A stretch of 34,203 bases of DNA from Ruminococcus sp. Lineage in GTDB: Bacteria; Bacillota; Clostridia; Oscillospirales; Acutalibacteraceae. This document shows positions 1 through 34,203 of this stretch, one piece after another (positions within the stretch are counted from its first letter, which is position 1; each line of letters opens with the position of its first letter). A model generated the notes under the pieces. That model searched no databases, was not told the DNA's origin, and saw only the letters and a list, made by a program, of their open reading frames with translations. The translations under genes and the position numbers were made by a program. Where the stretch lies: assembly GCA_017464765.1 (NCBI GenBank), contig JAFTYK010000045.1, positions 1 to 34,203 on the forward strand, written 5' to 3'.

Positions 1-1103
1 CCGCCGTCAGCAACAAGTTGTTCAGCTTTTTTGAGTGCGTCTTCAAAGTCAACTGCCTTGTACATAGCAAGAACTGGGGAGAGCTTTTCGTGAGCGAATT
101 CTTCACTGATTTCAACAGACTCAACTTCACCGATGAGGATTTTTGTGCCCTCTGGAACTGTTACGCCTGAAAGCTCAGCGATTTTTGCGGCAGGCTGACC
201 AACGATTTTAGCATTAAGAGCGCCATTGATGATGATAGTCTTTCTTACCTTATCGAGCTCGTCGCCCTTGAGGAAGTAGCAACCTCTTGTTGCAAACTCA
301 GCTTTAACAGCCTCGTAGATATCTTCCATAATGATAACTGACTGTTCAGATGCACAAATCATACCGTTATCAAATGTCTTTGAGTGAATGATAGAGTTAA
401 CAGCTAAGAGAATATCTGCTGAGCTGTCGATAATTGCTGGTGTGTTACCTGCACCAACGCCGAGAGCCGGCTTGCCGCTAGAGTACGCAGCTTTTACCAT
501 ACCAGGGCCACCGGTAGCGAGGATTATGTCAGCCTCTTTCATAACTGTGTTTGTCATATCTAAAGATGGAACGTCAATCCAGTCGATGATACCCTCTGGT
601 GCACCTGCCTGTACTGCGGCTTCGAGTACAAGCTTTGCAGCAGCGATAGTGCTGTTCTTTGCACGTGGGTGAGGTGAGATGATGATTGCGTTTCTTGTTT
701 TAAGAGCTAATAAGCACTTAAAGATTGCAGTTGATGTTGGGTTAGTTGTAGGGATAACGGCAGCGATAACGCCGATTGGCTCAGCAATCTTTGTTGTACC
801 GAACGCCTTGTCCTCTTCGATAACACCGCAAGTCTTAGTGTCCTTGTATGCGTTGTAGATGTACTCAGAAGCGTAGTTGTTCTTGATAACCTTGTCTTCA
901 ACAACGCCCATGCCTGTTTCTTCAACAGCCATTTTAGCAAGCGGGATTCTTGCCTTGTTAGCGGCAGATGCAGCAGCAAGGAAAATCTTATCTACCTGCT
1001 CTTGTGTGAATGTTGCAAAAATCTGTTGTTGTTTTCTGATTCGTTTGATAGCGTCTTCGAGCTTTTCAACCGAGTCGATAATGTCGTATTTCTTATTCTC
1101 CAT
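1..1103 (-). CDS. adhE: Bifunctional aldehyde-alcohol dehydrogenase AdhE, N-terminal part (runs off the window)
   Basis: The first 367 codons are present and the gene continues beyond base 1. The protein is the CoA-dependent acetaldehyde dehydrogenase half of AdhE, which turns acetyl-CoA into acetaldehyde and then, through a C-terminal Fe-alcohol dehydrogenase domain not in this window, into ethanol while reoxidising NADH. Visible evidence: start MENKKYDIIDS, the cofactor-region segment AVIPTTNPTSTAIFK, the turn ATGGPGMVKAAYSSGKPA, and the catalytic Cys segment FDNGMICASEQSV, all typical of AdhE-type aldehyde dehydrogenases. The ATG at 1103 follows a GGAGG site at about 1108-1113. Full-length AdhE is near 870 residues, so more than half is outside. 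A stand-alone acetaldehyde dehydrogenase cannot be excluded from this part, but the sequence resembles AdhE. Regulation: a Rex-like operator overlaps the promoter. Confidence 0.93.
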   Translation of the reverse strand, partial: MENKKYDIIDSVEKLEDAIKRIRKQQQIFATFTQEQVDKIFLAAASAANKARIPLAKMAVEETGMGVVEDKVIKNNYASEYIYNAYKDTKTCGVIEEDKAFGTTKIAEPIGVIAAVIPTTNPTSTAIFKCLLALKTRNAIIISPHPRAKNSTIAAAKLVLEAAVQAGAPEGIIDWIDVPSLDMTNTVMKEADIILATGGPGMVKAAYSSGKPALGVGAGNTPAIIDSSADILLAVNSIIHSKTFDNGMICASEQSVIIMEDIYEAVKAEFATRGCYFLKGDELDKVRKTIIINGALNAKIVGQPAAKIAELSGVTVPEGTKILIGEVESVEISEEFAHEKLSPVLAMYKAVDFEDALKKAEQLVADG

Positions 1104-1176
1104 TATATCCTCCATAGATAAAGAAATTATATGTTTAGTTAAGTGACAAAAATTTTGATATGCTCCTCATCTTTGT

Positions 1177-1213
1177 CTGTTAATATTTTAACAAACTTTA
1201 GGGTGCTTTTCAA
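1177..1213 (-). promoter_or_regulatory. adhE promoter overlapped by a Rex-type redox operator
   Basis: On the minus strand a -35 TTGAAA (1213-1208), a 17-base spacer and a -10 TAAAAT (1190-1185) precede adhE. The palindrome CTGTTAATATTTTAACAA at 1177-1194 covers the -10. It matches the clostridial Rex site TTGTTAA-N4-TTAACAA at all but one half-site base. Rex is known to repress adhE in clostridia when NADH/NAD is low, so NADH-responsive derepression is the inference. Confidence 0.75.
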
Positions 1214-1329
1214 TAGGCAATATATGATAACATATCGAGTGGATTGAGGAAGTTTTTATAAGATTTATGAAAAAGTGAATGTTTTCGTTGTGAAATCAGG
1301 ATTATTCTGGGGTAAGTTTTTGATAAATA

Positions 1330-1358
1330 TTGAAATAAAATAGTTAATATGCTAGGAT
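1330..1358 (+). promoter_or_regulatory. Possible promoter of the C39-like gene
   Basis: TTGAAA at 1330-1335 and TAGGAT at 1353-1358 are 17 bases apart, 30 bases before the ORF start. The -10 is weak. The rest of 1214-1369 shows no gene or clear structure. Confidence 0.35.
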
Positions 1359-1387
1359 TTAGTTGAATAGTGTTTAAGGGGTTTATT

Positions 1388-2161
1388 ATGAAATACTTTA
1401 ATAAAAAAACTCTTTTAATCGGTGCTTGTGTGCTGGTTATAGTTTTGCTGTTCTCAACATTTTTTATAGGTAAAGACGAAGTAGAAAATCAGGAGGAGAA
1501 AAAGCCTGTTGAAGAGCCAAGTGCAGTGCCAACTTCTTATATGATAGAAGGCGTTCCTGTATTAAAGCAAGAAAGTCCTCTTAACGCAGGTTGTGAGACC
1601 TATGCGTGTACTATGCTTTTGCAGTCGCTCGGTATAGATATGGACGAGTTTGAATTCGCAGAAAACTATCTTGTTGAAAAAACAGTTTTCGGTTATGAAG
1701 ATGATTGGTATGGTCCTGATATGGACTCTGCGTATGCCGGTGAAATAGAGTGGGGTTATGGTGTTAACTCACCTGCTATGGCAAAGTTTATGAACAAGAT
1801 GCTCAAGGATAAAGGTTCGAAAATGACTGCTACAGCGCTAAAGGGTGTTGAACTTGATACACTCTGTGAGGACTATATCGCGAACAATATTCCAGTTATG
1901 GTGTGGGCTACTACGAATATGCAAGAGCCATACGTCAAAAGATACTGGTCGGTGAATTATGTAGACGAAGAGGTTTCAGATGCAAAGATAGGAGATACAG
2001 AGCAGTGGCTTCAGAATGAACACTGCTTGGTGCTTATCGGTTACGATGAAAAAAACTACTATTTTGCTGATTCTGTAGCAGGAGAGGTTTCGGTTTTTGA
2101 AAAAGAAACTTCGCGTGACAAATACCAAAAGCTTGAGATGCAGGCTATCGTTGTTAAATAG
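1388..2161 (+). CDS. Exported C39-like cysteine peptidase family protein
   Basis: A 257-residue protein starting MKYFNKKTLLIG, with one N-terminal membrane segment (about residues 6-25) and an acidic linker, so the main domain should be outside the cell. That domain resembles the peptidase C39_2 fold: the Cys in PLNAGCETYACTMLLQSLG, the His in NEHCLVLIGYD and the following Asp in YYFADSVAG form a plausible Cys-His-Asp set. Proteins of this type are secreted papain-like enzymes whose substrates are mostly unknown. An upstream in-frame GTG at 1370 exists, but the AAGGGG site at 1375-1380 lies seven bases before the ATG at 1388, so that start is chosen. It is monocistronic and followed by a hairpin. 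No cleavage target can be told from context. Confidence 0.75.
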   Translation: MKYFNKKTLLIGACVLVIVLLFSTFFIGKDEVENQEEKKPVEEPSAVPTSYMIEGVPVLKQESPLNAGCETYACTMLLQSLGIDMDEFEFAENYLVEKTVFGYEDDWYGPDMDSAYAGEIEWGYGVNSPAMAKFMNKMLKDKGSKMTATALKGVELDTLCEDYIANNIPVMVWATTNMQEPYVKRYWSVNYVDEEVSDAKIGDTEQWLQNEHCLVLIGYDEKNYYFADSVAGEVSVFEKETSRDKYQKLEMQAIVVK

Positions 2162-2170
2162 TTTATTAGA

Positions 2171-2209
2171 AAAGGCACAGGGTGAAAAGTTACACACTGT
2201 GCCTTGTTT
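2171..2209. terminator. Terminator between convergent genes
   Basis: Inverted repeat AAGGCACAG (2172-2180) and CTGTGCCTT (2197-2205) between the stop codons of the C39-like gene and the flavin reductase gene. The T-tract on the plus strand is short (TTGTTTG). Confidence 0.6.
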
Positions 2210-2215
2210 GTTGCA

Positions 2216-2710
2216 TTATTTCTTGAGGATTTTTACGATTTCGCCCACGAAAACGTGATGGTAGTCATCGCCGTTATAGTTTGCTTTGATAGATTCATCG
2301 ATAACAGAATCCTCGTTCATCTGCTGGACATAGAGCTTTTTGCAGATGATAACAGTTTCTGCTTCGTCAAAGAATGGAGCGTTTTCAGTAAAGTTTGGGG
2401 TGAGGTTACATTCTTTGGCTTTATCAACATCTCTGCCACTATATTTTCCGCAGTAAGAAAGAGCTTTTCTGTATTCTTCACCGAAAAATGCACAGGAAAA
2501 ATACTCGCTGTCGTTCATAAACTCAAATGTGAAACGTTGAGGACGAACAAATGCAAAAACAACGTTTTTGTTCCAAAGCACACCGAGTCCACCCCAGGAA
2601 GCGGTCATTGTATTGTATTTGTTTTTATCCCCTGCACAAAGTAACATCCAGTCTTTGCCTATCATTTCAAATGGTGTTTTTTCTAAAGAAAGAGCATTGA
2701 TTTCGTTCAT
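2216..2710 (-). CDS. Flavin reductase-like (FMN-binding split-barrel) protein
   Basis: A 164-residue soluble protein of the flavin reductase-like / flavoredoxin family. Visible support: the core NTMTASWGGLGVLWNKNVVFAF, where the TAS-G-G pattern forms the FMN phosphate site, followed by VRPQRFTFEFMNDSEYFSCAFF and the central segment YCGKYSGRDVDKAKE, typical of clostridial members. Such proteins bind FMN and act in electron transfer or flavin reduction; the physiological partner is not known. The ATG at 2710 has GGAGG at 2716-2720. A longer TTG start would put that site inside the gene. It lies 25 bases after the ECF S-component gene and is probably cotranscribed with it and coaX. Confidence 0.85.
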   Translation of the reverse strand: MNEINALSLEKTPFEMIGKDWMLLCAGDKNKYNTMTASWGGLGVLWNKNVVFAFVRPQRFTFEFMNDSEYFSCAFFGEEYRKALSYCGKYSGRDVDKAKECNLTPNFTENAPFFDEAETVIICKKLYVQQMNEDSVIDESIKANYNGDDYHHVFVGEIVKILKK

Positions 2711-2735
2711 AAAATCCTCCAAAAATAACGAGTGT

Positions 2736-3326
2736 TTATCTGCTTTTCTGAATAGCCTGCAAGATTTTGATAATAACAGGGCTTAAAACCATATTCACGC
2801 CGATTTCAACAAGGAAGTTTACTCCGAGTAAGCCGAAAAGAACGTAGTAGAGAACATCACTACCGCCAGCCCACTGCTGAAGAATAGGTCTGAAAAACAG
2901 CACAAGACCTATAATAAATATACCTGTATTTACGATAGGAGCTGAAAGTCCTGCGACGATGGTAGCGACTACGGAATTCTTTTTAGAGATTAAGCGATAT
3001 AAAAGACCGCTGACATAACCCGCACAAACACCTTTTAGCATACATACAAGTACACAAAGGAAAGGGTTAGCGTTCCATACCATAGCACCGCCTACATCGG
3101 CTCCGATAACACACATTACTATTACAACAGCGCTGAAAACTCCGCCTAAGAACGCTCCTGCCTTTTCGTCGAATAAAGCGGCGCCGATAATAATCGGAAT
3201 TAAAGAAAGTGTAATAGCGAATGGTTTTGTTGGAAAGTAAGTGGAAATAACCTGAAGCACAATTATTATTGCACTTAAGATACCAAGACTTACTAACCTT
3301 AGTGTTTTTTCTTTTGTTTTAATCAT
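2736..3326 (-). CDS. ECF transporter S component, probably for pantothenate
   Basis: A 196-residue, very hydrophobic protein with about six membrane segments, fitting the substrate-binding S component of an energy-coupling factor vitamin transporter. Typical features are the early FPTKPFAITLSLIPIIIGAAL stretch, a GAxLGGVFSAVVI loop and a C-terminal LVEIGVNMVLSPVIIKIL segment. S components pair with a shared EcfT-EcfA module, not encoded here. The gene follows the pantothenate kinase gene coaX by 98 bases on the same strand, which suggests pantothenate (PanT-like) as the ligand. That assignment is inference from context; another vitamin is possible. Start: ATG at 3326 with GGAGG seven bases upstream. 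Confidence 0.8.
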   Translation of the reverse strand: MIKTKEKTLRLVSLGILSAIIIVLQVISTYFPTKPFAITLSLIPIIIGAALFDEKAGAFLGGVFSAVVIVMCVIGADVGGAMVWNANPFLCVLVCMLKGVCAGYVSGLLYRLISKKNSVVATIVAGLSAPIVNTGIFIIGLVLFFRPILQQWAGGSDVLYYVLFGLLGVNFLVEIGVNMVLSPVIIKILQAIQKSR

Positions 3327-3424
3327 TTATATTACCTCCTGCTGCCTCTCTTAAAATTAAGATGAAGCGCAAATTTTGACAAATAAAAATTTTCAAACGT
3401 GTGATATTAAATTGTATATTAAAA

Positions 3425-4189
3425 TTATGAATTCTTTTCGTAAATAATGCGTAAGCCCTCGAGAATGAGGTCGTCTTTTAAAATGATGTCGTGGGTGCAA
3501 CTGTTTACTATCATAGGTGCGATGCCACCGGTTGCGACAACGGAGCATTTTTGTCCGATTTCTTCTTCGATTTTATTAATCATACCGTCAATCATACACG
3601 CAGTACCGAGTACCACACCCGCACGGATAGAATCGTCAGTGTTTTTGCCGATGACGTTTTTCGGTGCGGTTAGCGAAATGGCTGGAAGAAGCGCACCGTG
3701 AGAGGTGAGAGCATCTAAAGATATGGACACACCGGGAGCGATTGTGCCACCGAGCATTCTTTTGTTTTCGTCAATAGCAAACATTGCGGTAGCTGTACCC
3801 ATAGAAATAACAATACACGGAATAGAAAACATAGACTGTGCAGCAGCACAAGCAACAACAAGGTCAGCACCTAAAGTAGCAGGGTCGTCGATACAGATGT
3901 TGACGCCTGTCTTAATTCCGGGGCCGACAATCAGTGCATCAACTCCTGTGACGCTTTTTACAGCGGCTTTGAGTCGATTTGTAATACGAGGAACAACCGA
4001 GCAAATAATACATCCGTCAATAGCATAAGCATCGACAGAATAAACCTGAAGCAGTGTATACAGATCGACTGCGATTTCGTCCGCAGTTTTGTGGCTGTCT
4101 GTTGAAATTTTGATAATTCTGTGAAGCTCGTCACCATCGTAAATACCGAGCTTGATGTTAGTGTTTCCGACATCTATGGTAAGAAGCAT
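3425..4189 (-). CDS. coaX: Type III pantothenate kinase
   Basis: A 254-residue cytoplasmic enzyme that phosphorylates pantothenate with ATP, the first step of coenzyme A synthesis. The N terminus MLLTIDVGNTNIKLGIYDG is the phosphate-1 motif of the ASKHA fold as seen in CoaX. Further motifs are GADLVVACAAA, with the catalytic Asp region, ISMGTATAMFAID (phosphate-2), GGTIAPGVSISLDAL and a C-terminal VVATGGIAP adenosine-site segment. Length is normal for CoaX (about 255). Start ATG 4189 has an AAGGAAAG site. It heads a probable operon with the ECF S component and a flavin reductase-like protein, and has a good SigA-type promoter. Confidence 0.95.
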   Translation of the reverse strand: MLLTIDVGNTNIKLGIYDGDELHRIIKISTDSHKTADEIAVDLYTLLQVYSVDAYAIDGCIICSVVPRITNRLKAAVKSVTGVDALIVGPGIKTGVNICIDDPATLGADLVVACAAAQSMFSIPCIVISMGTATAMFAIDENKRMLGGTIAPGVSISLDALTSHGALLPAISLTAPKNVIGKNTDDSIRAGVVLGTACMIDGMINKIEEEIGQKCSVVATGGIAPMIVNSCTHDIILKDDLILEGLRIIYEKNS

Positions 4190-4217
4190 TTCAAACTTTC
4201 CTTTCGCAATTTGTATA

Positions 4218-4246
4218 ATTATACAATTTTTAGTGCATTATTTCAA
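4218..4246 (-). promoter_or_regulatory. coaX operon promoter
   Basis: Minus-strand TTGAAA (4246-4241), 17-base spacer, TATAAT (4223-4218), about 29 bases before the coaX start. Confidence 0.75.
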
Positions 4247-4359
4247 TATTATTTAAACTTTATTTTTTGGGTTTATTTTCTTAAATGAAAAATAGGTCGA
4301 AATTTGTGTGTTAGAATTAGCGTGAACTAAGTATACGTTATCTTCGAGGAGGTCAAACG

Positions 4360-5202
4360 ATGAATTCAACTGACACAAATCAGATGAGACTTCTTGCCGC
4401 TAAGGCAAGAAAAGGTGCTATTATTGGTACCTTTAACGCAAAATCAGGACACCCGGGCGGTTCTTTATCAGCTGCTGACATTTTCACTTATCTCTACTTT
4501 AAAGAGATGAACGTGGACCCTAAGAATCCACAATGGGCTGACAGAGACCGTTTTGTACTAAGTAAGGGTCACTGCTGTCCTAGCCTTTACGCTGTGCTTG
4601 CTTTAAAGGGCTTTTTCCCAATGGAAGAACTCGAAAAGCTCAGACACGTTGGTGCTATGCTTCAGGGTCACCCTGATATGAAAGGTACTCCTGGTATCGA
4701 TATGAGTACAGGCTCACTTGGTCAGGGTATTTCTGCTGCTTGCGGTATGGCACTTTGCGCTAAGATTGATAATAAAGACTACAGAGTTTACACCGTACTA
4801 GGCGATGGCGAGTGCGAAGAAGGTCAGGTTTGGGAAGCTGCTATGTTTGCTGCTCACAAGGGTCTTGACAACCTCGTTGTATTTGTTGACTGGAACGGTC
4901 TTCAGATTGACGGTACTACCGCTCAGGTTGGTGGTGTTGAACCTATCGATAAGAAATTCGAAAGCTTCGGCTTTAATGTTCTCACTATTGATGGTCACAA
5001 CTTCGATGAAATCGAAGCTGCACTTAACAATGCAAGACAGACAAAAGGTATGCCTACAGCTATTATTGCTAAGACAATAAAAGGTAAGGGCGTTTCATTT
5101 ATGGAGAACGAAGTAGGCTGGCACGGTAAGGCTACTAACGCTGATGAATTTGAAATCGCTATCAAAGAGCTTGACGCTCAGATTAAGGAATTGGAGGGCT
5201 AA
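4360..5202 (+). CDS. Transketolase, N-terminal (TPP-binding) subunit
   Basis: A 280-residue protein equal to the first third of a full transketolase. It transfers two-carbon units between sugar phosphates in the non-oxidative pentose phosphate pathway. Visible motifs: AKSGHPGGSLSAADI near residue 27, SKGHCCPSLYA near residue 67, and the thiamine-diphosphate motif GDGECEEGQVWEAA continuing to VDWNGLQIDG, followed by WHGKATN near the end. The pyrimidine-binding and C-terminal domains are in the next gene, three bases downstream, so the two act as a split heterodimeric enzyme, common in clostridia and archaea. Start ATG 4360 has GAGGAGG seven bases upstream. The upstream gap 4247-4359 holds no clear promoter. 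Confidence 0.95.
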   Translation: MNSTDTNQMRLLAAKARKGAIIGTFNAKSGHPGGSLSAADIFTYLYFKEMNVDPKNPQWADRDRFVLSKGHCCPSLYAVLALKGFFPMEELEKLRHVGAMLQGHPDMKGTPGIDMSTGSLGQGISAACGMALCAKIDNKDYRVYTVLGDGECEEGQVWEAAMFAAHKGLDNLVVFVDWNGLQIDGTTAQVGGVEPIDKKFESFGFNVLTIDGHNFDEIEAALNNARQTKGMPTAIIAKTIKGKGVSFMENEVGWHGKATNADEFEIAIKELDAQIKELEG

Positions 5203-5205
5203 GCT

Positions 5206-6153
5206 ATGGCACAGATTGTTACTAAAGCAACCAGAGAGAGTTTCGGTGAGGCTTTGTGTGAGCTTGCTAAAACTAACGAAAACATCGTTGTTCTTGATGC
5301 TGACCTTGCTGCAGCTACTAAGACTTCAATTTTCCAGAAGAGCTTTCCTGAGAGATTTCGTAACTGCGGTATCGCTGAGGGTAATATGATTGGTGTTGCT
5401 GCCGGTCTTGCTTCTTGTGGTAAGATTCCTGTTGCTGCATCTTTCGCTATGTTTGCTACAGGCAGAGCTTTTGAGCAGATCAGAAACTCTGTTGCATATC
5501 CTGAGCTTAACGTTAAAATCGCCGGCTCGCACGCGGGTATTTCAACAGGTGAGGACGGTGCTACACACCAGTGCTTAGAGGATATCGGCATTATGCGTAC
5601 TCTTCCTGGTATGACTATTCTTAATCCTGCTGATCACTATGAAATGATTGAGGCTACTAAGGCTGCTATTGAGCATAACGGTCCTGTTTATATCCGTTTA
5701 GGCAGACTTGCTATTGACTCCTTCAACGATCCTGATAATTACACATTTGAACTCGGTAAGGGTATTACTTTACACGAGGGTGACGATATTACTGTTATTG
5801 CTACAGGTCTTCCTGTAAACGAAGCTAGAAAAGCGGCTGAGAATTTAGAAAAAGAGGGCATCAACGTTCGCCTTATCAATATTCACACCATAAAGCCGAT
5901 TGACCGTGATATCATTATTAAGGCTGCTAAGGAAACAGGCAGAATTATCACTATTGAAGAGCATAACGTAATCGGTGGTCTTGCTGATGCGGTTTGCGAA
6001 GTTACATCTTCTGAATGTCCTGTTCCTGTAAGAAGAATTGGCGTTAATGATTGCTTCGGTTACTCAGGTCCTGCTAAAGAGCTTCTTGAAATCTTCGGCT
6101 TCACAGCTGATAGTATCGCAAATGTTGTTAAGGAAGAGCTAGCTAAGAAATAA
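5206..6153 (+). CDS. Transketolase, C-terminal (pyrimidine-binding) subunit
   Basis: A 315-residue partner of the preceding subunit. It supplies the catalytic Glu of the pyrimidine-binding domain (FRNCGIAEGNMIGVAAGLA, residues about 50-68), the GTHQ-like loop DGATHQCLEDIGIMRTLPGM, the RLGR phosphate-binding strand, and the C-terminal domain with ITIEEHNVIGGLADAV. It has its own GGAGG site inside the end of the upstream gene and begins three bases after its stop, so the pair is translated from one transcript. Two intact ORFs with separate initiation signals show that this is a true split enzyme and not a frameshift. A strong terminator follows. Confidence 0.95.
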   Translation: MAQIVTKATRESFGEALCELAKTNENIVVLDADLAAATKTSIFQKSFPERFRNCGIAEGNMIGVAAGLASCGKIPVAASFAMFATGRAFEQIRNSVAYPELNVKIAGSHAGISTGEDGATHQCLEDIGIMRTLPGMTILNPADHYEMIEATKAAIEHNGPVYIRLGRLAIDSFNDPDNYTFELGKGITLHEGDDITVIATGLPVNEARKAAENLEKEGINVRLINIHTIKPIDRDIIIKAAKETGRIITIEEHNVIGGLADAVCEVTSSECPVPVRRIGVNDCFGYSGPAKELLEIFGFTADSIANVVKEELAKK

Positions 6154-6172
6154 TTAGTTGTTTTTCATAGTG

Positions 6173-6201
6173 CAGAGGGTAGAAATACCCTCTGTTTTTT
6201 T
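6173..6201 (+). terminator. Rho-independent terminator of the transketolase operon
   Basis: CAGAGGGTA (6173-6181), GAAA loop, TACCCTCTG (6186-6194), then a run of seven T. Confidence 0.9.
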
Positions 6202-6212
6202 ATTTTGTTAAG

Positions 6213-6241
6213 TTGTATTACTACCTTGATTGTGGTAAACT
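6213..6241 (+). promoter_or_regulatory. Promoter of the asparaginase-DMT operon
   Basis: TTGTAT (6213-6218), 17-base spacer, TAAACT (6236-6241), 15 bases before the start codon. Confidence 0.6.
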
Positions 6242-6256
6242 AGTAGCGGTGATTTT

Positions 6257-7186
6257 ATGAAAATTTTACTTTTTACAACAGGCGGGACTATCGCTAGTGT
6301 TATCGATGATGGTGTTATTGATGTTAAACCTCAGGGTAAGCTTTTGGTGCTTAACAAATATGCCGAAATTGATAAAGAAACTCATTTTGATGTTCTGTCT
6401 CCGATTAATATATTAAGTGAAAATATTAAGCTTTCGGATTTTAAAACTATTGTAGAAGAGTTTCGAAAAATCGACTTTTCAAATTACGATGGAGTTATTG
6501 TTACTCACGGCTCGGATACACTCGCTTATACTTCAGCACTTTTAGGACTATTGTTTTCTAATATTAAAAAGCCTGTTTGTGTTGTTGCTGCTGATAAGTC
6601 GCTTCAGGACGAAAGCTCAAATGGTATGGATAATTTCATCGCGGGCGTTGAAATTATAAAACGTGGGGTAAATGGAGTTTTTGTGCCGTACAGAAACGCT
6701 GACGGAGTGACCTATATTCACTACGCTCAGCACCTTTTCGAAAGTGATACTTTAAGCGATGATTTTTACTCTTTAGATGGAGCTTTCGCAACGTATAAAG
6801 ATAGTGAATTCAAAGTCATAGAAAAGAGAGAGACAAAGCTTTATACTATAGATGTAGATAAAGCAGACCTTGCATTTTCTAAGAGAATACTTCAGGTTAT
6901 GCCGTATCCTGATTTAGATTATAGCCGTATTGATGTGAGTGGTTTAGATGCAGTTCTTCATCGCACATATCACGCAGGGTCGGTTAGCATAAGCGAAGAT
7001 AAGGGTAGGGATATTTCTGTTCTTATTGAAAAGTGTAAAAGCGAGAATGTACCGCTATATATATGCGGTCTTAAAAGCGGTAAAGCTAACTACTACTCGA
7101 TGAGCAGTGTGCTTGATAAAGGGGTAAAACCGCTTTATGATATGGCGCCTGCGTGTGCTTTTATGAAACTGATGTTAGAAGGATAA
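6257..7186 (+). CDS. Asparaginase family protein
   Basis: A 309-residue cytoplasmic protein (no signal peptide) of the bacterial asparaginase/glutaminase family, expected to hydrolyse L-asparagine to aspartate and ammonia. The nucleophile motif TTGGTIAS is at residues 7-14. The second active-site motif is THGSDTLAYTSALL; Ser replaces the usual Thr of THGTDT, which could keep the hydroxyl. The Lys that normally completes the Thr-Asp-Lys set is not obvious in the expected region (VTYIHYAQHLF), so activity or substrate may differ. The C-terminal small domain keeps a segment like GLKSGKANY. Start ATG 6257 has a weak GCGGTG site. It is coupled to a DMT permease that begins at its stop codon. Confidence 0.8.
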   Translation: MKILLFTTGGTIASVIDDGVIDVKPQGKLLVLNKYAEIDKETHFDVLSPINILSENIKLSDFKTIVEEFRKIDFSNYDGVIVTHGSDTLAYTSALLGLLFSNIKKPVCVVAADKSLQDESSNGMDNFIAGVEIIKRGVNGVFVPYRNADGVTYIHYAQHLFESDTLSDDFYSLDGAFATYKDSEFKVIEKRETKLYTIDVDKADLAFSKRILQVMPYPDLDYSRIDVSGLDAVLHRTYHAGSVSISEDKGRDISVLIEKCKSENVPLYICGLKSGKANYYSMSSVLDKGVKPLYDMAPACAFMKLMLEG

Positions 7187-7188
7187 TG

Positions 7189-8085
7189 ATGAAGAAATTT
7201 GCTGTTTTACTTGTTGTGATTGCGGGAACGTTATGGGGTATGATAGGATACTTCGTCCGCTCTCTTCAGTCACAAGGGCTATCTTCGATGCAGATTGTGT
7301 CTATCAGAATGACGGTATCTGCTATACTGTTTGCGGTTTTTGCGCTCATATTTAATAGAAAGCTGTTCAAGATAAGGTTTAAGGATTTATGGTGCTTTTT
7401 AGGGTCTGGAGTACTGAGTGTTGCACTTTTCTCGTTCTGTTATTTCAAGGCGATTGAGTTAAGCTCTTTGTCTGTAGCATCGATTCTGCTTTATACTGCA
7501 CCGATTTTTGTTATGATATTTTCGGTGATATTGTTTAAGGAAAAGCTGACGATTATCAAAACAGTGTCGTTGATACTCGCGTTTTTAGGGTGCCTGTTCG
7601 TTACGGGTGTGTTTGATATAGGCGAAAGTATCAACACGCTTGCCATAATTTTCGGGGTGCTGTCTGGAATATGTTACGCACTCTATTCGATATTCTCACG
7701 ACTTGCGCTTGACAAGGGTTATAGTCCGCTTACTATCACACTATACACTTTCATTTTTGCAGGTGTTTCATCACTGCTGATTATAGATGTGAAACCTGTC
7801 GTTAGTCTTATGAGTAGTAGTGTGAACGACTTTTTGTTCTGCGTACTGTTTGCTGTACTGTCGTGTGTGCTTCCATATGTTACATATACTGTAGGACTTA
7901 AATATGTTAAACCCAGCACCGCTTCGATAGTTGCATCAATTGAGCCTGTTGTGGCAACTATTACGGGAGCTATAGTGTTTAAAGAAACTGTACCATTTCC
8001 GTTTGGTTATTTAGGAATAGCGCTTGTTGTGTGTGCAATCGTATTGATAAATCTCTCACCCCTAAGGAAAAATGGAAACGATTAG
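7189..8085 (+). CDS. EamA/DMT-family permease
   Basis: A 298-residue membrane protein with about ten hydrophobic segments arranged as two EamA repeats (ends near residues 130 and 290). It opens with FAVLLVVIAGTLWGMIGYFVR, has ALYSIFSRLALDKG at the repeat boundary, and closes with the typical STASIVASIEPVVATITGAIVFKE followed by GYLGIALVVCAIVLINL. The family exports small metabolites such as amino acids; the substrate here is unknown. The ATG at 7189 is five bases after an AGAAGGA site. An alternative ATG at 7186 overlaps the asparaginase stop. The tight coupling suggests a shared substrate pathway, which is only inference. Confidence 0.88.
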   Translation: MKKFAVLLVVIAGTLWGMIGYFVRSLQSQGLSSMQIVSIRMTVSAILFAVFALIFNRKLFKIRFKDLWCFLGSGVLSVALFSFCYFKAIELSSLSVASILLYTAPIFVMIFSVILFKEKLTIIKTVSLILAFLGCLFVTGVFDIGESINTLAIIFGVLSGICYALYSIFSRLALDKGYSPLTITLYTFIFAGVSSLLIIDVKPVVSLMSSSVNDFLFCVLFAVLSCVLPYVTYTVGLKYVKPSTASIVASIEPVVATITGAIVFKETVPFPFGYLGIALVVCAIVLINLSPLRKNGND

Positions 8086-8107
8086 CATAAAGATTGTGCT
8101 ATTTTTA

Positions 8108-8136
8108 TTGACATAATACTATATATGGTATATAAT
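8108..8136 (+). promoter_or_regulatory. Consensus SigA promoter for the DUF4234/DUF2752 pair
   Basis: Perfect TTGACA (8108-8113), 17-base spacer and TATAAT (8131-8136), 30 bases before the start codon. Confidence 0.85.
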
Positions 8137-8166
8137 GTCCGTAATAAAAAAAGGGGGTATTTTACC

Positions 8167-8508
8167 ATGAAAAGATCAATTGGCGTATGTATTTTACTTT
8201 CAATCGTAACTTGCGGTATTTACGGTATCATCTGGATGATTAAGCTTAACGATGAGCTTAACGCACTTGCAGGTAAGCAGGGCGCTACATCAGGTGGTGT
8301 TGTATTCTTACTTACACTCGTTACATGTGGTATTTACGGTTGGTTCTGGTACTACAAGATGGGTGAGAACGTTGATACTATTAAGGTTAACAACGGTATG
8401 CAGGGTGGCAATAGCCCTATTATCTATCTCGTATTAGGTTTGTTTGGTCTTGGTATTGTTAACTACTGCTTAATGCAGGATACAATCAACAAGAGTGTTC
8501 AGGGCTAA
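8167..8508 (+). CDS. DUF4234-type small membrane protein
   Basis: A 113-residue protein with three to four membrane segments. It carries an internal duplication of the signature T-C-G-I-Y-G-(I/W)-x-W (residues about 16-25 and 53-62), the hallmark of DUF4234 proteins, and a glycine-rich third segment. Function is unknown. ATG 8167 follows a strong AAGGGGG site with good spacing; an upstream in-frame ATG at 8125 lies within the -10 region and cannot be the start. The next gene overlaps its end, and pairing of these two families is familiar in clostridia. Confidence 0.8.
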   Translation: MKRSIGVCILLSIVTCGIYGIIWMIKLNDELNALAGKQGATSGGVVFLLTLVTCGIYGWFWYYKMGENVDTIKVNNGMQGGNSPIIYLVLGLFGLGIVNYCLMQDTINKSVQG

Positions 8509-8899
8509 TAAAGAACAGAAAAACAGATTGATTAAACTGCTGGCCGGGATTTGTATTATAATCCTGGCCGGTTTGCTATATTACGCCATAGTACGGATAC
8601 TGGGTTATGGTATTCCATGTCCGTTTCGAGCTGTTACAGGACTATTGTGTCCGGGATGTGGTACTTCGCGTATGGCGGTTGCCCTTTTGCAGTTCGATTT
8701 TAAAGAAGCGTTTATAGTTCAACCTGTGTTGTTTTGTTTTCTCTTACCGATGGTAGTATGTTTTGTAAAGCTAGGGATAGACTATGTGAAAACAGGAGAA
8801 AAGACTCTTAAACTGTGGCAGAATATTATTGTATATTCAGCTATCGTATGTCTTCTTCTTTACTGTGTTTATGCAAATATTATGATGTTCATAAAATAA
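8495..8899 (+). CDS. DUF2752-type membrane protein
   Basis: A 134-residue protein with about three membrane segments. The segment CPFRAVTGLLCPGCGTSRM (residues about 41-59) is the diagnostic Cys-rich DUF2752 motif, which may bind metal or form disulfides; function is unknown. The start is uncertain: GTG at 8495 overlaps the previous gene by 14 bases with a poor ribosome site, and a TTG near 8526 is another choice, but no ATG precedes the first membrane segment. Translational coupling to the DUF4234 gene is likely. Confidence 0.78.
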   Translation: MFRANKEQKNRLIKLLAGICIIILAGLLYYAIVRILGYGIPCPFRAVTGLLCPGCGTSRMAVALLQFDFKEAFIVQPVLFCFLLPMVVCFVKLGIDYVKTGEKTLKLWQNIIVYSAIVCLLLYCVYANIMMFIK

Positions 8900-8937
8900 G
8901 CACCTACCAAGGAAAAATCTTTGGCAGGTGCTTTTTG
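8898..8937. terminator. Terminator between convergent genes
   Basis: AAGCACCTaCCAA pairs with TTGGcAGGTGCTT (8898-8910 with 8921-8933) and is followed by TTT on the plus strand. It terminates the DUF2752 transcript and abuts the methyltransferase stop. Confidence 0.85.
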
Positions 8938-8938
8938 C

Positions 8939-9988
8939 TTATATACAGTATAAATTTAAATCCCAGCAAGGAATGTACGGATGTTTTCGAAGATACATCC
9001 TGTACTGTGGGTTTATAGAGTGTATTTTGTTGATAAGAGTGAAAAAGTCAGAGTTCGTGTGATAAGCCGCGATGTTGAGTTTAGGTTTCTTTAGAAGAGT
9101 AGCAGTCATACCGCAAATCATCAAATGTTCCATACCCTCAATGTCAGCTTTTATGTACGAGAACTCTCCGAATTTTTCGCTTAGCATGTCGACGCTGACG
9201 GTATTGATTTCAACACCGTTTTTATCATTTAAAACAGATTGTCTGCCACCGCCTTTTGACACAAGCATTACACCATCTTTGTCGCTGATACCTGCGTTGA
9301 TTGGGGTGAAATTTTGAAGAGTTTCGCAGTGTTCGATAAGTTTCTTGTGGTTTTTGAGATTTGGTTCAACTGCGACTATTTTTTCGTATTCCTTAGTGTA
9401 GTTTAAGAATTCGTCAACAGTATCACCACGATAAGCGCCTAAATCCAGATATGACTCGCTGTCATTAAGCTTCAAAATCTGGGTAAAAACCTCGTCCTTA
9501 TTACTATCGGCTTGTAAGAGATATTCAAGCTTTCCGCTGTATAAAAAGCTCAGTGTGTTTTCAAAAACGGATTTTGACTTTTCGTCTGCGAGTAGCTTAT
9601 AGGCGGATTTAATCTCGTTTTTATATTTAGAAATAAAAGCGTCGTCAACAATTTCATCACCGAAAACGGGTACATTCGGCACTAGAAGCGGGTGCGTTTG
9701 CGCGACAGATTTTATATAATCCATAACATTTTCAAGTGACGAGGCAAAGCACAATGCCACTGTGAACTCTCCGAATTCCTCTTCAAAGTCAGACATTTTC
9801 TTAACAGTGAAGCCTCTGAAATTCTGGTATCTGACAAAATCGTCACTAGCCATAACACCGCTACATTTTATATTACGTTTTTCAAATTCACTTAGCACCT
9901 TGTCGGCACCGTTACCCATACCATACAGGATAATGGGGTAGGGACTGTTTTTCAGCGCGTCCCACACGCATACATCATTATTTATCAT
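8939..9988 (-). CDS. FkbM-family SAM-dependent methyltransferase
   Basis: A 349-residue soluble protein. Residues about 1-115 form a Rossmann-like domain (PIILYGMGNGADKVLSEF) seen in sugar-modifying enzymes. Residues about 170-330 are an FkbM methyltransferase: the SAM motif YLDLGAYRGDTVDEFL, the acidic strand end KIVAVEPN, and the catalytic-region KADIEGMEHLMICGM. FkbM enzymes O-methylate sugars or polyketides, so a glycan or secondary-metabolite target is likely but unknown. It begins three bases after the stop of the MBL-fold lipoprotein and has only a weak ribosome site, so translation is probably coupled. Stop is next to the shared terminator. Confidence 0.88.
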   Translation of the reverse strand: MINNDVCVWDALKNSPYPIILYGMGNGADKVLSEFEKRNIKCSGVMASDDFVRYQNFRGFTVKKMSDFEEEFGEFTVALCFASSLENVMDYIKSVAQTHPLLVPNVPVFGDEIVDDAFISKYKNEIKSAYKLLADEKSKSVFENTLSFLYSGKLEYLLQADSNKDEVFTQILKLNDSESYLDLGAYRGDTVDEFLNYTKEYEKIVAVEPNLKNHKKLIEHCETLQNFTPINAGISDKDGVMLVSKGGGRQSVLNDKNGVEINTVSVDMLSEKFGEFSYIKADIEGMEHLMICGMTATLLKKPKLNIAAYHTNSDFFTLINKIHSINPQYRMYLRKHPYIPCWDLNLYCI

Positions 9989-9991
9989 AGC

Positions 9992-11035
9992 TTAAGGGTT
10001 ACAAGTTTTACATGGTGAGTAGCCGTTGTCTATGGCCTGCTCACGGTTTTTAAAGTTTACTTTATTTTTACTACTCATACTGGTCGCACCGTCACAGGTG
10101 GATAGATGAAATTTTTTAGTGTTTTTGTTTCCAACATAGGAAAGCTTAGAAGTGTCAAAGCGTGTTGGAGATGGAACATCTTCTTCGTTTTCATAGAAAA
10201 ATTGTATGTCATTTCCGTTTGACACAGCAACCACCGTACCCATTATATCGGTGCGATAGGTGATTATACCTTTGTGGTTTAAATGGTCAGTTGTTTCTCT
10301 GTGCGGGTGACCGTAGTCATTGTACATACCGCAAGTGATTACAGAGTATGAGGGAGATACTGCGTCTAAAAAATCAATGGAACTCGATGTTGCAGAGCCG
10401 TGGTGGGAAACTTTCAGAACATCTGCTTTTAAATCGGCGCCGTTTTCTAGCATTTCACTTTCAACTGCTTTTTCAGAATCACCTGTAAATAAGAAAGAGT
10501 TGCTTTTGTATGTAGCTTTGACGATTACTGAATAGTCATTGTAGTTGTCGTAGATTTTTGAATAAGGACCCATAATCTCGAAAGAAGCGTTACCAAATGA
10601 GTATGTGTCGCCAACTTGAGCGTCTATATAGTTAACGTTTTCATTGTTAACAGCGTAAAGCACATTGAGCCATATTTTCGATTGTTGGTCAGTTTCTACA
10701 GTGATGAAGTTTTCACACGGGAAAGTTTCTATAACCTCAGTAAGGCCTCCACAGTGGTCAGAATGAGGGTGAGTGGCTATAACATAGTCAATGGATTTTA
10801 CTTTATTATCCAAAAGGTATTGGCACACAGTAGCACCGTATTCGCTTTCACCTGCATCTATTAAAACAAAATCGTCTTCCGATTCAAGTAGTATGCAGTC
10901 GCCCTGCCCCACATCAATAAAATGTACAAGGAAATCTTCGCTGTTGTGTTTTGCTATGCTGTTATCAAAAAGCGAACAAGAACACAAAGAAAACACTATA
11001 CACAGGCAAAGGATTGATGATAAAAATTTCTTCAA
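9992..11035 (-). CDS. ComEC/Rec2-like MBL-fold lipoprotein with C-terminal Ada-type Zn-binding domain
   Basis: A 347-residue exported protein. The start is taken as TTG 11035, eight bases after a GGAGGT site, which gives a short signal ending in the lipobox-like LCSC near residue 20. Residues about 40-270 are a metallo-beta-lactamase fold like the soluble hydrolase domain of ComEC: VHFIDVGQGDCILLE, THPHSDHCGGL (metal site HxHxDH), FLFTGDS and KVSHHGSATSSS. The C-terminal 45 residues (SYVGNKNTKKFHLSTC to YSPCKTCNP) match the Ada-like zinc-binding module often fused to extracellular nucleases. Cell-surface phosphodiester hydrolysis is the inference. Upstream in-frame ATGs would put the signal peptide internally and are rejected. 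Confidence 0.82.
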   Translation of the reverse strand: MKKFLSSILCLCIVFSLCSCSLFDNSIAKHNSEDFLVHFIDVGQGDCILLESEDDFVLIDAGESEYGATVCQYLLDNKVKSIDYVIATHPHSDHCGGLTEVIETFPCENFITVETDQQSKIWLNVLYAVNNENVNYIDAQVGDTYSFGNASFEIMGPYSKIYDNYNDYSVIVKATYKSNSFLFTGDSEKAVESEMLENGADLKADVLKVSHHGSATSSSIDFLDAVSPSYSVITCGMYNDYGHPHRETTDHLNHKGIITYRTDIMGTVVAVSNGNDIQFFYENEEDVPSPTRFDTSKLSYVGNKNTKKFHLSTCDGATSMSSKNKVNFKNREQAIDNGYSPCKTCNP

Positions 11036-11062
11036 AATATCTACCTCCGAGTTATATTTACT

Positions 11063-11091
11063 AATATACACCAAAGCGAAAATCATTTCAA
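11063..11091 (-). promoter_or_regulatory. Promoter of the lipoprotein-methyltransferase operon
   Basis: Minus-strand TTGAAA (11091-11086), 17-base spacer, TATATT (11068-11063). It is back to back with the araC-type gene promoter, so the AraC protein may regulate it. Confidence 0.65.
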
Positions 11092-11112
11092 TAACAGTTT
11101 TCAGGATAAAAT

Positions 11113-11141
11113 TTGCAAATATCATAAAAATGTGCTATACT
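11113..11141 (+). promoter_or_regulatory. Promoter of the AraC-family gene
   Basis: TTGCAA (11113-11118), 17-base spacer, TATACT (11136-11141), 20 bases before the start codon. Confidence 0.65.
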
Positions 11142-11161
11142 ATCTAAGACGAGGTGATTAT

Positions 11162-12040
11162 ATGTCAAACGGTTACCGATGTAAGTATGAAATTGTTACT
11201 GCGGATACTAATTTGCCGGGTAAGGTTGTACTCTACGAAAAACCTGGTTGTGAGTGTTTTACCAACAAACACTGGCACAAGAATCTTGAAATAGACTATA
11301 TTGTCAAAGGCAGAATGTGGACTATGCAGAATAATGTCGACAGGGATATTTCTGACGGCGAGTATGTTTTGGTCAATTCTGAAGATGTTCACCAGACCTG
11401 CGGCAAATTTCCTGAAGAAAAGGTTAAGTATCTTGTGGTGTTGTTTTCTTACAACTATATCAAGGTTTATTTCCCTGATTTTGAAAAATATGTTCTTGAT
11501 GTTGATAAGAACGAGCAGGCTAAACAGCGTATTGCTCAGCTTCTGAAAGCTATAGTTTTTGAGCTTGAGAATAAAAGTGATTTTTCGGATTTGAAGATTT
11601 CTTGTGCTATGAGCCAGATTCTGATGGTGCTTTTTACAAAGTGCAGAGTCAAGAAAGAAAATGTCACAGACAAAGAGCCTACTGACGATCTGGAATACGC
11701 TAAGAAAGCGATTAATTTCATCAAGGAAAACTATAAGGAGAAAATCAGTCTGGACGATATTTCTTCTTACGTTGGACTTACTCCTACATATTTCTCGCGT
11801 TATTTCAGACAGAGTACCCGAAAGACTTTCAAGAATTATCTTAACCTCGTTCGCCTTGAACACGCACTTCTGGATATTCAGAATAACAGCGACAGCGAAA
11901 CTCACGCTGCACTTTCCAACGGCTTCCCAAGCGTTAAGTCGTTTATCGCAGTGTTTAAAAGTGTGTACGGCTGTGCGCCTAGCGAATACGTCAAAATTTA
12001 CCACGAATTGCCTCAGATTTCTGAAATCAGGAAAATCTAG
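11162..12040 (+). CDS. AraC-family transcriptional regulator with N-terminal cupin domain
   Basis: A 292-residue DNA-binding regulator. Residues about 20-110 form a cupin-like sensor domain (HWHKNLEIDYIVKG, then DGEYVLVNSEDVHQ). Residues about 185-285 hold the two helix-turn-helix motifs: KISLDDISSYVGLTPTYFSRYFRQ, and the second ending GFPSVKSFIAVFKSVYGCAPSEY, where Pro-Ser-Tyr/Glu closure is typical of AraC/XylS. Sugars are the usual effectors of the cupin type; none can be named. Start ATG 11162 has GAGGTG five bases upstream; a longer ATG at 11132 overlaps the -10 and is rejected. It is divergent from the lipoprotein operon. Confidence 0.92.
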   Translation: MSNGYRCKYEIVTADTNLPGKVVLYEKPGCECFTNKHWHKNLEIDYIVKGRMWTMQNNVDRDISDGEYVLVNSEDVHQTCGKFPEEKVKYLVVLFSYNYIKVYFPDFEKYVLDVDKNEQAKQRIAQLLKAIVFELENKSDFSDLKISCAMSQILMVLFTKCRVKKENVTDKEPTDDLEYAKKAINFIKENYKEKISLDDISSYVGLTPTYFSRYFRQSTRKTFKNYLNLVRLEHALLDIQNNSDSETHAALSNGFPSVKSFIAVFKSVYGCAPSEYVKIYHELPQISEIRKI

Positions 12041-12054
12041 AACAGTTAAAAATA

Positions 12055-12084
12055 CGCCCCGAGTTTTCTACTCGGGGCGGTTGT
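12055..12084. terminator. Bidirectional terminator
   Basis: CGCCCCGAGT (12055-12064) pairs with ACTCGGGGCG (12070-12079) around a five-base loop. T-rich on both sides; it serves the araC-type gene (+) and the LCP gene (-). Confidence 0.85.
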
Positions 12085-12114
12085 GTATTTTGATATAGAA
12101 ATATCGGTGAATAT

Positions 12115-13383
12115 TTACTTTACTTTTACGTAGAACAAATCCAAGATGATTTCCATGAGTGCGTTCTGGTCAACAATCAGCTCGGCGTATTCACCTTTTT
12201 GTATAGTTCCAGGAACATTGATGAATTCGATGTCTTGGTATGAGTTAAGTCCTGAGATAGCTGTAGTAGCAAGGTAAGTCATTTTCGCTGTGGTCAGGTT
12301 TGTTGTTGAGTAATCATCAACGGTATTGTAAAGGTCAACAACCAGTGCAGGATTACTCTTAACGCTACCCCATATCTGCGAAAAGAATGCTGTCATAAAT
12401 TGTTTTTGACGAGCCATACGATCGTTGTTCGAGTCGAGTTCATCGATATCTCTTGCTCTGATGTATTGGTTGGCATCGTCGCCGTGCAAAGTGAAGGTTT
12501 CTCCTTTTTGGATAGTTCTTCCATAGTATTTAGAGTCAAAGTCTATGTCAGAGGTGAGTGTTACTCCACCGATAGTGTCTGTCAGAGTGCTGACAGCTTC
12601 CTTGTTGAAAGAAAAGTATGTATTAAACTGCATTCCGTAGAAAAGTCGCTCAAGACTGGAGATGGTATTTTCACAGCTTGAGTGTTTACCGTCACCGTAA
12701 GCATAAGAAAGACAAATTTGCATATTGCTATTCTTAACGAACTCTCCGTCGATATTGTATACGGAAACATCAGCCATTGTATCACGGGATACACCAAGCA
12801 GTGATACTTTGTTATCAAGTGTATTTATAACAGCGATATAGATTGCATCTGCCTGACCGGCAGTTCCTATTACTTCTTCGGGATTGTCGGATTTAAAATC
12901 GTCTATACCCATCAAAACAACGGTCATTACCTTATCGTTGAAAGCGTAAGTGCTTCCGTTGTATGTGATAGTTTTACCACTGTTCTGAACGTCCTCGATA
13001 TTTTCAATTTCAGGAGCAGGCTCAATTTCCATATCTTTGTAATCGTGCATTGCTGACTTTCCTATTTCGTTAAAAACGAAGATTGTGCCTGCTGTGGCGA
13101 TAACAAATCCGAGGATTATGCAAGTTATTGTAATGAGAACTTTTTTGATTTTATTTCTTCTCTTTTTGCGTTTGCTGTGGGGTTTAGCGTAGATGTATTC
13201 AATGTTTTCAGCTTCTTGATTTATATCGGGAATACTGTGGTGTTTTACCTTGTGCTTTTTCTTTTTTTTGCTGACGGGTAGCACATATTCGATTGAATCC
13301 AGTTCTTCCTGAGCGGGAGTTGAAGATGTATGTAGGGTTTTGCTTTTTGTGAATTCAAAGTCGTTGTTATGCGTCTTGCTCAT
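12115..13383 (-). CDS. LytR-CpsA-Psr (LCP) family protein
   Basis: A 422-residue membrane-anchored enzyme of the LCP family, which attaches polyprenyl-linked glycopolymers to peptidoglycan. It has an unusually long, Lys/Arg/His-rich cytoplasmic tail (about 90 residues with SKKKKKHKVKHH and KRKKRRNKIKK), one membrane segment (about 85-107), then the extracellular LCP domain: VVLMGIDDF, DAIYIAVINT, SLLGVSRDTMADV, GGVTL, and YIRARDIDELDSNNDRMARQKQFM with the conserved Arg residues. Start ATG 13383 lies inside the end of the sortase gene (17-base overlap), so both are translated from one message. The sortase-LCP pairing suggests wall assembly of surface glycans and proteins. Confidence 0.92.
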   Translation of the reverse strand: MSKTHNNDFEFTKSKTLHTSSTPAQEELDSIEYVLPVSKKKKKHKVKHHSIPDINQEAENIEYIYAKPHSKRKKRRNKIKKVLITITCIILGFVIATAGTIFVFNEIGKSAMHDYKDMEIEPAPEIENIEDVQNSGKTITYNGSTYAFNDKVMTVVLMGIDDFKSDNPEEVIGTAGQADAIYIAVINTLDNKVSLLGVSRDTMADVSVYNIDGEFVKNSNMQICLSYAYGDGKHSSCENTISSLERLFYGMQFNTYFSFNKEAVSTLTDTIGGVTLTSDIDFDSKYYGRTIQKGETFTLHGDDANQYIRARDIDELDSNNDRMARQKQFMTAFFSQIWGSVKSNPALVVDLYNTVDDYSTTNLTTAKMTYLATTAISGLNSYQDIEFINVPGTIQKGEYAELIVDQNALMEIILDLFYVKVK

Positions 13384-14200
13384 CGACTAAAACCCCCTGT
13401 ACTAAGTATCTGACATTGCCTCCACCATTCATACAAGTGCTTAAAGTAAGGATGCGGTCCTGTGTTGAAAGCTCAATGTTTTCTCTGACATTACAGTAGT
13501 AAGGACGAACCATAAGTGTAGTGTCTAAATACTCGCGGAAACTGTTGATTTCTTCCATATTGAAAGAATTTAATATGTGTCTGTCATCGTATTGATAAGC
13601 AGAGTAAATAAAGTAAGTGTACACCTTGTCTTTTGTGAATACAAACATAGTTCTGTTTTGATTGAAAAAGTCGATATCATTGAATCTGTGTAGTGTTGCA
13701 AACATACTGCCGTTGAGCATATTGTGACCGTACATAACGGTTACGGGGTCAGTAAAGTCGCGTGAGTTCTGCTTTTCGGTGTAGATAGTACCGGAAAACT
13801 GATAGTTTTTATAGACATTGTGGTCAAGATAGAAGCTGTCATCTTCATTGTCGCCACTTTGTGCGACAGGATAGTCAACGTTAGTATTAGGAATATAGAT
13901 CCATGCGTAGATATCAGGATTTATTTGCGTTAATTCATGAAAATCAACAAAGTCACTAGATGAAAGCTCTTGTGTCTTATCTGCATAGTTGTGTTTTGGT
14001 TGCTGGGTTTCTTCTGTCGGAGCTGTTTCGTCATTGGTTGCAGAAACTGACTGTGTACTTGAAGATGTATGGAGATTTTGAATATCGTCAGAAGAGTCAA
14101 AGAAAAAGTATTTTACAAGGTAGCCACCGCATACAAGGAAAGCGAGTATAGCTATTATTAAAATAATTACAAAGACGATTTTGTTTGATTTCTTTTTCAT
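13367..14200 (-). CDS. srtB: Class B sortase
   Basis: A 277-residue membrane-bound transpeptidase. After an N-terminal anchor (about residues 6-26) and a Ser/Thr/Glu-rich linker comes the sortase barrel: DIYAWIYIPNTNVDYPVAQ, the catalytic His in VMYGHNMLNGSMFATLH, the catalytic Cys in LTLSTCMNGGGNVRYLVQG and the Arg in NVRYL. The extra helix region between His and Cys and the YGHNM wording fit class B. Class B sortases in clostridia recognise (S/P)PxTG, and an SPQTG protein is encoded at 15732-15505. ATG 14200 has GAGGA upstream; the ORF extension to 14230 lacks a better site. It overlaps the downstream LCP gene by 17 bases. Confidence 0.93.
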   Translation of the reverse strand: MKKKSNKIVFVIILIIAILAFLVCGGYLVKYFFFDSSDDIQNLHTSSSTQSVSATNDETAPTEETQQPKHNYADKTQELSSSDFVDFHELTQINPDIYAWIYIPNTNVDYPVAQSGDNEDDSFYLDHNVYKNYQFSGTIYTEKQNSRDFTDPVTVMYGHNMLNGSMFATLHRFNDIDFFNQNRTMFVFTKDKVYTYFIYSAYQYDDRHILNSFNMEEINSFREYLDTTLMVRPYYCNVRENIELSTQDRILTLSTCMNGGGNVRYLVQGVLVDEQDA

Positions 14201-14259
14201 AAATAGTCCTCGAAAGTAGATTTTTAACACTTAATAATTGCTTACATAAATACATAGTA

Positions 14260-14288
14260 ATTATACATCTGCGTATAGTTTATGTCAA
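14260..14288 (-). promoter_or_regulatory. Consensus promoter of the sortase-LCP operon
   Basis: Minus-strand TTGACA (14288-14283), 17-base spacer, TATAAT (14265-14260): a perfect SigA match, about 60 bases before srtB. Confidence 0.85.
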
Positions 14289-14317
14289 ATGAATAAACTT
14301 GTATATTGTGTTTTTAA

Positions 14318-14348
14318 ACAAAAAATAAAGCCGCAAAAACGCGGCTTT
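14318..14348 (-). terminator. Terminator of the upstream LCP gene
   Basis: AAAGCCGC (14327-14334) and GCGGCTTT (14341-14348); read on the minus strand the hairpin is followed by TATTTTTTG. Confidence 0.85.
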
Positions 14349-14359
14349 AAAATTATTAA

Positions 14360-15436
14360 TTATTCAGCTTTTGTGTAGAATAACTCTACCATAAGTTTAA
14401 CAAGCTCGTCCTGGTCGACAAAATACTCATCGTAGTAGTCGTCTTCTGTTTCCTTGAATTCGCCGGAAAGTGTGTAGTAATCAACATCTTTGTAATGTTC
14501 AAGGTCGGACAAAACTTCACAAGCGAAGTAGTTGAATTTGGTTGCATCAACGTTTGTAGTTGAGTTTGTTGCGATGATGTTATACATCGATGGAACGGTT
14601 GCAGGGTCTTTTTTGATAGAATCCCATGTTTGTGACAAAAACTCATTCATATACTGTTGCTGTCTTGAAACACGGTTTGACTTAGGTTCCAAAGTTGACT
14701 GATCCCATTCTCTTGAACGAATGTACATAATAGCGTCTTCACCCAAAAGCGTGAACTCTTCTCCCGCAGGGATAAAAGCCTGCTTGTTTACAGAGTAAAA
14801 ATCAACAGATGGAACAAGAGTAACACCGCCGATAGAATCGTTGAGTTCTACAAGATCGCCTTGATCCATAGCGAAGTATGTGTTGAATTTGAGACCTTTG
14901 AAGAGTCGTTCTAAGCTTACGATAGTGTTGTCCACGCTTTCCTGCTTGCCGTCCAGATAAGCATAAGCAAGACAAAGCGGCATTTGCTGTGTATCTACAA
15001 AGTTTCCTTTGTCATCGTAAGTGTCAACGTCAACCATTGAGTTACGGTTAACATTCACGATTGATACCTTGTCTTTCTCAGTGTCAACGACAGCGATGTA
15101 GATAGCATCAGCGTAACCGCCGTCACCAAGGTCTTTATCAACTTCTTCAGAGTCTTCTTCGTCAATACCTAAGAGAACAACGCCTGTCACAGCTTCGTTG
15201 AAATTATACGATTCACCTTTATACTCGATGGTCTTACCGGTTTCATCACTGGAATCGATGTCTCTGATATCCTCAATGTTGATTGTCATATCATCATAGT
15301 CGTGTGCGGCGTCTTTTCCAAGTAAACTGGAGATGGTGAACGCAGCTGTGATGACAAGAAGAACAGCGAGAATAATAAGAATTACCAAAAGCCCTTTTTT
15401 CTTCTTTATGTTTTCATTGCTAGTAGTGTTGTTCAT
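14360..15436 (-). CDS. LytR-CpsA-Psr (LCP) family protein, second copy
   Basis: A 358-residue homologue of the LCP protein encoded at 13383-12115, with a short cytoplasmic start, one membrane segment (about residues 14-37) and an extracellular LCP domain: VVLLGIDEED, DAIYIAVVDTEKDKVSIVNVNRNSMVDV, GGVTLVPSVDFYS, and YIRSREWDQSTLEPKSNRVSRQQQYM. The usual Arg-Asp of the phosphate-binding motif (SRDTM in the paralogue) is Arg-Asn here (NRNSM), and the protein is very acidic. The two copies share the pattern down to the closing LVKLMVELFY, so they are recent paralogues. Start ATG 15436 has AAGGAGG upstream. Expected role is glycopolymer ligation to the wall. Confidence 0.9.
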   Translation of the reverse strand: MNNTTSNENIKKKKGLLVILIILAVLLVITAAFTISSLLGKDAAHDYDDMTINIEDIRDIDSSDETGKTIEYKGESYNFNEAVTGVVLLGIDEEDSEEVDKDLGDGGYADAIYIAVVDTEKDKVSIVNVNRNSMVDVDTYDDKGNFVDTQQMPLCLAYAYLDGKQESVDNTIVSLERLFKGLKFNTYFAMDQGDLVELNDSIGGVTLVPSVDFYSVNKQAFIPAGEEFTLLGEDAIMYIRSREWDQSTLEPKSNRVSRQQQYMNEFLSQTWDSIKKDPATVPSMYNIIATNSTTNVDATKFNYFACEVLSDLEHYKDVDYYTLSGEFKETEDDYYDEYFVDQDELVKLMVELFYTKAE

Positions 15437-15469
15437 AACAAACCTCCTTAAGGAGCAAGTATAAAAGAA

Positions 15470-15493
15470 AAAGCTCCGGCTATGCGGAGCTTT
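15470..15493 (-). terminator. Terminator after the SPQTG mini-protein gene
   Basis: AAAGCTCCG (15470-15478) pairs with CGGAGCTTT (15485-15493); on the minus strand TTTTTCTTTT follows. Some read-through to the LCP gene, 34 bases further on, is possible. Confidence 0.75.
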
Positions 15494-15504
15494 CTGCCGG
15501 GATA

Positions 15505-15732
15505 TTATTCTTTAATTTTCTTAACAGCAAAAACTGATGTAGCAGCTGCCATGAGAATACCAAGAGAACCGAAAACTACAGCGTTATCGCCTGTCTGTGG
15601 GGAAGTAGTAGAACCCGATGATGGCTTTTCAGGTGTAGTTGGAGCTGTAGGGCTGAGTTCAGCAAAAGCAGAAGTAGTGCCTACAACGAGCATCATGATA
15701 GCAACAAAAATAGTAGCAATAAGCTTTTTCAT
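15505..15732 (-). CDS. Tiny secreted sortase substrate with SPQTG sorting signal
   Basis: A 75-residue protein. It has a signal peptide (MKKLIATIFVAIMMLVVGTTSAFA), a Pro/Thr/Ser-rich spacer of only about 25 residues, then SPQTGDNAVVFGSLGILMAAATSVFAVKKIKE: an SPxTG sorting motif, a hydrophobic span and a basic tail. The SPQTG form fits the class B sortase encoded at 14200-13367. After cleavage the displayed part would be only about 25-30 residues with no folded domain, so its job is unclear: a wall-attached stalk, a decoy substrate or a glycan acceptor are options. ATG 15732 follows GGAGG; the ORF extension to TTG 15747 would contain that site and is rejected. Confidence 0.85.
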   Translation of the reverse strand: MKKLIATIFVAIMMLVVGTTSAFAELSPTAPTTPEKPSSGSTTSPQTGDNAVVFGSLGILMAAATSVFAVKKIKE

Positions 15733-16070
15733 AACGATTTCCTCCAATATTAATTAAGATATTTAACCTACTAATAGATATAATGAGTATATCACAGTAA
15801 AAGTTAAAAGTAAAGTGATTTTTTAACAAAATTTGCACCTTGTTTTTGGTGATTTTGTTTGATTATTTTTATATTTTTTCGTTAGCTTAGCGATGTCTAG
15901 ATTCTAAAACTTTTGAAAAAGTATATTAATACACAAATTTAGTGTATGAAATTTGTTATATATTGTTTGTCAAAAGGCTTTATTTACTGATATATTTATG
16001 GTAAAATAAATGTGCTGAAATGAGATGTTAAGCATCTCACTTTTATTGATAATACATTGGAGGTATTAGC
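15733..16070. promoter_or_regulatory. Divergent intergenic region with promoters and a leader hairpin
   Basis: No gene is seen in these 338 bases. On the minus strand TTTACT (15814-15809), 17-base spacer and TATACT (15791-15786) form a promoter for the SPQTG gene. On the plus strand TTGTCA near 15968 with TATATT 18 bases on is a weak candidate for the phosphoesterase gene. Just before that gene, TGAGATG (16021-16027) and CATCTCA (16033-16039) make a 7-bp hairpin followed by CTTTTATT, in the 5' leader. Confidence 0.5.
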
Positions 16071-18413
16071 ATGAAGAAAGTTATTGCTACTTTACTCGCT
16101 GTGCTTGTGTTGATGTCAACAGTCGTTTGTTCTGTTTGTGTGTTCAATGCAGCTAGCGGTGTGACTCTTTCGTACAGCTTTACTGGTGGCGAAGCTCAGA
16201 AAGCAGGTTTTGCGGAAGGTACAATCAGCCTTAAGGTTACAAGCAGTAGTGCCGCAGGTAACTACTATTTATACTGGGCGGATTCTACTAAAGCACTTGC
16301 AGGTTATAGACAGATAGCTACGCTGAATGTGGCTAACGGTGCTACTGGCACATATAAGATGCTGGACCACACAGCAATTCCGCCAAAGGCTACACAGATT
16401 ATTGCTATCAAATCAAGTTCAGTTCCTACTAACAAGAATGTTTCCAATGCGGCGGCAACTTATGCCGTTCCTGCAAACAAAAGACTTTCTGACACAACTA
16501 CAATTTACACATTCGGCGCATTCTCTGATCCTCAGATTGCTAACGATTCATACGGTTCTAACTCTTATCCTCACGATGAAACTCATTGGGCTAAAGCGCT
16601 TGAGACTTTTGCAACAAGAAATGTTGATTTCTTAGTTTCATCTGGTGATACAGTAAACGACCAGAACGGTGGAGTAACTTACGCTCAGGAGTATCAGAGA
16701 TACCAGAAGATACTCGCTGACTCTTCTTTTGCTAACCCTGTTTGGGAAGCTAACGGCAACCACGATGTTCACGTTAACTGGAAGGGTTCAGCTGCTCAGA
16801 ACAACAAGCCTTTCGTTATGGGTACAGGTGTTGACTCCACAGCAGCTACAATCAAAGCTAACAAGCCTTACTTTGAAATGACAGAGCCTAAAACAGGCGA
16901 TCACTTCATTTTCATGGCTCAGGAAGGCGGATTCTATACTGACCAGAAAGACCAGTTCACTACTGCTCAGCTCAACTGGCTTGAGGGACTTCTCAAAAAG
17001 TATAGCGGAGATGGAAAAAACATCTTCATTATGGAGCATGCTAACGTTGAAAACTGGGGTAGTGGCGATAAATATCCAAGTCCATACTACGACCTTGGTC
17101 TTTTAAAATCTCAGGCAAGCACTGCTAGATTTATCAAACTTATGGAAACATACAAAGAGTGTGTTATCATTACAGGCCATACACATCTTGAGCTTGGCGC
17201 TCACCTCAATTTCTCAGACAATAATGGCACATCAGCAATTATGATGCACAACAGTGCTATCGGTGGTGTAAGACGTCTTGTTAACGGCTCTATCGATCGT
17301 TCAGCAGTACTTGGTATGAGTGAGGGTTACCTTGTAGATGTATATGAAGACTGCATTATCTTCAACGGTACTAACCTCTACAAGAATGAAATTATGCCTG
17401 ATTGTAAATATATCATTCCATTTGGAACAACTGAGAATGAGACTCAAAAACCAACTGAGACACAGAAGCCTACTGAAACTCAGAAGCCAACTGAAACTCA
17501 AAAGCCTACTGAAACTCAGAAACCAACTGAAACTCAGAAACCAACTGAGACCCAGAAGCCAACTGAAACTCAAAAGCCAACTGAGACTCAAAAGCCAACT
17601 GAGACTCAGAAGCCTACTGAAACCGTGAAACCAACTGAGACTCAAAAACCAACAAATTCACCATACGTTAAATACGGCGATGTTAACCTCGACTTCTCTG
17701 TAGGTGTAGTAGATGCTACCCTTATACAGCGTTATGCTGCACATACTGAGACACTTTATGATGAACAGATTGTTAATGCTGATGTTGATGATGATGGACT
17801 TGTCAGCGTTATGGACGCTACATTTATTCAGCGTTATGTTGCTCATATTATTTCACAATTCCCTGTTGAGAAAAATGCTAAATCCGTAGCATCTACTTCA
17901 GCGGATGATGTTGCTTCACTGTTAAAGACAGCTAAGAGTGAGCTGTCAACCTACTATCAGTATTCTTCATTTGACCAGTATATGGCTCTTAAGAAAGTGG
18001 TAAAAGAGCTTGAAAAGTCAGGTGATAAGACTCAGGCAGCTTACGATAAACTCAACAGCGCTTACGAGAAATTCCACGAGATTTTAGATGCTATCGGGGT
18101 AGCTACAAGTGATACAATCGATGTATACTTCACAAATATTCCTAACTGGTCAACAGTCAATGCCTATGTTTGGGGTAGTTCTCCAAAGGTAGCGTGGCCG
18201 GGTGAGGTTATGACTTATGTTAAGACTAACTCACAGAATCAGAAAATCTACAAAATTTCACTTGAAACCGGTAAGTATACAAACATCATTTTCAATAACG
18301 GCTCAACTCAGACAGTAGACCTTTCACTTTCTAACACAAACAACGAAGGTTTCTACACAACAACATTGTCAGGTGGCAAGTATCTTTGCGAAACTTACAC
18401 CTACAGCGACTAA
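16071..18413 (+). CDS. Secreted metallophosphoesterase with dockerin and CBM26-like starch-binding module
   Basis: A 780-residue extracellular protein. Order: signal peptide (about 1-30); a beta-rich N-terminal domain (31-140); calcineurin-like phosphoesterase (about 145-420) with GAFSDPQI, SSGDTVND, ANGNHDVH and ITGHTHLE metal-site motifs; a linker of 12 six-residue ETQKPT units (457-528); a type I dockerin (about 535-596) with two calcium-loop/helix halves, DVNLDFSVGVVDATLIQRY and DVDDDGLVSVMDATFIQRY; a helical spacer (605-670); and a CBM26-like module (about 683-775, VYFTNIPNW ... AWPGE ... IIFNNG). The dockerin should plug it into a cohesin scaffold and the CBM should bind starch. The phosphate-ester substrate is unknown. 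Start ATG 16071 has GGAGG upstream. Confidence 0.9.
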   Translation: MKKVIATLLAVLVLMSTVVCSVCVFNAASGVTLSYSFTGGEAQKAGFAEGTISLKVTSSSAAGNYYLYWADSTKALAGYRQIATLNVANGATGTYKMLDHTAIPPKATQIIAIKSSSVPTNKNVSNAAATYAVPANKRLSDTTTIYTFGAFSDPQIANDSYGSNSYPHDETHWAKALETFATRNVDFLVSSGDTVNDQNGGVTYAQEYQRYQKILADSSFANPVWEANGNHDVHVNWKGSAAQNNKPFVMGTGVDSTAATIKANKPYFEMTEPKTGDHFIFMAQEGGFYTDQKDQFTTAQLNWLEGLLKKYSGDGKNIFIMEHANVENWGSGDKYPSPYYDLGLLKSQASTARFIKLMETYKECVIITGHTHLELGAHLNFSDNNGTSAIMMHNSAIGGVRRLVNGSIDRSAVLGMSEGYLVDVYEDCIIFNGTNLYKNEIMPDCKYIIPFGTTENETQKPTETQKPTETQKPTETQKPTETQKPTETQKPTETQKPTETQKPTETQKPTETQKPTETVKPTETQKPTNSPYVKYGDVNLDFSVGVVDATLIQRYAAHTETLYDEQIVNADVDDDGLVSVMDATFIQRYVAHIISQFPVEKNAKSVASTSADDVASLLKTAKSELSTYYQYSSFDQYMALKKVVKELEKSGDKTQAAYDKLNSAYEKFHEILDAIGVATSDTIDVYFTNIPNWSTVNAYVWGSSPKVAWPGEVMTYVKTNSQNQKIYKISLETGKYTNIIFNNGSTQTVDLSLSNTNNEGFYTTTLSGGKYLCETYTYSD
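17439..17654 (+). repeat. Twelve 18-bp tandem units encoding an ETQKPT linker
   Basis: Twelve in-frame 18-base units; ten read ETQKPT in a row, the eleventh ETVKPT, the twelfth ETQKPT. Codons vary at third positions (gag/gaa, cag/caa, cct/cca), so it is not a fresh expansion, though slippage could still change its length. It separates the catalytic domain from the dockerin. Confidence 0.95.
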
Positions 18414-18422
18414 GGTTTAATG

Positions 18423-18453
18423 AAAAGCACCGAGTAAACTCGGTGCTTTTTTT
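18423..18453 (+). terminator. Terminator of the phosphoesterase gene
   Basis: AAAAGCACCGAGT (18423-18435), AA loop, ACTCGGTGCTTTT (18438-18450), then more T. Confidence 0.9.
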
Positions 18454-18454
18454 G

Positions 18455-18483
18455 TTGTATTTGGGATAAACGAGGAGTATAAT
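18455..18483 (+). promoter_or_regulatory. Promoter of the cardiolipin synthase gene
   Basis: TTGTAT (18455-18460), 17-base spacer, TATAAT (18478-18483), right after the upstream terminator. Confidence 0.7.
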
Positions 18484-18512
18484 AGTGTTGACTAATTCTT
18501 TGAGAGGTAATT

Positions 18513-20045
18513 ATGTTAGATGCAATTAAGAAAATAGTACGCTCGAGGTTTTTTCTGGGTGCTGTTGTACTGATAATTGAATTTGCGATTCTAGTTGGGG
18601 TTATGGCTGTTTTATACGAATCATTTCTACCGCTCGCAATCATTGCCTGGATTTTCTATTTTGTTGTACTTATTTACATACTTAATCGTGATGAGATCCC
18701 GGAGAATAAACTCCCTTGGCTGGTAATACTGTTGGTGTTTCCTGTTTTAGGAGCGTTTTTGTTTTTGCTTTTGTCAAATAACAAAGCGAGCAAAGAGGAT
18801 TACAAACGTTTCGAAAAATCAGCGAAAAGAATCCGTCCGCATCTTGTCCAGACAAATAATATCGAAAAGCTGAAAGTGTTGGATAAAGACGCGTATGCGC
18901 AGGCTAGATACTTGTACAACTGTGCGAATATGCCTGTTTTTGATAAGTCCAAAACTACATACTATCCGCTAGGCGAAGATTTTCATGCTGATTTGCTTAG
19001 AGAGCTTGATAAAGCTAAAAACTTTATTTTTATGGAGTACTTCATTATCCAAGACGGAGTGATGTGGAGTTCTATCCATAAGGTGCTGTGCAAAAAAGCT
19101 AAAGAAGGCGTTAGCGTTTTTCTGATGTATGATGACCTTGGCTGTATTGCAACGGTTGATGATGATTTCTACAAGCAACTTCAAAACGATGGCATAAACT
19201 GTGTTCCTTGTAACAAATTCAAGCCTATTTTATCCCATATACACAATAACCGCGACCACAGAAAAATCACCGTAATTGATGGTAAGGTAGGCTTTACAGG
19301 TGGTGTAAACCTTGCTGACGAATATATTAATGAATACGAAAAGTTCGGTCACTGGAAAGACACAGCCGTGAAAATCGAGGGGGAAGCGGTAAGAACGCTG
19401 TCGGCACTTTTCCTTTCACTGTGGAATATGCAGAACGAAAGACAGCTCGATGTCGATAAATATCTCTGCGCTACTAAAGGCGGAGACTGCGGAAAGGGTT
19501 ATGTTATTCCGTTTGGGGACTCACCAAGTCCTATTGATACAGAAGATGTCGGCAAAGATGTTTATATGAATATTCTTCATTGTGCTAATGATTACGTCTA
19601 TATCTGCACACCTTATCTCATCTGTGACCGTGAGATTTTAAACGCTATATGTAACGCTTCAAGACGAGGTGTTGACGTTAGACTCATCACTCCTCATATT
19701 CCTGATAAGAAGGCTGTGTTCCTTATGACCCGTTCAAACTACAAAAAGCTCATTGAATCAGGCGTTGAAGTTTACGAGTATACACCGGGATTCATTCATG
19801 CAAAAAGCTTTGTAAGTGACGATAAATTTGCTGTATGCGGCACAATTAATCTTGATTATCGTTCGCTTGTTCATTACTTTGAATGTGGTGCGTGGATGTA
19901 TAATACAGAATGTATAGATGATATGAAAAATGATTTTCTCCAAACTGTCAGAAAGTCGCAGATTATAACCAAAAAAGATGCGACGCTCAGTTTCTTCGGA
20001 CGCCTTTTCGCTGAGACTATGAAAATTTTCTCACCATTACTGTAA
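18513..20045 (+). CDS. cls: Cardiolipin synthase (phospholipase D family)
   Basis: A 510-residue membrane enzyme that joins two phosphatidylglycerol molecules into cardiolipin. The N terminus has two to three membrane segments (about 10-95), ending in FLLLLSNNKASKEDYKRF as in Gram-positive Cls. The two PLD catalytic motifs are visible: HNNRDHRKITVIDGKVGFTGG (HxK-x4-D, about residue 247) and GFIHAKSFVSDDKFAVCGTINLDYRS (about residue 430). Length matches the family (about 480-515). Start ATG 18513 has GAGAGG upstream. It stands alone between terminators; its placement between two dockerin genes appears incidental. Confidence 0.95.
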   Translation: MLDAIKKIVRSRFFLGAVVLIIEFAILVGVMAVLYESFLPLAIIAWIFYFVVLIYILNRDEIPENKLPWLVILLVFPVLGAFLFLLLSNNKASKEDYKRFEKSAKRIRPHLVQTNNIEKLKVLDKDAYAQARYLYNCANMPVFDKSKTTYYPLGEDFHADLLRELDKAKNFIFMEYFIIQDGVMWSSIHKVLCKKAKEGVSVFLMYDDLGCIATVDDDFYKQLQNDGINCVPCNKFKPILSHIHNNRDHRKITVIDGKVGFTGGVNLADEYINEYEKFGHWKDTAVKIEGEAVRTLSALFLSLWNMQNERQLDVDKYLCATKGGDCGKGYVIPFGDSPSPIDTEDVGKDVYMNILHCANDYVYICTPYLICDREILNAICNASRRGVDVRLITPHIPDKKAVFLMTRSNYKKLIESGVEVYEYTPGFIHAKSFVSDDKFAVCGTINLDYRSLVHYFECGAWMYNTECIDDMKNDFLQTVRKSQIITKKDATLSFFGRLFAETMKIFSPLL

Positions 20046-20064
20046 TACTGTTATGATAATAAAG

Positions 20065-20092
20065 AAAAGCCACTCAGACGAGTGGCTTTTTT
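20065..20092. terminator. Bidirectional terminator between cls and the esterase gene
   Basis: AAAAGCCACTC (20065-20075), four-base loop, GAGTGGCTTTT (20080-20090) followed by TT; the reverse side gives CTTTATT. Confidence 0.88.
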
Positions 20093-20107
20093 GTTTAGAA
20101 GTTATTC

Positions 20108-21532
20108 TCAGTAACCTAAACCGAAAGCGAGAGCTTCAGGGAAATAAAGCGCCCAGAACATTTCGTTGTGAGTAGCGTCGTTGTCCACAACGGTTGTCAT
20201 AAGAGAAGACGGGTAGCCTTTCTTTTCCATCCAACCCTGCATAGCTACAGCGTTAGGGTAGAGTTCCTGCTCGAGAGAATCGTATTTTGAGTTGCCGTTG
20301 AAGAAATAGATGCGCGGAAGATTGGTTTTGTTGCTGAAATTAAATTTATCGAGGTATGTGTTCCAGGTGTTCTTATCATAAAGTAAAAATGCTGGAGAGA
20401 TAGCACCGATGTAGTCAAACTTGTCCATGTGTTCCATACCGATGTAGAACGATTCGATACCGCCTGAAGATGAACCTGCAATACCGCGAATAGAGTTGGT
20501 GTTGTAGTTTGAGTCAACGTAAGGGATAACCTTTTCTACAACAAAGTCGCAGTACGCTTCGCCTGTACCGTTTTTGAAACCGCCGCTGTTGTATTTAGGA
20601 ACAACATCACCTATGTCAGGAGTGAGTTCGGAGTCACGCTTTGCGTTTGCGTTGTCGATACCTACTACGATGATACCGTCACCGCCGTTTTGCATATATG
20701 AAAGAACAGTTTCGTCAACTTCCCATTCGTACGCTGAACAATTCTCATCATTTCCAAATAGGTTCTGACCATCAGTCATATAAAGTACGGAGTATTTTTT
20801 ATCTTTATCATTTGCATCATAGCCTACAGGAGTCCAGATTGTTATACGCTTGTTGTAACCTTTTGAGTACTCGAGATTAACCTGTTTGATAGTACCTTCC
20901 TTTTCCTGACCGTATGGATAAAGACCTGCTACAAATTTATTGTTTTTGGTAGCGTTGATAAAGTAGCCTGAGTTTGCAACAGTAAGAGGGGTGTCAGTTG
21001 TTTGTGCTTTACCGTTTGAGAAGATGACTCTGTTGTACTTTGAAGTATCAGCTGTGAATTTATACACAGTTTCGCCGTAGGAATTTGTAGTGCCATCAGT
21101 AAGCTCTATTCCCGGCCAAGCTACCATATTGTCGCCTGTTTCCTGGTTGTAAATATAGGCGTAACAGGTTGCCCAAGGTCTGTTGTTGGAAAAATAGAAG
21201 TCAACTATTGTATCAACTTTTGTGATCACATCTTCACGCTCCTGTGCAGGGAATTTGTTGATAATGCTTGCAACATATTGTTGGATTAATGTAGCGTCCA
21301 TAACAGAAAGTTCTTTGTCACCGTCGGTGTCAGCAAGTATAAGGTTTTCTGTTTTTACCGTTGTGATTTTTGCCAGATGCTGTTGAACCAGTGTTGCGTC
21401 TATAATGCTCACTTCGTTGTCACCATCTGCATCTCCGTAAAGTGGTGTTGTTTTAGCTGAAACAACAGGCGCAATAATCGATGAACAAAGGATAAGCATA
21501 GCTAAAGTAATAGAAAGTAGAGTTTTACGCAT
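20108..21532 (-). CDS. Secreted esterase with N-terminal dockerin and CBM26-like module
   Basis: A 474-residue extracellular protein. Signal peptide (about 1-27); type I dockerin (about 30-95) with DADGDNEVSIIDATLVQQH and DTDGDKELSVMDATLIQQY; CBM26-like starch-binding module (about 108-200, DFYFSNNRPWATCYAYIY, MVAWPGIEL, RVIFSNGKAQT); then an alpha/beta-hydrolase esterase of the enterochelin-esterase/Esterase D type (about 215-474) with SVLYMTDGQNLF, the nucleophile elbow GSSSGG (Ser about 355), and a likely catalytic His in DATHNEMFW. The catalytic domain resembles feruloyl or acetyl esterases; the ester removed is unknown, perhaps substituents on dietary glucans. Module order is the reverse of the phosphoesterase at 16071-18413. 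RBS GGAGG precedes ATG 21532. Confidence 0.9.
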   Translation of the reverse strand: MRKTLLSITLAMLILCSSIIAPVVSAKTTPLYGDADGDNEVSIIDATLVQQHLAKITTVKTENLILADTDGDKELSVMDATLIQQYVASIINKFPAQEREDVITKVDTIVDFYFSNNRPWATCYAYIYNQETGDNMVAWPGIELTDGTTNSYGETVYKFTADTSKYNRVIFSNGKAQTTDTPLTVANSGYFINATKNNKFVAGLYPYGQEKEGTIKQVNLEYSKGYNKRITIWTPVGYDANDKDKKYSVLYMTDGQNLFGNDENCSAYEWEVDETVLSYMQNGGDGIIVVGIDNANAKRDSELTPDIGDVVPKYNSGGFKNGTGEAYCDFVVEKVIPYVDSNYNTNSIRGIAGSSSGGIESFYIGMEHMDKFDYIGAISPAFLLYDKNTWNTYLDKFNFSNKTNLPRIYFFNGNSKYDSLEQELYPNAVAMQGWMEKKGYPSSLMTTVVDNDATHNEMFWALYFPEALAFGLGY

Positions 21533-21571
21533 AATAATACCTCCGTTGTTGCAAAAAATATTTACATCTAG

Positions 21572-21600
21572 ATTGTAACAAAGGTTTACACTAAGTTCAA
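21572..21600 (-). promoter_or_regulatory. Promoter of the dockerin esterase gene
   Basis: Minus-strand TTGAAC (21600-21595), 17-base spacer, TACAAT (21577-21572). Confidence 0.65.
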
Positions 21601-21633
21601 GAGGTTTTCAATTATTCGTATATGTAATCTTTG

Positions 21634-21663
21634 TTGACAATATATATGTGTTTTTGCTATAAT
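21634..21663 (+). promoter_or_regulatory. Promoter of the membrane protein-PP2C-LDT-like operon
   Basis: TTGACA (21634-21639), 18-base spacer, TATAAT (21658-21663), 58 bases before the first gene. Confidence 0.8.
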
Positions 21664-21721
21664 TCTATATGTAAAATTGGGTTATTATAATTATTTCTGA
21701 TATATAGTCAAGGGGAACACA

Positions 21722-22711
21722 ATGTCCGTTTTTAATAATTTTTTAGAAACTGTTAAGGGGAAGATTATCGGCAAGAATAAGAAGCCGCTTCCTAAAAGCG
21801 AAAGATATTATGAAGATGAGCCTGAAAACAAGCTCCAACCGCATCTGAAATTCTCGCTTTTTATCGCGATAGCGGTAATTGTAGTATTGGGAGCCATAAC
21901 CGTTATATTCGCTGTTAACCACAGTAATAACGCTTTTGTTATGTTCAACAAAGCTTCAACCAAAAACTTTGAGTGTGGTAGCTTCAGTTATGATGTATCT
22001 GTCGGCATTAACGATGAAACATATATGAAGTACGACGGAAGTATGGAGTTTGATTTGAATAAGCAGGCTATGAAATCCTCCTATTATGCAATGTATAATG
22101 ACTATTCATACGATGCTGTTGTTTTTGGTGAGGGAGTAGAATCATACAGGGGTAATTTTTATGGTGGTAAATGGAGTGTTGATGATTACTCTGAAAAAGC
22201 CCTTGACTTCTATGACTTCTACAGAGATTACCGAAAGGGTAATTTTGATGCGGGTGCGATGATGCGTTTCACTAATACCAACGATAAGTTTAATGCGCCA
22301 CAGCTTGAGAGAGCTTTCGAAGACATAATGAAAGAACTTAGCAAAGGTAAGAATATGCGCTCTGTTATGCATCAGGAAATAGTAGTCGATGATGAATCTA
22401 CAACTGTTAAGTTTACTCCTGATTTAGAGGAAGTTTTTTATCTTATTACAAGCAAAATTGGAGCGGCTTTTTCAAGCGCTGATGACTACAGTAATTTCAA
22501 AGAGAGTGTTGAATTAAGCACTAATAATCTTGCTAATGCCAATATGGTTGTGACTTATTCAATAAGTGGTGATGGATATCTTACACAGTGTTCTCTTGAC
22601 TACAAAATAGGTGATAAGAGTTATTTTATAGATGCTAACTTTAGCGATTTCGGAGAAGCTAAGGTAGATATTCCTGATGACTTTTTCACAGCAGCCGATA
22701 TTGAAAAATAA
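21722..22711 (+). CDS. Single-pass membrane protein of unknown function
   Basis: A 329-residue protein I do not recognise. It has a basic cytoplasmic stretch of about 40 residues, one membrane segment (about 43-67, FSLFIAIAVIVVLGAITVIFAV) and an extracellular part of about 260 residues rich in Tyr, Asp and Ser with alternating strands. The pattern (SYDVSVGINDETYMKYDGSMEFDLNK, later CSLDYKIGDKSYFIDANFSDFG) recalls large open beta-sheets of the LolA/LppX type, but that is only a structural guess. Start ATG 21722 has AAGGGG upstream. It is first in an apparent operon with a PP2C phosphatase and an L,D-transpeptidase-like protein, so a role in envelope sensing or wall metabolism is plausible. Confidence 0.75.
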   Translation: MSVFNNFLETVKGKIIGKNKKPLPKSERYYEDEPENKLQPHLKFSLFIAIAVIVVLGAITVIFAVNHSNNAFVMFNKASTKNFECGSFSYDVSVGINDETYMKYDGSMEFDLNKQAMKSSYYAMYNDYSYDAVVFGEGVESYRGNFYGGKWSVDDYSEKALDFYDFYRDYRKGNFDAGAMMRFTNTNDKFNAPQLERAFEDIMKELSKGKNMRSVMHQEIVVDDESTTVKFTPDLEEVFYLITSKIGAAFSSADDYSNFKESVELSTNNLANANMVVTYSISGDGYLTQCSLDYKIGDKSYFIDANFSDFGEAKVDIPDDFFTAADIEK

Positions 22712-22742
22712 TATTTAATGATTTTATAAAGGGGGTGAGAGC

Positions 22743-23501
22743 GTGAAAAAAACTTATACTATTGAATATGGTTTAGGATGCACAGTCGGAAAAGTCAGAA
22801 AGAATAATGAGGACAATTTTTACTGTGACGGTATTTTCAGGCTTGACCCCGATAATAACGAAGACGTTTTATTAGGCGGTAAAACCAAGAGCAACGAAAA
22901 TGAAATGTTTGCGGTTTTTGATGGTATGGGCGGAGAAGCGTGTGGTGAGATTGCTTCTTTTATAGCTGCCGAAAGCTGTAAGGTTTTCTGTGAAAACAAA
23001 GATGTTTATGATGAGTATCTCTATCAATTGAGCGAACATCTTAACCAGCGTATCTTAGATGAAACTGATGCGAGAATGCTTGTGCTTATGGGAACAACCG
23101 CGGCTATGATTCAGTTTTTTAAAGACGAGATTTACATCTTAAACGCAGGTGACAGCCCTATTTACAAGCTTTCTAAAAACAAGCTTTCTAAAATTTCTAA
23201 GGATCATACAGCACCCGGATTCAGTGGTAAAGCTCCATTGACTAAGTTTTTAGGTACTCCTGAGAGAGCGGGACTTAATCCTTATATAGCGAGAGGTCCG
23301 TATAAAACAGGTGATGTGTACATTCTCTGTACTGATGGCGTTTCTGATATGATAGGGGAAGAGTTGCTCAAAAACACGGTCAATGATTTAATGAGTGAGA
23401 AGAAGTCGCTCAAAGAAATCGCCGAAAAGCTTATAGACCTTGCGAAAGAAAATGGCGGCGTTGATAACGCTACGGTTATTTTATGTAAAATAGTGAAGTA
23501 A
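22743..23501 (+). CDS. PP2C-family serine/threonine protein phosphatase
   Basis: A 252-residue soluble phosphatase that needs two metal ions. The PP2C motifs are in order: VGKVRKNNEDNFYCD, the metal-binding FDGMGGEACGEIAS (residues about 60-73), MGTTAAMIQF, ILNAGDSPIYKL, LCTDGVSDMIGEE and GGVDNATVIL. Such enzymes counteract Ser/Thr kinases of the Stk/PrkC type; no kinase gene is in this window. It starts at GTG 22743 with an AAAGGGGGTGAG site just upstream, and sits 31 bases after the membrane-protein gene and 23 bases before the LDT-like gene, so it is probably in one operon with envelope proteins. Confidence 0.93.
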   Translation: MKKTYTIEYGLGCTVGKVRKNNEDNFYCDGIFRLDPDNNEDVLLGGKTKSNENEMFAVFDGMGGEACGEIASFIAAESCKVFCENKDVYDEYLYQLSEHLNQRILDETDARMLVLMGTTAAMIQFFKDEIYILNAGDSPIYKLSKNKLSKISKDHTAPGFSGKAPLTKFLGTPERAGLNPYIARGPYKTGDVYILCTDGVSDMIGEELLKNTVNDLMSEKKSLKEIAEKLIDLAKENGGVDNATVILCKIVK

Positions 23502-23524
23502 GTTTCTTAAAAAGGAAGATAGAA

Positions 23525-24445
23525 ATGGCATACAAAAACGACAGAACGAAAAACAGAAGACGATATAAGTCACGTTATCGTAGCGCTCACAGCTACAAGC
23601 AGAAGCGTTCTTCTTCGCAGAGTAGAGCGGCAATTCTTGTGAGTGTACTGACTTTTGTGGTTATTGCATCTTTGGTGATAGTCTTTACCTTTGGTGAAAG
23701 CATTTATGAGGTGCTTGATAATGCTCTTACAAATATAACAGCAACAGAGCCACCTACACAGCCTTCAACTGTTATGCCGACACTAGCTCCTACAGAGCCA
23801 CCTACAGAGCCTCCGACTGACCCGCCTGTTGAGCAGGACGCTGAGTTTATGGAGTTGCTTGAGAGTAGCGGTATGGATTTAGAAGACGTTTTAGTAAATC
23901 AGATGATGTTCGCCAAAGTTGATGAGGCTACTCTTACCTGTACGATTACTTGTTTTGAAAAAGATGAAACAGGCAAATTTGTCAAGCCTTTTGAAGCACT
24001 CAGCGGTTACATCGGTTCTGAGGGCGCAGACACTATGGTTACTCCTTATGAGGCGAAAACCCCTACAGGTCTTTTCAAAGTTGAGTACGCTTTCGGCACT
24101 AACTATAACCCTGGTACTAAGCTTCAATATGACCAGTTTACTATGGAGGATTACTGGATTACTGACCCGAACTCCCAGTATTATAATCGTTGGATGAGTG
24201 GTACTTCTGCTCAGGATTGGGAAAGCTCACAGTGGCTTTATGAGTTCACTAAGTCATATCCTTACGCTATCGTACTGAATTATAACCGTAATCCTGTTGA
24301 CCCTACGCAGGGCTGTGCAAAGTTTATTCACGTCAGCTACACACCTACAAGCTGGGGTGGTATCGGTCTTTCACACGATGACATTCTGACTTTACTTTAT
24401 TGGTTAGACCCTAGCGATGGTCCTTATATAAGAATTTATAAATAA
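23525..24445 (+). CDS. L,D-transpeptidase-like protein lacking the catalytic Cys
   Basis: A 306-residue membrane-anchored protein. It has an Arg/Lys/Ser-rich cytoplasmic tail (1-38), a membrane segment (about 36-60), a Thr/Pro-rich linker (TEPPTQPST ... PPTEPPTDPPV) and a C-terminal domain that follows the YkuD-type L,D-transpeptidase pattern: EAKTPTGLFKVEYAFG, YAIVLNYNRN, a His in GCAKFIHV, then TPTSWGGIGLSHDDILTLLYWLDPSDGP. In active relatives this last motif reads T-x-G-C-(V/I)-x-(L/I); here the Cys is Gly279. It may therefore bind peptidoglycan or regulate rather than cross-link. A Cys in GCAKFIHV, where Ser is usual, could compensate only if the site were rearranged. Start ATG 23525 has AAGGAAG. 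Confidence 0.78.
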   Translation: MAYKNDRTKNRRRYKSRYRSAHSYKQKRSSSQSRAAILVSVLTFVVIASLVIVFTFGESIYEVLDNALTNITATEPPTQPSTVMPTLAPTEPPTEPPTDPPVEQDAEFMELLESSGMDLEDVLVNQMMFAKVDEATLTCTITCFEKDETGKFVKPFEALSGYIGSEGADTMVTPYEAKTPTGLFKVEYAFGTNYNPGTKLQYDQFTMEDYWITDPNSQYYNRWMSGTSAQDWESSQWLYEFTKSYPYAIVLNYNRNPVDPTQGCAKFIHVSYTPTSWGGIGLSHDDILTLLYWLDPSDGPYIRIYK

Positions 24446-24450
24446 AAATA

Positions 24451-24484
24451 AAAGTCCGTACTTGCACTGGTACGGACTTTTTGT
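24451..24484. terminator. Terminator after the LDT-like gene
   Basis: AAAGTCCGTAC (24451-24461) and GTACGGACTTT (24470-24480) followed by TTG TTT; it can also serve the convergent DMT gene. Confidence 0.88.
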
Positions 24485-24491
24485 TTATGTA

Positions 24492-25412
24492 TTAAACTTT
24501 TTCTTTCTTTTTGAACGGTATCTGAGCTAAAACAATTGCTAAGAACATAACACAACAGCCGATTATCTCAACGGTAGACAGAGCTTTGTTCATGAGTACC
24601 CAGCCACCAAGAGCGGCGAAAACTGATTCAAGGCTCATTAAAATTGACGCTACAGTTGGGTTATCGCTATATTTTTGACCTATAATCTGGAGGGTATAAC
24701 CTACTCCTGAGGATACTATTCCGAGATATAGAATGTATTTTGAAGCAAGCAGTATGTTTTCCATAGATGGGTCTTCAAAAATGAACATCAGAATCAGCGA
24801 AAGTATACCGCAGGTGAAAAACTGAATAGCCGATAGTTTTATACCGTCAACTCTATCAATAAAGTGGTCAACACATAAAATTTGGAGAGAGAACGAAACC
24901 GCACAGCAAAGTATAAGAACATCACCTAAGTATATTCCCTCTAAACCGTTCGAACCACACAAAAGATACAGACCAACGGTTGCGATTACTACGCTTATCC
25001 ATACTGAAATACCGACTTTACGCTTGAAGAAAAGGCCGACAATTGGCACGAAAATTACGTATAGTGCAGTGATGAATCCGCTTCTTGCAGAAACAGCCGC
25101 GTTTTCGGGATAAATTGAGATGCCAAACTGCTGAAGGGAAGACGAAAGACACAGAAAAGTGCCACACAGAACACCGGCTTTTACAAGAAGTTTTCTGTCC
25201 TCTTTAGTTTTTTCGAACAGAGGTCGTCCACTCTGCTTTGACGTGAAAAGTATAAGCGGAATCAGTGCTACTGAAGCCACAAGCGAGCGTGTTGCATTCA
25301 CGGTAAATGTGTCGACGAACTTTGCCGCTTGTTCCTGAGATACAAACGCAATACCCCAAACCATAGCCGCTACAATCAGCGCTATATTAGAAATAAGTTT
25401 TCTTTTGTTCAT
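24492..25412 (-). CDS. EamA/DMT-family permease, second
   Basis: A 306-residue membrane protein with about ten segments in two EamA halves. It opens with LISNIALIVAAMVWGIAFVSQEQAAKFVDTFTVNATRSLVA and has TVASILMSLESVFAALGGWVLMNKALSTVEIIGC near the end, the typical second-repeat signature. A small-molecule exporter of unknown substrate. It is not closely similar to the permease at 7189-8085. ATG 25412 has AGGAGG eight bases upstream; the ORF extension to 25466 passes through the promoter and is rejected. Confidence 0.9.
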   Translation of the reverse strand: MNKRKLISNIALIVAAMVWGIAFVSQEQAAKFVDTFTVNATRSLVASVALIPLILFTSKQSGRPLFEKTKEDRKLLVKAGVLCGTFLCLSSSLQQFGISIYPENAAVSARSGFITALYVIFVPIVGLFFKRKVGISVWISVVIATVGLYLLCGSNGLEGIYLGDVLILCCAVSFSLQILCVDHFIDRVDGIKLSAIQFFTCGILSLILMFIFEDPSMENILLASKYILYLGIVSSGVGYTLQIIGQKYSDNPTVASILMSLESVFAALGGWVLMNKALSTVEIIGCCVMFLAIVLAQIPFKKKEKV

Positions 25413-25437
25413 ACATATTTCCTCCTTAGCCTCAAAA

Positions 25438-25466
25438 ATAATATAATAAATCGTAGAAAGTGTCAA
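25438..25466 (-). promoter_or_regulatory. Promoter of the second DMT permease gene
   Basis: Minus-strand TTGACA (25466-25461), 17-base spacer, TATTAT (25443-25438). Confidence 0.75.
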
Positions 25467-25484
25467 TATCTTGTAATAATAGTG

Positions 25485-25513
25485 TTGAAAAATGCAATAT
25501 TTAGTGATATAAT
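25485..25513 (+). promoter_or_regulatory. Promoter of the GH3-like gene
   Basis: TTGAAA (25485-25490), 17-base spacer, TATAAT (25508-25513); divergent from the DMT promoter 19 bases away. Confidence 0.75.
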
Positions 25514-25576
25514 CACGATAATTGGTATAGTTATTCCTAAGTGCAAAAATTTATTTTTACTGCTTTGGAGGTATAA

Positions 25577-26806
25577 ATGAAAAAGTTTTGGACTGTTAGT
25601 ATCATTTTAATTTTAGTCTCTGTGATAGCCTTTTCGGGTAGCTTGTTTTACTACATAGACGTCACTAAAGATGACACAGCTACAGTTGATCAGATCAAAA
25701 AAGATAATGGTAATAAAGATGATAAAGAAAAAGAAACCCAACCACTTGAGGTGAATATTCCTGCAGAACTTAATGATGGTGGTATTTTCTCGGCAAGCTA
25801 CGAGAAAGCCTACGCTTATATGCAATCAATGAGTGAGGAACAGATGGTCGGTCAGCTTATTATCGGCTCTTGTCCTACAGACGACACAGCGGATAGTCTA
25901 ATCACAAAATATTCTCTTTCAGGCTACTACCTGACTGCTGATAATTTTGCTTTGATGTCTTCGCAGGATATCAGGGATATGATTGATGAATATCAGGAAA
26001 AAGCTAAGACCCCTATGATTATGTCGGTCAAGGAAGAGGGGGGAGCTGTTACTGCTATCAGTGATTTAGATGCTTTCCCTGAATATGATTTCTATTCACC
26101 AAGAAATACTTTCGCTCAGGGCGGAATTGATGAAATAAAGAAAAACGAAACTGACAAAGCTACTATGCTGAAATCTGTCGGAATCAACTTAAATCTCGCT
26201 CCTGTACTTGATATGGCTGAAGAGATGAATCAGATTATGTACTCGCGTTCTTTAGGCGGTACGGTGGACGAAACATCGCTTTACGCTACAGAGGTTACTA
26301 CTATAAGCCAGAAAAAGGGCGTATCCGTTGCACTCAAACACTTCCCGGGTTACGGAACTAATCTTGATTCATACGAGCCGATTGTTGTTGATACACGCGA
26401 AAAGTCAGTTTTTGAATCTACAGATTTCAAGCCTTTTGAGGCTGGAATAAACGCAGGCGCGCATTTTGTACTGGTTTCCAACGTACTTGCTCAGAATTTG
26501 GATTCAAAATGTGTTGCTTCGCTTTCCGAAGATGTTCACAAGATACTCAAAGATGAGCTTAAGTTCTCAGGGCTTGTTATGACTGATAATCTTAACAACG
26601 CTGATTACAGTGAGTATGCAAACGGCAAAAATATTTATGTTCAGGCGGTACTAGCTGGTAACGACCTTGTTATGGTTGATAACATTGAGGACGCGTATAC
26701 AGCGATTTTAGATGCTGTAAATGAGGGCACTATCAGTAAAACAACATTACAGAAAGCGTGTATGAGAGTTTTAGCATATAAGTACACAGCAGGTATTATG
26801 AACTAA
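25577..26806 (+). CDS. Membrane-anchored GH3 (NagZ-like) family protein with altered catalytic residues
   Basis: A 409-residue protein with an N-terminal membrane anchor (about 5-27), a Lys/Asp-rich stretch, and a GH3 barrel (about 75-405) of the beta-N-acetylhexosaminidase type. The scaffold is clear: EEQMVGQLIIGS, GINLNLAPVLDMA, YSRSLGG, ALKHFPGYGTNLDSY, and the nucleophile strand LVMTDNL (Asp337). Differences: the Asp-His dyad that gives the general acid/base in NagZ (D-S/T-H) reads Asp264-Ser-Tyr266, and the sugar-binding (D)EEGG motif reads VKEEGG with Lys152. It may hydrolyse poorly, use another mechanism, or act only in binding. Start ATG 25577 follows TGGAGG. It has no co-transcribed partner. 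Confidence 0.82.
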   Translation: MKKFWTVSIILILVSVIAFSGSLFYYIDVTKDDTATVDQIKKDNGNKDDKEKETQPLEVNIPAELNDGGIFSASYEKAYAYMQSMSEEQMVGQLIIGSCPTDDTADSLITKYSLSGYYLTADNFALMSSQDIRDMIDEYQEKAKTPMIMSVKEEGGAVTAISDLDAFPEYDFYSPRNTFAQGGIDEIKKNETDKATMLKSVGINLNLAPVLDMAEEMNQIMYSRSLGGTVDETSLYATEVTTISQKKGVSVALKHFPGYGTNLDSYEPIVVDTREKSVFESTDFKPFEAGINAGAHFVLVSNVLAQNLDSKCVASLSEDVHKILKDELKFSGLVMTDNLNNADYSEYANGKNIYVQAVLAGNDLVMVDNIEDAYTAILDAVNEGTISKTTLQKACMRVLAYKYTAGIMN

Positions 26807-26816
26807 ACTGCATAGC

Positions 26817-26847
26817 AAAACCCCGAGTGAAAACTCGGGGTTTATTT
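26817..26847. terminator. Bidirectional terminator between the GH3-like and alaX genes
   Basis: AAAACCCCGAGT (26817-26828), GAAA loop, ACTCGGGGTTT (26833-26843), then ATTTTAT; the minus side has TTTTGC. Confidence 0.88.
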
Positions 26848-26859
26848 TATGGGTTATGA

Positions 26860-27999
26860 TTATTCAAAGAAACTTATGATATCGTTTTTAAAACCTGTGA
26901 TTTTGCCTTGTGCGTAGTTTGGACGTCCGCCGCCTTTTCCGGAAAACTGTTCATTTAATGCTTTTACGGTATCTCTAACATCAAGAGTAGAACTTGAAAT
27001 AATGTAGGAGAAAGTATCGTTTTCACCTTCGCTGAAAAAAGCTACAAGCTCACCTTTTTCAAGATTTTCGTTGACGAGATTTCGCATATCGTCAAACGAT
27101 GCACCTTTTGTGAAACCGAGCAGAGTTGTGCCTACTTCCTTTATATCGAGATTGGCTATTGAAAGCTCAGCGTTGAGGCGATTGATTTCAGCTTTCTGGG
27201 AGCCGATTACTTCGTGATCACGGACTACAAACTCGCTTACCTTGTCCCTTGAAGCTGAGAGCAGGTGCATAAGTTCTTTGTTATCATCGTGAAGTTTAGA
27301 GTAATCTTCAAAAGCGTTTATGCCACATACCATAGTCAGTCGCATACCGCCCTTGTACTGGATATAGTCGATGATTTTGATAAGTCCGATTTCACCTGTT
27401 TTACTTACGTGCGGAGCGCAACAAGCACATGTGTCGTATGAATCAATGTTAACAAGTCGCACACCCTCTACTAAATCAAGCTTACTTCTGTATTCAAGTG
27501 TAGAAAGAGTTTTGGGGTCAGGGTAGTAGGCGGTGACATCTCTGTTTTCGTATACCGCCATATTTGCTTTACGCTCGATTTCCTTTATATCTTCGTCAGT
27601 AAGAATACCGCTTGGGTCTAAAGTCATTGTTTTCTCACTCATATGAAAACCGAGGTTGTCATATCCAAACATCGAGTGGATAATACCTGAAACAAGATGC
27701 TCGCCTGTGTGTCCCTGCATTCGAGAAAAACGAGTGTTCCAATCTAGTTTTCCTGTCACTGTTTCACCTACTGTGAATGCTTTATCTACCTTGTGGGTGA
27801 TGATACCGTCTTTTTCCTGAACATCGAGAACTTTAGCGTCGTTTATGAAGCCTGTGTCAGCCTGTTGTCCGCCACCCTCAGGAAAGAAAGCGGTTTTATC
27901 AAGAGTGAGAAGAAAGCCGTTTTTGCATTCTTCACACGATAAGATTTCTGCTTCAAATTCTTTTATGTAAGCGTTTTCTTCGTATAGTTTAATTGTCAT
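26860..27999 (-). CDS. Alanyl-tRNA editing protein (AlaX-like, with DHHA1 domain)
   Basis: A 379-residue stand-alone relative of the AlaRS editing half, which removes Ser or Gly wrongly attached to tRNA(Ala). Seen in order: a beta-barrel domain with TAFFPEGGGQQADTGF (residues about 33-48), the zinc-site HTGEHLVSGI, the second zinc motif CACCAPHV with the C-x3-H spacing, GGMRLTMVCG, a coiled segment and a DHHA1 domain ending GKGGGRPNYAQGK. Length fits the long AlaX class. ATG 27999 has AAAGGTG six bases upstream; GTG 28008 would include that site. It follows gatB by 63 bases across a hairpin, so it may be the partly attenuated last gene of the aspS-gatAB transcript. Confidence 0.9.
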   Translation of the reverse strand: MTIKLYEENAYIKEFEAEILSCEECKNGFLLTLDKTAFFPEGGGQQADTGFINDAKVLDVQEKDGIITHKVDKAFTVGETVTGKLDWNTRFSRMQGHTGEHLVSGIIHSMFGYDNLGFHMSEKTMTLDPSGILTDEDIKEIERKANMAVYENRDVTAYYPDPKTLSTLEYRSKLDLVEGVRLVNIDSYDTCACCAPHVSKTGEIGLIKIIDYIQYKGGMRLTMVCGINAFEDYSKLHDDNKELMHLLSASRDKVSEFVVRDHEVIGSQKAEINRLNAELSIANLDIKEVGTTLLGFTKGASFDDMRNLVNENLEKGELVAFFSEGENDTFSYIISSSTLDVRDTVKALNEQFSGKGGGRPNYAQGKITGFKNDIISFFE

Positions 28000-28029
28000 A
28001 TATTTCACCTTTTTAGTAGTGATAATAAG

Positions 28030-28056
28030 CAGGACCGCCGAATTTCAGCGGTCCTG
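28030..28056 (-). terminator. Hairpin between gatB and the alaX-like gene
   Basis: CAGGACCGC (28030-28038) pairs with GCGGTCCTG (28048-28056). On the minus strand it is followed by CTTATTATC, a weak U-tract, so it may attenuate rather than stop transcription. Confidence 0.6.
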
Positions 28057-28062
28057 TATGTT

Positions 28063-29484
28063 TTAGTTTTTGAGTTTTTCGATAAGCATTGTGCGGATTT
28101 GGCCTGGGTCGCCAGAGCCTTTGAGTTCTTTCATACAAGCACCGAAAATAGCCATTAACGCTTTTTCTTTACCTGCTTTGTAGTCGGAAACTGCCTGTGG
28201 GTTACTTTCAATCGCCTTGTCAATAACCGCTTCAATCATTGAACTGTCGATTTCCTTAGTAAAGCCCTGCTCCTCACAGTAAGCAATAGGGTCAGCACCG
28301 TTTTCGATTACTGCGATGAGAGTTTTCTTAGCAGCGCCACGGTTGAGCTTGCCCTCGTCTACCTTTTTGATGAGGTAGGAAAGACCCTCTGCTGTGATTG
28401 AAAGGTCCTTGAGCTTAAGACCTGCTTTACGTAAAATACCTGCACAGTCAGTTAAAATCCACGCAGCAGCATCTTTAGCGTTACAGCCAAGAGCTATAAC
28501 ATCGTCGAGAAGTTTAGCTACTGTGTGTTCACTCATGAGCATAGCGATTTCCTTGTCAGAAATACCTGCTTCTGCGTAAGCTTCAGCTTTTTCATCTAAA
28601 GCGACTGGTTTGTTAGCTTTAATTTCCTCGAGCCATTCATCGTCAATCACGATAGGCATCAGGTTAGGGTCAGGGAAATAGCGATAGTCTGCTTCAGTTT
28701 CTTTGTTACGCATAGCAAAAGTTTTGCCTGAAACGTCGTCGAAACGGCGAGTTTCCTGAACAAGTTCTTCTGTGCCGAATTCTAAAGCGTCCATATGGCG
28801 CTGAGCTTCGTAACGGATAGCGCGGTCAATTGCTTCAAAAGAAGCCATGTTTTTAATCTCGGTACGAACACCGAATTTTTCACTTCCTTCTTCACGAACA
28901 GAGATGTTAACGTCGCAACGCATAGCACCTTCTTCGCACTCGGATATGCCTGTTGACTTAAACATAGACTTGAGCTTGCCAAGGTATGTTACAACTTCCT
29001 CAGGGGAACGAAAATCAGGCTGAGTAACGATTTCGATAAGAGGAACTGAAGTACGGTTGAAGTCAACGAATGATGAGTTGCCACCGTGAACGAGTTTACC
29101 CGCGTCTTCTTCCATATGAATCTGCTTGATTCTGATATCGCGCTCGCCAGCGGCTGTCTTTACTTTAACAAGACCGTTGACACAGATAGGGTGGTTGAGC
29201 TGAGTGATCTGATAAGCGCAAGGAAGGTCAGGATAGTAGTAATTCTTCTTATCAAAAGTTGTGTAGCGGTTAATCTCACAGTTGAGCATAAGGCCTGCTG
29301 TTGCTGCAAGTTCAACTACACGCTTGTTCATAACAGGGAGCATACCCGGCATACCAGAGCAAGCCGGACATACACAATCGTTAGGCTCTTTTGGGGAAGA
29401 ATGACCACCGCAAGAGCAGAAAATCTTAGATTCAGTATTTAATTCAACGTGGGTTTCAAGGCCGATAACGAGTTCGTATGCCAT
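28063..29484 (-). CDS. gatB: Asp-tRNA(Asn)/Glu-tRNA(Gln) amidotransferase subunit B
   Basis: A 473-residue subunit that phosphorylates the tRNA-bound Asp or Glu side chain and lets ammonia replace the phosphate. The domain appears complete and normal: VIGLETHVELNTESKIFC near the start, the zinc cysteines CSCGG and CVCPACSGMPGMLPVMN, YYYPDLPCAYQITQ, the catalytic HMEEDAGKLVHG and DFNRTSVPLIEIVT, RCDVNISVR, and the C-terminal YqeY-like tRNA-binding tail. ATG 29484 is six bases after AAGGTGA and is preferred; ATG 29490 overlaps the gatA stop as ATGA but is too close to that site. Either way gatB is coupled to gatA. Its intact active site contrasts with the degenerate GatA next to it. Confidence 0.95.
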   Translation of the reverse strand: MAYELVIGLETHVELNTESKIFCSCGGHSSPKEPNDCVCPACSGMPGMLPVMNKRVVELAATAGLMLNCEINRYTTFDKKNYYYPDLPCAYQITQLNHPICVNGLVKVKTAAGERDIRIKQIHMEEDAGKLVHGGNSSFVDFNRTSVPLIEIVTQPDFRSPEEVVTYLGKLKSMFKSTGISECEEGAMRCDVNISVREEGSEKFGVRTEIKNMASFEAIDRAIRYEAQRHMDALEFGTEELVQETRRFDDVSGKTFAMRNKETEADYRYFPDPNLMPIVIDDEWLEEIKANKPVALDEKAEAYAEAGISDKEIAMLMSEHTVAKLLDDVIALGCNAKDAAAWILTDCAGILRKAGLKLKDLSITAEGLSYLIKKVDEGKLNRGAAKKTLIAVIENGADPIAYCEEQGFTKEIDSSMIEAVIDKAIESNPQAVSDYKAGKEKALMAIFGACMKELKGSGDPGQIRTMLIEKLKN

Positions 29485-29486
29485 AA

Positions 29487-30686
29487 TCATTCACCTTTCC
29501 TTTCCACGATTTTTGACAGTGATAACAGTTTGCTTTCGTCAAACTGCTTTGAAATAAGCTGTACACCACAAGATACTAAAGCAGGAAGACCAATGAGGTT
29601 TGGTACTGCTGTGAACACGCTTTCCTCAAAAACCTTTGTGAACGCGTCTTTGATATCGTAAGCCTTGTACTCAGATTTTGAGCAAACAGGAGTGAGTACA
29701 GCGTCGTATTTTGAGAATAACTCTTTCATTTTTTCAGCTACTACACGTCTAACTCTGAGTGCCTTATCGTAGCAGTCGTTGTAACGTGTCTTAGAAAGCA
29801 CATCGGAGCCGTAGAGGATAACAGCTTTTGTTAAGAAGTTGAAGCCCTCTGTACGTGAGTTTACGTAAAGCTCATCGATATTTCTGTAGTTTTCACTTCT
29901 GTGGCCGTACTTAACGCCATCGTAACGTGAAACGTTGTTGCAAGTTTCAGCGCACATAAGAATCTGCCAAGCTGTGTTAGCAGCTTCGAAGAAATCACAA
30001 GAGATTTCTTCAACTTCAACACCCTGAGCTTTGAGAGTTTCAGCGTAAGAAACGATGTTAGCTTTTACATCATCGTCAGCTTTGTCGAGAAGCTCTTTCA
30101 CGATGCAAACTTTAGCGTTCTTCACGTCAGCGTTTGTGTCGTAGGTGTAAGAAGATTCAAAAAGTGAAGTGCCGTCTTTTTTGTCATTACCTGCGATAAC
30201 AGTCATAATTTCAGCTACTGTATCAGCGTCCTTGCCGTAAACACCGAGCTGTTCACCTGATGCTGCGCAAGAGATAACACCGTAACGTGAAACTGTGCCG
30301 TAGGTTGGCTTTAGGAAAGCTACGTTTGAAAGAGCGGCGGCACGACGTGTAGCGCCGTTCATATCAACACCTAAAGCGGCTTTTACATCGCCTGATTTTA
30401 CAAGTTCTGCGGCTGCACCCTTGAGTGTTTCGCCATCTTCAAACTTATTGTAGTAGGAAAACTCGCCGACTAAATCCAAACCAAACTCGCCAACGTGAGT
30501 TTTGCCTGAGATGTTAAAGCCGTTTTTCTCTAATCTTTCTACAGCTTCGGCTGAGAAAAGAGGTTTATATCCCTCTAGAATATGTGAACCTGCGGTAGAA
30601 AGAGTATCCTTAGTAAGGATAGTATCATCAACCGCGATAGCACCTTTTTCGTTAATAATTTCTGCGTAATATTTCACTGCACTCAC
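29487..30686 (-). CDS. GatA-like amidase-fold subunit with all catalytic triad residues replaced
   Basis: A 399-residue homologue of GatA, which normally hydrolyses glutamine to feed ammonia to GatB. Similarity is clear in FLKPTYGTVSRYGVISCAASGEQLGVYGKDA, the GatA-specific SRYDGVKYGHRSENYRNIDELYVNSRTEGFN, and YNDCYDKALRVRRVV. It is about 85 residues shorter than usual: the N-terminal helices are gone. The amidase signature is erased. Catalytic Lys (I-K-D) is Asp20, the cis-Ser of the SSGGS loop aligns with Leu88, and the nucleophile of GGSIRQP aligns with Ala112 (NGATRRA). A GADGLPLG-like loop near the end is also missing. The ORF is intact, so this looks like selected loss of glutaminase activity. 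Start: GTG 30686, or GTG 30677, which fits the GAGGTGAG site better. Confidence 0.88.
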   Translation of the reverse strand: MSAVKYYAEIINEKGAIAVDDTILTKDTLSTAGSHILEGYKPLFSAEAVERLEKNGFNISGKTHVGEFGLDLVGEFSYYNKFEDGETLKGAAAELVKSGDVKAALGVDMNGATRRAAALSNVAFLKPTYGTVSRYGVISCAASGEQLGVYGKDADTVAEIMTVIAGNDKKDGTSLFESSYTYDTNADVKNAKVCIVKELLDKADDDVKANIVSYAETLKAQGVEVEEISCDFFEAANTAWQILMCAETCNNVSRYDGVKYGHRSENYRNIDELYVNSRTEGFNFLTKAVILYGSDVLSKTRYNDCYDKALRVRRVVAEKMKELFSKYDAVLTPVCSKSEYKAYDIKDAFTKVFEESVFTAVPNLIGLPALVSCGVQLISKQFDESKLLSLSKIVERKGE

Positions 30687-30687
30687 C

Positions 30688-32763
30688 TCACTTTACTAGT
30701 CTTGGAACGACCCAAGAGTCATCACTACGCTGTGGAGCTGATTCGAGCAAGCTCTCGCGAGTGAACGGCTGAACACGTTTGTCTTCTCTAAGCACGTTTG
30801 TCATTTCCATAACGTGAACCATAGGGGTAACGTTTTCTGTATCGATAGATTTTAGAGCTTCTTCGCTTTCTTTCATATTGTTAAAAATGCTCTGCATTAA
30901 AGCTTCTTCCTCATCATTAAGAGAAAGCTGATTTAACTGCTGAGAGTTAGAGAAAGTGGAGCGTTTGCCCATGCTTGCTTTTGCTCCCCCTTTGGCAGAG
31001 CCACGATGAGCAAGAGCGTTAGTGTTGCCAAGAAGGTGAACGTCCTCAAGCTGTTGGTCGGACACTTCGGAAGGAGCGCCTAAGAGTAAATCCTGAGCGT
31101 TACCGTTGAGTGGGACTGCGATAACGTCTAAGATTTTCTCTTCGTCTGTAAGAAGCATAACCATACGGTCGATACCAGGAGCCATACCTGCGTGTGGTGG
31201 CGCGCCGTACTGGAATGCTGTGTAAAGTGCATTGAAACGCTTTTTGAGTTCACTCTCTTCGTAGCCTGCGATTTCAAACGCTTTCTTCATAATTTCAATG
31301 TCGTGGTTTCTTACAGCACCGGAAGCAAGCTCAATACCGTTACAAACAAGGTCATACTGATAAGCTAAAACTTCCTCAGGGTGCTTGTTAAGTAAAGCGT
31401 CCATACCGCCCTGAGGCATTGAGAATGGGTTATGTGTGAAGATTGTTTCGCCTGTTTCCTCGTCTTCCTCAAACATAGGGAAGTCAACTACGAAGCAAAA
31501 TTCGAAAGCATCGTCTCTGATTAAGTCAAGCTGAGTATCAGCTGCAAGCCAAGTACGAATCATACCAGCTTTTTTCTCTGTGTCTGACTTCTTATCATCG
31601 CAGATGAAGAAGAGTGTTTCGCCTTCTTTAACGCCTGAAATCTCGGTGATTTCCTGCTTTTGTTCGTCAGATAAGAATTTAGCAATAGGACCAGCAAAAA
31701 CGCCCTCTTTAAGAGTGATGTAACCTAAACCGCCGAGGCCTACTTCCATAGAAGTAGCGTATTTTAGTGAGTCTTCGAAGAATTTCTTAGACTTACCCTG
31801 ACAGTTAGCAACAATACCACGAACAGGCTTGCCCTTGAAAGCAGGGAAAGCGACGTTAGAGAAGAAATCTGTGAGGTCACAGATAACAAGAGGGTTGCGT
31901 AAATCAGGCTTATCAGAGCCGTATGTCATCATAGCATCAGCGTAGGTGATACGTCTGAAAGGTTTAGGAGTAACTTTCTTGTCGGAGAAAGTTTTGAATG
32001 TATCGTAGATAACATCTTCGCAGATGTCTAATACTTCTTCCTGTGTAGCGAAAGCCATCTCGAAGTCGAGCTGATAGAACTCACCAGGAGAACGGTCAGC
32101 TCTAGCGTCTTCGTCTCTAAAACAAGGAGCTACCTGAAAGTATCTGTCAAAGCCTGATACCATAAGTAACTGCTTGAACTGCTGAGGAGCCTGTGGCAAA
32201 GCGTAGAACTTGCCAGGGTGCTTACGAGATGGTACTAAGAAGTCACGCGCACCCTCAGGAGATGAAGCGGTGAGGATTGGTGTTTGCATATCAAGGAAGT
32301 TTTTCTCTTCCATTTTATTACGTAAGTGACGGATAATCTTAGAACGCATAACGAGGTTGTTGTGGTTCTTAGGATTACGTAAATCAAGGTATCGATACTT
32401 AAGGCGGATTTCGTCCTTTGAAGCACGAGAGTTAGAAACCTCGAAAGGAAGCATATTTGTGCTTCTGCCAAGTACCTGTAAAGTATCAGCTACAAGTTCA
32501 ACATAACCTGTAGCGATTTTTTCGTTAACTGTGTCAGGGTCTCTTTTTTCGACCTTACCTGTAACTGAAATAACAGTTTCGCGGTTAACGTTTTCGAGCA
32601 GTTTTTCATCGTGAACGACAACCTGAGTGATACCTGTGTAATCTCTCAAATCAACGAAGATTACGCCACCGTGGTCACGGATAACGTCAACCCAACCAGC
32701 AAGAGATACAGTTGAGCCAACGTGGGTATCACGTATGTCGTTACAAAATAGTGTTCTGTACAT
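30688..32763 (-). CDS. aspS-gatC: Aspartyl-tRNA synthetase fused to a C-terminal GatC domain
   Basis: A 691-residue fusion. Residues 1-577 are a complete bacterial AspRS: OB-fold anticodon domain, class II motif 2 (FRDEDARADRSPGEFYQLDFEMAF), GAD insertion (about 280-420), and motif 3 (GAPPHAGMAPGIDRMVMLL), ending GAPSEVSDQQLEDVHL. A 30-residue flexible linker rich in Ser, Lys, Gly and Ala follows. Residues about 608-691 match GatC (LNDEEEALM, IDTENVTPMVHVMEMTNVLRED, ESAPQRSDDSWVVPRLV). No separate gatC is present. His31 (RDHGGVIF) is the residue of non-discriminating AspRS, where discriminating enzymes have Leu. The fusion should tie Asp-tRNA(Asn) formation to amidation. ATG 32763 has GGAGG; the stop is one base before gatA. 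Confidence 0.93.
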   Translation of the reverse strand: MYRTLFCNDIRDTHVGSTVSLAGWVDVIRDHGGVIFVDLRDYTGITQVVVHDEKLLENVNRETVISVTGKVEKRDPDTVNEKIATGYVELVADTLQVLGRSTNMLPFEVSNSRASKDEIRLKYRYLDLRNPKNHNNLVMRSKIIRHLRNKMEEKNFLDMQTPILTASSPEGARDFLVPSRKHPGKFYALPQAPQQFKQLLMVSGFDRYFQVAPCFRDEDARADRSPGEFYQLDFEMAFATQEEVLDICEDVIYDTFKTFSDKKVTPKPFRRITYADAMMTYGSDKPDLRNPLVICDLTDFFSNVAFPAFKGKPVRGIVANCQGKSKKFFEDSLKYATSMEVGLGGLGYITLKEGVFAGPIAKFLSDEQKQEITEISGVKEGETLFFICDDKKSDTEKKAGMIRTWLAADTQLDLIRDDAFEFCFVVDFPMFEEDEETGETIFTHNPFSMPQGGMDALLNKHPEEVLAYQYDLVCNGIELASGAVRNHDIEIMKKAFEIAGYEESELKKRFNALYTAFQYGAPPHAGMAPGIDRMVMLLTDEEKILDVIAVPLNGNAQDLLLGAPSEVSDQQLEDVHLLGNTNALAHRGSAKGGAKASMGKRSTFSNSQQLNQLSLNDEEEALMQSIFNNMKESEEALKSIDTENVTPMVHVMEMTNVLREDKRVQPFTRESLLESAPQRSDDSWVVPRLVK

Positions 32764-32794
32764 TATATTAACCTCCTATAAGGTAGTATATGAA

Positions 32795-32950
32795 TAGTAG
32801 GGGCGACCAGTGGTCGTCCGTTGTGCGTAGCACCCACATACATAATTAATCATGAATAATAAATGATTAATTATGATGGTACTGCGTACGGAATTTATAA
32901 CAATCCCTCCGTCACCATTTGGTGACACCTCCCTTTACACAAGGGAGGTT
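32795..32950. repeat. Structured intergenic repeat-like element in the aspS leader
   Basis: The 210 bases between the T-box terminator and aspS hold four stem-loops: GGGCGACCA/TGGTCGTCC (32801-32819); a long hairpin 32823-32889 with a perfect 13-bp core CATAATTAATCAT/ATGATTAATTATG and an outer arm closed by pairs including G-U; GTCACC/GGTGAC (32911-32926); and CCTCCCTT/AAGGGAGG (32928-32948). I recall similar blocks in intergenic regions of gut Firmicutes, so a non-coding dispersed repeat is likely. It would be transcribed in the leader. Confidence 0.6.
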
Positions 32951-32973
32951 TGGTGATATACTGTAAGCTTTTC

Positions 32974-33018
32974 TGAAAAAAATAACGCCCCGAGAATAGT
33001 ATGCCTATTCTCGGGACG
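32974..33018 (-). terminator. T-box-controlled intrinsic terminator of the aspS operon
   Basis: Arms at 32986-33000 and 33004-33018 (core CCCGAGAATAG with CTATTCTCGGG), followed on the minus strand by TTATTTTTTT. It competes with the antiterminator formed by the T-box sequence. Confidence 0.9.
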
Positions 33019-33191
33019 AGTTAAACTAAAAACCCGCGGTGCCACCCGTATTGATGTAATAAAACATCCGCTTTTTATAAAGTTGTAGGTAACAAGTGAA
33101 GCGTTCCCGTACTTACTACTCACCTTAGACGCGCTTTCAGTCGCCGACGCGTCCTCCCTTTAAGGCTTTCCACAAAAGCCGAGTCTTCACT
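33019..33191 (-). ncRNA. T-box riboswitch leader of the aspS-gatC/gatA/gatB operon, candidate Asn specifier
   Basis: The minus strand carries the T-box core GGGTGGCACCGCGGG (about 33048-33033) next to a terminator. Stem I closes with AGTGAAG (33191-33185) and CTTCACT (33101-33095) and contains the distal hairpin GACGCG/CGCGTC. The triplet just 5' of the closing strand, with one purine between, is AAC (33105-33103), which is where T-box specifiers sit. AAC codes Asn. The UGGC bulge should pair with a G discriminator base, which both tRNA(Asn) and tRNA(Asp) have. The T-box call is firm; the specifier is moderate. Confidence 0.9.
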
Positions 33192-33196
33192 AGTAC

Positions 33197-33225
33197 ATTA
33201 TAATCTTGATAGTTTGAGTTGTCAA
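33197..33225 (-). promoter_or_regulatory. Consensus SigA promoter of the T-box/aspS operon
   Basis: Minus-strand TTGACA (33225-33220), 17-base spacer, TATAAT (33202-33197). Transcription would begin at the first base pair of T-box stem I. Confidence 0.9.
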
Positions 33226-33263
33226 TAAATTTATTATAAAAATAATTGGGAGAAAAACAGTCT

Positions 33264-33297
33264 GAAAATCCCCACCTGTTTTTTACACAGGTGGGGA
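33264..33297 (-). terminator. Terminator of the small dockerin gene
   Basis: TCCCCACCTGT (33269-33279) pairs with ACAGGTGGGGA (33287-33297), followed on the minus strand by TTTTC. Confidence 0.85.
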
Positions 33298-33318
33298 TAA
33301 ATTATTGCTATTTTACTT

Positions 33319-33939
33319 TTACTCGCTTTTGATACCTGCTAAATGCCTCTGGATAGCGGTAGCGTCCATTACAGAAACTTTTCGATCGCGGTCAAAATCG
33401 GCCACTTTATACTCCTCAGTATAGCTAGAGTTGTACTTATTTTCTACTAAACCTCTCTGGAGTGTAGTAGCATCCAGTATACTAAGACATTCGTCTGAAT
33501 CAGTATCACCGAGAAGTTCTCCAAAGCGCACTTTGTTATTAATCACATCTTCTAAATCTTCGTATTTTTCTAACACTTGATAAGTGTCCACACCAATAAA
33601 GCAGTCCAGTTTCACATCATATACTGCATATAAAGCACCGAACGGATAACCATGGGAGCCTACGTACACTCTGTTTCCGATTACAGCGCTATAAATCATT
33701 TCTTCCAAATTGATATTACCATGCACCAAAACCCAGTCGATTTCGCTATCCGGATCATTTTCGTCTATATGATGATAATAACGCTCTGCATAATTGTAAT
33801 AATCCTCATAGCCGGATCCCTCCACATATTGTTCAAAAAATCTATTCTCATACAAGTAATTAGTTTCAGCAAAAAATGTAGTAGCAGATAGCGCTAAAAG
33901 CATTACTGCTATGAGTATAATACTAATTATTCTTTTCAT
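33319..33939 (-). CDS. Small secreted dockerin protein with an unknown N-terminal domain
   Basis: A 206-residue protein: signal peptide (MKRIISIILIAVMLLALSAT..FFA, cut near residue 25), an acidic Tyr-rich domain of about 110 residues (YVEGSGYEDYYNYAERYYHH ... VGSHGYPFGALYAVYDV ... FIGVDTYQVLEKY) that I do not recognise, and a C-terminal type I dockerin (about 140-204) with DTDSDECLSILDATTLQRG and DFDRDRKVSVMDATAIQRHL. It has no visible catalytic motif, so it may be a binding or inhibitor module docked onto a scaffold. RBS GGAGG lies nine bases before ATG 33939. Confidence 0.85.
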   Translation of the reverse strand: MKRIISIILIAVMLLALSATTFFAETNYLYENRFFEQYVEGSGYEDYYNYAERYYHHIDENDPDSEIDWVLVHGNINLEEMIYSAVIGNRVYVGSHGYPFGALYAVYDVKLDCFIGVDTYQVLEKYEDLEDVINNKVRFGELLGDTDSDECLSILDATTLQRGLVENKYNSSYTEEYKVADFDRDRKVSVMDATAIQRHLAGIKSE

Positions 33940-33995
33940 AGTTATTCCTCCGTTAATTTATTTATGTAAATGTTAAGATACATTCTCTTACTATT

Positions 33996-34024
33996 ATATT
34001 ACAAGGAAATAGGGGCAAATTCAA
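33996..34024 (-). promoter_or_regulatory. Promoter of the small dockerin gene
   Basis: Minus-strand TTGAAT (34024-34019), 17-base spacer, TAATAT (34001-33996). Confidence 0.55.
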
Positions 34025-34070
34025 TTGATAAAACTACTATTATTTTCCACCTGAGATTGTATAAAATGCT

Positions 34071-34136
34071 TAGTGAAAACTTTCAAACGAAAACCGAGTC
34101 TTCACTAGGGTGTTATTATCTTGATAGTTTGAGTTG
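34071..34136 (-). repeat. Degraded copy of the T-box promoter and stem I base
   Basis: 34094-34136 repeats 33179-33221: two exact blocks, CCGAGTCTTCACTAG (15 bases) and TCTTGATAGTTTGAGTTG (18), around 10 diverged bases that contained the -10. The -35 is also lost (TTCCAA). TAGTGAA/TTCACTA (34107-34101 with 34077-34071, read on the minus strand) still forms the basal stem, with most of stem I and the T-box core missing. From 34137 to the window end nothing else is seen. Confidence 0.8.
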
Positions 34137-34203
34137 GAATAGATTTTGTAAGGGGATTTTTGAGTAAACTTTACATTTTGTTTATAGATTTAAAAGTATT
34201 GTA

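Follow-up and report, generated by a model that had tools for sequence, protein, structure and literature searches.

The operon described here probably encodes an asparagine-only amidotransferase that uses ammonia from outside GatA, most likely the ammonium of the cell. It lies in the window, the whole 34,203-nucleotide stretch of Ruminococcus DNA that was analysed, and its GatA homologue lacks the glutaminase residues. The GatCAB enzyme of the literature has two coupled sites, a glutaminase and a transamidase (PMC4027206), and the operon would be a natural, clade-wide and apparently essential version of GatCAB without a glutaminase site. No description of such an enzyme was found in the open-access literature, a scope that leaves out most subscription papers. 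The system offers a test of the roles of GatA beyond glutamine hydrolysis, of ammonia entry into GatB and of the function of a GatB lysine, and it may tie asparagine decoding to ammonia in gut bacteria.

The genes of the operon lie head to tail on the minus strand in the order AspRS-GatC, GatA homologue, GatB, AlaX-like gene. Below, the window's GatA homologue and its relatives without glutaminase residues are called dead, and the control GatAs are called live. The features of the window, with the evidence for each, are as follows.

30688..32763, minus strand: second AspRS fused to GatC (691 amino acids, residues 615-686 forming the GatC domain), separated by 1 base from the dead gatA (profiles)
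29487..30686, minus strand: dead GatA (399 amino acids) without glutaminase residues (open frame, GTG start, family profiles, alignments)
30627..30629, minus strand: codon of Asp20, equivalent to Lys79 of Staphylococcus aureus GatA (alignment)
30423..30425, minus strand: codon of Leu88, equivalent to cis-Ser154 (alignment)
30351..30353, minus strand: codon of Ala112, equivalent to the nucleophile Ser178 (alignment)
29820..29822, minus strand: codon of Val289, equivalent to the glutamine-binding Arg358 (alignment)
29619..29621, minus strand: codon of Ser356, equivalent to Asp425, which binds the glutamine amide (alignment)
28063..29490, minus strand: GatB (475 amino acids), catalytic residues kept, 4-base overlap with the dead gatA (family profile, alignment)
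29218..29220, minus strand: codon of GatB Cys91, equivalent to S. aureus GatB Lys88 (alignment)
26860..28008, minus strand: AlaX/AlaRS-editing-like protein (382 amino acids), downstream (profiles, flank clustering)
6257..7186, plus strand: asparaginase/GatD-like protein (309 amino acids), on the operon's contig at a distance of 20.9 kb (its relatives adjoin the operon in other genomes)

Glutaminase residues in the GatA homologue and its relatives

Residues were mapped with phmmer alignments to solved GatAs and with MAFFT alignments. In S. aureus numbering, both place Asp20 at Lys79, Leu88 at cis-Ser154 and Ala112 at Ser178, exactly the replacement of the triad that the first-pass annotation of this DNA had proposed. 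That annotation had also described a shortened signature loop and a missing N terminus. The alignments agree, the GGSSGG loop is shorter and substituted, and 19 residues precede the position of the catalytic Lys compared with 74 in a live control, so that about 55 are absent. The protein is nevertheless a GatA homologue in an open frame, as had been proposed, and stands in an operon with AspRS-GatC and GatB. It scores 186.6 bits against the Pfam Amidase family (PF01425, gathering threshold 27), which means homology and not activity, and its 271 bits lie under the NCBIfam gatA cut-off of 481 (TIGR00132).

The window protein has also lost Arg358 (Val289) and Asp425 (Ser356), the pair that we take to be the glutamine-binding residues under S. 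aureus GatA numbering. In yeast the residues that hold glutamine are reported to be R334 and D418 (PMC4027206). We matched these to Arg358 and Asp425 by their spacing and by a shared Glu four residues before the Arg.

Relatives are 79-83% identical to the window protein (four congeners), 67-68% (two other families of the order) or 46% (a third family). Matches to its profile above 380 bits occur in 17 of the 394 genomes in our sample of the order; weaker odd matches, for example in genomes G062, G064 and G079, fall outside this count and may include more dead GatAs. In 84,980 species genomes, scanning turned up 205 stretches with a relative, possibly including live GatAs, and the best 80 of these 205 were used as named loci. 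The record titles of these 80 name Ruminococcus, Oscillospiraceae, Lachnospiraceae and other Clostridia or Bacillota metagenome-assembled genomes, with ruminant colon, rectum or cecum as the source in 53. One-frame AspRS+GatC, GatA and GatB ORFs are present at 76 of the 80. The exceptions are three loci where the contig begins too late and L248, which has no labelled GatA or GatB ORFs.

The dead set was picked by similarity to the window protein and not by its triad residues. It holds 94 distinct GatA rows, namely 79 named loci, the window and 14 further loci. Lys79, cis-Ser154 and Arg358 are kept in none of the 94, Asp425 in one and Ser178 in 35. In the 40 live controls, Lys79 is kept in 39 (the other row has a gap) and each of the other four residues in all 40. 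The nucleophile position of the dead rows holds Ala in 53, Ser in 35, Thr in five and a gap in one. The loss common to the family is thus limited to the Lys, the cis-Ser and the glutamine-binding residues, and the nucleophile Ser is not uniformly lost. It is well supported that a complex containing a dead GatA could not obtain ammonia from glutamine by the usual route, as had been claimed for the window, given the clade-wide loss of these residues. Judged by residues, the glutaminase half is missing what it needs at each GatA position checked, and the steps from GatB onward should work as in GatCAB.

New residues have become fixed in the dead GatAs. In 92 of the 94 rows, position 20, where the Lys was, is acidic and Arg115 stands in place of the Gln located three positions C-terminal to Ser178; this suggests a salt bridge in the old active site. 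The Glu four residues before the Arg358 position is Leu in 92 of 94, and Asn110, Glu145 and Cys249 are further new residues that are nearly fixed. The pattern recurs in 94 distinct loci, which rules out chance or sequencing error as its cause. Values of dN/dS for the dead GatA are 0.11-0.16 in all ten pairs of five congeners. The corresponding ranges are 0.04-0.08 in ten GatB pairs and 0.06-0.10 in six AspRS-GatC pairs from four genomes. A pseudogene is ruled out by these values and by the conservation of the dead GatA across loci.

The GatBs of the dead set form one clade (SH-aLRT 99) in a tree of 80 rows, 39 chosen from the 93 dead-set GatBs and 41 live, made by a quick method and containing long branches. 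Several independent losses of the glutaminase are unsupported, since the dead-set GatBs are monophyletic in this tree. Because they duplicate named loci, L124-L127 are not part of the locus sets. The duplicates L129, L187 and L313 were dropped from the row and neighbour counts, and L129 and L313 also from the flank clustering. L134 (a third reduced GatA, in genome G036) and L137 are outside the sets, and the GatA of L314 is absent from the rows. The live control set is non-random and comprises 40 regions (listed or same-genus matches) plus seven more. Three of these 47 have no labelled GatA or GatB ORF, and the counts used 40 GatA and 41 GatB rows.

Some members are reduced further. In G040 (L132:7857-8738) the homologue has 293 amino acids with the catalytic middle deleted. 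It stands beside AspRS, GatC and GatB in a genome that also has AsnRS, and it is further decay within the same clade. In G162 (L322:8117-9109) the frame is cut to 330 amino acids by an in-frame stop in the assembly, which is either an error or real decay. The match in G188 also contains a stop, and its ORF is 383 amino acids long.

Operon partners and the route to Asn-tRNA

The GatB of the window scores 562 bits (NCBIfam cut-off 338). Its active site had been called intact, which stands for the catalytic residues: E12, H14, E127, E128, E153 and D193 are invariant in 93 of 93 dead-set GatBs. It does not extend to the equivalent of Lys88, presumably part of the ammonia-channel gate, which is Cys91 in the window. 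Across the 93 dead-set GatBs this position is Cys in 82, Ala in seven, Ser in two, Asn in two and Lys in none; 40 of the 41 live controls have Lys there. The sole live-set GatB without it is L332:6966-8396, which has Ala. Genome G045 contains both kinds, and there the dead-set GatB has Cys and the live-set GatB has Lys.

The GatC domain at the C-terminus of the AspRS scores 60.1 bits (TIGR00135 cut-off 47.1). AspRS-GatC fusions also adjoin live-set GatAs of 483-484 amino acids (L341:4461-6584 and L354:4346-6433), so the fusion and the missing glutaminase need not go together. Deep lineages of dead GatA carry a separate GatC. In G045 (L128:8555-11764) the dead GatA and GatB lie beside an AspRS without a GatC domain. 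The sole GatC seen in this genome is that of the live set, on another contig, and the two sets might share it. Elsewhere in the window, positions 33319-33939 encode a small secreted-looking protein whose end resembles a dockerin pair by eye.

The window's own genome is 67% complete, and its congener G016 is 99% complete. Typing of the class II D/K/N synthetase matches of G016 gave only AspRS1, AspRS-GatC and LysRS, with no AsnRS among them. G016 has two GluRS/GlnRS-class genes, one of them typed as GlnRS, and a single GatB. From this gene content the dead GatA, GatB and AspRS-GatC appear to be the only route to Asn-tRNA in G016, and with GlnRS present the complex should serve Asn only.

Thirteen further dead-GatA genomes have two AspRS-like matches each, a LysRS-like match in 11 and an AsnRS-like match in none, as judged by score and length. 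LysRS was confirmed by family scan in G092 and G338 (both among the 13), G016 and G000. G212 (96% complete) has no LysRS of this class, so a synthetase gene may have been missed there. Two GluRS/GlnRS-class genes are present in 12 of the 13; in the other, G221, neither a GluRS nor a GlnRS gene was found, which suggests an assembly gap. G045 has one GluRS/GlnRS-class gene and, besides its dead set, a second GatCAB with the Lys kept. With a single gene of this class, G045 needs the live GatCAB for Gln-tRNA.

GatCAB is reported to recognise the U1-A72 pair (PMC4206432, PMC9976931). We sought tRNA-Asn by pattern in 22 dead-GatA genomes and in controls. It was matched in three of the 22 (G014, G016 and G179, the window's genome not being among them), each time with U1-A72. 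The pair is also present in both matched controls, G012 (live GatA) and G037 (which has AsnRS), so the result agrees with our reading and does not discriminate.

Sources of ammonia

In the mechanism we favour, the AspRS-GatC fusion would charge tRNA-Asn with aspartate, and GatB would phosphorylate the aspartate side chain and then amidate it. The dead GatA would no longer be a glutaminase; it would still serve the complex structurally and form the end at which ammonia enters the path. The ammonia would be mainly the cell's ammonium, which is expected to be plentiful in the gut habitat, and in part of the clade it might be released by the neighbouring asparaginase/GatD-like protein. Formation of the complex, charging by the fusion, use of ammonia and its source are all points that we infer. 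Work on the yeast homologue reports NH4Cl as an amide donor, and one mutant, truncated in the subunit lying over the GatA site, used NH4Cl better than the full-length form (PMC4027206). The Ser at the nucleophile position in 35 of 94 dead rows weakens the reading.

A more specific design is conceivable, and we put it forward tentatively, at somewhat less than an even chance. Here the dead GatA would be a non-catalytic ammonia port in which an acidic-Arg pair (Asp/Glu20 and Arg115) has taken the place of the Lys-Ser-Ser site. The path would have lost positive charge through the change of Lys79 to Asp in GatA and of Lys88 to Cys or Ala in GatB, and ammonia would be drawn directly from the environment or supplied by a docked partner of the asparaginase/GatD-like type. 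If this is true, the reading of asparagine codons would be tied to the supply of ammonia and not of glutamine.

Three other explanations have little to recommend them. The dead GatA could still hydrolyse glutamine or another amide through a rebuilt site, using for example Asp20, Asp21, Arg114, Arg115 or a new nucleophile. Conservation of the new residues almost matches that of the old ones (the acidic 20 with Arg115, and Asn110, Glu145 and Cys249), and the protein is under purifying selection. However, Arg358 and Asp425 are lost, the nearby Glu has become Leu, the nucleophile position drifts among Ala, Ser and Thr, and the most degraded member, in G040, lacks the whole region; we regard a rebuilt site as very unlikely. 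It is similarly improbable that the complex no longer makes Asn-tRNA and that its GatA and GatB are leftovers or have another role. The much shortened GatA of G040 would fit this reading, as would the interrupted frame of G162, and shortening is expected if the route becomes dispensable once AsnRS is present. Against it, AsnRS was not found in G016 and the 13 further dead-GatA genomes, the GatB active site is invariant and all parts are under strong purifying selection. The borrowing of a live GatA encoded elsewhere in the genome, which the first-pass annotation had suggested, is excluded where it could be tested and is exceedingly unlikely overall. G045 does have both kinds, but the live GatA there is accompanied by a GatB (Lys kept) and a GatC that belong to the live set. 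Searches with PF01425 and the dead-GatA profile found no second GatA in G016 or in most other dead-GatA genomes. There is one amidase-signature gene in G016, which rules out a second GatA there unless the assembly misses a gene, and the less complete G000, G011, G014, G025 and G058 likewise have a single one. Only one GatA match was found in 15 of the 17 dead-GatA genomes from the order sample, seven of these 15 being at least 90% complete; the exceptions are G045 and G046, where the gene is split over two contigs.

The asparaginase/GatD-like protein could be the true amide-donor subunit: docked on the dead GatA or on GatB, it would supply ammonia taken from glutamine or asparagine and so be a bacterial counterpart of GatD in GatDE. 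At 28 of the 94 distinct dead loci its gene and the operon are no more than 2 kb apart, with the gene on the same strand downstream in 14 and upstream in six, overlapping in three and on the other strand in five, and it takes five arrangements relative to the operon. When only loci with at least 1.5 kb downstream and at least 1.4 kb upstream are counted, 21 of 74 dead loci have the gene no further than 1.5 kb away, and none of the 38 live loci do (Fisher p 7e-5, the loci not being independent; 23 of 75 dead before duplicates were removed). When 1147 flanking ORFs were clustered, the AlaX-like family adjoined 29 dead and no live loci, and the asparaginase-like family 28 dead and no live loci. 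The other dead-only families occur at 13 loci or fewer each, so these two are the only widely recurring ones, and other ammonia suppliers among the neighbours were rejected on this ground. In the order sample a PF00710 gene is present in 15 of the 17 dead-GatA genomes, 14 of them with the low-scoring type; of the remaining 377 genomes 139 have one, and G040, counted with these, has none. Its absence beside live operons is more than a plain lack of such genes: 18 live-control genomes have a PF00710 gene, which at the 17 positions listed is over 1 Mb from GatA or on a different contig.

GatD and type I asparaginases, the nearest solved relatives of the neighbour, use a catalytic Thr, a Thr-Asp pair and a Lys as active residues. 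The GGT and HGTD motifs are kept in most of 35 rows. The Lys position, however, has no conserved Lys and is ambiguous (Arg/His170, a variable 172, Gln173), and activity is doubtful. Two of the proteins score 88-91 bits against asparaginase I (NCBIfam cut-off 260.5) and 61-92 bits against GatD (cut-offs 310 and 324). Also against a donor subunit, no gene was found in G045 (97% complete), G040 (90%) or G296 (72%), the window's genus has the gene away from the operon, four of five live-GatA congeners searched carry it too, and at least 18 genomes without a dead GatA carry the low-scoring type. The neighbour searches used three dead-clade or window sequences as queries and are biased to that type. 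On balance a dedicated donor subunit is unlikely, although the presence of this neighbour at dead loci only lends some substance to the earlier idea of another donor. Cellular ammonium is the likelier general source and the neighbour a possible helper, since the gene is absent or distant in some genomes and no conserved Lys could be aligned at its catalytic position.

Relation to known systems

The system resembles GatCAB: its GatB has all checked catalytic residues and scores above the NCBIfam cut-off, a GatC domain is present, its GatA is homologous apart from the active site, and the operon includes AspRS. Unlike GatCAB, its GatA has neither the triad nor the glutamine-binding residues and is about 55 residues shorter at the N-terminus, its GatB in the window has no Lys88 equivalent, its GatC is fused to AspRS and, by gene content, it would serve Asn only. 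Archaeal GatDE offers the precedent of an asparaginase-type supplier for a GatB/GatE-type enzyme, and GatD is among the solved relatives of the neighbour. In contrast to GatD, the neighbour lacks the first 90 or so residues, falls under the GatD cut-offs and shows no conserved catalytic Lys in an uncertain alignment, and the window system keeps a GatA and would act on tRNA-Asn.

AsnA acts on free aspartate and not on tRNA, and we know of no relationship between it and GatCAB. It is a strictly ammonia-dependent asparagine synthetase and provides a parallel for the direct use of ammonia in making asparagine (PMC3854871). The AspRS-GatC fusion shares its domain order with the fusion NF009460 (PRK12820), but scores 461 bits against that family's cut-off of 1379 and adjoins a dead GatA.
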